DNA of 64,000 nt. It comes from Chalara sp. BL73. Lineage: Eukaryota > Ascomycota > Leotiomycetes > Helotiales. How positions within the stretch are numbered: position 1 is the first letter of the stretch; each line of letters starts with the position of its first letter. The stretch lies in assembly GCA_918026815.1 (NCBI GenBank), contig CAKJVC010000012.1, positions 1,426,001 to 1,490,000 of the forward strand. The letters run 5' to 3'. The position numbers and the translations under genes are program-made. Below, piece after piece: positions 1 through 64,000 of this stretch. The notes under the pieces were generated by a model. That model saw only the letters and a program-made list of their open reading frames with translations. It was not told where the DNA came from and made no database searches.

Positions 1-174
1 ACAATGTTGTCTACAGTCAATTTAAAATGGTGCCGCGTCCAGATCTGCGACCCCAATCTGTGGGGCTCCGACCACCCATGCACAGACCCCAAAGGAAGCC
101 ACATGTCTTTTGAGCCAACAACATCCGAAGCAATATGATACAATAATTCGCGCCATTGCAAACCACTCCACAGG

Positions 175-492
175 ATGGCCCCAAATCTTGCAGATTCTCA
201 ACATGCTCAAATTCATGACATGCTCCCTGCTAATTGTCCTATTGCTGAAATAGCTAATGATGTTGATTGCAGTGAACGTTCCGTCTATGTGATAAGTTAT
301 CAGTGGTGCTTCTGTAGTACAACTAGGCTATGGTGTACAGCCACAAATGTCTGGAAAATAGACCCCGCTTTAACTAAAAAAACTGGCGACGCACAATTCG
401 CCTTTTACTCTAAATCCTTCAATAACTTAAACGCTGTAATATATAGCAAGCTTATAGCCAGCTCAACAAAAAGCCCAAAATTAAAACTATAA
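175..492 (+). pseudogene. Tc1/mariner-type transposase N-terminal relic
   Basis: The open frame begins MAPNLADSQHAQIHDM and continues with a helix-turn-helix-like stretch containing CSERSVYVI. This matches the start of fungal Tc1/mariner-like DDE transposases, which commonly open MAPNLAxSQHxxIxDM and carry GCSxRSI in the second helix. Only about 75 residues are recognisable. The DDE catalytic part is absent and the sequence runs into AT-rich DNA. I see no terminal inverted repeats. The A/T-rich substitutions would fit repeat-induced point mutation, but that is inference. Confidence 0.5.
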
Positions 493-898
493 AATAGCGC
501 AGCATTTCAAGTAATTGTATTAGTAGTTTTACAATTATTATGGAAAATAGCCAATTGTACAAAAATGTGAAATTTTGACGGGGTTATCACGTAGCCCAGG
601 AAAAAACTTGGCACAGGCTAACATTTCCGAACCGCAAAATTATTTCAAAACCGCATTTTCTACGGTTGGCATGCAGCCGAGGCCACGCGAATCGCATACC
701 CCGCGACGCCCGGAGGCTCGGCAAAAAATTAAAAATTGATGTGGCCTGAAGGTAGATACAAGCTCGCCTAGGAGGAATGGATTCAGCCTCGTGAGGCTGA
801 GTACAGTCGACATATCTGCGAAGCCAGCAAGCAATATTCTCTCATTCTTCACTGCTCTCAAACCTGCTTTCCCGTGTACATGACACAGTGATGTCACG
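493..898. other. intergenic, upstream of NLR1
   Basis: AT-rich up to about 600, then mixed sequence leading to the NLR1 start. A reverse-strand open frame at 640-954 has no recognisable content. No repeat or RNA gene seen. Confidence 0.4.
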
Positions 899-3800
899 AT
901 GAGCTTTGGCTTTAGCACTGGCGATTTTCTCGCGGCAATCCAGCTGGCCAACAAGATCCGGAAAGAATTCGCAGATGCGCCGAGTCAATTCAAGGCGATT
1001 TCAGATGAGTACGTTATTTAAACGGAAGTCCGATCACCACTAACTATTATACTTAAATAGGGTTAGAAGTCTCTCGATCGTCCTTCAAGATGCCGACGTT
1101 GTCTTTCCGAATCGGGAGCTTAACAACGACCAAAAGAAAGACTTGGAAGACATCGATCAAGGTTGCCGAAATGTTCTCGACGAGCTACAACAAACACTTG
1201 ACAAAAACAGCGAGCTTAGTTCTCCTGAAAGTGGGAGTGTCGGCAAGAGAATCAAAAGAGTGTGGAAGAGGCTTAAGTGGAAGCCAGAGGATATCGACGA
1301 GCTACGGGGTCGTATTAACACCAGCATTGGCCTCTTAACCGCATTCAACGGACGACTTACTCGAGACAACGTGGTGAAGTTAGTACAGCACCAAGAAGAT
1401 CAAGGGCGTCGAGCTGTCCTCGAATGGCTCACCTCAATTGACTATGCTCCTCAGCAAAACGACTTCATTGCTCGGCGACAGGCAGGAACTGGCCAATGGC
1501 TTCTTGATTCCACAGAGTACCAATCCTGGCGAGAGACAAACAAACAGACGTTATTCTGTCCTGGAATTCCAGGCGCAGGGAAGACAATTCTCACTTCCAT
1601 TATAGTAGAAGAGCTCACTACACAGTTTTCTGACGACCCAACTATTGGCATCGCTTATATCTACTGCAATTTCCGGCGTCAGGACGAGCAGAAGATTGAC
1701 GACTTGCTCGCGAGCTTGCTAAAACAGCTAGCTGAGAGCCAGCCGTCTCTACCAAGCACTGTGAAAGAGCTTTATGATCGACATAAGACGAAACGGACGC
1801 GGCCATCCCTCGAGGAGATTTCTAGATCTCTCCAGGCCGTTACTACGCTATATTCCAGAGTCTTTCTTATCGTTGATGCACTTGATGAATGCCAAGTCTC
1901 TAATAGCTGTCGAAAAAGACTCTTATCAGAGATGTTCAGCCTTCAGGCTAATCACAGGGTGAACCTCTTTGCGACTTCAAGGTTCATACCGGAAATCACT
2001 ACGAAATTCCAGGGGAACATATCACTCGAGATTCGTGCAAGTAAGGAGGATATAGGGAGATACTTGGAAACCCACATGAGCCACCTAACGCCATTCGATG
2101 ACTGGAACCAGCAGTTACGAGATGAGATCAAGGTCGAAATATCGGACACAGTAGATGGCATGTATGTTCTAGGTATTATTTAAACGAGGTATCTTTACTA
2201 ACGAGCCTATAGGTTTCTCTTAGCACAGATCTACCTCAGTTCACTCGACGATAAGACTACACCAAGAGCAGTTAGGAGCGCATTAAGCCACTTCCGGAGG
2301 CAGAACCCAGGATCGAGCAAAGACCAGAAGCGCGAAGTACTAGACGAGGCGTACAAGGATGTCATGGAAAGAATTAATACACAACAACCAGGCTTTCGTC
2401 GACTTGCCGAAAAGGTTCTATCGTGGATCACTTGCGCTAGGAGGCCTTTAACTACGTCGGAACTTCAACATGCTCTCGCTGTAGTAGTTGGTAACTCTAA
2501 GCTTGATGAAGATAATCTTGAGAGAACTGAAAGAATGATCTCAGTATGTGCTGGGTTAGTTACAATCGACGAAGAAAGTAAGATTATTCGATTAGTCCAC
2601 TATACAACACAAGAGTACTTCGAACGAACGCAAAGGCAATGGTTCCCTAGTGCACAGACTAATATCACGACAATCTGCGTTTCGTACCTCTCATTTGACC
2701 AATTTGAGAGTGGAATTTGCCGAAACGACAAGGAGTTTGAACAACGGCTTCGATTAAACAAGCTATACGACTACGCAGCACATAATTGGGGGCATCATGC
2801 TCGAGTGGTACCCACGTTAGCCTTTGAAGTCATTAGCTTTCTTAAGAGAAAGGCTCATATGGAGGCATCGATCCAAACGCTACTAGCCAAGAAGTTGTAC
2901 TCGTCACACACAGAGTATAGCCAAGGATTCACGAAGGATATGACAGGACTACATTTGGCAGCATACTTTAGGATTAAGACTATCGTAAAGCTGCTGCTCG
3001 AGCAAGGCGCCGAGATCGAGGCGAGGGATAGCAATGGCCAAACGCCGCTGTCGTGGGCTGCTGAGTTCGGGCACGAGGCTACCGTAAAACTGCTGCTCGA
3101 GCAAAGCGCCAAGATCGAGACGAAGGATAACGATGGCCGGACGCCGCTGTCATGGGCTGCTGAGTTCGGGAGCGAGGCTACCATGAAACTGCTGCTCGAG
3201 CAAGGCGCCGAGATCGAGGCGAGAGATAACAATAGCCAAACGCCGCTGTTGTGGGCTGCTGAGTACGGGAGCGAGGCTACTGTAAAGCTGCTGCTCGAGC
3301 AAGGCGCCGAGATCGAGACGAAAGATAACAATAGCCGGACGCCGCTGTTATGGGCTGCTAAGAACGGGCACAAGGCTACCGTGAAGCTGCTGCTCGAGCA
3401 TGGCGCCGAAATCGAGACGAAGGGTAACGATAGCCGGACGCCGCTGTTGTGGGCTGCTGGGTTCGGGCATGAGGCTACCGTGAAGCTACTGCTCAAGCAA
3501 GGCGCCGAGATCGAGACGAAAGATAACAATAGCCGAACGCCGCTGTTGTGGGCTACTTGGTACGGGTACGGGGGCGAGGCTACCGTGAAGCTACTGCTCG
3601 AGCAAGGTGCCGGGATTGAGGCGAGAGATAACAATGGCCAAACGCCGCTGTCGTGGGCCGCCGAGTACGGGCACAAGGCTACCGTGAAGTTGCTGCTCGA
3701 GCAAGGCGCCGAAATCGAGGCGAAAGATAACAATAGCCGGACGCCACTGTCGTGGGCTGCTGAGTTCGGGAGCGAGGCTACCGTGAAGCTGCTGCTCAAG

Positions 3801-5054
3801 CAAGGCGCCGAGATCGAGACGAAAGATAACGATGGCCGGACACCGCTGTCATGGGCTGCTGAGTTCGGGAGCGAGGCTACCGTGAAGCTACTGCTCGAGC
3901 AAGGCGCCGAAATCGAGACGAAGGATAACAATGGCAAGACGCCGCTATCATGGGCCGCCAAGCGCGGGTATATGGCTACCGTGAAGTTGCTGCTCGAGCA
4001 AGGCACCGGAATCGAGACGAAAGATAGCAATGGCCAGATGCCACTGTTATGGGCTGCTGAGTACGGGCACGAGACTACCGTGAAGCTGCTGCTCGAGCAA
4101 GGCGCCGAGATCGAGACGAAAAATAACAATGGCCAGACGCCGCTGTCATGGGCTGCTGGGTTCGGGCACAAGGCTACTATGAAGCTACTGCTCGAGCAAA
4201 GCGCCGAGATCGAGACGAAAGATAACAATAGCCGGACGCCGCTGTCATGGGCTGCTGAGTACGGGCACGAGGCCACCGTGAAGTTGTTACTCGAGCAAGG
4301 CGCCGAAATTGAGACGAAAGATAACAATAGCCGGACGCCACTGTCATGGGCTGCTGAGTACGGGCACAAGGCTACCGTGAAGTTGCTGCTCGAGCAAGGC
4401 GCCGAGATCGAGACGAAAGATAACAATAGCCGGACGCCACTGTCATGGGCTGCTGAGTACGGGCACAAGGCTACCGTGAAGCTACTGCTCGAGCAAGGCT
4501 CCGATGTCGAAGCAGAGGATAACGTTAGTCGGACGCCGTTGCTGTACGCGGCTAAAAATGGAAATAAAGCCATTATTAGGCTCCTGCTCGCCACAAACCG
4601 AGTTGACGTTGACTCCAAGGACTATTACGATTCGACACCCTTATCAATCTCAGCAAGGATGGGACACAAAGATGTAGTTGCATTTCTCCTAACCAAAAGT
4701 TATGCGTTGAATGTCCAAGACAGTCTCGGTCGGACTCCTTTATATTGGGCAAAACGAACCGGACATCCCGAAATTTCCGACCTTCTCCTTGAAAAGTGCA
4801 AAGAAAATGGTATGATTGCTCAACAAGACGACCCGCCTATTATGGCAGTTTCAGTCCTTGCTGGTAAAAACTCTGGATATTGTGACGTTTGCATGCTAGA
4901 TATCTTAGATGAAGACACTTACTATTATTGCAAAGTCTGTAGTGGCGGGTATTTTTGGATCTGTAAAGATTGTTTCGAAATAAAGGCCCACTGTCTCGAT
5001 AAGTCCCATAGTTTCGGCAAAGAAATATCTCAAGCAAGTACGAGGCAGTGGTGA
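899..5054 (+). CDS. NLR1: NACHT-ankyrin NLR with C-terminal ZZ-like zinc finger
   Basis: Gene model join(899..1008,1061..2161,2213..5054), 4053 nt, 1350 aa. Intron 1 has GTACGT...TAG with branch CTAAC; intron 2 has GTATGT...TAG with branch CTAAC. Both joins are in phase. The N-terminus [20 protein letters not shown] is a motif common on fungal NACHT proteins. Walker A GIPGAGKT lies at about residues 205-212 and the Walker B-like FLIVDALDE at about 305-313. From about residue 648 come 18-19 ankyrin repeats, 15 of them almost identical 33-mers ([21 protein letters not shown] type). Residues about 1294-1336 hold paired CxxC motifs (CDVC, CKVC, CKDC) and a HCLDKSH end, typical of a ZZ finger. By family knowledge this is a STAND-type signal protein. 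Intact and probably functional; the trigger is unknown. Confidence 0.92.
2985..4502 (+). repeat. 99-bp near-identical ankyrin-coding repeats of NLR1
   Basis: About 15 head-to-tail 99-bp units encode 33-residue ankyrin repeats. Differences cluster at a few codons: EF/EY/KN/GF before the G, H or S after it, E/T in IEA/IET, and NS/DG/NG before the TPL. One unit (about 3541-3590) carries a six-base insertion coding GG. High identity between units indicates recent duplication or concerted evolution. Confidence 0.9.
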
Positions 5055-5487
5055 AGCTGCTGCAGGAGAAGGGCAAGACAATACAATAATCCATAATTAC
5101 GAAATCTTAGCATTATATTATAATCATATATTTTATTATAATAACTTTGATAGAGAGGGTCCCAGGAGAGCTGATTTTTATAAACTGTAGGATGTTGCAC
5201 CTGACGTATCTAGCATATTCCAGAAACTACGCCAAGAACATTTCAAGGAGGCTTCAACTGTCCACGTATTACAGTAACATAGCCACTTCATTTCCAATAC
5301 CTATATCTCTCATATAGTCATTGTTGGAATGCGTGTGCATAGTTTTGTCAGAAATATGATATTGAGAGAGGTATCACGTCGATAGATTACGGGTTGTTGA
5401 GTGCTTGTATTGTATGATCTGTATCTACGTTGTAGACCTGTAAGAGATTTCCTTGTTCCTTGGCCTATTACGTAAGCCAATTCCTGA

Positions 5488-5690
5488 CAAGTTTCACGCC
5501 TTCCATCGGATCACGGGGATTGTGGGCCTTCTACCATCTAGATAGCTACCTGGTAATAGGCCGTAGCTTAGAACAACCAATTAACAAACGAATCAACCAG
5601 AACCACAATCACACCAGCAAGAGCGTAGTCAATAGCTACTACGCCTTTTTCTACGTGATAGATATTCCGACACTGAGGCAACCGACAAAT
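5488..5690 (+). repeat. dispersed repeat D, copy 1
   Basis: The stretch from the TTTCACGCCTTCCATC segment through GGATCACGGGGATTGT, CTTCTACCA, CCGTAGCTTAGAA and the tail ATATTCCGACA matches about 45055-45235 base for base over most of its length. No coding content and no clear terminal repeats. A SINE-like or MITE-like origin is possible but unproven. Confidence 0.65.
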
Positions 5691-5734
5691 TTGCTTGTGA
5701 TTTAGATATCCCCAGAAGTAGTTCAACAGCTGAA

Positions 5735-5920
5735 ACCTGTGACTGTGGTTTGCAACCCTGAGGGTACTATAGCTGAAGCCTATAAAAATCTAGGTCGTAC
5801 GCTCTCGTTGTGGTTGCAAGCCTGTAGCTGCTGTAGTTGCAAGCCTGTGGCTGGCCATGTGCTTATGCTGAGCCTGTGACTGCTGGTTGCAGCCCTGAAG
5901 GTGCTGTAGCTGAAAAGCTT
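5735..5920 (+). repeat. CTGTAGCTG-type minisatellite
   Basis: Imperfect tandem copies of GCAAGCCTGT / GCTGCTGTAG / TTGCAAGCC. A related array lies at 62530-62710. Confidence 0.55.
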
Positions 5921-5971
5921 ATTTTCTATACCCGGGGCCCTGAACTAGCTTGACTGATCCTGGCTGTTACA

Positions 5972-6005
5972 AATACGAAGAAGTATCACAGAGAGTGATA
6001 TAAAC
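5972..6005 (-). repeat. terminal fragment of dispersed repeat B
   Basis: The 34 bp AATACGAAGAAGTATCAC... AGTGATATAAAC are the end of repeat B (full copies near 45.8, 48.9 and 61.1 kb) in inverse orientation. Confidence 0.6.
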
Positions 6006-6129
6006 ACTTCTAAACGAGGATTTACAAAAAAATGTGCTTGTATAATATTTTACTTAACGAGACTAGATATACCGTAAAAAACGCTATACCAAATCCATTT
6101 AAGATGTGTCGTTTTTTCTTGAAGGTTCT

Positions 6130-6344
6130 TGTCACGGCCCTGGCTTTTTCTCGCTTGGCTCCGGACACCACAGGGCTCGCTTACACTGGCTCCGGCCAGC
6201 CTCCTATATATAAAGAGCTGCTTTCCTTCCCTTCTTCTGTCCGTAGCTTGTTCTCTTAGTTATGACAATTGATAGTTGGCCACACCTCTGAGTCCTTCTA
6301 CCTAATCTACGGATCGAGATCCCTGTGCAGCTTGAGTTGTTACA
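6130..6344 (+). mobile_element. solo LTR, 215 bp, with 5-bp target-site duplication
   Basis: Begins TGTCACGGCC and ends GTTGTTACA, with a TATATAAAG box about 90 bp in. It is flanked by a perfect 5-bp direct repeat GTTCT (6125-6129 and 6345-6349). Related full or partial copies occur at 26310, 54540, 62775 and 63199. TG...CA ends plus the 5-bp duplication fit a retroviral-type LTR left by recombination. No associated internal region is seen here. Confidence 0.75.
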
Positions 6345-6644
6345 GTTCTATGTACAGCCTTCCCTACCTTAGTCGCAGGCTCGCTATCGTCTACCTGGTC
6401 ATAGTCATGCCATTATGCTGGCTCCTTTTGTACTATCGGCTCTAATCTCTTTATTCTGTTATAGCCGTATCTAGGTATAATATAATTGACTGCAACACCT
6501 ATAACCTTTTCTTTCCCTCAAGGAGAAGCATGTTGGGGTTTCCCTTACGGCCAGTTTCTAACTTCCGTTTCACATACCTCTCCTTAATTACTATACGTAT
6601 TTTATCAGCGTAATTATTTTTTCCGCACTTTTCTGATGGATGAA

Positions 6645-8282
6645 CTACTTACTTCCGGATATATCGACCTCTAAAATCCGAACGCTCTGTTTCAGCATCT
6701 TTACTCTTCTTATCATTATCCTTGCATACCAAGAGCCATCGAACAGATCGTTACTGTCGTTCAAGTGCGTAGGAGTTAATTCATCTTCATCCTGAGAGAC
6801 GACTGAACTACTATATCTCCTCGCCCATGCAGTCCATGACTCTGAATTGAACTTGGAAGGTTCAGTAGTCGGAATTGCTTTAACCTTGCCAATGGTGCCG
6901 TTCCAAGGCAAAGAGTACACTACAACAAAACCCCAGTCTACTGGGCCCTCAACATGTAAGTAGAAGCCTAGAATGCACATGACGGGTGGCCAGTTATCCG
7001 CTCGTATTGACAGGACGTTTGTTTCGTGATTCCAGTGACATTCCCCATCAGGAATATCAGGAAAGAGAGGGGTAATCTTGAAAGACATATCATAGTCTAA
7101 ATATCTGAATGGATGTGACATCAACTTAAGATGAACGAAGGTTTCTTGTGTTGTAAACCCAATATCCTCGGTTCTCCGAATGATAATCGTGGTTGGTACT
7201 GCATGTTTCGCCATGTCGTCTGATACTGTTGAAATATTCGATTTTAGAAAATGTCGAATTCCATTCGTTTCGACGTCAAGTGGACTGAGGCTGATAGCAA
7301 TGTACCGGGTAAAGTCGTTTCGATAGTGACAGTTCAGTATTCCGTAACACTCTTCTGGTTCTCCTTTTCGGTGATATTTTAACAGAGGTACGTGCATCTG
7401 AAGGCCCTTGTTGGTAACTGTATATTGCGAGGACGAACCACTGACTGGTAACTGTTCCACATTGGCAAAGTTGAAAAACGATGCGGGGTCGGGAGCTAAC
7501 ATAGTAAGCCTCTCCTCTCCACGCAAGAAGTCTCCGTCCCAGACCAGAATTGTCTCATCGTCTGAGGATTTTATAATCTCTTCTTGCAATCGGATAAATG
7601 CTCGTTTTCCTTCTCCGTAGAGTAGGGGTAGGTGGACGTCAAAAAGTCCAAGAAGAGAATAAGCCCGGTCTTCTGGACGCGTAGTGTTCCTTTCACTTGC
7701 CCAGGACATTCGTGTTGCCACGCTGTATGTTCTAATGGTCTTAGGATTTCGAAGCACCCGTTCAGGGATGCCGGTTCTGAGTGATATCTTTTCGCGCAAG
7801 ATGTATCGACTGCCAAGATGAAACCATGATCGACCGTAAAACTCAACAACCTTTGGTGCGATGAGCTCTTGCAACGTCCAGCCGCGTGTGAACCATCTAC
7901 TATTTTCAAATTGTTCCAGCACATCTCCACTTTTGGATGTGGCCAAAGTGGTCGTTGTGCCGAGATATGCATAACAAATAGCGGCATTTTGGTACCATTT
8001 GAACATAGAATTAATAGCCTCGGAAAGCTCAGAACTACTGCTTTTGTCGATACAGCAGGTATCGACCCACACATACTGCAAGCCGTCGCGCTTAGCTTGT
8101 ACGCAACTGAGCAAAATCTTCTCAAAACCAAGCATTCTCCTTGCCTTGAAGAGATCGCCAATGTCCTCAAATGTAACTTCTTCTTTGCCCCATACGTGCG
8201 ATAGAATTGCATACTTTGGCATTTCTGGGGAATCCGAATTAAACGATTCGAGTCTCTGGCTAATGACATGAAGGAGCCTCAT
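6645..8282 (-). CDS. HET gene 1: heterokaryon-incompatibility domain protein
   Basis: One uninterrupted 545-aa frame, starting MRLLHVISQRLESF, a start shared by many HET proteins. The HET domain covers about residues 24-170: YAILSHVWG, then YVWVDTCCIDKSSSSELSEA, and WFTRGWTLQELIAP. The downstream stretch with RPEDRAYSLLGLF and LLYGEGKRAF is the usual region following HET in this subfamily. HET proteins act inside the cell and trigger incompatibility or cell death when activated (family knowledge). The C-terminal third is not a domain I recognise. No intron is needed. Intact. Confidence 0.92.
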   Translation of the reverse strand: MRLLHVISQRLESFNSDSPEMPKYAILSHVWGKEEVTFEDIGDLFKARRMLGFEKILLSCVQAKRDGLQYVWVDTCCIDKSSSSELSEAINSMFKWYQNAAICYAYLGTTTTLATSKSGDVLEQFENSRWFTRGWTLQELIAPKVVEFYGRSWFHLGSRYILREKISLRTGIPERVLRNPKTIRTYSVATRMSWASERNTTRPEDRAYSLLGLFDVHLPLLYGEGKRAFIRLQEEIIKSSDDETILVWDGDFLRGEERLTMLAPDPASFFNFANVEQLPVSGSSSQYTVTNKGLQMHVPLLKYHRKGEPEECYGILNCHYRNDFTRYIAISLSPLDVETNGIRHFLKSNISTVSDDMAKHAVPTTIIIRRTEDIGFTTQETFVHLKLMSHPFRYLDYDMSFKITPLFPDIPDGECHWNHETNVLSIRADNWPPVMCILGFYLHVEGPVDWGFVVVYSLPWNGTIGKVKAIPTTEPSKFNSESWTAWARRYSSSVVSQDEDELTPTHLNDSNDLFDGSWYARIMIRRVKMLKQSVRILEVDISGSK

Positions 8283-8979
8283 GATTAACAGTATTGCCAG
8301 TGGGAAGGGGAGAAACAGTGTTACTCGGATCGTAATTTGATGGAATCAAGAATAGGGCTATCCTAATGCGATAGGATAGCGCCAGCCGAATGCAAATGTA
8401 AATTTGAGATTGATCTTTAAACGGATTCAAAGCACAAAGTGGAGGACACAATCAAGTAGCCAGAATCTGTCTTCATAAGTTGGGTCAGCAGGTGTCGTGG
8501 TGAAAGTCCTTAAATCGGAGGCAGGAAGGTAACATGTCAGCTGAAGTCTCAGGCAGCATATCCACTTTCGAGGCTGGACCCACAGAGCAGGAAAACGGAA
8601 ATTTTTGATAGCTGTCCGTCACACGCAGCCACACGCTCACCAGCCACACGCTTTATTACATCGTAGGATAAAATACACTGCAGAGGGGATAATGTCACGG
8701 CCTTACCTCGCTTAGAGCCCCTTAGAGCTGATCGGGCAGAATAACTGAGTTATTATCGTTGTTCATAAAACGACCTTGGGATGAAGTCTAATTACTTGTT
8801 TGCAATTCGAAGAGTGGCGACGCCACCTAACGTTTTAGGCTGTCAATGGATTTGGGCATGTGACTTGGTGTCCCGCTGTGTCGGCATGAGCCCGTTGCCT
8901 TGAAAATAATACGCCTCGCTGAATTGATGACTTTCTTAAGGTCGTTATTCAAGCACGATAACAACTTACTCTTGCTAGA
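8283..8979. other. intergenic between HET gene 1 and a pseudogene
   Basis: No gene seen. At 8693 a fragment starting TGTCACGGCC resembles the first bases of the LTR family at 6130. The remainder is unrecognised. Confidence 0.45.
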
Positions 8980-9765
8980 ATGTTTTTAAGGAGGGAATTA
9001 GACTTTGAACGTCTTGAGCAACTATTCCGAGAAGCCAACGAGCGCGCAGAACGGGAACGAAAGCGTGCGGAGGACGAGCGGCGAAATCGACAAGAAGCCG
9101 AGTCTCGGGCTCAGGTTGAGGAAAAGAAAACAAGAACCACAACATTCGAAGAATACATAAGTGCCTGTCATACACTTCTCTCCAAACCACTTTCTATCTA
9201 GACAGACAAGGGTCTTAGCACACAAGGCTCCATTACTAGCTCAAGAACAAGCCGTGCTCGACTCTGTTGAGACCTTGGACAGGTACTACAGCAGCAGCTC
9301 GTCGAAAGAATTTGCGAATATATCCCACAAGACGTAGAACTTTTCAGCTTTATTTAATACTTTACAGAGCTCGGGCAGGACATCTGCAACCGGCCATCAG
9401 CGAGCGAGAAGGATTTAGAGGCATATAAGCGTTTAGCCGTTGAGCGCCTGTCAACACATTATTTCCCACTTTCAACGAATAGAAAAGGCTCGCTATGCGT
9501 TCGATCTAAGCAAAAGCATCATTTTCGAGAACCATGTCAACACTCTCGGTGATAGCAATAAAGAGGTCCAGCAAGGTTTGCAGGATCTCCGTATCTCAAG
9601 TAAAGGACACGACTCAAGCTCAAATCCAAAACCCAAGAGCGAATCACGCCAAGCAGGAACTTGGTTCAGATTTTGTCGCACTTCGCAATAAGATCGTCAT
9701 TTCAAGATCCTGGTTTTTAATGGCCACTAATCTCATGTGCCTTATGAGAAATTCCTTATGACAAA
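8980..9765 (+). pseudogene. decayed fungal accessory protein (coiled-coil N-terminus, FEEYISACH family)
   Basis: The first open frame encodes an Arg/Glu-rich coiled coil (ERAERERKRAEDERR) followed by TTFEEYISACHTLLSKPL. Reading on across stops and frame changes gives TDKGLSTQGSIT, QQLVERICEYIPQDVELFS, then AFDLSKSIIFENHVNTLGD and VQQGLQDLRISSKG. This order is that of a large, often expanded fungal family of unknown function whose longer members continue into nuclease- or kinase-like domains. Here several frameshifts and stops separate the pieces and the C-terminal half is missing. Clearly dead. Confidence 0.7.
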
Positions 9766-9999
9766 GTTGGCTGTGTCAATATAAGGCTTTGGAGCTCGAC
9801 TGTACACATTTGTACCTCTATGTGTAGAGACATATCTGGGCAAGCCATCAAGGAAGTATGAGTTTGAGTGAGGTGCCAACACTCTATAGATTGCCGTTGT
9901 CGCTCAGCGAGGGTATAAAAAAGAATTGATATGAAAGATGTGCCGCTAATTGAGCATACAAAGATTTACGAGAGCGGAGCATTTAAGGGGGTACGCTTG

Positions 10000-10397
10000 A
10001 AACGGGCACGAATAGCGCCAACACACCAAATATTATGGCATGCCGCTTTTATTTCCGCAGGTGCGGAACTTGTGAAAGTTTCGTGTTGCAATTTGGTACA
10101 ATTTTACAATATAATGCTTATATTAAACAACCACCATTAAAAATAAAATTTAGTTTGTTGAAATCCAATAGATTTAAATTAAACAAATCGATTAAATGTA
10201 TACTTTTATATATTTGGTAACGCGGTTTATTTCAAAAACAAAAATCCGATTTCAAATACAATTAGGCTTAGCGTATTTCGCTTAGTACAGCAGCATAGCA
10301 AAATTCTGAAAATAGAAAAGCGCATATCCAGGTTTCGCTTAAATCCCTGAATAAAGGAAATAGTGGGTAATTGTGGAGACGCTATTCGTGCCCGTTT
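10000..10397. mobile_element. 398-bp MITE-like element with 18-bp perfect inverted ends
   Basis: The ends AAACGGGCACGAATAGCG (10000-10017) and its exact reverse complement (10380-10397) enclose very AT-rich DNA without coding content. That geometry fits a non-autonomous DNA transposon. I could not find a convincing target-site duplication, so the precise ends may be slightly off. Confidence 0.65.
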
Positions 10398-10740
10398 TAA
10401 TCGATTCCATTTAAGGCGGCTCCAGCTCAGCCACGGCAGGCCCGCATATCAGTGTACATATCGAGATTGTGAAAGGGCATTTCATAGGCCCGATTTGTTA
10501 AACCATCATCAGCTTTGACAGTAAGTTCTGCGCAGCGCTATCAACATCATATCCGATAGATTGCAGTGAAACTCAAGGCGAAACTCCTTCCCGCAGAGCC
10601 ACAGCTTCGAAAAGTAGGGCACCAGCGGGCCCCGCCTAGACCGTCGAACTCCGCCTCTCCCGGGGCGGACAACCCGCCACTCCCCAGATGAATTGATGAG
10701 TGCATTGATTAGAAACGCCCAGTATCCCCTTCGGCCACGC
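10398..10740. other. 3' flank of the kinase pseudogene
   Basis: GC-richer sequence with no gene recognised between the MITE and the kinase stop codon at 10741-10743. Confidence 0.35.
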
Positions 10741-12503
10741 TCATGTGTCTTTAACTTCCACCGATGCCTCGGTCGATGCTCCCGAACATGCGGCGGCGTG
10801 TGGCTGCATCAAAAACTCGTCAAAAGCCAGCTCCTCCGCAACGGGCCTCTCCTCTGGCATCCAGCATAACATCCTGCGCAAGAACCGTAGGAAAAGAGCC
10901 CGGTCCTCTCCAAGAAGCAATTGCTCATGGATTTCGAAAGATTGGTCAGGAATCGGAACAGAGCCTTTCCAGTTTCCTATCGTGACATCAGCAAATTATT
11001 ACCGTATAGTAACCGGAGCAAAACAATGCTATCTATTTCGAGTCGGAAAAACAGGGATATTAGCGTGGTACCTTGACTGTCCCAGTATTGATAGCATTTT
11101 TCACTCCTTTTCAAGAATTCTGGAGGTGGTGGCCCCAAAAGCGAAACCATTTCTGCAAGGTGCTGTTCATCATCTAATACTCGATTTTTCTTTGCGAAGA
11201 ACAAATGGCCGTCTTCAAGAAGATCCCATGCCTAGGTAGATGAGATAAAAATTAGCTCGATATAGCTCGTTACAGCTTAGTTGTGGAAGCCATCTGATTT
11301 GACCTCGAAATGACCTCGTTACTTCAGCCAAGTGGCATGACCCAACTCTTGTAGGATATTCCAAACCGCTCCCATCAGACAGGTCAAGTAACAATGCGCC
11401 AGTAGAAGCAACTGTTCCGTCATTGATTTAGACTTACCATGACACCAATTGCCCAAATATCTACCTTAGAATCCCAGTCCATTCCCAAAATCACCTCCGG
11501 GGCGCGGTAAATTCCCGGCATAATGTCACCTTTGTGCTTTTGGGTACCAACTCTAGCTTCGCCAAGATCACAATGGACTGGTGGACCTGTACTTAAAGGC
11601 GTCGGTCGAGAGTTATAGATGGTGCGATCGTTAAGAGCCTTCCGGGCGATAGGTTGTTTCAGTTCGGCGTTCTCGATTTGGGAAATGATTGAGTCATCCT
11701 CAATTTTTTGGAGCACGTTATTCGGTGAAATATCTGACAGCGAATTAGCTTCTAATCACTACAAGAAGACTGGTTTTATATGATCGAGAGCTTACCAGTA
11801 TGAACGATATGGCATTGATGTAAATGATCTAAGGCTATAAGGAGGAGTTGAACGCTCCTCGGGCGAGATCTTTTGGAAACCTATTCTGAGGAAGAAGTTT
11901 CAGATATTTGGTGAAACTCGTTCCAAGCGGTTGATAAAGCATGCATTTGTGATTTCCATTGGGACCGGCGATTTCAAACGAATCAAGGACTCTTCGGACT
12001 ATGTCTTTCCCAAGATGTTCAATAGTGCTCGTTGACTGTGATTTTGCGATCACTATGCAGGTCCACAAGATCGTGCTCTTTGGTTCGAACACGTATTTTA
12101 AGCGTTAGATACCGGTGTTCCCTATTGATACGTTAGAAAGAATCTCGACTAGTTGCATAGACGCAGTTCAAACCCTTGCCTAAGCTCTACACAGCCAAAC
12201 TGTAGAATTCACCCCGAATCCTAATTTTGTCACCACCTGGTACCTAGACCTAAATACTTCACCGATATAAATTGGATAATGATCCTTTGGGACGTAAGAA
12301 GGAACATCTTCTTCCTCGATTTTCTTGGTTGCCTCTAGAACCACAAACTCGGATGTGGGAAACTTGCGGGGAAGGGAGTGAGGGGAAGCAGCTATGGTTC
12401 TAACAAATAATTGGGGCGGATATAAAAGAAACCGATGGGAGCAGGGCGATTGATAGATGAAGGAATGCAGTGGTGTCTTGTGGCCCAAGCAGCGTCTGGC
12501 CAT
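10741..12503 (-). pseudogene. SRPK-like serine protein kinase, frameshifted
   Basis: Minus-strand exons read, in order: N-lobe with KLGFGVNSTVW (near 12200), EHRYLTLKI (12118), VLDSFEIAGPNGNHKC and YQPLGTSF (about 11940), catalytic HTDISPNN spliced at 11727, CDLGEARVG (a DLG motif in place of DFG), RAPEVIL and KVDIWAIGVM (to 11442). Then come HLFFAKKNRVLDDEQHL, LLGPPPPEFL and a last exon ending FDEFLMQPHAAA before a TGA at 10741. The order and catalytic residues are those of fungal SRPK-like kinases. Two compensating shifts (near 12030 and 11850) leave about 190 bases out of frame, with TGA and TAG stops. Either a recent pseudogene or two sequence errors. Confidence 0.75.
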
Positions 12504-12954
12504 TTCAATTTGAAGGGGAAGGCTATCAGAAGATTATTTTTGGCCTGCCAACCAAATAAGCAACTCAGGTGGTTAGCAGAAGCGAGTATGCGTAATCAAT
12601 AATGGGCGACCGGCGGCGCTTGGCCACAACCATTACACGCTATTCGCGTAGGTTGTTAGGCAAGGCTAAAAAAAGATAGTGCTTAGAGAACCGCCCAGGT
12701 ATGGTTAGGTACTTGTGGTGACGTTGGGAGGAAGGGGTATGGGGCTCCCGGGGTCATCGATGTTCGCACCCCATGTCAAAACTATGGGGGACAAACGAGC
12801 AGACCAAGTATGCAGAATGATGGGACGGCACAAATTGGGTTGAAGGAAATTGGTCCGGTGAGCACCAGAAATGGTATGCATATCACAATGGCCAACGGTA
12901 CTATTGGTAATATCCTGCAATGGATTTGAGAAAATCTTCCGCTTCGGGCCGCTT
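12504..12954. other. intergenic
   Basis: No supported gene. A reverse open frame at 12705-12998 overlaps the end of the chromodomain-like ORF and looks like a shadow. Confidence 0.4.
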
Positions 12955-14132
12955 CTACCACCCCTCTTCACTCTCGCCATATTGAAGCTTCGCCTCAAAC
13001 TTTTTTATCAATTCTTTTGCACCAGCAAGTTCAAACTCAGGCATCCATGTATCCTCCCATTTCACCATGTAGTGTTTTTCATCGCCGGCTACCTTCTGGT
13101 CGATGATTTTGTAGATTCCCCATGAATGATTGGAATCTGCGACTGGAGCAACTGACCCAGGCACATCAAGATCTGCGGGACTATCTTGTCTCCGGCTCAG
13201 GTCTTGAGAATGCGGTAACATTTCCTGAGAAAATTTGAGACAGTACACGACCTCCGATGCGATGGTCTTCAGTGTAAAGTACCCGTGTACGGGGATCTCC
13301 CCGCTTTTTACCATCCCGTTAGACGATGGCTGCAATCGCTTGGCATAAAATGTTGCGGATACGAGTGGAAACCGCTTTCATATTTGTATCTTCCGTGCTT
13401 TTCACCCGCCTGACCCGTTTCCGAGGGCGTGGTCGGCTTCCTATCTCAGAGCCAGCGGCGTTGTGCATGTCGCCATAATCTTCACCATTGAAATCATCGG
13501 CGCTTCCACCGCCAACCATTTCCAGGTCAGCGTCGCCGATGTCCCGCTCCTGGCATAGAGCCGTGATTAGAACGCGAGACTGAGGTTCTTTAAGGTCGGT
13601 AGATTCAAGTGCAGCAGAAACGGTACCGGCGCTACCCCGGCCGGTAGGAGTTGTAGGGCGTGATCGCTTACGGCGGACACTGGTAGCATCTCGTCGGTGG
13701 CGATGCTTCGGCAAAGAGTCTTTCGTCCAGTCTGACTTTTGGTGGAAACATTGTGTTTGAAACAGGTCGAGGATAATAAAGAATGGAATGAATTTGAAAA
13801 TTTGCATACTTCCACTGCCACTGAAAGACCTCATGCCACCTATCTAGGATAGACGTCGACGAAAGTACTTGATGCGTGATTTTTGTATATGCTATAGCAT
13901 GAGAGACACATAAAACGGCCATTTCCTCCACGGAGAGGCTGGGCGATGGCGCTGAGACCAGAGAGATTTTCTTCCGTGCCGACTCGAGACTCAAAAATAT
14001 ATACGTTGCATTTTCCCAAGACACAATCATTACCTCCGAAACATTCGATGGTATATAGAAAGCTGAGCTACAAGAGATCCAAAAATTGCAAATAAAAATC
14101 AATTCGACCCACAGATTTTTCCCTTTCGGCAT
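12955..14132 (-). pseudogene. chromodomain-like protein, fragmented or unresolved gene model
   Basis: Three overlapping minus-strand frames look like one gene. 14132-13670 carries MAVLCVSHAIAYTKI, RWHEVFQWQWKYANF and MFPPKVRLDERLF. 13690-13319 carries SRVLITALCQERDIGD, a Gly/Asp-rich stretch and a basic PRPRKRVRRV segment. 13335-12955 carries EIPVHGYFTLKTIASEVVYC and then a chromodomain-like WGIYKIIDQKVAGD, HYMVKWEDTWMPEFEL. Frame changes at about 13690 and 13325 could be a very short intron (GTAAGC...GTAG, 40 bp) or mutations; I could not find good branch sites. Chromodomains bind methylated histone tails or occur in retroelement proteins. The function here is unknown. Confidence 0.4.
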
Positions 14133-14212
14133 AACAGCCCTGAAGGAGATGCAGCCAGACTTAAAAGAATTAGAACTGGTTTTTGAACAAAGGATTTGTA
14201 TATATCATTCCC

Positions 14213-14572
14213 GCGGACAACACGCCGCAAAAACTACCCAGAGACATCCTATTGGTGATCACTGAGCAGGTATAAGCTCTGGAATAAAGCGTTTTCCTCT
14301 TTTCAATGGGTGCAGATTCCATGTAGAACTGATCTGAAGCAACTGCGCGAAGTTTCGAAGACTCTCTATGACGCTGCCATCCGGAAACTATACGAGATTA
14401 TTGCCATCCGAACTGAAGACGACTGGCATCTCGGAAGGGTCGAGGTTGAACCTTTCTTACGAACCCGCCTTAAGCCGACAAGCCCCCTCGACCATGTGAG
14501 GACCGTCGAAGTACAATCGAGTTTCCACCACGTTTTGAAAGAGCGATGTCTTCGCTACAAGGATATGGTAGC
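14213..14572 (+). pseudogene. F-box-like gene fragment
   Basis: KLPRDILLVITEQ, an F-box-like opening, is followed after a possible intron (GTATAAGC...GTAG, 14270-14320) by DLKQLREVSKTLYDAAIRKLYE and then HLGRVEVEPFLRTR and VRTVEVQSSFHHVLKERC. This resembles the N-terminal part of fungal F-box proteins. There is no in-frame ATG upstream, the join is out of phase by one base, and the frame is lost after the KDM codons. I read it as a truncated copy. Confidence 0.45.
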
Positions 14573-14973
14573 TTGCTCTCTGTTGATTATATTCCTTTTC
14601 ACATTTCCTTCGCCACACGCTGGGAAATGGATTTATCATGGTCACTGTGTAGAATACGGTAACGCTAGTTACACATTAATAGCTCAACCAGCTCCCCAAT
14701 GTTGAATTCTCATATGGATGCTCCGTTTCATACACGAATGATATTTTCAAGAGGCTGAGAAGTCGGCTTGCAACACAATATAGGTATGTCATGAGCATAT
14801 TTATTCGTTACTGACCTATCTACACTTCCAATTCTGAGGGCGAATCTCATGCGGCTTTGTAAAGGCCTTCTTTAGAGCCCCTGACAGTACCTTGCCACCC
14901 CATCATTTAGTGTACTATCAACATTGCCTTCTGGCAGATACAGATCCATGCCACATTCGAATAACATGATTAA

Positions 14974-16016
14974 TCACGGCTGTGTCCGTCTAGAACCGTC
15001 AAGTTCCACATGCTCAGGGTCGTTCAGTTCATGTACTTGGGAGTTTACCGTCTCTCCAGACAGCTCTTTTGACCTCGCATCAGGGAGGGGCACCACATCT
15101 GGTGATACAGATGGCTTCGCTTTTATCCCTGGCTGACTAAATGTAACTGGAACTCCTTGTGCCGCTCGTCTACTCTGCCGTTTCTTATAGAGAAACCATC
15201 CGATAGCTAATGCTAGCAGTAGAATTACAACCAATGCAGCTAGGATAGCAATGCCAACAATTGCCCCAGTAGGAAGAGAACCTCCTCGAGAAGAGTCACT
15301 AATCGCTTGTTATGGACAATCACAACGAAAATTTTGTTTGCGGGGGGTACTGACCCTAAGTTCGAGGATGCGTCGCTGGGACTGGAGTTGCTGCTGCCGC
15401 TGCTGCCGCTAGAACCTGTGCTGCTGGAGTCCTTTCTCGTCGCGACAGAAGAGACTTGCGCGGTTCTGGTTCCGGTGGCCTGCGGTATCTATTCTCCAAT
15501 ATCAGGATCACGGAAGCACATCTGACCTTCAGAGACATATCATACCTTGGGCGCCTCCAGACTAGCAGGAATCGGAAAGGTATTGTTCAGGCAGCTATAC
15601 CCTGAACGGGACGATCCAGCTCCTACAGCATCTGACAGGCAGCAAAATGCGGGCCCGGAGAAGCCGGGATCGTAGAGATCCCAGGAATTGTCTGCACATG
15701 CTGGCAACAAACCCACAGTAGATCTACAAGCGGCATCTGCTCACATCCGCCACGTGATTAGCCAGCGCGCAACATGAAATACAACAGCAAAAAATGGCGA
15801 GGGGGGTTGAGGGTATAGTAACGTACCGCTACTGGGGCAGCATATCGTTGGGTTGCCCGAGTACAGGTCGCAAGAGTAGCCTGCGGGGCAGCAGCTAGAA
15901 GAGCCGCAGGTGGATGTGTCGGCGGGGCACGGTCTCTGGTTAAGCGCATAGCCTCCAAAAGAGGACAGGCCGCGGCGACTGACGGTCGATGGCTTCTGTC
16001 GGTCTGCGGTTAGCAT
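14974..16016 (-). CDS. single-pass membrane protein, Cys-rich ectodomain, Ser/Thr stalk
   Basis: Exons complement(join(14974..15298,15355..15488,15546..15736,15827..16016)); all joins keep frame (840 nt, 279 aa from the ATG at 16016). Exon 1 has a Cys-rich segment with CGSSSCCPAGYSC and ICCPSS. Exon 2 has further cysteines (ACRSTVGLLPAC, FCCLSD). Exon 3 is Ser/Thr-rich (SSSTGSSGSSGSNSS). Exon 4 has a transmembrane helix (GAIVGIAILAALVVILLLA), then a basic stop-transfer KKRQSRR and a cytosolic tail. The layout is that of fungal cell-surface sensor-like proteins; a ligand cannot be named. In frame upstream of the ATG is a hydrophobic run (LCYLYLVVVSFVI) that looks like a signal peptide but has no ATG, so the true 5' end is probably in an exon I have not found. 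Confidence 0.6.
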
Positions 16017-16344
16017 CTTGAAGGGGACGGAAGCAGATTCGGAGTGTATGACGAACGACACGACTACGAGGTACAAGTAACAGAGAGAGATGGATCCTTC
16101 CCCGCGACCTGACGAGATGCACTCGGGGCTGAGGCTGGGGCTGAATGTTTGTGGCGTGCTATTACCATATCCAGGTTATGTTTCCAAACTCTAAATGTTG
16201 AGGCGGTCACCGCTTTTCGCTTGGCCGACCCCCCCAAAAATGCAAATCTGTAAATCTGTTAGTTAATCCTCAATTGTATCGCAACCATACCTCGTGATAG
16301 TTTATATGGTGGTTTAAACTGATCCACTAGTTCTCTATTACAAC

Positions 16345-16758
16345 ATGCCACCTTGTAGGTCGGCCAGAAAGTCGAAAAGAGTCGATAATAGGCCAAAAAA
16401 CAACCCTAAAACCCCTCATTCGATATTAAAAAGCCGCGCAACCGGCGTAACGAAGGCTTCGAATAAAGTACCTAAAAAGGCCAAAATGGTTTTATTACCC
16501 ACGGAGGAGGTTGTGCCAGAAGTAAAGCTAGGTGCAGAGCTAGAGGCAGAGAGCGTCAGCGAGCCTGTAAAGGAGCATGTAGATCAGGATCATGAATCAC
16601 CTCGAAGCGATCCTTTTGCTTCCGATCCTATTAATATTTCCTCTCCAGCGCCTCTTCCAAATACACCTTCAATTACGGAAGTAGCTCTTCGCGTTCCTCT
16701 CAACGTTACAGTAATTCTACGTACCTATATCGACGACGTACACATCGAACCTCTATAA
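16345..16758 (+). CDS. unknown 137-aa ORF, probably transposon-derived
   Basis: A Lys/Arg-rich N-terminus (ARKSKRVDNRPKNN, KVPKKAKM) precedes an acidic, Pro/Ser-rich region (SDPFASDPINISSPAPLP). Past the stop, coding-like sequence continues in the same frame with further stops (DSWESWRWNYMMVESRRKA). This suggests a decayed longer protein. It sits directly upstream of the copia relic, in the place where that element's 5' LTR should be. I recognise no family. Confidence 0.3.
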   Translation: MPPCRSARKSKRVDNRPKNNPKTPHSILKSRATGVTKASNKVPKKAKMVLLPTEEVVPEVKLGAELEAESVSEPVKEHVDQDHESPRSDPFASDPINISSPAPLPNTPSITEVALRVPLNVTVILRTYIDDVHIEPL

Positions 16759-16980
16759 GCCGATATATGAGATAGTTGGGAGAGCTGGCGATGGAATTAT
16801 ATGATGGTTGAAAGTCGACGAAAAGCGGAGAGGCACCTAAGCCTTACACCATTAGAGGAAACTCGGGGATCGAACGTATTGCGTGAACTTTCTACACGAA
16901 TATGTTGAACAGGTTATGAAACCCGGTGAGCTTCGACAGCGCTCAATCAACTTCGGAACGGATCACTCACGTCAGACAAG

Positions 16981-18389
16981 ATGTCAATTGAAAGCAGTAT
17001 GGGGACAAAGGTTGATACAATTACAATTGGAGGAATCAAGATTCCTAAGCTTACGCACATGAACTACTATACGTGGAAGGATAATGCGGAATCGGTATTG
17101 TATCAACGCAGAGAATGGTTGTACGTCGAAACAAAGCAAGCTACTGACGCCAAAGATGAGGAACGCTTCAAATACAAGGACGCTTATCACACTTTAAAGT
17201 TGATTATCTCTAAGGAAGTGTGGCCTGACTACAGTACTCTCAAAACAGCCAAGGAGGTATAGGATGCTATCAAGGCATATTTTGAGAGCAAAGCAGCAAA
17301 TCAACAAGGTCTGTTACTGGCACAACTGGATTTTACAAGCATAGAATCAGGAGAAAGCATGCTGACATACCTGACACGTATTCAAAAAATCGTCAGCGAG
17401 CTAAAGGCTTGTGGTGGCGATATTAGTACTGTCAGTCACACGGGAGCTCGACGACGGGGTAAACCCTACGTACAAGAGTTGGGAAATTCAGCTGTTCGGC
17501 TTTTTCCGGCGTTACCCAAAAATGTTCGAAACAGAGCAAGACAAGCTAGAATACGTGTTTCGCGCAACAACAGGCCGAGCTCAAGGCTACTTGGTAGACA
17601 GCTATTTGGAAAGGCCTACTACCTGACTACTCAACAGTTAGAACTATTGCGAACACATATCAAGGAGATGTGGAAATAGTTAAAACTCTTTTTTGGGGGG
17701 GGGAAGCTTCGCTGAAGGAACAGGAAGCAAGGAGTGGTACGGGAAGGCATCACGCTATAGCCGCGAACAGGAGCAATGTCGCGTGCTACAACTGTGGCGA
17801 GAAAGGACATTTTGTTAGGAGTTGCTCGAAGCCTATTGAAGATCCGCTTCCTTTTAGAAAAGGAAAGAAAAAGGGTGAAAAGCAAGAATCGGGCAATAAC
17901 CAGAAACAGAGCGATAACAAGGAAAAGAATGAAAGCCCACGGAAGGTTGGCTATATGGCTAGAAGGCCTATGAGTGATTCTCAAGCACCTGAGTGGTTCT
18001 TTGATTCTGGAGCAAATGATTACATGACTGGTGATTTATCGACGTTTTGTACGTTCAGAGAAATACAGCCTATTCACATTACTATTGGAGACAATACAGT
18101 AGTAGAAGCAACAGGAATAGGCTCGGTTGTTATTCAGACTGTCGGCCAGGAAGGGCCAATAGACTTCGAGCTGTCAGAAGTGTTATATTTGGAGCGATTT
18201 GGATCAAATTGTATTGTATCGTTGCAACAACTAACTGACAAAGGAGCCCAGGTTACGTTTGAGAAGGACCTGGCTGTCATTCGGCATCCTGCTAAGGAAA
18301 GCGTGGTTGCATATCGGGATTACAGAAAAGGCTTGTTTCGCCTGCGAAATCGATTAGGAAAATCGATGTATATAGCTACTTCGAAGTAA
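16981..18389 (+). pseudogene. copia gag-protease relic
   Basis: The gag part reads MSIESSMGTKVDTITIGGIK and LTHMNYYTWKDNAESVL, the UBN2-type start of copia gag, interrupted by a stop at 17260 and then frameshifted near 17450 and 17690. A CCHC knuckle CYNCGEKGHFVRSC lies near 17795-17840. The aspartic protease active site WFFDSGANDYMTG is near 17995, and a GAG-pre-integrase start LMHRRFNHINYGYW near 18407. The polyprotein stops there, where a large deletion joins it to the 3' LTR. Confidence 0.8.
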
Positions 18390-18490
18390 AGAGAAGAGCT
18401 TAGTTTGATGCATAGAAGGTTCAATCACATCAACTACGGGTATTGGCCAAAACAAAGGATCACGTACGGGGGATGGAAAAGGTAGATACT

Positions 18491-18706
18491 TGTTGAAATA
18501 GAAAGAGTTGCGTGGCCTTCAGAGAGTATAGGGCAAACAAGTGTCAATTGCCGAAGGTTATAGAACCTAAACTACAGGAGATAACCCCTCTACTTGTAGA
18601 GGTACAATACTCACATGTCATTACACTGATATCTACTGTTGCCTACTGGTGCCTACTGGTGCCTACAACAGACTAGGTATGGTCCTTAGACCTAGCCTGT
18701 TCAACA
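18491..18706 (+). mobile_element. copia 3' LTR, 216 bp
   Basis: Perfect 7-bp inverted ends TGTTGAA...TTCAACA. The segment GCCTTCAGAGAGTATAGGG and the terminal ACTAGGTATGGTCCTTAG are shared with the reverse-oriented solo LTR at 24201-24477. Confidence 0.8.
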
Positions 18707-19367
18707 AAAAACTCTTCCCCTCATTTACGGCTTAGAACCGTAGACAATATCATCATCCGTAATACTCCTGCAAGCCCGTATTTCCATCGCCGTGATACTT
18801 TCACAGATCCTCTAATTGATTCCTTGCCCAATAGATCCTATTTCTGACATCCCTAATTGGGAGCTAGACTTAGTTGAGAGTGTCACGAACACAGCCCTAT
18901 GGGCCTGGATAGGCGGGTTGTAGGTGCTTCTATACGAAAATACTAAACTATGGAGAACAGGTGGGGTTCTGGAAGAAAGTCTCAACTAAGTCTTGGCTCT
19001 CAGGCTATGCACTACTAGTCCCAATTAGGGAACGTGCGCGAGCCAGCCACATGCTAACCGTGATAACGGCACTACTGGCGATGCCTTCAAAGGCATCTGA
19101 AGGGGTTGGCGCTGGTTGCCGTTACTGCTTTCCCCCATGTATGCCCAGGTCGCTCCGTCACGGCCCTTGCTCTATAACTACAATCAGCTACCTCTCAATA
19201 CACAATTTCAATTCCATTCCTAACTCCTTTCTCTGCACAAACTCCGCTCTCTGGTACGTGTATCAGATTGTGGAAGCTGATGATTAGTAAATCCCTCCAC
19301 CGCAAATACTAGGCAAAAGGCTTCAAGACGGCACATTAAATATAGGCCCTGTTTGGCGTGTAGTTGT
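18707..19367. other. intergenic with repeat fragments
   Basis: From about 18883, TGTCACGAACACAGCCCTATG and GTAGGTGCTTCTATACGA...ACTAAACTA match a repeat near 61718-61804. At 19153 another CGTCACGGCCC motif occurs. The 108-codon open frame at 18961 lies in this repeat and is not considered a gene. Confidence 0.5.
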
Positions 19368-20645
19368 TCATTTTTTGCTTGCCTTCCCCCGTGTAGTCTT
19401 CGCAGGGTATCTTTTCAATACGCCCTGAGGTTTTGCAGAGCTCCTGTTAGTTAAATTGCTTGCAACTTTCCGCTCCGGTTTTGATCGGACTGCACGTTTC
19501 GAGGGGTCCGTAGAAGCTGGCCTAGCTGGATCTTTAGCTACGCTAGAAACAGACAGCTGTATCCGTTTACTTGAACTGGGGAAAAGTAAATTCGGCGCTG
19601 AGAGAGAGCGTTCGATGTCGCTATTCTCTGATCCTACTGAAGCAATGTCTGCGGGCGGTCCTTGTTGAGATAAGTTCAAGGCGCCAGACACCTGGCGATG
19701 AAGTAATTGAATAGGAGAAAAAGACCCAAAAATTCGTATGGCAGGTGCTTCATGGCTGCCGTTCACAAGTAGGTTCGCTGGAACAGGATCATCGCCTATC
19801 TCCTCACAAACTATCTCCTCAAAAGGCTGTTCATGCTTCCACGACATTCCAGGCAATATACCCCATTTTTTGTTCCAGATCCCTCGCTTGGTCCATATGT
19901 TCTTGACCTTCTCATACGCTCTTGTATTGATGTCGGCAGTGCTAGCACCTTCCCTATTCGCGGATTCTTCTTGAGTTCGTTCGCGCTCTTTCGATATCTG
20001 ATAAACGAACTGATGATATGGACGTGACGCCTCGCGTTCCCGCTCCTGTATAGCTCGCCGCTCTGCAATCCGTCGCTTCTCGTCATCGCTTTTCGGCAGC
20101 CTCGGCTTCGGCTGTGGCTTTGGGGAAAAAGAAACGAAAAGAGGTGAAGGTCTTACTTCTGAGTCCGTCTCCGATTCTGGCTCGGGCTCGAGCGGTTCTT
20201 CATGCTTCCACAGGCCATCAGCGAACTGGTTCCATTTGCTGTTCCAGATACCTTGCTCGACCCAGCGCTTCTTGACGGTTTCGCAGGCAATTGTGTAAGC
20301 GTCGGACCCAACGGGTATATGGTGTGTTCTATTCAGATCTGCATTCCATATTCGCTTTTCCTCTTCGCTAATCTGATGCTCGAATTGATGGTATGGTTCT
20401 GAAGCGCGACGCTCTAGTCCAAGCTGGACTCGTCGCTCTTGGCGAAGTCGTTGCTCCTCGCTAGGAGGATTAGGACTTTGGGATCGAGTCGTTGTACCCG
20501 ATCGATCTGATGTATATGGTGGTGGAGAATCATCAAATCGTATTCTCGCACGATCGAGTCGCTGCGGATCTCTTTCTAATTCTGCAAGAGCTCTCTGAGC
20601 CCTAGCCAACCCATCCCCTCGAAGAGTATCAGTGAAGCCAGCCAT
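19368..20645 (-). CDS. conserved hypothetical protein with duplicated YHQF/WKHE module
   Basis: An uninterrupted 425-aa frame, ATG at 20645, opening MAGFTDTLRGDGLARAQRAL. It contains two copies of a module of about 70 residues: EPYHQFEHQISEEE...GIWNSKWNQFADGLWKHEEP (about 82-152) and RPYHQFVYQISKERE...GIWNKKWGILPGMSWKHEQP (about 207-277). They are joined by a charged, Pro-rich linker. The last 120 residues are Ser/Lys-rich and likely disordered. I recognise the type as an uncharacterised fungal family but no function. No membrane segment or signal peptide. Confidence 0.7.
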   Translation of the reverse strand: MAGFTDTLRGDGLARAQRALAELERDPQRLDRARIRFDDSPPPYTSDRSGTTTRSQSPNPPSEEQRLRQERRVQLGLERRASEPYHQFEHQISEEEKRIWNADLNRTHHIPVGSDAYTIACETVKKRWVEQGIWNSKWNQFADGLWKHEEPLEPEPESETDSEVRPSPLFVSFSPKPQPKPRLPKSDDEKRRIAERRAIQEREREASRPYHQFVYQISKERERTQEESANREGASTADINTRAYEKVKNIWTKRGIWNKKWGILPGMSWKHEQPFEEIVCEEIGDDPVPANLLVNGSHEAPAIRIFGSFSPIQLLHRQVSGALNLSQQGPPADIASVGSENSDIERSLSAPNLLFPSSSKRIQLSVSSVAKDPARPASTDPSKRAVRSKPERKVASNLTNRSSAKPQGVLKRYPAKTTRGKASKK

Positions 20646-20957
20646 GGGTTATTATCGTCTAACAATAGACGCGGGATTGAGGAAAAGAGGCTAAAGTTGA
20701 TAGAAGTTTCGTGAAAAAGGCTAAGAAAGCTGTGGCGGGGATTGCCGTTTATTTCAGGATTGGCGCCGGGCACTAGAGTGAATGCGAATGATTCACAGCT
20801 AACGTACCCGATAGGTCAGTGGAACAGATACAATAACATGTCTCGGTCCTTCCTTACTTGGATATATCTGCAAGGAGATAAGACCTGGGAGCTTGTAGTC
20901 CGGAGCGAGGTTGGCTGCGACCTATGTCATGATCAAGCAGCTGAAGTAATAGTTTCT
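20646..20957. other. promoter-side intergenic region
   Basis: Between the start of the hypothetical gene and repeat B; nothing recognised. Confidence 0.35.
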
Positions 20958-21137
20958 GTTTGTATCACTCCCTGTGATACTTCTTCGTATCGATGACTTG
21001 CAATTGCTTAAGTCGGTTACCTACGGGGCACGTAGCACCGCCATCTCAGCGCAGTGCTATTATGCTCGTTGCAGGTGGTTGACCTGTTCTTGTTCATTCT
21101 AAGTGCTAATCTACGTACGAGAGCTATAATACATCCT
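20958..21137 (+). repeat. dispersed repeat B, copy 1 (3'-truncated)
   Basis: Starts with the palindrome GTATCACTCCCTGTGATAC, continues GACTTGCAATTGCTTAAG and GGGGCACGTAGCACCGC, and stops after GAGCTATAATACATCC. About 40 bp of the 3' end found in the other copies is missing. Confidence 0.75.
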
Positions 21138-21191
21138 CTATCGTAAAAGCTGCTCGGTTGGCAGACAACCGGGAAATATTGGGTACCAGAG

Positions 21192-21455
21192 ATGGAAACG
21201 AATCATCTACTTGCAAGGAAGAGGTCATCATCCTCTATTCGCGGTAAACAATCGGAAACCAGCTCTGTCACACCCAGTTCTACAACGACCAGTGATGAAA
21301 TGCTAAAGGCGGTCAAACGCGTCCCCTACCAAGATCCACGGTATAAAACTGTCCTGGCGATTAAAGGTAGCTTCATGAGCAAATCAGAATTGGGCACAGA
21401 TACAAGCAAAAGCCTTTGCAGAACCATATTTGAGAAGGAGCAGACGGTGCCTTAA
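21192..21455 (+). pseudogene. N-terminal fragment of a DUF7924-type protein
   Basis: The 87-aa frame contains KRVPYQDPRYKTVLAIKGSF and ELGTDTSKSLCRTIFEKEQT. This resembles the region preceding the catalytic-like core in a very common fungal family annotated DUF7924 (YxDxRYExxLxxKGSFMxxS). A stop follows at 21453 and no downstream family sequence is seen, so this is a truncated copy. Confidence 0.5.
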
Positions 21456-22034
21456 GACTCAGATGCATTGTACACGTAATCTCTAGGTCCGTGACATTTG
21501 GGGTGGTGTTTGGGAACTGCTGACTAAAAAACTTAAACGTATACCATGGTGTAGGTGTATCGACACCCGGGAGGCCTATATTACGCGATAGGTTTCCTTT
21601 GTACTTAGAACTCAATTCAACCACTTTACCTGTATTGGCCTACAGCTCTACGAGCTATAATACACTCTCTGCTGCGCTCTATTGAATTCACGTGTACAAC
21701 GCAAAAACACTTTTCATGTCCGTTTGGTTCCAATCTCTGGTCGAGATATTCAATTCCCTGCTTAGCGCCAATATTAGCAGAACTAAGTGCTAGGAGCGGC
21801 GATTAGCCCATGGCTATGCATGATGTTTCATGTTCCCCAGTCGCCAGCCGCTTATTGGATTCAAGGTGCTGATGGCGTACTATAGCGTTTGGTGGCTTGC
21901 AGGCATCGCCCACCCATGGTGCAGGAGAGCCTAGTTGGCATTAGCTCGACCTCGCAGCCTTGCACAGCCCCTGTAACCTTGGATATAACAAAAGGCCTAG
22001 CCTTTGCAATTGTTGATTCACAACTCAAGTCTTC
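21456..22034. other. intergenic
   Basis: No gene recognised. A CTCTACGAGCTATAATACACTCTC segment near 21650 resembles part of repeat B. Confidence 0.4.
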
Positions 22035-23830
22035 ATGGAAGCAATAGCGGCGATCGCGAGCATAGTTGGAGTTGCTGGCGCTGGCGCCAAACTATCTATT
22101 GTGTTATTCGAATTCGCATCAACAGTCGGCTCAGCAGGACAGGAAGTCAGACAAATCGGCATCGAGATATCTCTTTTCTGCTCCGTCCTGAAGCAATTGC
22201 AATCCACTCTCACAAAAGCGAAGGCTTGTCGATACTCTTTAAGTGCTATCGAAACCACGCAGGTGATTCTGGACCGGTGTCAGGAGATATTCAAGGAAAT
22301 CGAGGCAATAGTCGATAGCCTAAGACCGCGAAAACTAGATGTCGAGCGCTCCGCCAAAGTTACACCCAAGTTGATCAATAAAGTAAAATGGACACTTAAG
22401 CGCTCGCAAGTACAATTATTAAGGACGACTTTGGAATCATGCAAAGTGACATTGCATATAATGTTGTCAACGTTGGAATTTGCTCAAAAGATTGCTACTC
22501 GCAGGTCAGTATACCAGTTGTCCTATGTACAGTCGACTTATACCAGATTAGGGCGTCGACGCTCGAAACAGAAGCGGAAGATGAACAAGACGGAATAATG
22601 ACTCGTAGTCTGATAATTGCGCATCAATGCACTGTTGACACTCTCCAGAGGCTGGAAGAGGAAGTGCAACAGCAACCTACAGATGGTGATCTAATATCTC
22701 CGCCACTGACACCAGGACCACCTCCTCTGGGTCGCGTTGTGAGGGCGCTAGTAGGACACAAACCGTTTCGATCATTCGATAATCCAAATATCCGGTTTCC
22801 ATCTCCTGCCAAAGATCTGGCGAGTAACAGAGCTTCCGTTTGGATCAACAATTTGATCTTTGACAATAGTCCGCTCCCGCTTGGATTTCGACGGCAAACT
22901 TGGGGCGATGCGGAATGTTCTTTGTTCTTGGACCAACAGCCATACTATTTTGTTCAAAAGTGGACAGACCAAGGAGAACATCTGAATGAGCTGCGAAGGA
23001 GAAGTATCAAGCATCCAGTAGGACACGATATGCAAGAAGCTTCAGCTGATGGAAAGGGTGGAGAAACAGCATTTGCCCCCGCTGAGCTTCTGCTCGGATC
23101 TGCGGCCAATTCACAGACTAAAAGTCAGCAACAGGATCTCTCAGAAAGTGGTTGGAACTTAGGCTCGATTCCAGAGATTTCAACCACTCAGTCTATTCTG
23201 CACAGAACAGGTGGTATGTGCTCCATGAACTTTGGAAAGGATTGTTTTGACTAAATAGGAATAGATCTAGATCCAGACATAAAAGACACCAGTGATATAG
23301 AAAATCGGTTGCCAGCAATAACAAGGTACGATCTAGAAGGGCCATTAGAGATTAAAACCGAACTACAGTGGCCCGCGGGCCGTCTACCTCTCAGTAGAAG
23401 TGAGCGATCCGATGGCACTCCACAACTATCAAGAAAACCAGATGTCACTGCCACACAGTCTCAAGACCAAATTTCTGGCGGAAGACCAGAGTCAATTCAG
23501 TCGAGTAACGATGGAAGTTTTAATATCTTCAAATCTTTCCGAGTTCCAATAGATGATCCGTGCTATAAAGTGTTGCCTACCGCGTTGAAGAAGTACAACA
23601 TCAATTCTCCCTGGGAGGAATATGCTTTGTACATCGTTTACGGTGATCAAGAAAGATGTCTGGGGATGCACGAGAAGCCCCTTATACTATTCAAGCAGCT
23701 GGATAAGGAAGGAAAACGCCCTATGTTTATGCTGAGAAGGATCAACCAGGCAATAGTAGATCCAGCGAGTCTCCCAAGCCCTGTTTCAAAACGCCGTTCA
23801 TATATTCAGATACCGGGCGGCGTCATCTGA
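22035..23830 (+). CDS. fungal STAND N-terminal domain plus C-terminal Ras-association-like domain
   Basis: Gene model join(22035..22504,22552..23213,23259..23830); introns of 47 and 45 bp (GTCAGT...TAG and GTATGT...TAG); 1704 nt, 567 aa, in phase throughout. Residues 1-160 begin MEAIAAIASIVGVAGAGAKL, the helical N-terminal domain of fungal STAND proteins (PigL_N/Helo-like). The middle is Pro/Ser-rich and likely disordered. Residues about 480-550 (DDPCYKVLPTALKKYNI, EEYALYIVYGDQE, PLILFKQL, RPMFMLRRI) have the pattern of a Ras-association domain as in Ste50-like adaptors. No NTPase domain is present, so this would be an adaptor linking Ras-type signalling to the STAND/HET network (inference). 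Confidence 0.8.
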
Positions 23831-24200
23831 TGTGTTTTAAGACCGATATATACAACCGTATGAACTGTAGTGAAGCGTTACATATAGCAAACTGGGCTTA
23901 AGCAATCAATATTAAGTCCGAGTTTACAACTCTATTTATAATGGTTGAACGAATCCACTAGTAGATTCATTTGTCTCCTTATACAAAATGAAGACATAGC
24001 GAGTGGTGAAGGCCAGGACGAAACTTTGCGAGTATATAGACTTTTTAGTTCAGAATTTTGCACCGATCACATTGTAATTAGTTTTTATGCTTTACAATAG
24101 CAGTAGTTCCCGTGCGCGGGTGGCGGCAATAGAAATCCGGCGGCCAGCGACGCTCCTGTGCGCACCCACCGGCTAGGCGTAACATTCGGGGTAGCCCTAG
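23831..24200. other. intergenic, 3' of the RA-domain gene
   Basis: AT-rich 3' flank; nothing recognised before the solo LTR. Confidence 0.35.
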
Positions 24201-24477
24201 TATTAAACAAGGTTAGATCTAAGGATCATACCTAGCCTATTACGGTAGTGGTAAGTATGCTTGCGGAAGATGGATACTTCCTTTTGCCTTCGATGACGAA
24301 TCTACATACGGGTTACACGTGATAATACACATGTGATACTCATGTGAGAGTATCACACCTCTATAAGTAGATAGATTCCTTTCCGTAGATCTGTTCAATA
24401 ACCTTCAGCAATTGACTTGTTTACCCTATACTCTCTGAAGGCTCCGTGACCTTCTTCTTTTTCAATACCTAGGCCTA
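24201..24477 (-). mobile_element. solo copia LTR with 5-bp target-site duplication
   Basis: Reverse-oriented relative of the LTR at 18491-18706, sharing GCCTTCAGAGAGTATAGGG and GGCTAGGTATGATCCTTAG when read on the minus strand. Its ends have mutated to TATTGAA/TTTAATA. It is flanked by a perfect CCTAG duplication (24196-24200 and 24478-24482). It is longer than the 18.5-kb copy because of internal differences. Confidence 0.75.
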
Positions 24478-24639
24478 GGTAGCTGGGTTTGGGCCCGTTG
24501 GTTTGTATGGTATATATGAATAGACTAGACACTGGCTCCTTGCTAATAAGCGAAGACGTTACAAGTATAACAAATAACTATATTGCTAAACTATAAGGAA
24601 GTTGAGCACGAAGCTCCTAAACTATGAAACTATGACTAC

Positions 24640-25614
24640 TTATATACTATGCTGAGGTTTGGAGTCTGTTAGGATTTGAGATCGCCGGGGACTGTATGCG
24701 GTGGTAGAGGGGTTGTGCTGGATTGAAAATAGGCCGGAATAGATTGCATTGTACGAATGCAATGGTGATGGTCGTAACTTGGCAAGCTCCCGTCGGTAAA
24801 CTGGATACCACGGGTCAGTAGCCTTGTGGGCACCCTTTCCACCGCGTGGTGCGCACTTAAAGGTCGTCAAGGTGCATGTCGATGCGGAATGCCTTGGGAG
24901 TGCGCACTGTCCACAGATTGGAGCCGGCGCTCGGCAACGGTAATGTAACTGGCCGTAAAGGTGGCAGCGATAGCATCGTGCAGTTGACGGCCGAGAGCAA
25001 ACGGGCGAGTGTATGCGCACTCCCCGTTTGTCATAGTAACAGTCATATTTGCCAAAAGCTTATCAACCTCCTCCTTCGTGTCCATATACAACCATCGAGC
25101 GATGCTCCTTGTCAATTGACACATTCCCAAGCCATCGCATCTTATGAACCTTGACGCCATTTAGCTGACCGAAAACCGAACAACCTATCTCATCTACTGC
25201 TGCTCCATAATATGCTCTGTCAACCCTCATTGGATACCACTGTTCTCCGTATAGCGCTCCTTTATCAAAGTGTGTCCTAACCCAAGTGTTATCCCTCCGT
25301 ATGTTGTCGACATTCTTACCGTAGAAAAGTAGCCAGTACCGGCCATTCCCCTTAGAATTTGCTCCCAAGTACGTTGCGCCCCTCTCTTTTAGAGCCTTAT
25401 TCGCACGTCTGCGCGCGGCGCCTGCATTTCCCTCCTTGATCTCCGGGATCGCCACTCGACTGAGGTCGAGTCCAATCCCCGTGATCTGATCTGGGGCTAT
25501 CGATGGCGGTGGAGATGGTGGAGGTGACGGTGTGGCGGTGAACTGGATTCGAAGGGCTGTGTGCGCTTCAAAGACGTCCACGGGTGCTCGTAGTTTGAAC
25601 TGTAATCGACTCAT
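24640..25614 (-). pseudogene. Tad1-like LINE ORF1 (gag) relic with zinc knuckle
   Basis: Minus strand from MSRLQFKLRAPVDVFEA (25614), through GIGLDLSRVAIPEIKEGN and WYPMRVDRAYYG, then shifted frames with YMDTKEEVDKLLANMTVT and finally ARCYRCHLYGQLHYRC...CGQCALPRHSASTC, a double CCHC-type knuckle. This order is that of fungal Tad1-clade LINE ORF1 proteins. Two frameshifts (about 25080 and 24990) inactivate it. No adjacent ORF2 is visible. Confidence 0.65.
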
Positions 25615-26309
25615 CGCTATTTAGTTCGTCAAGCAATTCGAATGAATTGCCTTTTCGATTGTTCAAGCTGCTCTTTGGCACATTTTCTGGAGGTTTTAGT
25701 ATGCAGGGGTTGCTCCTGTATTACCGAGCCCTACAAGCGCGACCGAACCCTGCTAGTTCTGTTCCCGATCCGATCCCAGTGCCAATCCTGCGGGGCCAAG
25801 AACCTCCTTGAGTAGCCTTCTTACTTCATTTCGGTGCTTTGAGATCTCGAATACTATTTCTGATCGAAATTCGATCACGCATTGTTGAGAAATCTTTCCT
25901 CATGACTGTAGGAAAGCAGTTTAATTTCCCGTCGCATCATGACCCTTTTATAGTGTTGGCTACCCTTGTTCAAATCTTGGATTTATCTGGTCTTCCTGTC
26001 CTTACTTCCTTTGATCGCCATATTCATAATTCCCATGGTGGGGCAAGCGCAAATTCTTCCAACCCCTATAGGGACGAGTGTAGCTGGCTAAACGGTTATC
26101 ATCACTAGTGAAAATTCCGGTTAGGCTTCGACACAGCTCGACAATTTCTAACTCTGCAAGCTTCTCGAGTCATCATTACAGTCCGCTCCAATTTCAAAGG
26201 ACAAGAAGCGACCTCAGCAGTCTAGACCGACCCTGCTGTGAAGGCAGCCAATCCTTCGGCGAAAATTGAGGTTTTCCTTCTTGACCTTGAAGACTACAAG
26301 TCTGGATTA
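25615..26309. other. intergenic
   Basis: No gene recognised. The 89-codon open frame at 25839-26108 has no family resemblance I can defend. Confidence 0.35.
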
Positions 26310-26455
26310 TGTCACGGCCCTGGCCATACCAGAGCTTGGCCCTTGCTACCACAGGGGTCGGCATCCCAGAGCTTGGCGACCGACGCTACAGGGCTCGCTT
26401 ACACTGGCCAGCCTCCTGTATATAAAGCACCGCTCTCCTTCCCTTCTTGTAACGA
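26310..26455 (+). mobile_element. 5' part of a TGTCACGG-family LTR
   Basis: TGTCACGGCCCTGGCC, a TGTATATAAAGC box and CCTTCCCTTCTTGT match the element at 6130-6344; the 3' third is missing. Confidence 0.6.
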
Positions 26456-26759
26456 CGCAAGGAATCACGGGCTAGAATAGAGGCATAGGGGAGTGCGTAC
26501 TATAGACTGAGAGTGATTGCCTTATAGGTCTAAAGTACTAAGGATACAAAAAACATGAGGTGCAATTGTAGAGAGTAGAAACAGGCCTTTATATAGGCGA
26601 CTCCGACTCTACCCCGTATCGGGTCTGAAACCCCTCATACCCTGATCTTCATCCCCTGCTCCTGCGTCATGACCTTCGTGCCGCGCCTTGGGCATACCGA
26701 TTGTTACAGTCCTCCTCGCTCTTCGCTTCACAATTAAGGTCTGGTGGTTTCAAATCAAG
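26456..26759. other. intergenic
   Basis: Nothing recognised between the LTR fragment and the MITE. Confidence 0.3.
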
Positions 26760-26954
26760 TGTCGCGGAGAAAATCAGAGCTATAGAATAGTCAATCGAGT
26801 GAGCGAAGTGATACAATACTGTTGTAGAATACACGCTTGTAGAATACAAAAGGAAGGGAATGCTCAGGTCTCGTACAGGTAGGACGCGCGCCAAGCGCAC
26901 ATAGTTACGTAATGAATGCTAAGCGAGCTTCGGCTGCTCGCATTCCCCGTGACA
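26760..26954 (+). mobile_element. 195-bp MITE, family C, copy 1
   Basis: Ends TGTCGCGG...CCGTGACA form imperfect inverted termini. The inside shares AGAATAGTCAATCGAGTGAGCGAAG, GTAGAATACACGCTTGTAGAA and GACGCGCGCCAAGCGCAC with 61325-61518. A CAAG direct repeat flanks it (26756-26759 and 26955-26958). Confidence 0.75.
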
Positions 26955-27092
26955 CAAGGCTCATCGGTACTTCTGACCAACACCCTCTCTCTCTTTTGAT
27001 CATCAGCGATCAATCGCTAATCATTGTTCCAGCGGCTTCGAACGTGGAATTAACGTTATATATGTGGACAAAGTAGTCAGGATCAGGCTGCC

Positions 27093-29558
27093 ATGGATTC
27101 GAAGCCGTCCGATGCCAGGATTACGATGGAGCTTGACAGCGGCCTCAGCGGAAGCGGGAATGTAACGAAAGGCCGACCGGAAGACACTGTTCCCAGCGTG
27201 ATTTGGCTAGGCCATTTCAATAGCCTTCCACCTCTCCCTGAATATTGTTCTACTGTAGGATATAGAGCATTGGATCTCGAGTCCAACGACTTGTCTCCCC
27301 ATACGCATCGCTACCACCAGACCAAGGCACATGGCTTGCACTCTGAGAAGATGCTTTGCAGTTTCTGCGACCAACTAGATATCTCCGCGGTACGAAATGA
27401 AGGACCCCTTCGCTTCCGAGACAATTACCTGGACGTCGTTCGAACAGCTCTCCGGTGCAGATTGTGTTCATTCATCGCGCAAGGCATTTACGGCAGAACA
27501 GCTTACTGGATTAGAAAAGAAGAACACGAATCGGGGGGCAAGGGCTTTCCATTATTTCTATGGATACAGGGTGAAACGCTGTGCATATCTATTGGTCGAT
27601 CTTCTAAGTCCTGCACCACGGAGATAGAAGACGTGGACGATGATGATGACGAGGATCTCTACACTAACAAGGTTCGACTCGTGCTCGATACTGGTAAGCA
27701 AAACCTCCGCTACAGCGATTTTGCGCTGGGGCATAGGAATATAGTGATTATGTTAATCTTATGTGGCTGATTGAATCGTATCTGCCTAGACGAAGACACT
27801 AGGCCGAGGTGGGGTATGGCTGATTTGTCTCTTAAAACGAGAAACGAATCACACCGTGGAGACGACCCGCACAGACTTCTTCTTGCTCTGAATAAGTCGA
27901 TGCGGCGGGCAATCAACTTCCCTACGTGCGAAGCCTGTGCCGACGAGGGATTCCGTTTGACTGAGACTCCTTCGCAGTGGCTCGATGGCGGCCAAATACT
28001 AGATTCAGTCCTCCCAGATCGTGTACTAGAGGTTACCGAGGGACCATCGTTTGCCCACCAATTTCTAGTACGCCTGCATGAGACTAAGGGCCTGCAGCGC
28101 GGTTATTATACCGCTCTCAGTCATCGTTGGGGAGGGAAAGTGACGCTGAAGACGACTAAGAGTACCATGACGTCAAGATTACATGGCTTCAAACTTCAGA
28201 GCTTGCCAAAGACTTTTCGTGATGCGGTCATAGTAACCAAGGCGCTGGGGATCAGCTACATCTGGATCGACTCCCTCTGCATCATTCAAGACAGCAGACA
28301 GGATTGGATGGAGCAGTCGGCCAAGATGGGTGCCATCTACGAGAACTCGACATTCACCATCGCCGCCCATTCTGCAAGCCAATGCAATGAAGGGTTTCTG
28401 TGGAGGAGCCAAGTACCACGTGCGTTACGCATCGAGCCTCGACATGGCGGCCCTCCCTTCTCAATTGTGATACCGAAGGTGGAACGCAATGAGCTGTTCG
28501 CTCGGTTCAAGGACAGCGAGATTAGCAATCGGGCCTGGATTATGCAAGAACTTACCCTCTCCCCAAGGATTCTTCACTTCGTCGAGGACCGCCTGCTGTG
28601 GGAATGCACTCACACTGGGCCGAAGGTGGGAGACATCGAGCCCGAGACATCTGCTGGCGCCCTGCGAGATGCAGTAAAAGGGTACAAGAACGCATCGCAC
28701 AAGGTCACATCAGTGCATGACCGCATTGTCAACGAATCATGGCTAGACTTGGTCCATCAGTACAGCCAGTACCAGATGACCAAGACTAGCAATAAGTTGT
28801 TCGCCATTGCCGGGATCGCGGAAGTCTGGTCGCGGCAGCAGTCGCATGAGGATCACAGAGTCTACCACTGCGGAGTGTTTGAGAAAGACATCAGGAGATC
28901 TCTACTCTGGTACGCAATGGAGAATTTGACGCGATATCCAGACCGAGCGCCATCGTGGTCATGGGTAAGCGTTGACGGCGTCGTTCAATTCAAAGAGCTT
29001 GAAATAGTCGATTCAATCAGGCAGCTCGCGACAGTCATCGAGATTTGCCACCGGGACTACGAGCCCGTTGAGAGCCCAGATGGGCTTGGGAGGTTGCTTG
29101 GCCTGCTCGACTTGGGTAAACTCCGACGACTCCATCAGGGGTCAGCGGGGGCAGCCAAGCCGCGATGTCGCATCACCCTGGAGGCGCCAGTTATTCGAAT
29201 TTCTGGCAAAGTGAAAATCCACCAAAAGAAGCCTTATGAGAGTTCTAGCGCAGCATACTGGGTCGCCGTCGACAGCAAGGACGAAGTGCAGATCGGGAGT
29301 GATGTCCGTTGCGTTTTCGACGACGATTGCTTGCCGGGCGGGAAGAACCGGATAGAGGACGGCCAGACTGTCGGCGTATGTCTTGTGGCGCTGTCAGGCG
29401 TACGGAAGAATAAGGAGATAAGCAGCGCCTGGTGTGTCATTGTTCATCCGCTTCCGGGAGAAGAGGCATTCTTCACGAGACATGGGATTGCCCGCCTCAA
29501 GAACAAGGCGTTGATCGACTCGGCGATTCAGGAACCCAACATTATCAGTCTAGTATGA
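27093..29558 (+). CDS. HET gene 2: heterokaryon-incompatibility domain protein
   Basis: Gene model join(27093..27693,27790..29558), intron 96 bp (GTAAGC...CTAG), 2370 nt, 789 aa. The N-terminal third carries paired cysteines (MLCSFCDQ and LRCRLCSF), a common HET-associated region. The HET domain runs about residues 306-455: YTALSHRWGG, LPKTFRDAVIVTKALG, YIWIDSLCIIQDSRQDW, and IYENSTFTIAAHSA. NRAWIMQELTLSPRILHF follows at the usual spacing. The C-terminal 250 residues contain a TRYPDRAPSWSWVSVDG block typical of this HET subclass. Intact. Predicted effector of incompatibility or cell death (family knowledge). Confidence 0.93.
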
Positions 29559-29722
29559 TACAATTACACTTCATCCTCCGGGAGGATCCTTGTTGGCGGA
29601 AGGAAACGGCGCTCTTTGTCCCGTCCCGTGCTCCTAAGCACACGTGACCTATATTAGTCGAGCTCTTCGAGCGCCTCGTGTATATATAGCCTGCTCTCCT
29701 CGAGCTCCTCTTCCTTCCTTAG

Positions 29723-30710
29723 CTATAGATTCTCAGAAGATACCACCGTTGCCCTCTGCATCTGTAGATCCACAGCGCGTGTCGTGACATATTCGACTTT
29801 TTGGCTTTCTTTAGTTTGCTCGATGTATGCCGGAAAGAACCCGAAAGTAGCTGTAATAGCTTGCGATAGGGCTTCGGTAGTAATAAGGATGTTAGAAATA
29901 GCAGTGCCGTTTAGGCCCGTATAAGCTCTGGGGACTGAAGTGAGCCTATAGCTTTTTAGATTTAGGGCTTCTTCGGCCAGGCACTCGCCGGCGAAAGAGA
30001 AAAGGTTTTGTAGTTCCTGGATTCGAGTAACGAGCACTGCGCGTGTAGTTGAGGATGTAAGGCATAAAGCAAGCCCGGAGTTGACCGTTTGTACTTCGCG
30101 TACTTCTTTCGGGAAACCGCCTTTTTGCGTAGCTTGAGAGCTGGCGGAAAAAGTGGGTAGAGTAAAGGCGGGCGAACAGTCTATTATCCTTCTAGGGCTT
30201 TTGTTTTAGAGAAGGCTGTGCAGGTTTTTGTAAAGTTGTTGGAAACGTAACAGCCATTTTTGCAGCGTTCGCGTACGTGGGTTCGGCGCAAAAAGGTTCT
30301 GTGTGGAGAAAGTCTGGAATGCTTTTTTTGGGGGGGGGGGGTATATTAGTGTGTTTCCGAGGGGGAAGCTTGGTGTATGGCTTTGGGGGTGAGCTAGAGC
30401 CGCAAATGTGGCTATAGATGTGTGCCTGCGCCACAGTAAAACTGTCTTCGCAAAACCGAGAGAAAACGTTTTCGAGAAGTAACGTAAGGTTTTTTTTTTG
30501 CTTTACAGCTTTGATTTCCTGGTCGAGTGCTTGTGAGATGCCCTGGAAAAGGCGTTAGGCCTCTATAGTGCGGTGTTCAGCTTCTTTGGAGGCTGTAGTA
30601 AGGACGTGTTGGAAATAAAGGGGCGCGTTTTTTGGAGCGGCCGGCGCCGTGCCGGTAGTCAAAGTAAGAGAGAGAGGGAATGAGCGAGGGTATTGGGTTA
30701 GGCCATGAGG
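29723..30710 (-). pseudogene. second LINE ORF1-like relic
   Basis: Read on the minus strand from about 30710: PLYFQHVLTTASKEAEHRTI, LDQEIKAVKQKKNLTLLLEN, FSRFCEDSFTVAQAHIY, then PTYANAAKMAVTFPTTLQ, DNRLFARLYSTHFFRQLSSY and, after a frame change near 30130, VQTVNSGLALCLTSSTTRAV and LNLKSYRLTSVPRAYTGL. This is the layout of Tad1-type ORF1 proteins (coiled-coil start, RNA-binding middle). An in-frame stop and a frameshift are present and the zinc-knuckle end is missing. It differs from the 24.6-kb copy. Confidence 0.55.
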
Positions 30711-32011
30711 GGCTTGTTTGAATGTGTAACCCTTCCTAAACTAAGGAGGAAAGGTGAGTTGTGCAAGCACGAAGGTTTGTTGTTCAGAAGCAGTAAACCG
30801 GCTGGGGATCACATGGGGAATCACGTGTGGGAAGTGGGGATCATTTCGCACTAGTTGCCACACGTATCTAGCACTTGCTTCGACCACCTTTTTATGCAAT
30901 ACAACAACGAATATACCCCTCAAGTCTTTTACAATACCCTCCTCCTGGGAGTGATCCCCATTTGGTGTGTCTTCTCATTTCTGTCCCCGGGACCAATACC
31001 ATTTCCGAAGCTGAAAGCTTCATGGGTTGGTGCGGAAGCGACCCAAAAGGTGGAAGGCTGACTACCTATTTGCTTGACGAATGTGGGGCGGCAGAAGATC
31101 AGGCGATGAGAGCCTCTAGCAGGGTCTGTGGCTGAATAGCTGAGATTTGCTCAAAGCTAAATAATGTACAACCACACTCTAGAGTATGCACTAGAAGCAT
31201 GCTTTCCCCACTATGGAAAACAGCGCTGCGGATCACCGCACGGGCCGAGGCGAGGCAGGGAAGTGATTGTGGAGTAGAATTGACGAGTTCTCCACAATTT
31301 CGATTTCCATCATTCGAAGACATAATCAGAGATTTACTGTCTGCCCCAAATTCCAGTTTTAACCGCGACCAATTTTTTACTTTCATGTTATTAACAACTG
31401 TCAACATTACTAACGTCTATCCCTGCATGCCGAGACGCCCGTCGTGACGAGACCGTCGAGCGTATTTCTAACACAAGAACGCTAGCAACAGGTTTAACAA
31501 TCTCGGGATATTCGTATCCTAATGCTATCTATATACCGTCGATATCTGCCCGGAAAAAACATTGAGCTTACAGCGTAATACTACAATTTACCATGCGCCA
31601 AGTACAGGGCCGCTACTTCGGACGGCTATACCTTTATCGAATGTTCGTGCATTCTGCTAAAAAAACCCCATCAAGTAATTGGCTAGTATATTATGATCCC
31701 ATCCCGAGCGTAGCGATGGAATTTGAGCGGTGATCGTGGTTCTGTGTTAATTCAAAGTCTACTAGCGTGGATTGACAGGTTAGCATGATCCGCCCGTCCA
31801 GCCTAAAACGGCTTGGCTATAATTTATCGCTGCTGGCTCAAGCTTTTCACCGCGTTTCACGCCAGACCGACCGCACTCGAAGCATTCTTGAAGTATAACT
31901 CGTGCACAAGCTCGCTCGATTGCCGCATATTCTATTCCGTAACAAGAAGTGTACTTGTTCTTAATTAGGTTTTGGGTCGTTAATTCAGAGGCGTTGTCAT
32001 CATTTGATGTT
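30711..32011. other. intergenic, upstream of HET gene 3
   Basis: A short CTAAACTAAGGAGGAAAGGTG segment (30736-30757) is shared with 61785-61804. The direct-repeat copy at 31197-31411 is listed separately. No gene recognised. Confidence 0.45.
31197..31411 (+). repeat. direct repeat flanking HET gene 3, upstream copy
   Basis: ATGCTTTCCCCACT, TTGACGAGTTCTCCACAATT, TTCGAAGACATAATCAGAG and CTGTCTGCCCCAAATTCC are shared in order with 34301-34522. No coding content. Confidence 0.75.
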
Positions 32012-33760
32012 ATGCCTACCCCGCATTTCTCCCAGTTCCCAACGCAAAATCCTACAAATTCGGAAATGGATAATCATTATTGCTATTCCCCTTTAGTCCA
32101 GCCCTACCAGACTCGTATGCTACAGCTTACTCCTGGCATAAACTCGTCGCCTCTTCATGGTCAATTACATCACGTGAATCTCAACCAATGCCCTCCGTAT
32201 GAGGCGCTTTCCTATGAATGGGGTAGCCCACAGAGAGAATGTACCATCCTTTTGACAAATGGAAAACACATATCAGTCACAAGATCTTTGTATAACGCCC
32301 TTCAAGATCTCCGGTACGAGAAATGCCCTAGACTCATATGGGCAGACGGCATATGCATTCACCAAGACGATACTGAGGAACGACAAAAACAAGTCTCGAT
32401 AATGGGTGTCATCTACTCGAAGGCATATCGAGTTTTGACTTACATTGGTCCGGAGAAAGACGGCAGCGCCACTGCAATCGATTTTGCGTACGAGCTGTTG
32501 CGCAAACATGAATCAGGCGAAATCCTTAACCTAGATTCCAACGATGATCCTGTGGATCTTGGACTTCCACCACTTTCCGACCCACGGTACTTGGCTCTGA
32601 AGAAATTGATTCTGAGAGGGTGGTCCACGCGATCGTGGTGTGCTCAGGAGTTTCTTCTTAATACAAATCTCACAATGTTGTGCGGACCAAGGACGATGGA
32701 CTGGTTTGTCCTTCCTACTATTGTACAACTATGCTTCGAACGATCCTTGCCAGCATTTCTGGTACCTAATGCGGCGGACGATACTCAGGATCGAAGAGAA
32801 TGCCTCATCAAGTTATGGATGTTGCGACGATGGATATTCTTGGACAGGATACACTTGTCCTTCCTGGAGCTTCTAACAATGTTCCATCCATTCCAAGCCA
32901 CGGACCCTAAAGACAAGATATACTCCCTTTACGGCCTTTTGGGTGACAATCAGGTCGCCAATATTCCGGTGGATTATGGGTGCACAGTTGAGCAATTATT
33001 TACGACAGTTGCGAGTCAAATTATCTCGAGTTCATCATCCCTGCACATTCTCTACAGCAACTTTGGAAAGAAAACCCTCAAACTGCCATCTTGGGTTCCT
33101 GATTGGTCTACATGGCAAGTTGCAAGTCAAGGATTAGCAATGGACTTCATATACCAGGCTTGCGGTTCTACCACCTCTGAATTTCGAGTACAGCCTATGG
33201 CTAAGCTGGAGGTTGCGGGGTGCCTTATTGACCAGATTAGTCAACAAACCGACCCTATCGGCCAATACCATGCATTCATTGGAGCTCCAGGACAGGGCAC
33301 TTGGCTCAAAAAGCAGCTAGAGTTTGTTCAGAAAGCTGAGCCATACCCAACAGGTGAAGATATTTTCAGCGTCTTATGGAGAACAATGATTGGTAATCTC
33401 ACTCTCGACGAAAACCAGGCTGGCGAAGATTACGGTCAATACTTTGAGGCTTATCGTAATTTTTCCGAGAGCAGTTCTTCCGTCCAGAAACAAATGGGAA
33501 AAGAGTTTGTTGACGCTGTTCGACGGAGGTCACGCTATCGTCGTCTATGTCTGACAAAACAAGGTTACTTTGGTGGTGTAACGGAGGAAGCAGAAATTGG
33601 AGATTGGATCTGTATGTTTCACGGAATGAAGCTTCTGTTTGTTGTTCGGAAAACAGGTTTACATTTCACATATATTGGGCACTCTTACGTGCATGGACTT
33701 ATGAATGGGGAAGTATTACAGCTACCATGTTATAAGAAATGCCACATATCTCTTACGTAA
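32012..33760 (+). CDS. HET gene 3: HET-6/OR-like protein
   Basis: One uninterrupted frame, 582 aa from the ATG at 32012; a second in-frame ATG about 19 codons on (MDNHYCYSPLV) is an alternative start. HET domain at about residues 62-215: YEALSYEWGSPQRE, LPRLIWADGICIHQD-type motif (RLIWADGICIHQDDTEERQK), MGVIYSKAYRVLTYIG, then STRSWCAQEFLL. TDPKDKIYSLYGLLGD and LPSWVPDWS are standard for the HET-6/OR subclass. The C-terminal ERVGDWICMF-like segment (EIGDWICMFHGMK) also fits. Intact, single exon, between two direct repeats. Confidence 0.92.
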   Translation: MPTPHFSQFPTQNPTNSEMDNHYCYSPLVQPYQTRMLQLTPGINSSPLHGQLHHVNLNQCPPYEALSYEWGSPQRECTILLTNGKHISVTRSLYNALQDLRYEKCPRLIWADGICIHQDDTEERQKQVSIMGVIYSKAYRVLTYIGPEKDGSATAIDFAYELLRKHESGEILNLDSNDDPVDLGLPPLSDPRYLALKKLILRGWSTRSWCAQEFLLNTNLTMLCGPRTMDWFVLPTIVQLCFERSLPAFLVPNAADDTQDRRECLIKLWMLRRWIFLDRIHLSFLELLTMFHPFQATDPKDKIYSLYGLLGDNQVANIPVDYGCTVEQLFTTVASQIISSSSSLHILYSNFGKKTLKLPSWVPDWSTWQVASQGLAMDFIYQACGSTTSEFRVQPMAKLEVAGCLIDQISQQTDPIGQYHAFIGAPGQGTWLKKQLEFVQKAEPYPTGEDIFSVLWRTMIGNLTLDENQAGEDYGQYFEAYRNFSESSSSVQKQMGKEFVDAVRRRSRYRRLCLTKQGYFGGVTEEAEIGDWICMFHGMKLLFVVRKTGLHFTYIGHSYVHGLMNGEVLQLPCYKKCHISLT

Positions 33761-35325
33761 AACTTAGTAGCAAATGGTGGCATGACTTAAATGGTGTGTA
33801 CACAAATCGTCAATTGAAGAAGACAAAGAATTAAATTCTCACAAAAGCACATGGCCGACCTTGAGCTCAATGGTGGAGTTGCGGCAGAGGTGTCTCGTGC
33901 TGCCACTGGAAGGAGGGTTTCGGGTCGCTTGATAACGGATGGCTCAGCTTTGGTTTTAGGAAAGGCGTTTATACGAGTTATGCTCAAACCAAGCTCTGAG
34001 CGAGGTGTGACCTAGCGTGAGTCGCGCTGGAGCCGGGCGCCAGCAGGGATAAAATTACAGCTAAGTCCCTTCCAGCTTAAGCATATAGTCCGAGTGAATC
34101 CCTTCAACTGTCAGACCAAGTGATGGACTTTGAATAACGACAGAAGCACGAATCCCCAATAGATGGAATTGCCTTGCTCGGGATAGCATCACCATACAAT
34201 AAACTATAAATTTATAGAGTTTTGACAGACTGCATAAACTTTTGGCGGACGTACGGCCGACCAAAATGACCCTGTCGCGCAACGCTCAGGGCTGGACGTT
34301 ATGCTTTCCCCACTTTGGAAATTAGTGCTGCGGGCCACTGCACGGGCCGAAACGGGCTGGAAGTGATGTGGAGAGAATTGACGAGTTCTCCACAATTTCG
34401 ATTTCCATAATTCGAAGACATAATAATAATCAGAGATTTATTGTCTGCCCCAAATTCCGGTTCTAACAGCGACCAACTTTTTATTCCCATTTTATCATAA
34501 TCACTGTCAACATCACTACTGCATTACACAGTGTAACGGTTAACGAGATATTGAATACAATATTTAAAAGATACTTATTATCTGGGAGTTTGATAATCCC
34601 GCACCCCAAATCTATGCGCTGCACACCCTGTCAGTACATCCCTAATAAACCGCCGAGCTGGCATCGACCTCCCTGCAGCTTTTCATCTCTCTAGCTCGAT
34701 AGATATCACCTATCAGTTTCTTGAGGGGTATGATGCAGTATTATCTTTATCCTAGTATTCAGTCAGGACAATAGATGTGTCGGAGAAGTTCTAGATTTAC
34801 CGAAATCTGCAAGTGTGGGATAACTGATGCTGGGCAACTCCAACTTTAGACTTCTCTCAGTCAACTCAACCCTTCGTCTCCAAACATCAGTAATGCTTCA
34901 TTTGTTTCATCCCAATTATCATACCGCAGACTGACAATTCCTCACTTGCTATGCCTAAGTTCTCATGAGACAACGCTGTCTGAGCATGTAGCCTTGTGCG
35001 AAGTAGTGCCACGATATCTTCCGGATTCCTATCGCCGACTTCGCCCTCCTTACCCAGCTCGTATGGAAGATTGTTCAGAACTTACGGCGGGCCTGCGGCG
35101 CTCACGATAAACTCACTCGAAGGTTACCAGCTTACGCCTCGTGCTGCAGCGTCTCCAACTCGAGGTCGCAAACCCAACATCGACCATCAATCGGATTAAC
35201 GACGGGCGCCGGGAGGAACTGCAAACAATAGTTGGAGGTTGCAATTGACAATTGAAAATTCTGGATCAGGTTCTTACGAAATACAATGGATTCAGAAAAA
35301 GACAAACCGAATTGCAAAAGAAACA
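33761..35325. other. intergenic between HET genes 3 and 4
   Basis: Contains the second direct-repeat copy (34301-34522). A 55-codon open frame at 33853-34014 (MADLELNGGVAAEV...) is unrecognised. No other gene seen. Confidence 0.4.
34301..34522 (+). repeat. direct repeat flanking HET gene 3, downstream copy
   Basis: Same order of blocks as 31197-31411 with small indels (for example an extra ATAATA near 34425). Both copies have the same orientation. Confidence 0.75.
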
Positions 35326-38300
35326 TTATAAGATCTGTACCGCATCGTCTTGACCATCAAAGAGTATGAAACTCTGTTGGATCCAGCCCATTCCAACTCT
35401 TTCGAATGATCTGCATTCCGGGTGCGTCGTGCATTCTGCAACAAGGAGTACGTAATATTTCTGTTCACCACCCTCTCGTTTAGTCTCTCTCCCTATTATA
35501 GCACACTGTATTTCTGTTGAGGGCTTTCCTGGTTTATTGTCAAAACACAAATGCCCGTTATCGTCCTGGTCGCGGTCAAACCATAGATGCCCGACTTCGT
35601 TGTCGTTCTCATCGCTTATAACATGCTTCGGGCCATTGGATTTGATCTTGCAATATTGATACCGTTTCACTCGAGCTTTCAAGACATAACCGTCATTCTC
35701 CAGGCTGCTGGCCGCGTTGCTCGCCTTGTCCTCCAATTTAACGCGCATATCCCACTCTACCTCCACGCCTTTAGTGTCCAAATACTCAATCGGCCCGTGA
35801 TATGCCATCCAAGTCCACAACGGAAGCGCCTGACCAGCCGCGTCAGATATCCTCTCCTTGGAAATTTTCTGGGGCCGTTGCCATAGGAGACTTCTGTGAA
35901 GGTAGCATTCAAAAATACCATATCTGATTTTTGAGTGGAAAGCTTTGCCCAATTCCGTGGCTAGTGAGTCGATCGCAACGGGCCTGTCTGTCTCCTTTGT
36001 AAGGCTTAAGGTGGAGTATTCCGCAAACAGATCTTGAAAAAGCTTAATTTGAGCCGCCGAATGACGCTTCGTAATAGAATAAGGAAATTCTGGGTCACTT
36101 CGGAAAGAAAATTTTGGGCTAATTTTTATTAGAAATTGGCAAGCTCCTTAATAAGTAATTGGTAGTAATAAGAAAAGCGAAATATAAAAACAAAGCGGTG
36201 CGTTTAAGTTAAAGACTTACTTGCGCATATAAGTAAGCGTTTCGCAACGCACCCCACCGCCACACTCCCAGTATGTTTGCCTTTTCGTGAAAAATATTGT
36301 TCGGCGTGATAAGGCGCGTTCCTGTAATACCCATGCCCGCGTATTCAAGATACCTTTCTGCACGTCGCCAAGGAAATCATCAATAGATGTGCAAACATAG
36401 ACTTTGCCATTGATAGACTTGGGCACTGTTACGTATTGCAAATCTGACTCCCCAATCGGCCGGTTGAGAAATCCTTTGGTTGAGTTTTCGGCAGAAGTGG
36501 CAGCAATCGTGCAATAAGCGTTCCTGAAAACCGTTCCCATTTTCTTAGATTCAGTTCTCCAATCTTCATCGTCATCTTGAATAATACATAGCGAGTCGAT
36601 CCAGAGGTATCGCTTACCGATTTCTCGGACGACTCTGATTGCATTTTGAAATGTTGCTGGCAATTCGGCGACTAGGAATCCTTGAGTTCTCATCTCCTTA
36701 TTTTCGCGCGTGGTACACCATCTGTGTTTCTGTTCCTCTGTTAGCTTGCCCCAGCAATGGGATAGAGCTACGTAGTGTATTCCTGATCCCTCCGTGGGCG
36801 AGATGATCTTGTCTGTCGAGATGAGGCACACGATATCGGGGATAATTTTGTCTTCTACATCAATGACCCTGGTTGGCAAAGCACCACCGGGGTTAGGACA
36901 GCATCCGCCGTTTCTCTCGCATTCGCCATCGTCACAAAGTCGAAGCCACTCCTTGATCAACCGGAAATGACTCGGGCTACCTGACTGCAGGAATACGGGC
37001 AGTCCCAGTGGCATTTGTTTCAAGCGTCCAGAACCATCTTTAGGCACTTCTGAATTTAGTAGAGTCAATTCCAGGCTCTTTAACAAATGGAGCAGTCTCA
37101 CACACCTGGCACAGCGCAGACCCTTATATAGGATCGGGCTTCAAGAAGTGGCGTCTCGGCCTTATCACGGCATTTGGAGAGGATTTGACAGAGGGCACAG
37201 CTGTTATCTTGATCATGCAACGAAGAGAGGGTGGTCGCCAGGTTGATTTTGCAACAGCCATCGCATAATCTTGAAGAGTATTCATAAGGTGACAGAAGTT
37301 TTTCTTGGAGCAAGTATGCTGAGAATGCATCATGATCCGGGTAGATCCATTCATCCTTGGCATTCTGGATTATCCGAGGTCAGCATTACCAAATATATTG
37401 TATCCAGGACAACTCACAAACTAGTAGAATAAAACAAATAGGGTCAGCCGTTTTATCGGTTCTACAAGTTATACGTACTTCCTGAAATATAGTGTCAGCA
37501 AACACATCGCTTAATCTTGTCACTGTAGCAAAACTTACATCCTATATTACCAAAAACAACCAAAGTCAGCAAACCTATCGCGTTGTTTTGTTAGCATAAC
37601 CAAACTTACCAGCTATATCACCAAAAATAACCAAAGTCAGCAAACCTATTGTTTTGTTTCCTTAATATAGCATAACTTACCCACTATATCACCAAAAACA
37701 ACTGAAGTCAGTAAATTTATTGCTTTGTTTTGTTAACATGACAAAACTTACTTCCTATATTACCAACAACAACTAAAGTCAGCAAATTTATTGCTTTGTT
37801 TCGTTAGTATAATAAAACTTACATACTATATTACCAAAACAACTAAAGTCAGCAAACTTATCGCTTTGTTTTGTTAGTATAGCAAAACTTACATACTATA
37901 TTACCAAAAACAACCAAAGTCAGCAAAATTATTGCTTTGTTTTGTTAGTAGAGCAAAACTTACTCGCTATTACCAAAAACGACTAAAGTCAGCAAACTTA
38001 TTGTTTTGTTCTGTTGGCATAGCAAAATTTACCCGCTATATCACCAAAAACAAACAAAGTCAGCAAACTAATTGTTTTGTTTTGTTAGTATAGCAAAATT
38101 TACATTCTATATCACCAAAAACAACCAAAGTCAGCAAGCTTATTGTTTTGTTTCGTTTGTATAATAAAACTTACGCGCTATATCACCAAAAAAAACTGAA
38201 GTCAGCAAATTTATTGTTTTGTTTCATTAGCATAACAAAACCTACGCGCTATATCACCAAAAACAATTGAAGTCAGCAAACCTATCGTTTTGTTTTGTTA

Positions 38301-39928
38301 GTGTAACAAAACTTACATCCTATATAACCAAAAACAACCAAAATCAGCAAACTTATTGTTTTGTTTTGTTAGCATAATAAAACTTACCCGCTATATCACC
38401 AAAAACACCCAAAGTCAGCAAACTCATCGCTTTGTTTTATTAGTATAGCAAAACTTACCCGCTATATCACCCAAAACAACCAAAGTCAGCAAACGTATTG
38501 CTTTGTTTTGTTAGTATAACAAAACTTACTAACTATACGACCAAAGACAGCTGAAGTCAGCAAACTTATCGTTTTGTTTTGTTAGTATAATAAAACTTAC
38601 TTCCTATATCACCAAAAACAATTGAAGTTAGCAAACCTATTGCTTTTTTTTGTTAGCATAACAAACTTACCTGCTATATCACCAAAAACAACCAAAGTCA
38701 GCAAACTAATTGTTTTGTTTTGTTAGCATAACAAAACTTACCAACTATATGACCCAAAATAACCAAAGTCAGCAAGCTTATCGCGTTGTTTCGTTAGCAT
38801 AACAAAACTTACATACTATATCACCAAAAACAACTAAAGTCAGCAAACTTATCGCTTTGTTTCGTTGACATAACAAAACCTACTTGCTGTATTATCAAAA
38901 CCAACCAAAGTCAGCAAACTTATCGTTTTATTTCGTTTGTATAATAAAACTTACGCGCTATATTACCAAAAACAACTGAAGTCAGTAAAATTATTGCTTT
39001 GTTTTGTTAATGTAGCAAAACTTACTTCCTATATTACCAAAAACAACCAAAGTCAGTAAACTTATCGCTTTGTTTTGTTAGTGTAACAAAACTTACTTCC
39101 TATATCAACAAAAACAACCAAAATCAGCAAACTTATTGTTTTGTTTTGTAAGCATAACAAAACTTGCATTCTATATTACCAAAAACAACCAAAGTCAGCA
39201 AACTTATTGTTTTGCTTTATTTGTATAGTAAAACTTACGCGCTATATTACCAAAAACAACCAAAGTCAGCAGACTTATTGCTTTTGTTTTGTTAGTACAA
39301 CAAAACTTACTTCCTATATCACCAAAAACAATCAAAATTAGTAAACTTATTGCTTTGTTTCGTTAGTATAACAAAACTTACTTCCTATATTACCAAAAAC
39401 AACCAAAGTCAGCAAACTTATCGCTTTGTTTGGTGGTATAATAAAACTTACTTTCTATATTACCAAAAATAACCAAAGTCAGCAAACTTATCGCTTTGTT
39501 TTGTTAGTACTGTATAGCAAAACTTACTAACTATAGTACCAAAGACAACCAAAATCAGCAACCTATCGCTTTGTTTTGTTAGCATCATGAGAAACTTACT
39601 TGCTATATCACCAAAACAACCAAAGTTAGCAAAATTGTCGCTTTGTTTGGTTAGCATAACAAAACTTACATCCTATATAACCAAAACAACCGAAGTCAGC
39701 AAACCCATCGCTTTGTTTTGTTAGCACAACAAACTTACCCGCTATATCATCAAAAACAACCAAAGTCAGCAAACCTATCGCATTGTTTTGTTAGCATAGC
39801 ATAGCAAAACTTACTTCCTGTCAATATCCTTATTAGTAACAGATAACACCTCAGATCACAGCACTTACAGAAAAATAGTCACCATGATCCTTCTTACTAT
39901 CGGAAGTGCAAGACGGTTTGGTCGCCAT
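35326..39928 (-). CDS. HET gene 4 with 35 consecutive single-codon exons
   Basis: Minus-strand model of 39 exons: exon 1 39928..39869 (ATG, 20 codons, MATKPSCTSDSKKDHGDYFS), 35 exons of exactly 3 nt (listed under the array), then 37364..37106, 37049..36221 and 36118..35326. The CDS is 2046 nt, 681 aa, with no stop. The late introns are ordinary: 56 bp (GTGTGT, branch ACTAAA, TTCAG) and 102 bp (GTAAGT...TTAG). The body starts NAKDEWIYPDHDAFSAYL, has paired cysteines (LCDGCC, SCALC), WLRLCDDGEC, and the HET domain at about residues 233-385 (YVALSHCWGKL, LPATFQNAIRVVREIG, YLWIDSLCIIQDDDEDW, TRAWVLQERALS). The one-codon exons would add an Arg/Glu-rich helical segment, residues 21-55. Without the array the HET body has no ATG, because its reading frame opens at an acceptor (37365-37367). 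The HET body is certain; inclusion of the micro-exons in mRNA is inferred from sequence only. Confidence 0.85.
37421..39814 (-). repeat. tandem intron array: about 71-bp units of one codon plus one intron
   Basis: Plus-strand coordinates of the last base of each three-base exon, with the minus-strand codon: 39817 GAA, 39741 CGG, 39672 GAT, 39602 CAA, 39530 TTA, 39454 AAA, 39384 GAA, 39313 GAA, 39241 CGC, 39170 AAT, 39099 GAA, 39028 GAA, 38957 CGC, 38886 CAA, 38815 TAT, 38744 TTG, 38673 CAG, 38603 GAA, 38532 TTA, 38461 CGG, 38390 CGG, 38319 GAT, 38248 CGC, 38177 CGC, 38106 AAT, 38035 CGG, 37966 CGA, 37895 TAT, 37825 TAT, 37754 GAA, 37683 TGG, 37612 CTG, 37541 GAT, 37481 GAA, 37420 TTT. Introns are mostly 66-69 bp (range 51-73). 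Of 36 donors, 29 are GTAAGT and the rest GTAAAT, GTAGGT, GTACGT, GTGAGT or GCAAGT. All 36 acceptors are YAG and all 36 have an RCTRAY branch 14-25 nt upstream. Confidence 0.9.
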
Positions 39929-41344
39929 AACTCTTCGTTACTATCCCTATAAATGTCGCAGAACAGAATATATTAGCTAACAAAATATGTAAACTTGACA
40001 AGAATTTTGCAGTATCTGATCTCAAATACTAAGGGCAACCCCAGGTGTAGTTTTTTCAGAATCACTAGGCTCCACAATCTCATGCGCTTCTGGTTGCGGT
40101 ACCAGTCCTCAACGTCCTAGACCGTGGCTGAGCGGAGGTAAAGCGATACTGGATACGGGTAGTGGGAAGCTCTGGATTTAAATCTAGGGCTAGTTAAGTC
40201 GCCACTACCCCACTTTAGCCAAGCGCATTAACTAGTAAAAGCATACCCTCCTCAACATTCCAATTGGCACAGAAGTGGGTCACAGCTTGTGCTACGGGTG
40301 GTGGGAACAAGACGCTGCCCTTCGCATTGTTGGCCTCGCATATACTTTCTTTTGCACAAATAAATATGAAGTGTCAGCGGATCATCAGCCCCAAGGATGT
40401 CGTTGGTGGTACGACCCAAGCCAAAACATTAGAAAAGAAGGACTGGATTCCAAAAAGAAGCAAATCGAAGACATCAATCATGGCCGAGTTTGTTTGACAA
40501 GGACGAGCTTTGCCGATCGCTTCCCGTGACTTGGTAATCGGTACTCCGTAGTGCTGATGCTCACAGTACAGGGACTATTAATTGTTGGCAGCTGAAAAGC
40601 TATTTTAGACAAGGCCTGCATCGGCACCCTTCCTATTCGAAGGATAGGTGATGTACTATGCAGGAATTAGATGTTGCACCCACACAAGCACCGCCAGCGT
40701 CCCGTTCCCAAGCCCAATCATCTACTTCAGAACAGCCACTCGTCAACCCAACTTCACGTCTGACGTTCGCTACAATCACGGGCTCTTACAAGTTCATAAA
40801 CATCCATACATAGCTTGTACCTGTGAAGTTACTTCCTAAAGCACAAAATGTTCTCCCCTGTGCTTCCAATTCCTATTCCATGGCACCCTCCCGGAAAACA
40901 GCAGCTGTAACACCGTGTACTCCAATAACCTGCTGTTTTCGGGGTCTGCTAACCAGTTTTCGGCTAATCGCGCACCGTCTGCGCGATACACCACCACCCA
41001 CATTGGCCGCTTAGCTTCTCGTCATCTTACAGTATCCCATTTTCTCAAAATCTTCCCCCGTTGTATTCAAAGGAATCACGAAGCCAGAAAAGGACCCTCC
41101 TGGGCCTACTCGATGCTGAAGATGGATTTAAAAAGTGCCACCGTCCTCCACTCACTCGCACCTCCCACCCCTCTTCTTCTCTCTACTTTAACTCTTTTTT
41201 TTTCCGGCAGTGCTCTTGTGGCAACGGTCATCCCGTCTTTTCTATCCGCCTCCCCTTCCTCACCTAGTAGGCAGCCATCCCGACCTCTCCATCTGCTATC
41301 TCCTAGCCCTGAAGCCCTGTATCATCACGCTCCAGTCTCGATTC
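39929..41344. other. intergenic, 5' of HET gene 4
   Basis: Promoter side of HET gene 4 and upstream of the DUF3435 relic. Several short frames, none recognisable. Pyrimidine-rich between 41140 and 41290. Confidence 0.4.
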
Positions 41345-43785
41345 GATGACGATTACCTGCTTACCGACAGCGAGTCTGACAGCACGAGCGACTCCGATAC
41401 AGAGTGTTTATTTGACGGCAGCGACAATGAGGTGGACACGGCAAGCGACGCCAGTTGAGAGGGCCTTTTGGAGGAGGTTGGCAGTAATACTGACGATGAT
41501 GATCTCTTTGATGACGAAGTTCGGCACCTACCTGAATACTACCTTGCCGCATCGGCCAACCTCGATGTAGGATGACTTCGGCAGAAGCATTATAACCCTA
41601 AAACTTAAGACCGCTATGACTGGGTCAAGGAGCATTATAATCAGTATGTGCCAGGTGTAAACCGACTCTGCGATGAAGTTCCACTGACCTTGCTTTGCTT
41701 TTAGGTACGGCACCTTCATTAAATAGCATCCGGTCCAGTGCTTTCAGGAAGTCTCGGCCAACTTACTCCACAGATTCCTGTGCTAGGTTTGCGATCAACG
41801 ACGGGGCAAAAATGGACGGAGACAGCCTGGAATTAAGCATACTAGCTCGCTCGAGACATTCTGGAAGTGGTACCTCATCATATATCGGCTCAGGACGGGC
41901 AAGAAGATCGATAATGTGGTTGAAGTACAAGGTCAAGATGTGAGATGCCCCGTAGCTGCTAGCACCACTTCTTGTTGTGTAGCCTCTTGCTCACAGATTT
42001 TAGGTTCTTAAGGTTGTTGCTATCGAAAGAAGCTCGACAACACTAAGCGGGAGAGCGCTACGATGTATGTCGAGGATCTGGCAGAATATGCCCGTGTGCT
42101 GCTGGCTACCAGGGAGATGACATTTAAGCTTGGCTAGCTTCTGATTCAACTGACTCTCTTTTGCCAGCTCGCGGACATTACCGGGAACCGCCCTGAGGCG
42201 CTGGTCCAACTTCGATACCGACACTTTAGATTGACGTTAATCCGAGATCACAACAAGCCCCGCCCACAACTTTTTATCGAGCTGACGGCCGAGTTCACGA
42301 AGGGATTTCTCGTCATGAAAGATGCGTACGTCTCCCTTGCCCTTTCTCTTTGTGTGTGGGCTAAGTATTCTCTAGCAATGAGTTTAAGATCCCGGAGATC
42401 ATCTACAACCCGACGCTGGTGCTCAGCCCTTACGCTTTCCTGCTTGGCATGCTTTTCAAAATTCAGGCCTTCAAATCTCCTAACATTGTTTCTCCGGAAA
42501 AGCTGTATCGCTTGAATGTCTTAAAAAGTTGAATAAGCAACAGCTCCCGCTCAAGGATGCGTTGTACGATGGTTTTATATTTTGCCAAGCTATACAGACC
42601 GCCTATGGCGTTTGTCTGGCACCACAATTGCAGCTGTCCTCTGATTCCGCCTGCTATCGGATGAAGATTGGCGGCCAGATTACCGGCTTTGCGCAGGTCA
42701 CGAAGCCATACGTCCTTCGTGATGGGGCTGCCAAAGGGCTGAACGAAGCCGTAAGTATGAACCTTCACGCCTCATGGACTGTTAACTAATCATGGACGTT
42801 ATATTTGCATAGCTGATGTCAGCGACTCCCTCCAGAACCTCATCCTGCAGCAATCGAGCATCGACATGTTTCTGAAACGCTATCTTGATCGGAATATCAA
42901 CGTTGATGTGCAGAACATCTACCTTAGCCAACCGCCTCAGCGAGAGCTGATAAAGTTGGCATGTTCCATGAGCCGCTCGATTGATCCTCGCCGGCCACGG
43001 AAATTGACTCCTGAGCAATCTGTGTCCGTCAATAAGCTGCCATGCATTGTGAAATTGCAATGTCGCATCACGAAACTGTCTAGCATTCGAGGAGATCCTG
43101 CAGAGGAAGCGAAATATCAGCAGGCTTGTCGTCGCCTTCAGAGTAAGAAGCGATGGCAGCGAAGGCTGCTCCTAGTTGTCCTCGTAGAACGTTTCAATAA
43201 GAAGCAGCCCGTGACCGATAGCGAGCGGCAGTTAGCTGGAAAAGTAGTCGACGAGGATGCGCGAGACGCATTAGCGCAATCAGATTAGGTGACGCCAGAA
43301 CACCTCCTTTTAATCGACGCCATTTTGACGCTGCCTGAGACGTCCTTGGAAAACGAGTATCAACGAAGAATTGCGGCAGTCAATGCGATCACCGCGTATT
43401 GCGGCGTGGAAGAAGGACCTGCTTCCTGTTGTATCCAGCGTGGACGCCCGGTGAAGGATGAGAGCCCGCTAGTCCTCAAAACAGAGGAGCCTGATGCCCT
43501 GAGCCAAGCGATACGATCAATTAAAAGCGAAAAGAGGCCGACAAAATGCTTCGTCTGTCTTGAAACCCGTCCTTGACATTGCGCGAGAAAGTTGCCTCCT
43601 ATGCAACCTCGGGTTCTTTAAGTCGATACTTTCTGAGGAAGCATGTCAGCAAGTTGCAAGAAGGGATGCATATTGATTGTAACAATTGCGGCGACCGGCT
43701 AAAGAGCCGAGTGGAGCTGCTGATTCATGCAGAAAGGTTTCATGGAACCGTCTCACGGGGTCCCGCTGAGAGATTGATCACCTAG
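41345..43785 (+). pseudogene. decayed DUF3435/FluG-type protein with C-terminal C2H2 finger
   Basis: In order on the plus strand: an acidic start (DSESDSTSDSDTECLFDGSD), EYYLAASANLDV, DRYDWVKEHYNQ, YVEDLAEYARVLLATREMTF, ITGNRPEALVQLRYRHFRL, PQLFIELTAEFTKGFLVMKD, KIPEIIYNPTLVLSPYAFLL, QITGFAQVTKPYVLRDGAAK, MFLKRYLDRNINVDVQNIYL, CSMSRSIDPRRPRKLTPEQS, and a C2H2-like CNNCGDRLKSRVELLIHAERFH. This is the known order of fungal DUF3435 proteins, a family that includes the tyrosine-recombinase captains of Starship elements. At least five stops or frameshifts (for example 41458, 41573, 41608, 42135, 43286, 43573) show it is dead. Whether it ever mobilised a Starship cannot be told. Confidence 0.75.
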
Positions 43786-45054
43786 ATTTCGGAGCTAGTG
43801 TTTGTCTTGGTTATCTTCGATTGGGGGCAAGAATGAGAACTGGATTGTGTTTGCAGGTGTCCTGGGGTATATTCTCTATCACTGATTTGGCTTGGTGTCA
43901 TGTGAAGTGGGGCTAACATCTGCATCAAGTTTGCTGGCCTGTTTGACTGGTCGGGGCAATAGGGCGTTATGAACGTGCCTTGCTCAACGTACCAAGAGAA
44001 CATCGGATAGAAGAATGGACGGGCTAGCTGGGAGTTACTTTTGACCCGTCCGATTGGATCATTTAATTTTTACGGCAATCGTCATTAGATTAATTGAGCG
44101 GATATGGAATGGACTGTCAGCAGAGCCACATCTAGTAGGCAAAATGATGGGGTCGCCATTTAAACATGTACTTCTGCACATGTTACGCAGCAGGTGCTCC
44201 ACGATGTGTTATTAGAACCGGGCTGACATCAAGAAGCTTATGTACAGTGCGTGCTACGATAATGGCCCAACTCAGCACCGCTAGGCCTATCCAAGGGTTT
44301 CTTGTATTCCCAAACTCTTGATCTCCTACGTAACTCAAGAGGTGAATGCATTATAATCTCATATTAATCTACCAACATTTGTCAGCGTTCGAGAATCCCA
44401 AGTCTTGTAAATACCAGACCCTACATTTCATCTCGTATTAGAATGTGCGATCTACGCCTTGAGATTTGAGAGCTGCGGCAACGTACTATCAGACATCTAG
44501 CCTAACCCTTGTGTTGCTCCCATTTCAGCAGTGACTGCTGTCGCCGAAATAAGAACCTCGGATGTAGATATAATTTACTTGCTGAGATGCTTATCCGCAA
44601 TCACATTTCCAAACACATTGGTTTGAGCTCGGTGCGTCCAATCCGCAGCTGGGCTAAGGCATTGCTTGCTGGTGCGCATAACTTGCAGTTCGGAGCCAAC
44701 AGAATGAGGGCCGTTTGTGCTAACTCTCAAGCATTGCCGTGGGCTCCCTTCCTTTTGCAATCGTTCAGTTCTGCTTTCGTATCAAGGGGCGGCTCTAGAT
44801 ACTCGCCTCTTATTCGCTTCTCCCTACGTTTTATCTATCTCCGAAAGAGCTATAGTTAGACTAAGGTGTGTTCGTTTACACCCTGGCCTGTGTAACCTTA
44901 GAAGCCTTGCCTCGCTACAGATTTTAGTTGGATCCCTAGTCATGCCTGGCTACTACAAATAGACGCATCTGCCCTCTGGACAGAATATCATCACTTCTTC
45001 TTCCAATCTCCAACTCTTTTTGGGTAGGTTTGTGTGGAATGCATGTACATAGTT

Positions 45055-45245
45055 TCACGCGTTCCATCAGATGATTCAGATCACGGGGATTGTAGGTCTT
45101 CTACCACTATATAACTACCTGGCGATATGCCGTAGCTTAGAAGAATCAAATCAAGAATATCAAAAAACCACACCAGCAAAAATGTAGTCACAGCTACTAC
45201 GTATTTTGCTACGTGGTAGGTATTCCGACAGTTTGGTTGGTAGAA
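45055..45245 (+). repeat. dispersed repeat D, copy 2
   Basis: GTTTCACGCGTTCCATC, GATCACGGGGATTGTAGG, CTTCTACCA, CCGTAGCTTAGAA, CACACCAGCAA and TATTCCGACA match copy 1 at 5488-5690 in the same order. Confidence 0.65.
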
Positions 45246-45757
45246 CCCTGCTACTGTGAGGGTTTGGCCGCCAGATGAAAGGATAGCTGGTCCTGACAAG
45301 CTTTAAGCTTTGCGGGCATTCCCCCGCCGGCGCCGACGACAACATTGAACATGAAAATCTGTTCGGTGCTCCAACTGACCTTTACAGCTCACTCGACGAG
45401 CAATTCCAAAGGCATCTGATAATTCCACTTCTGCATGATGACAGCTTTCGCGACAGCCTTCGCGACAGCCACTTGTGATTTGGCTTGCTTGAAGAGGGTG
45501 ATCATTTCTTACTTTGATAGGTGATGGATAGACTAGAGCATCGTGTTCCAGTGATTGGCGGTGATCTGGCGTGGAAAATATTTGATTAGCAGCAACATAA
45601 TCCTATTTCGGACATTGGTGCATCAAAATGCTGCCTCGTCGCGAGTCTATTGGTGAAATCCAGCCACGCAGGATTGGTGGCTGTTCGGAGCCAAGAATCG
45701 GTTTTCAGCTCCCCCAAACTGACCTGAGGCTTCATTGGGCTCCGGCCAATAATAACT

Positions 45758-45974
45758 GTTTGTATCACTCTCTGTGATACTTCGTATTGATGACTTGCAA
45801 TTGCTTAAGTCGGTTACCCACGGGGCACGTAGCACCGCGATCTCAGCGCAGTGCTATTATGCTCGTTGCAGGTGGTTGGCTTGTTCTTGAATTGTTCTAA
45901 GTGCTAATCTACGTGCGAGAGCTATAATACATCCATGTGGTCCGTGCATCGCGAGGTGTGCTATTCACTCATAC
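45758..45974 (+). repeat. dispersed repeat B, copy 2 (full length, 217 bp)
   Basis: From GTTTGTATCACTCTCTGTGATAC to GTGCTATTCACTCATAC. The first 30 bp hold a self-complementary GTATCAC...GTGATAC. No coding content and no long terminal repeats. Other copies: 20958, 48877 and 61140 (inverse). Confidence 0.8.
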
Positions 45975-46145
45975 CAACAATAACAAAGCCTTTCGTGCTC
46001 AGATTTCCGTTGATTTAAGGCTACAGGCAAATTCTAGCGCTGATTTTAATGTTCCAACATAGCCGTCAGCGAATACTCGTCCCCGAAGTGTCTCTAGTAG
46101 TGTTTATTCTTTGCGTCAATACTCATCAGCTAAACCACATTAAAT

Positions 46146-48564
46146 ATGCGTCTACATGAGGCAGCGAGAACGGGGGACCTATCCCTCATAGAGACGCTAC
46201 TCGGCAATGGCGAAGACATTAATGGTAAGGATGAAAAGGGCCGGACGGCACTGTCGTTGGCCGCAGAGAAGGAGAATGAGTGGCGGAATGAGAGTGTGGT
46301 GAGTCAGCTGCTTGAGAAAGAGGGCATTAATGTGAACTCCAGGGACAATGACGGCCGGACGGCACTGCTATGGGCTGCAGAGAACGGAAATGGGTGGACG
46401 ATGGAGAAGCTGCTTAAAAATAGCGCCATTAACGTGAACTCCAAGGACAATAACGGCCGGACGGCACTGTCGTTGGCCGCAGAGAAAGGAACTAAGTGGG
46501 CGGCGGAGAAGCTGCTCAAAAATATCGGCATTGACGTAAGCTCTAACGAAGTAGAACATTTAGCGGAGCTGCTACGTAAAGAGGACGGAGTTGACGTGAA
46601 TTCTGAGAAAATTAAAAAAGTAGTAGACTTATTGCTCGGGAAAGAAGCCATTGACCTGAACTCCAAGGACAATGACGGCCGGACGGCGCTGTCGTGGGCG
46701 GCAGAGAAAGATAATGAAAAAGTAGTAGGACAGCTGCTTGAGAAAGAAGGCATTGACGTGAACTCCAAGGACAATAACGGCCGGACAGCACTGTCGTGGG
46801 TTGCAGAGAATGGGAATGAGTGGGCGGTGGAGAAGCTGCTCAACAATAGCAACATTGAGGTGAACTCCAAGGATAATGACGGCCAGACGGCGCTGTTGTG
46901 GGCCATAGAGAAGAGGCACGTAGCGATAGTGAATCTGCTTTCCAAAAGAGACAGCACCACCCTACATATTGCAATTCAACGCAAGAATCACGATGTTATT
47001 GCGTTGCTGCTGAAAGGGTCTGCGGATACGAAGGATGTCATGGCGGAAAGTTGGCGCCACGCATATGGGCAGCAACCGTCAGATATTTTGCTGCTGTCAG
47101 GAGGAGAGGGGCAACAGAAATCCGTGTGCCGCATTGCGGAACGAGAAATTCAACACGAATTAGTGCACTGGTCAGCCGAAACTGGGACAAGAAGATCTCT
47201 CTTGTGCGTCGTTTTATTCCTTTTATCTCGTGAAGAAACTCAACTAATTTCCCAAGGCTAGTATTGGACCTCTTTCCATGGCAAAATGACTTGATTCCCG
47301 GCTGGAAGGAGGTCCTCACTTTGCAACGCGGCGAATTGCGCTATTCCCAGAAACCAATTAACGGACTTGGCATTTGCTTCTGTGTTGCTGTCTGGTTTCC
47401 CGCCAGACAGGATCCAGACCAGAAACACGGAAATATGCCTGGCTGGGTCAAACGCGCAATAGCGTGGACGATGATACCGCCCAAGAACCCTAATGGCGGG
47501 CTATGGAGGTCGATAAGCCACTTGAGCACACTGCCAAACGGTTGGATTCCAGACGACGGTGTTGACTTCTTCAAGCAGCTTATACTCTGCTTAAAAGATA
47601 GGTGGCTCATGGAATGTAACCTGACCGAGGGAGATCAGGCTAAACGTGTGAGTTCACCCGGTGCTAATGTTAATCTTAGACATATATCCACCTTACCAAT
47701 CTTGTTTAATCGACTAATTAAATAATATAGCGTGGCGACCAACTCCGTCGGAAAGGGGAAAGCCCCGACCTCATACGTAGCCTAGCAGAAGATGCTCAGA
47801 CGTTGGCTGATCATCATACCTTCTTACAAGACCAAGTCGCCACTGCTAAGAAGTTTGTGAAAGAGAGCGGACGTTATCATGAGGATAACCTGAAAGATCT
47901 TCAGGGCGTGATAGATGGCTTTGCAGACGACATTAATCATCGTATAAAACAACTAGACCAAACGATAAGGGACCTTTTGCAATTTGTGAGCATATTAACC
48001 ATTATTTCTAACAAATTTATCGGAGCTGACCCTCTGCAGGAGTTTGCCTGGGTTTCGATCAATGAGGCACACAGATCTATCAGTATTGCAACAAGCATGA
48101 AACGTCTCAGTTGGATTACTGTAAGATTTCGCTTGGCTTGTTACATGTTTGACCGAAGCTGATATTCCCAGTTCATCTTCCTGCCGGCAATGTTTGCTTC
48201 GGTAAGGCTCCGCAACATATTTGAGGATGCACATTATAGCCACAGCTGCTAATGGGGTGATTTCGCACACAGAGCCTATTTGGCATGAACGTCGATTTAT
48301 TGAAAGACAACCCCGATTGGCGTTGGTATGTCTTTTTCGGGGGAGGCATTTTGACAATCACTTTTGTGATATGGGCCATCTTCAAGTTCAATCCTGTTCG
48401 TGGCCGGCTCCTCAAGAGTGGCACCCCTTTGTCGTTACTAACAAATGATACAGGATATCGAATTATGGATCGAGCGCGAAGCGGATAAAATGCTGCAAAT
48501 GATGGGTCGGAAGCGAACCCGAAGAGCGGCTGCTGTGCCATCCGCTGGTACCAATCTTGCCTGA
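46146..48564 (+). CDS. ankyrin-repeat protein with C-terminal CorA-like transporter domain
   Basis: Seven exons: 46146..47203, 47257..47647, 47731..47985, 48040..48120, 48172..48201, 48273..48395, 48454..48564. The CDS is 2049 nt, 682 aa; every join is in frame with YAG or AAG acceptors and CTRAY branch sites. The last donor is GTTCGT, slightly unusual. Residues 1-300 are ankyrin repeats (RTALSLAAEKEN, VNSKDNNGRTALSWAAE), locally near-identical. The middle has PGWVKRAIAWTMIPPKNP. A long helix with TLADHHTFLQDQVATAKKF and IKQLDQTIRDLLQF leads to two membrane helices: FIFLPAMFASSLFGMNVDLL, containing the CorA signature GMN, and WYVFFGGGILTITFVIWAIF. Known family: fungal ankyrin proteins with a CorA-like Mg2+ channel end. 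Probably a membrane protein; ion transport is unproven. Confidence 0.85.
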
Positions 48565-49661
48565 TTAGGTTTGCGTGTTGCGTTTCCGCGTGACGACGTG
48601 CTTTAATGCCATAGAAACGTCTCACGCGCCTCACACGAAAGCCACCCGTTGCAGACATGCTAGAAAGCTCTTTAACAGTAACGATGCCCCGTGACAATTC
48701 CCGTCCGCATCAAATACCACTTCCAAAATCATCACCACTATTATATACATATATCTGAGTATTCTAGTCAGGACCCCCGAATTTGGCAGCTTTTGGTCGC
48801 TGTTTTACGCGCCTTCGACCGCCCGCTTGACCTCCCATATTCATCTACCCTTTTCTCATATGCCCGAAATGAAAGTGTTTGTATCACTCTGTAAGTGATA
48901 CTTCTTGGTTCCCATAACTTGTATTCGCTCAAGTCGGTTACCCAGGGGGGTACATAGCACCGCGATCTCTGAGCAGTGCTAGTATGCTCGTTATAGGTGG
49001 TTGACTTGTTCTTGATGATAGTTCTAAGTCTACTACTACGTACAAGAGTTATAATCCATCCACGTGGTCCCAGCGTCGCGGGGTGCGCTATTCACTCATA
49101 CTAACAGAAAGACACCGCGGCAAGGTCACCGATGAGATTTCCGCCAGGAGCCCTCTTGGTCTAAGCACACATGCTTCTAAGCGGAAGCTCGCTACTAAAC
49201 ACCCAGGAGGTTGGATTGGCTGAGCTAGACCAGATGTCGACCTCAATTGAATCTCACGGGTGAAGCAAAAAAGGCCAATCTCATTCCATACATCCCAACT
49301 TTGTTTACTATGCTCAGCTTCAGATACCAGAATCGGTCTGGTTTTAGGGGCCGAAGCATTGCTCTAGCCTGAATAAGTCTAGTTTTTGGGTCACATATGC
49401 TGCTCATTGGTCATGATCTACAGAAAGTGTCTTCATTCGCCGATGCCCCTATGACGAGGTCATGGACCCTAGATGAGGCTCACCCAGCACCCAATCGTAG
49501 CCCTGATAACTGGAAATTGCAAGCCGGGGTGACCACCACATGTCTTAGCACCAGTGTGCCCATTGAATGTGCATCTTTTATAATTTTATACCAAAGATGA
49601 ATGAGTTCATTCTGTTCCGTGATTTGAAGTATATGCTCATAGAGCACCTACTTTCCGATAT
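48565..49661. other. intergenic between the ankyrin-CorA gene and NLR2
   Basis: Holds repeat B copy 3 (48877-49101). Otherwise no gene recognised. Confidence 0.45.
48877..49101 (+). repeat. dispersed repeat B, copy 3
   Basis: Diverged full-length copy: GTTTGTATCACTCTGTAAGTGATAC through CGGGGTGCGCTATTCACTCATAC. Confidence 0.75.
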
Positions 49662-52600
49662 TTATCGTCTAATTCCAGCGTTGTAATGTGAGCTCCCGGG
49701 CTTGTTTTGCTTAATCGAGGATAGAGTGGATAAAGTCCACATAGTCAATTCGTGTTCTGGTCCTAGCACTTTCTCCCGTCCTGTTAAAGCTCTTGTCAAA
49801 AACTCTAAAGCTTTGTCATATTGCTGGAGATAGTTGTAAACAGTTCCAATTTGGGAAAGAGTCCACAAAGTCGATTTGTGTTCTGGTCCTAATACTTTCT
49901 CCCGCCCTGTTAATGATTTTGTCAAGAACTTTAAAGCTTTGTCATATTGCTGGAGATTGCCATAAACAGTTCCAATTTGGAAAAGAGTCCACAAAGTCGA
50001 TTTGTGTTCTGGTCCTAGCACTTTCTCCTGTCCTGTTAAAGCTTTTGTTAAAAACTCTAAAGCTTTGTTATATTGCCGGAGATGGCTGTAAACAGTCCCA
50101 ATTTGGGAAAGAGTCCACAAAGTCGATTTGTGTTCTGGTCCTAGCACTTTCTCCCATCCTGTTAAAGCTCTTGTTAAAAACTCTAAAGCTTTGTCATATT
50201 GCTGGAGATGGTCGTAAACAGGTCCAATTTGGGAAAGAGTCCACAGAGAATTTTCATGTTCTGGTCCTAACACTTTTTTCTGTCCTGTTAAAGATTTTGT
50301 CAAGAACTTTAAAGACTTGTCATATTGCTGGAGATGGCCGTAAACAGTTCCAACTCGGAAAAGAGTCCACAAAGTCGATTCGTGTTCTGGTCCTAGCACT
50401 TTCTCCTGTCCTGTTAAAGCTCTTGTCAAGAACTCTAAAGCCTTGTTATATTGTTGGAGACAACTATAAGTAGTTCCAATATGGGAAAGAGTACACAGAG
50501 TATCTTCATGTTCTGGTCCTAACACTTTCTCCCACCCTGCTAGGGCATCGCTGTACGTCTCGAGAGCCTGTTTGTACTGATCGAGATCGGAGTAGGTGGC
50601 ACCAATTAACTCTAGAACACGAAATTTCACTTCCACCTCCTTTGTTTTTATCTTCTTAAAGGCGGCAGAGTAAATCTCAAGAGCCTGTTCAAATTTATGG
50701 ACTTTCCTGTAGAAATAACCGATCGGTAGGAGTACGTATATCGAAATGGCCGTGGCCTTCTGTAGTATGATCCGGAACAGGATTTGTAAAGGGTCGGTGA
50801 GTCGTTTGACTTTCTGAAGATGAAACTGCATTCTGAGAAAGAGATCAACTTGTAACCGCAGCGATAGCGGTGCCTCATTCTGAAGCATTTGTAGAATCGG
50901 TGAAATGTCCGTTGGTCCGTCTGAACTCTCAACTGCTCGAAAATCCGCAACTTGAGCGTTAGTTAACACGACTGTACTACCCAAAATACTAAGGAAAAGT
51001 CGCAGTTGCTCAGTGCGCAAATTATTTTGTCCATATTGTCGTTCTCGTTTTACAAGTTCATCCTGTAGGCGAACCGAAACCTTGCGTAAAAAAAGTTTCT
51101 CCGAGTGCCAGCCCTTGTCTAGCCAAGAGACAAATTTCTCAAACTCATTTACCTGAGAATGTAAAGACTCATCTTCAACTATATTCATAGCTGAGAGTTC
51201 TAGCCAAGATATCCATCGGTCCGAATTTAGAAACCTGTCAATCTTTTCAAGAATAAACGCGGACGGTAAGCCAGACTGATATATATGAGTAAACAAGTAT
51301 CTAGACGCGTAGGCCAGGAAGTAGTGGTGTTTGACAGGCTCAGGAGAGATGTCCCAGTCGTGTAATGGAGAACCATAGTCACTTGTTTCAAGGTACTCTA
51401 TACAAGCAGCGCCAAGCAAACGATGAGCATCTTCTAAAGACACCCGAAAAACCATTATTTCGCGGCTCTGTGGCCATTGACTCTCAGGTCTGATTAGAAA
51501 CTCCTTAATTGAAAAGTGTACCAGCCGCAAGCGATCATCTGCGATATTGATAAGATCACCGCAGACATCTAGGATTCTGTGATCCAATTGTAGAATGATA
51601 TGGTCCTCAAAGGAAAGCTCTTTGCGTGCGGAATTGGACGCGGAGTCTATGGCAAGTAAATGCTGGAACTCGCTCAGACTCAATGGACGTTGTGAGACAA
51701 TAATAAATGCCATGACTTTTCGAGCAAAGTCTAAATCGATCTTCTCCAGCCTGTGAACAAGTCTCAATAAAATATCTTCGTAGGCTGCTTCAAGATCGCG
51801 TGGCAAGTTATGTAGTCTTTCCGACGCATCAGCTACCGCAAGCGACTTACTCAGTAGCCTAAGCATGAGCTTAACCCAGAGAAAATTTCCATCTGACTTC
51901 TCCCGAAGTGTTCTAGAAACAATGTCTCGCAATTTCGGAAGACTAAGGATTTTAGACCCTGATATTCCGGTTCTAATAATTGTATCAATATCGCCCTCCG
52001 TCAAAGCAGGATCTATCTCGAGTCTATGGATAGAGTGGATTTCTTGAAATGCGTGAGGACGGCCGAGCAAAATAAAACGAAAATTGGAACGAGCATCCAG
52101 GAAGCTAAAAAGCTTTTGGAACAATTCTTGGATAGTACCCCTGCTCTCGTCGACTCCATCGACTATGCAGTAAACTGGCTTTGTGACATACGCGGCTATC
52201 CCTTTAAAGGCTACCCACAACTCAGAAGTTACAGGTTGACCTCGCAACATCAAGCTGGAAAGAGTATCGAGAGCTTCTTTTCGTGGGGCAAATTCCAATA
52301 ATTGCCATAGAAGCGAACGAATTAGTCCACACAATTTCTGCTGGCTGGGCTCCATGTCAGAGAAGGCGAAGTACAAAGCATTAATGTTGCTCTTCCACAT
52401 GCGGTCGACAATAGAGGAAGCCAGAGTGCTTTTGCCGCAACCGTGAAGACCATAGATGCACATAATCCTATCTGAAGCCGACGAGTGTTGGCCAGTATTC
52501 CATTTCGTGAACTTTGCATTTGTCCAGATCCAGTCACAGGTCCCCGGAAGCCTACTTTGTACTTGATCTTGCTGTATCGCTCGAACATTTGGTGGTTTCA

Positions 52601-53793
52601 GCCATCTTTCACATTGTAGTAGCATATCTTGCTCCTGTCTTACCCGAGTTTCTGGACAGTCGTTAGAACGGACACGTTACACAGGGTGATAATACTTAGT
52701 AACCTTCTGTGGTAGTCACTAGTAACTTTGTATTGTGCGAGACTATACATAAAAATTTAGTGACACTTCTTAGCAATACGGTATTTAGAAGAGACATACC
52801 CACATCCAGCATTCGAGCTACTATAGGAGGTAGAACTTCCACATCGGATGGCTCAATCTGCAAAAGAAGTTCCTTCGCATAAGCTGATGCTACTCCAACA
52901 GCGCGCTTTCGCCATTTATCGTTTTTGTGGGAGTCGGAGTAGTCACTAATCCCTCGAATAACAAGACATGGAAAGTTGTTCATCAACCCAGCTGCCTCCA
53001 TCTCAAAGCAGAGTATCGAGTTCTCATAGCGTTTGTCGATCTTGTCTCTTTCAACGCCATTCTTAATAACCATACTTCCAGATGCGATTATGCCATAGTG
53101 CACACATGGCTTATGTGGGGGGTTGCGATTCTTTCGCGGAATGAGCCGTTTTGCGTCACAGGAATCACATGTTTCAGCTTTGGGGTCGTGGTTATAGTCT
53201 GGTTCGTACAGCCGATCAGAGGTTTCATTGTCATCCGGATATGCGTATTCCTCACCCAGCTCCTCGACAATGAGCAACATATTGTTTATTGGCTTCTTTG
53301 GCCTTTCGTGATAAACCTTTAAGAGGTCGACAGCTGCTAGAACCTTGGGAGGTGGTAGCATGCAAAACCAGCCTTTCCTTTCGACATCACCATTACTTCT
53401 CAGTTTGCCGTAGTCGTACTGCACAATCCCAGGATAGCGTTCACAAGGATAGCTGACCACAACGTCGCCAAGACGGATATCTCTTTTTTTGCTCGGAACA
53501 CCTCCTCCGATGCCCACTAGGAGAGCAAACCTAATATTATTGAATGTGCGCCGCATGTTTTCTGCCACGATAGCAGCAGGGCCAGTGCCCATCTGTCCTC
53601 CCGATAGACAAGCCATTACAACGTTATGTCCTCCTATCCTGCCCAAATGATAAGCATTGGTGTCGTCTCGAGGTGTGGACTGGGGCTGGCCATGCTCTTC
53701 ATCCAGCATAGCCATGGCTATCATGAGCTCCTCACTTAGTGCACATATCCATCCAAGAGTGTATTCATTATTTGAGTAAGGGGAGGGCTTCAT
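49662..53793 (-). CDS. NLR2: PNP_UDP-NACHT-TPR protein
   Basis: Exons complement(join(49662..52651,52800..53793)) with 52800 last base of exon 1 and a 148-bp intron 52652..52799 (GTATGT...CCAG, branch CTAAC); 3984 nt, 1327 aa. The ATG at 53793 (MKPSPYSNNEYTLGWICAL) is chosen because the nucleoside-phosphorylase-like domain starts there. PNP_UDP covers about residues 10-325 (VGIGGGVP, CFEMEAAGLMNNFPCLVIRG, DYSDSHKND). NACHT has Walker A GLHGCGKS at about 399-406 and VYCIVDGVDES at about 491-501. A helical region follows, then at about 960-1315 seven near-identical 42-residue TPRs, each with VLGPEH and ALEFLTRALTG. Intact. Fungal PNP-NLRs are proposed immune receptors; some PNP domains of this type cleave nucleotides. 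Confidence 0.92.
49700..50530 (-). repeat. 126-bp near-identical TPR-coding repeats of NLR2
   Basis: Seven VLGPEH-containing units of 42 codons. Variation is concentrated at a few sites: KST/EST/ENS/EDT after VLGPEH, YN/YD, RA/KS/KA, and W/Q/R before EK. Confidence 0.88.
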
Positions 53794-55142
53794 GATTGAA
53801 CATTGAAAACAGACCGTATGTAGTCTGGGAGAACGTAATGAAAGGATAACTGGGTAGAGAGAGCAGTCGACCCATGTCCTACAAGGCTGAGGGTGCTGAC
53901 CGTGATGTGTTATACGCAAGGCTGCCTGAGCCAAGCACAAAGGCACTTTCCATACTGCCAAGACCACATTATGTCTGTTCCGTAATGTCTATTGTCGAGA
54001 CGTTAGGTGTGGTGGAGGTCCAACTAAGCTCAGTTAGGTATTTGTTTAAAGGTTTACAAAACGTTTTACAATTTAATAATAGCATAGTCTGAGTACAGCG
54101 GTTTAAGGTGCCAAACCGGGGGGGGTCGGGACGCAATTTTGTACCCTCTCAATCGCTCGCTTAGCCTACCTAGGACCCAGAGGCTCCCTTGGCGGATCCT
54201 TGTTAGCGCGCATCCTTGTCAGATTGAATACAGAAAACTGTTTGCTCTTCCTCTCCACTTTCATCCCGCGTTGAAAATGGCTCCCTTCGTCTCACCAGCC
54301 ATGACGTTGCACACTCCCCTGTATTCTGAGGGTTTTCTGGGCTATATTTGCTGTCGCAGCCGCCCACCTTCAATTCTGGAACGATCAGCTTCAATCTTGT
54401 ACAAGGTTTCTGTCTTTCTTCGTCCTTATTTCATTTGGTCTTTTTCTCACGGTCGTCGAACTCGCAATTAATCTTGTGTCTCCTCGCTATTCTGGACGTA
54501 TCCTTTGGCCGCGATTCTCTCTTTTTACTTCCTGTTGTCCAGCCCTGGCCCTGTCTCGTTTAGAGCCCATTGGAGCTCGGCCGTCTAGAGCTCGGGGCCA
54601 AGCTCCCATAGGCTGAGCCCTGTGGCGTCAGGGGCCAAGCTCTAAGCGAAATATGGCCAGGGCCGTGACACTCAGTAACCTTTCCACAGGAGGGTGTATG
54701 AGGTGTCCGGCATTGGTCAGCCATCCAACACCTTCCAAACACATTGTGGCTCCTCATTTGCTGAGCGGATATGCTAAAGCGAGCAGGCGCTTCTTTTAAT
54801 ACATTGCGCGGTTAGGCGCTGTAAAACGAACTTTGATTTCCTCGTTGCCTAATGCATCGATGTCTGTCTTTCCAAAGCGAGACCACCATCATCTCTTCTC
54901 TGTTATCGGATCTATGCGAATCATAATTCATATCGATTATTCTCTCGTCTTGACAATACTTGTGCGTCGCGCACCGAATTCTTATATTTTCAGATCCACC
55001 ACCGTGAACAAGGCTATCGTATTAGAGCACGAAGACCTCGGAACCCGACTCCAAATCATCGGAGTATCTATCCTGCAACAATCTCGAGTCTTTATTATAG
55101 ACCGAAAAGCTGATCGAGAACCGACCCAAAGTGGCTTATCCA
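53794..55142. other. shared upstream region of the NLR2/NLR3 head-to-head pair
   Basis: About 1.35 kb between the two divergent ATGs; both promoters must lie here. It contains an LTR fragment (54540-54670). No gene recognised. Confidence 0.6.
54540..54670 (-). mobile_element. LTR fragment of the TGTCACGG family, reverse orientation
   Basis: Ends ...GGCCAGGGCCGTGACA at 54670, the reverse complement of the family start, preceded by repeated GAGCTCGG/GCCAAGCTC segments also seen at 63370-63470. Confidence 0.6.
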
Positions 55143-58100
55143 ATGGCCCCAGAAAGTCGAGACCATTACACCGTTGGATGGATTGCTGCTCTTCCGTTAG
55201 AGCTAGCGGCGGCAACTGCGATGCTTGATGAGGAACATCCGAGGCCCGTTGATTTCGAGAAGCCTCCCGCCGATCAAAATGCCTACACATGGGGTCGCAT
55301 TAGCGGGCACAACGTGGTCATTGCGTCGCTTCCGGCAGGAGTTTATGGCGAAACTTCTGCTGCGGCTACTGCGATGTCTATGATTCACTCCTTTCCCTAC
55401 ATTCGAGTAGGGCTTATGGTGGGCATTGGCGCTGCAATTTCAAGGCCGGAGCAAGGCCGCGACATTCGGCTCGGTGATATTATCGTCAGCCAACCTGATG
55501 GACGGACCGGAGGAGTTCTGCAGTACGACCTCAGAAAGGCAAAGCCTGGGGACAAACAGGAACTGAAAGGCTCGCTGAACATGCCGCCACAGGTTCTTCT
55601 TACAACATTAGCGAAGCTTCAAGCATTGCATGAACGCTTACCATCTAAAGTGCCCAACTTTCTGGAAAAGATGGTAAAAAGTAATCCTCAAATGGCTAAA
55701 TCAAAGCCTAGAAAGGCAAGCTATTTATATCAAGGAAATGAAAATGATCGGCTATTCAAAGCAGAATATGGCCACGTTGGTGGCTTCAATTGCAAGGACT
55801 GCGATTCTCAGCAAGAGGTGTCACGTGAGAACCGGGACTCGACTGAACCCGAGATCCACTATGGTATTATTGCTTCTGGGAATACGCTAGTAAAAGATGC
55901 CGCTACTCGGGACTTAATCCTGCAGGGCACTGGGGAGGATTGCATTTGCTTAGAGATGGAAGCGGCTGGGCTGATGAACAATTTCCCTTGTCTCGTCATC
56001 CGGGGAATTTGCGACTATGCTGACTCGCACAAGAATGACCGCTGGCAAAGGTATGCTGCTGCAACGGCTGCCGCATATGCAAAGGAGTTTCTGGAGGTTA
56101 TTCCGGTCGAAGACCTAGAAAAGACACAGAATGCGGTTGATGTTTTGAAAGAGGGTTAGTTTTTATTTTAATCTTCAAGACCTAGAGTAACATTCTCAGA
56201 AGTAATAAAAGTTAAAGAAAAGTTAAATGATATTGACAATGCCACTAAAGAGACCATAAATAGTCTTCATAGACTACGCCTTAATAGTCTACAGCAGAAG
56301 GTTATCGAGTGGCTATCTCCTCCTGATCCCTCAACAAATTATGCTCGAGCATTGGGGCAACGACACGAGGGTTCAGGCAAGTGGTTCCTCCAAAGTACAG
56401 AGTTTGTTGAGTGGAAAACGATGTCAAATTCTTTTCTATGGCTTTATGGCATCCTCGGATGCGGGAAGACAATCCTTAGTGCTACTATTATTGAGGAACT
56501 CGGGAAATCCACCTCCCACTCTCAGCTTCTCTACTTCTATTTTGACTTCAACGACACTAGCAAGCAACCACTTGAGGAGATGGTCCGCTCGCTCATCGCT
56601 CAACTCTACGAAATGCGGGAAGATACTCGGAAGCAGTTAGATTCACTTTTTTCCTCTTGCAAGGGAAGACAGCCAACTAGCGAATCACTGTGTGCGAGTC
56701 TCCTACACATGATACAACAAGTTGGCGAAGTCTATATTATCCTGGATGCCCTTGACGAATGTAGCACAAGGGGCGGGGCTAAAGGATTGCTCTCATGGAT
56801 GAAAGGCCTTTTAAGCCCTGAGCGAAAACACGTCCACCTCCTTGTTACAAGTCGCCCAGAAGAAGATATTAAATCGGCATTAAACGGTATCGGACGTCAA
56901 GTGCCTATTCGGGGCGACCTTGTTGATCGCGACATATATGCGTATATTCATGCGAGAGTTAGAGAGGATGACGGCCTAAAAAGATGGCGATCGCGACCGG
57001 ATGTCCAGGAAAAGATTGAAACCCAACTCAAGGAACAGTCTAAAGGAATGTAAGAAATATGAAATTCTTCACAGTTTCGGTTATCTTCTATAAACATGTG
57101 CTAAGATGTTACAGGTTTCGGTGGACTGCATGCCAGCTGGATGCTCTTGAAAAGTGTTTTGATCCTCAAATGCTCCAACACGCTCTCGGATCCTTACCAG
57201 AGACATTGGACGAAACATATGATCGAATCTTACTCGGAATTCCTCAGGCATCTAAGCAAAAGGCTATCCGGATTCTGCAATTCTTGGCATTCTCCGAACG
57301 GCCATTGCGCGTTGAAGAAGCTGTTGATGCAATAATAGTAGAGCCTGAAGGTAATCCTCGGTTTGATCCCAGCAACAGGATGCCTGACCCAATGGAGATT
57401 TCAAAATACTGCTCAAGCTTAGTAGTTGTTGGGGATAGACAGCTTCAACTAGCACACTTCTCAGTCAAAGAATATTTGGTGTCTAACCGGCTCCCCAAGC
57501 ATTACCGTCAAAGTTTTCAGGAAACGGAGGCTAAGGTATTAATTGTGAGTGTTTGCGTAGCATACCTGTTGCACTTAGACCAAGACCTTCCGGTAGAGAA
57601 AATTAAAGCAAGTTTCCATTTTGCGCACTATTGCGCGCAATACTGGATGCACCACGCAGCAGCAGCAACCAGAGGCAATGACAAGGTATTCCAAAACCTC
57701 CTTACAGAGTTTTTCCTGGACCGCAAATGGCCTTATACAAACTGCTATCGGCTTTATTCCCCAGATCAGCCTTGGAACGGTGATACAGCTAAAGAAATAC
57801 CCGCACCGATATATTATGCATCACTTGGGGATTTAAAAGATGTAGTGTGGCGTCTGATAGAACGTGATGACGATATAAACGCTCAAGGTGGATACTACGG
57901 CAATGCTCTTCAAGCGGCTTCTGATAGAGGACACAAAAATATTGTCCAGGTGCTGCTCGACAAAGGCGCCGACGTCAATGCTCAAGGCGGATTATACGGC
58001 AATGCTCTTGAAGCAGCTTCTGCAATAGGGCACAAAAATATTGTTCACATGCTGCTCGACGAAAACGCTGACGTCAATGCTCAAGGCGGATACTACGGAA

Positions 58101-60322
58101 ATGCTCTTCAAGCTGCTTCTGATAAAGGACACAAAAATATCGTCCAGATGCTGCTCGACAAAGGCGCCGACGTCAATGCTCAAGGCGGAGAGTACGGCAA
58201 TGCCCTCCAAGCTGCTTCTGCAGAAGGGTACGAAAACATCGTCCAGATTCTGCTTGATAAAAGCACCGACGTCAATGCTCAAGGCGGATACTACGGCAAT
58301 GCTCTTCATGCTGCTTCTGATAAAGGGCACAAAAATATTGTCCAGATGCTGCTCGACAAAGGCGCCGATGTCAATGCTCAAGGCGGATTATACGGCAATG
58401 CTCAAGGTGGATTTTACAGCAATGCTCGAGGCGGATTATACAGCAATGCTCTTCATGCTGCTTCTGATGGAGGGCACGAAAATATCGTCCAGATGCTGCT
58501 CGACAAAGGCGCTGACGTCAATGCTCAAGGCGGATTATACGGCAATGCACTTTATGCTGCTTCTGCAAAAGGGTACAAAAACATTGTCCAAATGCTGCTT
58601 AACAAAGGCGCTGACGTCAATGCTCAAGGCGGATACTACGGAAATGCTCTTCAAGCTGCTTCTGATAAAGGACACAAAAACATTGTCCACATGCTGCTCG
58701 ACAAAGGCGCCGACGCTAATGCTCAAGGCGGAGAGTACGGAAATGCTCTTCAAGCTGCTTCTGCAAAAGGCCACGAAAACATCGTCCAGATGCTGCTTAA
58801 TAAAAGCACTGACGTCAATGCTCAAGGCGGAAAATATAGCAATGCTCTTCAAGCTGCTTCTGCAAAAGGGTACAAAAACATTGTCCAGATGCTGCTCGAC
58901 AAAAGCAGCGACGTCAATGCTCAAGGCGGATTATACGGCAATGCTCTTCATGCTGCTTCTGATAGAGGGCACGAAAATATCGTCCAGATGCTGCTAGACA
59001 AAAGGGCCGATGTCAATGCTCAGGGCGGAGAGTACGGCAATGCTCTTCAAGCTGCTTCTGCAAAAGGGTACAAAAACATTGTCCAAATGCTGCTCGACAA
59101 AGGCGCCGATGTCAATGCTCAAGGCGGATTATACAGGAATGCACTTCATGCTGCTTCTGATGGAGGGCACGAAAACATTGTCCAGATTCTGCTTGATAAA
59201 GGTGCCGACACCAATGCTATGGGCAGACAATACAGCAATGCTCTCGAAGCAGCTTCTGGAAAGGGGCACGACAACATTGTCCACATGCTACTCGACAAGG
59301 GCGCCGACGCCAATGCTCAAGGCGGATACTACAGCAATGCTCTTCAAGCTGCTTCTGCACAAGGGCACAAAAATATCGTCCAGATGCTGCTTGACAAAGG
59401 CGCCGACGTCAATGCTCAAGGCGGATTATACAGCAATACTCTTTATGCTGCTTCTGATAGAGGACACGAAAACATTGTCCAGATGCTGCTCAACAAAGGC
59501 GCCGACGTCAATGCTCAGGGCGGATTATACGGCAATGCCCTCCAAGCTGCTTCTGCAGAAGGCCACAAAAATATTGTCCACATGCTGCTCGACAAAGGCG
59601 CCGACGTCAATGCTCAAGGCGGAGAGTATGGAAATGCTCTTCAAGCTGCTTCTGCACAAGGGCACAAAAATATCGTCCAGATGCTGCTCGACAAAGACGC
59701 CGACGTCAATGCTCAAGGCGGAGAGTACAGCAATGCTCTTGAAGCAGCTTCTGATGGAGGGCACGAAAACGTCGTCCAGATGCTGCTCGACAAAGGCGCC
59801 GACGTCAATGCTCAAAGCGGATACTACGGAAATGCTCTTCATGCTGCTTCTGATAGAGGGCACGAAAGCATTGTCCAGATGCTGCTTGACAAAGGCGCCG
59901 ACGTCAATACTCAAGGCGGAGAGTACGGCAATGCTCTTCAAGCTGCTTCTGCAAAAGGCCACGAAAACATTGTTCACATGCTGCTAGACAAAAGCGCCGA
60001 CATTAATGCTCAAGGCGGATACTACGGAAATGCTCTTCAAGCTGCTTCCGTAAAAGGGCACAAAAATATAGTTCAGATACTGCTCGACAAAGGCGCCGAT
60101 TCTAATGCTCGGGGCGGAAGATACGGCAATGCTCTTCAAGCTGCTTCTGCAAAAGGCCACGAAAACATTGTCCAGATGCTGCTCGACAAAGGCGCCGAAG
60201 TCAATGCTCAAGGCGGAAAATACGGCAATGCTCTTCAAGCTGCTTCTGATAGAGGGCATAAAGACATCGTCCAGATGCTGCTTGACAAAGGTGTCGATGT
60301 CAAAAAGGTGTCACGGTACTAG
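55143..60322 (+). CDS. NLR3: PNP_UDP-NACHT-ankyrin protein
   Basis: Gene model join(55143..56154,56200..57049,57115..60322); introns of 45 and 65 bp (GTTAGT...TCAG, GTAAGA...ACAG), in phase; 5070 nt, 1689 aa. The start at 55143 (MAPESRDHYTVGWIAALPLE) matches PNP-NLR family starts. PNP_UDP about residues 8-325 (VGIGAAIS, CLEMEAAGLMNNFPCLVIRG). Walker A GILGCGKT at about 421-428 and IILDALDECS near 525. A WH-like region (LPETLDETYDRILLGI) follows. From about residue 880 there are 24 ankyrin repeats of 33 residues, consensus YGNALQAASxxGHxNIVQML and LDKGADVNAQGG. Intact. Paralogue of NLR2 in the N-terminal half. Confidence 0.93.
57870..60300 (+). repeat. 99-bp near-identical ankyrin-coding repeats of NLR3 (24 units)
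   Basis: Units differ mainly at two places: the residue between GG and Y (Y, L, E, K, Q, R or F) and the pair after AAS (DR, DK, DG, AK, AE, AQ, AI, GK, VK), plus K/E/D before N-I-V. One unit (about 58380-58450) contains two extra 24-bp copies coding the GGLYGNAQ / GGFYSNAR / GGLYSNAL series, keeping frame. Confidence 0.9.
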
Positions 60323-61139
60323 CATATATACCATAGTACGCAATTGGTTCCCGACCAATTATTCTCGTCTTTTGTTCATGGCGCAAGTGGAGCCATGACA
60401 GGTCGGCTAAGTAAGCCATGTAACTAGTACGAAGGGTTACGTGCTAAGCTGGTTGTGGCAAAAGGAGCCTGAATGGCGTTGACCTCGATGTTACCTAGGA
60501 GGTGGAAGACGAGAGTATGATGTTGAGCTACAGGATGGTGAGCACGATTTCACTCAATCCCCACAGCTAGGTCCACCTGACAAACGAGATGCTATTAGAA
60601 GTGTCCGTCGCAAGCAACCACACACTCTAGCTCCCACCGGAATGGCTAGCACCACTAGCACCGTTTCTGCCATACTCAAAAATCCCGAGTCTGTCCAAGT
60701 CTGAGCACATTCAGTGCGAAGCCCAAATAGTCTTCGCTTTTGGACTTGAGGAAAGAGATCGAAGATAGTTTTATGGTGTAGAAATATAAACAGATTTGAA
60801 TGGATTAATACTTTTGTATCATGATGGAATTAAAATCTTTACTTGCTAAACTGCCTCTAATAACAGCACCCAGAAAAAAGTCTCGCAAGAGAGTCTCATA
60901 CCTAAAATCCTTGATTTACTAAGAGAATATTCTGTGGAGACTAGGGCATTCAGAAGAATCCTTTAAGAAGAAAGATATATTCAAATGCGATATCCCAGGC
61001 GTGTGTAGTCTAGAAGAGAAGTCTTCTACAAGAAGAACAATCAGAGGAGTAATGTTCTCCTCGAAGACGAAGTTTGGAAGACAATGGTGTCTCAGAAAAC
61101 TGCCTCAGTACAACATAGCTTCTAGAAGAGTAGCTGTCG
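60323..61139. other. intergenic downstream of NLR3
   Basis: No gene recognised. Between 60830 and 61130 there is Lys/Arg-rich, stop-interrupted coding-like sequence that could be an old transposase, too degraded to name. Confidence 0.35.
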
Positions 61140-61556
61140 GTACGAGTGAAGAGCACACCCCGCGACGCACGGACCACATGGATGTATTATAGCTCTCATA
61201 CGTAGATTAGCACTTAGAAAGAACAAGAACAAGTTAACCACCTATAACGAGCATAATAGCACTGCGCTGAGACCGCGGTGCCACGTGCCCCGTGGGTAAC
61301 CGACTTAAGCAATTGCAAGTCATCTGTGACGGAGCAAACCAGAGCTGTAGAATAGTCAATCAAGTGAGCGAAGTGATATAATACTATTGTAGAATACACG
61401 CTTGTAGAACAAAAGAAAGGGGAACGCTCAGGTCCCTTACAGCTAGAACGCGCGCCAAGCGCACCTAGCTCTATGAGGAATGCGAAGCGAGCCTCGGCTG
61501 CTCGCATTCCCCGTGACATCATCAATACGAAGAAGTATCACGAAAGTGATACAAAC
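61140..61556 (-). repeat. dispersed repeat B, copy 4, split by a MITE
   Basis: Reverse-oriented full copy from GTACGAGTGAA (61140) to GTGATACAAAC (61556). Subtracting the 194-bp insertion and its 5-bp duplication leaves 218 bp, the length of copy 2. Confidence 0.8.
61325..61518 (+). mobile_element. 194-bp MITE, family C, copy 2, nested in repeat B
   Basis: Ends TGTGACGG...CCGTGACA. Flanked by TCATC on both sides (61320-61324 and 61519-61523), which is single in uninterrupted repeat B copies (AAGTCATCAATACG). Same internal blocks as 26760-26954. Confidence 0.82.
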
Positions 61557-61717
61557 AGTAGCACTTCTAGGAACTTTTTTTAGAGTCATGTCATGGACCA
61601 GATAACCTACCTAAAGCGTCCAAGGAGCGGGTCATACACTCACTGAATCTCAGGATGCAGTTTTCTGATGGCGATGGCCACTTATGCCTGTCACGGCCTT
61701 GGCCCCATCTCACTCTG

Positions 61718-61810
61718 ATGCCTGTCACAATCACGATCCTATGAGCCTGTTGGGGCGTATGATAGGTGCTTCAATACGAGAATACTAAACTAAGGAGGAA
61801 AGGTGTAGCT
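61718..61810 (+). repeat. short dispersed repeat E
   Basis: TGTCACAATCACGATCCTATGAGCC, GATAGGTGCTTCAATACGA and ACTAAACTAAGGAGGAAAGG match about 18883-18965 and, in part, 30736-30757. Nature unknown. Confidence 0.5.
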
Positions 61811-62204
61811 GTCTTGTTTGTTTGTTTGTTCTATTTTACGTCTTGGCGGGGGGTACGAAGCAAGTGCTTTGCGAGTGCTAGGCAGGTGCTACATGGCCCT
61901 CTGAGCTCCGTAGTCGAAGAAAAGACGCTAGAGGGGGTGCCTCTAGTAAAGTGTTGTCTGCTGACTCTTGGTATATACAGATGCTAGCGTTGTACTCTAA
62001 CTGCTGGCATAGAATGACGATAGAATAGAGAATCTAAGTAAAATACAAAAACAATCTATAGTGTACAGGCGCTTTCCGCATTTGCGCTGCTTTCCTACGC
62101 TCCGTGGCCTACGCTACAGTCTATTATATATGTATTAATACAGTTGTGGAAAGAAATAGTATGCAGGAAAGCTTATTCAGAGCTGGGTAAGTATAACGGA
62201 AAAA
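61811..62204. other. unassigned
   Basis: No gene or repeat recognised. Confidence 0.3.
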
Positions 62205-62360
62205 TGTCACGGCCCTGGCCTTCCGGGGCGGAGCTCACCACCGGACGCCCCCAAAGCTCGGACAGAGCACAGCACCGGACACCCCAGAGCTCGGACAGAG
62301 CACAGCACCGGACAACCCAGAGCTCAGGCGGAGCTTAGCACCGGACACCGCAAAGCTCGC
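62205..62360 (+). mobile_element. LTR-family start expanded by a roughly 33-bp tandem repeat
   Basis: TGTCACGGCCCTGGCC is followed by about three to four imperfect copies of a unit holding GAGCTCGGACAGAGCACAGC and ACCGGACACCCC. Confidence 0.5.
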
Positions 62361-62529
62361 CTGTAACAAGTAGAGGGCAACAGGAGGGATTGCAATATAA
62401 CAGGTAAGAACACGTGACTGCAGTGTAATAGAAATAGTGATGTATTGATATCAAAAGTATGCTTGTCCGTCTAACAGATAAACTCTAGCTTGCTTTCCTC
62501 CTGAAAGCTCTAGCTGTTCCTTATATCCT

Positions 62530-62710
62530 TCCAGTGGTGCTGTAGCTGTACGCCTGTGGCTGCTGTAGCTGTATGCCTTCTGTAGCAGTCAGCCTGTAGC
62601 TGCTGTAGCTGTATGCCTGCTGAAGCTGTACGCCGGTGGCTGCTGTAGCTGTATGCCTTCTGTAGCTGTACGCCTGTGGCTGCTGTAGCTGTACGCCTGT
62701 GGCTGCTCAG
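62530..62710 (+). repeat. CTGTAGCTGTACGCCTGTGG minisatellite
   Basis: Seven or so imperfect copies of GCTGCTGTAGCTGTAYGCC with CTGTGG or TTCTGTA links. Related to 5735-5920. Confidence 0.65.
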
Positions 62711-62774
62711 AGGTGGAGCATGCCGCTTGCGGCCCTTGAGCTCCTATCCGTTTCTAACCGGCTCTGGCTGTTAC

Positions 62775-62943
62775 ATCGCCCCTCCTGGCCTCCGGCCAGT
62801 TCCTGTATATAGAGCACTGCTTTCCTTCCCTTCTTCTGTCCGTAGCTTGTTCTCTTCGTTATAACAATTGATAGTTGTTCACACCTCTGAGTCCTTCCAC
62901 CTGGATCTACGGATCGAGATCCCTGTTTAGCTTGAGTTGTTAC
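62775..62943 (+). mobile_element. 3' part of a TGTCACGG-family LTR
   Basis: CCTCCGGCCAGTTCCTGTATATAGAGC through GAGTTGTTACA matches 6210-6344 almost base for base. Confidence 0.65.
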
Positions 62944-62949
62944 AGTTAG

Positions 62950-63198
62950 CTAACCACTATTTGAAGTGTTTTTGAAAGAGCTGTAAAGCTACAAAGCGTT
63001 TTAAAAATGCCCAAGTATGTAGAACAGAGTCGCTAAAAGGTTGTAACGCTCCGTGGCGGGCTAAAGCGTCAGCAAGTTCGTTTCTTAGCACTTGTAAGTG
63101 CTCTGGGACCCAGCGTACGCGGATAGCTCCTTTTTGGGTATTGCGGAGTCGAGTACGAGCTAGCCAGGTTGCTTGTAAGTCTAAAGCGGCCTGGAAAG
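62950..63198 (-). pseudogene. LINE RNase H fragment
   Basis: Minus strand reads FQAALDLQATWLARTRLR, then IRVRWVPEHLQVLRNELADA and LARHGALQPF. This is the end of an RNase H domain of a Tad1-type LINE (family pattern RWVPGHxGIxGNExADxLA). Here the Gly-His pair has changed to Glu-His, and Gly-Asn to Arg-Asn. No reverse transcriptase is left. It sits exactly between two oppositely oriented LTR pieces. Confidence 0.6.
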
Positions 63199-63486
63199 TG
63201 TAACAACTCAAGCTACACAGGGATCTCGATCCGTGGATCTAGGTAGAAGGATGCAAAGGTATGAACAACTATCAATTGTTATAACGAAGAGAACAAACTA
63301 CCGGCAGAAGAAGGGAAGGAGAGCAGTGCTTTATATACAGGATGCTGGCCAGGGGCCAGTGTAAGCGAGCCCTGTAGCGTTGGTTGCCAAGCTCTGAGGT
63401 GCCGAGCCCTGTGGTAACAGGGGCTAAGCTCTACCGAGCTCTGCAGTGCTTGGCGCCAAGCTCGAGATAGGGCCAGGGCCGTGACA
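63199..63486 (-). mobile_element. TGTCACGG-family LTR, reverse orientation, 288 bp
   Basis: Reads on the minus strand from TGTCACGGCCCTGGCC (63486) to GTTGTTACA (63199), with a TGTATATAAAGC box. Flanks (GAAAG/AAGCG) give no clean target-site duplication. Confidence 0.65.
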
Positions 63487-64000
63487 AAGCGGGCCAAAAG
63501 GTACAATATCCGACGTCGCCTGCCAGAATGCTTATCCTACTACATATACCAGTTCGGAACCTGACATTAACCGGCTCTGGCTGTTACACCTTGGCGCTAG
63601 CAGACACCGCTCGCCTTCGACGCCTCGACCCTTTTTACCTTTTCAGATCACGCGCCGAAGCCTGACCTAAAGCCCTTGTAAGGCGCTTCCGCGGCTCTAA
63701 CCACAGCAACTTTATCGACTTCCGCAAAGATCTTCGGTACACTACTCGCGCTACTCCACGACATGCTCGCCGCTGGCAAACTCTCTCGCCAGCAAAGCAA
63801 CTAAACGCTATTCAGCTTTTTTTTAGCAAGCACCAGAAAGCAGAACAGCAGCAATGCTTCGAATCGGCGCTAGCACGCCGGAAAAACCGTTGCTTACTCG
63901 AAAAGAAGCCGCGGTCTGTAAGGTGCTGGAGTAGGGTGGCACAAGTCAACTGCAATTGATACGAAGACTAATCTCTACCTTCTCTACTACACCCCGAGTC
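63487..64000 (+). other. unassigned end of window with a coding-like remnant
   Basis: Near 63690-63955 a plus-strand frame stays open (SNHSNFIDFRKDLRYTTRA, RHARRWQTLSPAKQLNAIQ, FFSKHQKAEQQQCFESALAR) with no ATG that I can defend and no family I recognise. Probably part of a retroelement ORF. Confidence 0.3.

Follow-up and report, generated by a model that had tools for sequence, protein, structure and literature searches.

Predicted one-codon exons in a HET-domain gene of Chalara sp. BL73 and arrays of like layout at six other HET loci

Positions 37418-39817 of the window (the whole stretch of 64,000 nucleotides analysed here from the ascomycete Chalara sp. BL73) are predicted to carry, on the minus strand, a run of 35 one-codon exons that belongs to a HET-domain gene. 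Judged from the DNA sequence we consider this reading likely, including a hypervariable peptide whose codons would be swapped, added or lost by recombination between near-identical introns. The larger finding, missed in the preliminary description of the window, is that this gene is one of seven loci in the genome with different hypervariable arrays. The chain of one-codon exons proposed in that description is supported at the DNA level by an exact 3-nt spacing that the strict scan finds only at HET loci, by 170 triplets free of stops, by a codon-position pattern that is clear in the C67 array but not in the window array, by non-repetitive arrays in which the spacing persists and by splice-site breaks confined to broken copies.

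The array gene of the window

Read directly on the minus strand, all 35 triplets are in phase 0, none of them is a stop, and each is preceded by a YAG acceptor and followed by a GTAAGT-like donor, exactly as had been proposed. They run GAA CGG GAT CAA ... GAT GAA TTT and translate to ERDQLKEERNEERQYLQELRRDRRNRRYYEWLDEF, with the reported 21 charged residues among 35. The 36 introns around them measure 51-73 nt. Each begins with GTAAGT or a similar donor, with one GCAAGT and two GTAAAT among them, and ends in CAG or TAG. At the DNA level all 35 triplets thus have the properties of microexons (≤30 nt, canonical splice sites). The signal set described earlier holds for donors and YAG acceptors but not for a uniform branch motif, since 26 of the 34 inter-codon introns have a strict CTRAY without a later AG. 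As for the 71-bp satellite, Tandem Repeats Finder (TRF) places the array at 37494-39798, with 32.5 copies of 71 bp (compare Table 1). The codon columns have an entropy of 1.84/1.35/1.89 bits, which is more than chance would give: the 68 intron columns average 0.36.

Table 1. Features of the predicted gene in the window (positions refer to the window)
Feature	Position	Strand	Description	Basis
Exon 1	39869..39928	-	20 codons, MATKPSCTSDSKKDHGDYFS, phase-0 end	sequence
First intron	39818..39868	-	51 nt, unique sequence, not array type	sequence
Array	37418..39817	-	35 predicted one-codon exons with 34 introns of 57-73 nt between	
First array triplet	39817-39815	-	GAA	
Last two array triplets	37481-37479, 37420-37418	-	GAA, TTT	
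Last intron before body	37365..37417	-	53 nt, GTGAGT...CAG, unique sequence	
Body exon 1	37106..37364	-	259 nt, NAKDEWIYPDHDAF..., phase-0 start	
Body exon 2	36221..37049	-	829 nt, contains HET domain PF06985 (about 36319-36774)	
Body exon 3 and stop codon	35326..36118	-	793 nt	acceptor giving longest frame

In agreement with the earlier proposal the triplets link the 20-codon ATG exon in frame with the HET-domain body, and the predicted coding sequence sums to 2046 nt (60 + 105 + 259 + 829 + 793; 681 amino acids with the last acceptor at 36118). This continuity is little proof because a direct splice from exon 1 to the body is also in frame. The last junction is a prediction as well, since four acceptors leave the frame open to the same stop; those at 36097, 36004 and 35983 would give 674, 643 and 636 amino acids. 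The body matches Pfam HET with an E value of 8.7e-34, and the DxW...D(N)xFA-like motif of its first exon recurs in relatives. Homologues of exon 1 occur at C59 and C67 as well as in other fungi (proteins P0002 and P0008, the latter from Cudoniella acicularis). The first intron is found again in C59 and, more distantly (by eye), in C67; counterparts of the last intron are present in both.

Seven HET loci with different arrays

A strict search of the whole genome for donors linked in threes by 3-nt gaps yielded 88 matches and none in the reversed control, and all 88 double links fall in seven loci (C9, which is the window locus, C59, C67, C7, C3, C22 and C127). Single links with gap 3 numbered 111 versus 12 in the control, and the whole-genome scans revealed no excess at gap 4 (5 versus 15) or gap 6 (7 versus 15). 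The strict chain scan splits arrays at degenerate sites, finding four of seven units in C3 and seven of 11 in C127; relaxed signals gave the full triplet lists, which take in an ATAAGT donor (C59), a TAA acceptor (C127) and, in C3 and C59, AAG acceptors. A gap-6 chain in C67, due to the internal CTGACC motif of its introns, and a GTAG-rich repeat beside C59 (L013 8038-8314, gaps 3 and 11) were set aside as repeat by-products. Among 13 other scanned HET regions (L036-L048, with partial upstream coverage in some) 12 are without a chain and one, L038, has a three-link chain only.

A HET domain is found at all seven array loci, namely by tblastn in the window and at five others, and by Pfam at C22 (E 9.4e-13, in a neighbouring frame). 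C3 is a kinase-HET fusion gene, and another locus appears to be a HET-NACHT-ankyrin gene whose array lies within an ankyrin repeat. The loci hold between 7 and 51 cassettes, with 170 triplets in total over the seven arrays. In six of the seven arrays introns are alike within the locus and differ between loci, and the codons are hypervariable. By analogy with the HNWD genes discussed below, the six repetitive arrays combine homogenised repeats with hypervariability at defined sites.

C9, C59 and C67 have common anchors (GAA first, GAA TTT last) next to the unique introns, and their interior codons differ in kind and number (35, 17 and 42, respectively); the bodies of C9 and C59 are 82% alike. 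In C7, cassettes 12-14 and 22-24 (counted from 0) represent a block duplication that includes the codons CCT CGT CTC, with an intron identity of 0.96, and only for this block is recent local duplication shown. In the window array intron identity has no steady fall over distance, neighbouring cassettes being no more alike than distant ones; intron pairs with a common 3' triplet are slightly more alike (P about 0.02), those with a common 5' triplet have no extra likeness (P about 0.5). With such weak association of codon and intron and no steady decay over distance, a simple history of recent local duplication is unsupported for this array. A DNA search with the window array matched array-type sequence only at C9 and C59, which is a lower bound. 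Folding of intron RNA from six arrays, with at most 12 introns taken from each, gave mean z values of -0.8 to +0.4 and no special structure.

Outside Chalara, array intron occurs in translated form in a Diaporthe protein, which tblastn matches to C59 (E 3e-8). In the Dactylonectria macrodidyma protein P0001 a stretch of about 26 codons ahead of a translated donor may come from spliced array cassettes, with an ordinary exon as the alternative. A search with the array-like region of P0006 (Diaporthe sp. PMI_573) returned P0006 itself as the only match, and one with the kinase-HET junction of C3 led to two kinase-HET proteins of Fusarium at 30-33% identity, neither clearly informative about the array.

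Probable coding constraint, predicted splicing and possible origin of the arrays

None of the 170 triplets is a stop, with 9.0 expected and 0 of 20000 within-array codon-column shuffles reaching zero, although counts within an array are not independent. If distinct triplets are counted once per array (n = 71), zero stops stand against 3.7 expected (P = 0.007); array by array the test is significant only in C9 (P 0.003) and C59 (P 0.028).

It is C67 that shows a clean codon-position signature; C7 does so less clearly, and the window locus does not. In the 44 closest intron pairs of C67 intron sites differ by 3.4% and codon positions 1, 2 and 3 by 62, 75 and 15%; introns 28 and 37 have the same sequence over 71 nt, yet are flanked by ATT-GCT versus GAT-CGT. 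The third base is T in 38 of 39 codons whose amino acid has an NNT form. All 71 intron columns fall below codon positions 1 and 2 in entropy, and 16 of them reach position 3. Position 3 thus lies within the range of the intron columns, which is better explained by selection on the amino acid than by a mutation hotspot. In the six repetitive arrays, at most one intron column attains the entropy of codon position 1 or 2. Positions 1 and 3 vary about equally in the window array and in C59 and C127.

C3 has an exon 1 open in phase 0, seven one-codon exons and a body open in frame 0. Its introns (likeness 0.502 versus 0.515 for interior-shuffled introns) are no more alike than shuffled sequence, which argues that the spacing is kept by function and not by repetition. 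For the last 12 introns of C7 likeness is 0.572 versus 0.540 after shuffling, and a clean CTRAY is present in 10 of 12 versus 0.9 expected; the strict branch-site rule holds for none of the six C22 introns. Between array codons, a donor other than GT/GC or an acceptor other than AG was found only in C59 (ATAAGT) and C127 (TAA), and these are the sole HET matches with internal stops among the six array loci matched by tblastn.

Exons of 3 nt are hard to recognise for splicing. Every cassette would be spliced, probably one by one and in recursive fashion, since the next donor begins three bases after each acceptor. Random or controlled skipping of cassettes, giving many in-frame peptides per gene, would be compatible with the main reading, and any donor joined to any later acceptor would stay in frame because a cassette is a whole codon. 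No result pointed to skipping, however, and splice sites are lost only in broken copies, which suggests that ordered splicing matters; such diversity at the RNA level seems unlikely to us.

At the DNA level, a unit consists of a single whole codon set off by a complete intron; any crossover or gene conversion within introns would therefore lead to a product that still splices and is still in frame. The DNA would be repetitive where recombination needs repeats and the protein non-repetitive, and diversifying selection on the amino acid would retain codon differences while introns homogenise. From the HET domain and the ankyrin-repeat case we infer that the array peptide may be the recognition surface of an allorecognition or cell-death protein. 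An introner-like or other copying process that multiplied one intron between codons already present in a charged helix would suit the different codons around identical introns, the equal likeness of near and distant units and the Penicillium relatives P0053 and P0059, which have a charged segment at the equivalent place just before the DxW motif. We regard it as quite improbable, since C9 and C59 with their similar bodies differ in interior codons and counts, intron families change from locus to locus, the nearly constant synonymous T of C67 is unexpected in an ordinary exon, the duplicated block of C7 includes its codons and array-type DNA was matched at two loci only (the lower bound given above); near-identical introns across unrelated genes were not seen either, all strict-scan loci being HET. 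Least probable, and very unlikely, is a noncoding satellite in one large intron with exon 1 joined straight to the body and the triplets untranslated: the 71-bp tandem repeat and the survival of the frame upon skipping of the whole array agree with it, but a satellite without function should have neither constraint on the 3-nt sites nor a frame, whereas among gaps 3, 4 and 6 only 3-nt links exceed the control (the strict ones in HET loci only), stops are absent, exact one-codon exons persist in C3 and at the end of C7 though the introns there are no longer repeats, and codon positions, as in C67, are saturated between identical introns.

Significance and comparison with known systems

We lean, with some hesitation, towards a new mode of protein writing, in which a hypervariable immune peptide would be encoded with one codon per exon in tandem codon-intron cassettes and recombination, possibly also splicing choice, would edit its residues in a frame-safe manner, in a HET/NLR family of apparently more than one fungal order. 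This design would permit change of a recognition peptide by single amino acids. Should transcripts bear this out, the array genes would be more finely divided than any whose description we found. The intron would then be the repeat that drives variation and the exon a single codon, fungal recognition diversity would arise without frameshifts, the handling of 3-nt exon runs by the spliceosome could be tested, and truncated-looking or intron-translating predicted N-termini in several related HET proteins would be accounted for.

In the literature we found no system like tandem arrays of one-codon exons and no precedent for 35 in a row. To our knowledge the micro-exon genes of Schistosoma are not tandem codon-intron cassettes. 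Introners and bursts of intron gain produce many near-identical introns dispersed over many genes; the Chalara introns, in contrast, are arrayed at HET loci and are not the same from locus to locus. In recursive splicing a donor follows directly or almost directly after an acceptor. Stwintrons were compared alongside it (PMC6616335), and the Chalara arrays differ from both by three bases, read as a codon, between acceptor and donor, up to 51 times running. Single 3-nt microexons as in Drosophila homothorax and others (PMC7392893) are likewise one-codon exons that are spliced and translated; as described in that source they are single per gene, without the tandem arrays or hypervariable codons of Chalara. 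The Schistosoma genes have many short exons of 3-81 bp (PMC10526429) and are described as highly variable (PMC10399815), but according to the former account exon lengths are mixed, introns reach 5 kb and the design is not one codon per exon. Xlr2 of Trichoderma, a transcription-factor gene, contains one regulated microexon (PMC11121469); its authors call functional microexons in filamentous fungi previously undescribed, and it resembles the Chalara case in its host but has, as reported there, one only. The HNWD NLR genes het-d and het-e of Podospora are allorecognition genes with concerted repeats and hypervariable sites under diversifying selection, and their repeat unit, as presented in the same source, is a translated WD40 (PMC12222747), whereas in Chalara the repeat is the intron and one codon per unit would be translated.

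Anatomy of the arrays and their distribution in the genome

In the window gene 35 triplets lie on the minus strand between the ATG exon and the body exon, each of them with a YAG acceptor upstream and a GTAAGT-like donor immediately downstream, and their joined reading, ERDQLKEERNEERQYLQELRRDRRNRRYYEWLDEF, contains no stop. The preliminary description had claimed such a run of stop-free triplets between splice signals, which is indeed seen by direct reading, and its coding sequence of 2046 nt was reproduced as a prediction in which the last acceptor, one of four that leave a frame open to a common stop, is that with the longest frame. The body contains a Pfam HET domain and two ordinary introns, and the introns between the array codons measure 57-73 nt. 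A chain scan revealed no second chain of one-codon exons in the window. A second HET-domain match is located at about 28101-28610 on the plus strand (C9:1454101-1454610), and the consensus of the 99-102 bp tandem units of the window looks, by eye, like ankyrin repeats.

Exons of the array gene and other tandem repeats in the window
Feature	Position	Strand	Basis
ATG exon, 20 codons	39928-39869	-	read from sequence
Start of body exon	37364	-	read from sequence
Tandem array, 99-102 bp units	2980-4504		tandem repeat finding
Tandem array, 99-102 bp units	46306-46903		tandem repeat finding
Tandem array, 99-102 bp units	57881-60303		tandem repeat finding
Tandem array, 126-bp units, 6.3 copies	49734-50539		tandem repeat finding

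All 199 contigs of the genome (58.7 Mb) entered a strict scan for triple GTAAGT donors, each linked to the next via AG plus three nucleotides. It gave 88 matches versus none in a reversed control, and all 88 fall in seven HET loci, here denoted by their contigs: C9 (the window), C3, C7, C22, C59, C67 and C127. Single links with a 3-nt gap (111 versus 12 in the control) are, among the places listed, inside these loci except for two on C11 and C65; genome-wide there is no excess of links with gaps of 4 nt (5 versus 15 in the control) or 6 nt (7 versus 15). With splice signals looser than those of the strict scan, the arrays comprise 170 one-codon units (C9 35, C59 17, C67 42, C7 51, C127 11, C22 7, C3 7). 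Since the genome holds 149 HET matches, some being fragments of one gene, arrays represent a minority feature.

By tblastn the window HET exon matches six array loci, the window itself counted and C22 outside this set. In C22, successive reading frames of one strand match HET, NPHP3_N/NACHT and ankyrin domains and probably belong to a single gene; the C22 array, VDLWVWW, sits between ...GSVVNYWYKL and TPLLRAVWKGNEAIVRLLLKKGA, the site of the exposed loop in an ankyrin repeat. C3 is a protein kinase–HET fusion (kinase motifs recognised by eye) with the array at the junction, and two Fusarium relatives of this gene are labelled kinase and HET. C156 has a chain of three links, TTT CCC AAA (extracted region L038, 2400-2262, minus strand), close to a further HET gene, and this may be a tiny array.

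Signs of coding and splice constraint

None of the 170 array triplets is a stop. Permuting the three codon columns independently inside each array gives a mean of 9.0 stops, and zero stops occurred in none of 20000 trials; per array the test is significant for C9 (P 0.003) and C59 (P 0.028) only, and with each distinct triplet taken once per array (n=71) the expected mean is 3.7 (P = 0.007). In 32 aligned cassettes of the window array, mean intron-column entropy is 0.36 bits, and the codon columns reach 1.84, 1.35 and 1.89 bits at positions 1, 2 and 3. Intron differences are mainly transitions (3795 versus 1014 transversions, summed over pairs), and codon differences have no transition excess (426 versus 592 transversions), as is expected of saturated sites.

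In C67, codon positions 1 and 2 exceed every one of 71 intron columns in variability and position 3 lies inside the intron range (16 of the 71 columns are equally variable). T occupies the third place in 38 of the 39 codons whose amino acid allows it, the only other codons being three GAA. A mutation hotspot would be expected to strike all three codon positions, and therefore C67 is better explained by selection on the amino acid. C7 follows a weaker pattern (32/38) with four of six exceptions in the non-repetitive end of the array, and GAA, TGG and AAA are its only codons that cannot have a T there; the pattern is absent from the arrays of the window, C59 and C127. Introns 28 and 37 of C67 are identical over 71 nt and flanked by ATT-GCT versus GAT-CGT, and introns 15 and 31 of C7 are identical over 68 nt and flanked by GAT-AAA versus TAT-GAA.

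For splicing, C3 provides the strongest case. Here the first exon (phase 0) and the body (frame 0) are both open, with seven one-codon exons (NQYAAPP; four from the strict chain scan and three via looser signals) between them, and intron identity is 0.502 versus 0.515 for interior-shuffled introns. Likeness is almost as low among the final 12 introns of C7 (0.572 versus 0.540), and the 3-nt spacing in C3 and at this end of C7 is not accounted for by repetition. A CTRAY branch site without later AG is found in 10/12 of these C7 introns versus 0.9 in shuffles, and in 3/6 C3 introns versus 0.3. Such clean sites exceed shuffles in five of six repetitive arrays, including C9 (26/34 versus 1.4), with the caveat that intron copies within an array are not independent of each other; C22 scores 0/6 by the same rule because CAG directly follows its CTGAC. 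Between array codons, a non-GT/GC donor or non-AG acceptor is confined to C59 and C127, with one case each; of the six tblastn-matched loci, only this pair has stops inside the HET match. We infer that the array triplets are spliced in RNA.

Turnover of cassettes and array-like segments in other fungi

The bodies of the window gene and C59 share 82% DNA identity, and their interior array codons differ in both number and order. The codons adjoining unique introns are common to C9, C59 and C67 (GAA first, GAA TTT last). Intron likeness, based between arrays on the first 12 introns of each, is 0.815 within C9 and 0.752 between C9 and C59, and for C67 it is 0.846 within and 0.61-0.64 versus the other two. 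In C7, cassettes 12-14 and 22-24 (numbering from 0) are copies of one block and have the codons CCT CGT CTC in common. In the window array, adjacent cassettes are no closer to each other than remote ones and codon–intron linkage is weak, both of which count against a simple history. One C7 array intron is 331 nt long (region L035, 5493-5823), with an insertion with TTGTAACA...TGTTACAA ends that may represent a small mobile element.

Among the top 120 of 6044 protein hits there are relatives with array-like pieces. Diaporthe P0006 contains LLTLVVFGDIESKSWCADETERY, which matches a translated C59 array intron (tblastn E 3e-8) and back-translates to acceptor, triplet, GTAAGT and intron. In Dactylonectria P0001 an odd N-terminal segment ends in an apparent translated copy of the intron preceding the last array codon (E 7e-4 versus C67). 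Residues 19-44 of this protein read EPTVEMEEMIDEWMEMRDEWAMIGMT, followed by VSLA..., which would fit a gene model with some 26 array codons spliced together and a translation of the donor after them; transcript evidence may lie behind this. Fusarium solani P0005 has, by eye, similar pieces (LLTLVV and LLTMVIFGDI), with a tblastn match that reaches the end of the segment only. The first exon is kept in Fusarium oxysporum P0002 and Cudoniella P0008. In Leptodontidium P0015, KEVS (residues 20-23) stands right behind a first-exon-like start and is compatible with AAG GAA GTAAGT, which would give an identical first array codon and donor. A search for further proteins of this kind found none. These pieces, seen in proteins and not in DNA, suggest that the arrays predate this species and that gene predictors misinterpret them.

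Proposed mechanism and known systems

Each cassette would consist of one codon and a complete intron, and the cassettes would be spliced in order; a choice among them during splicing is possible as well. The array peptide would form a variable surface immediately ahead of the DxW motif in the HET body, or within an ankyrin repeat, and probably acts in recognition. Recombination between introns, the probable engine of array change, would let whole codons be gained, lost or exchanged in a gene that always stays spliceable and in frame. Search results from open-licence PubMed Central papers include 3-nt microexons that occur singly, micro-exon genes and HET-NLR repeats with hypervariable sites, and none of them describes one-codon exons in an array.
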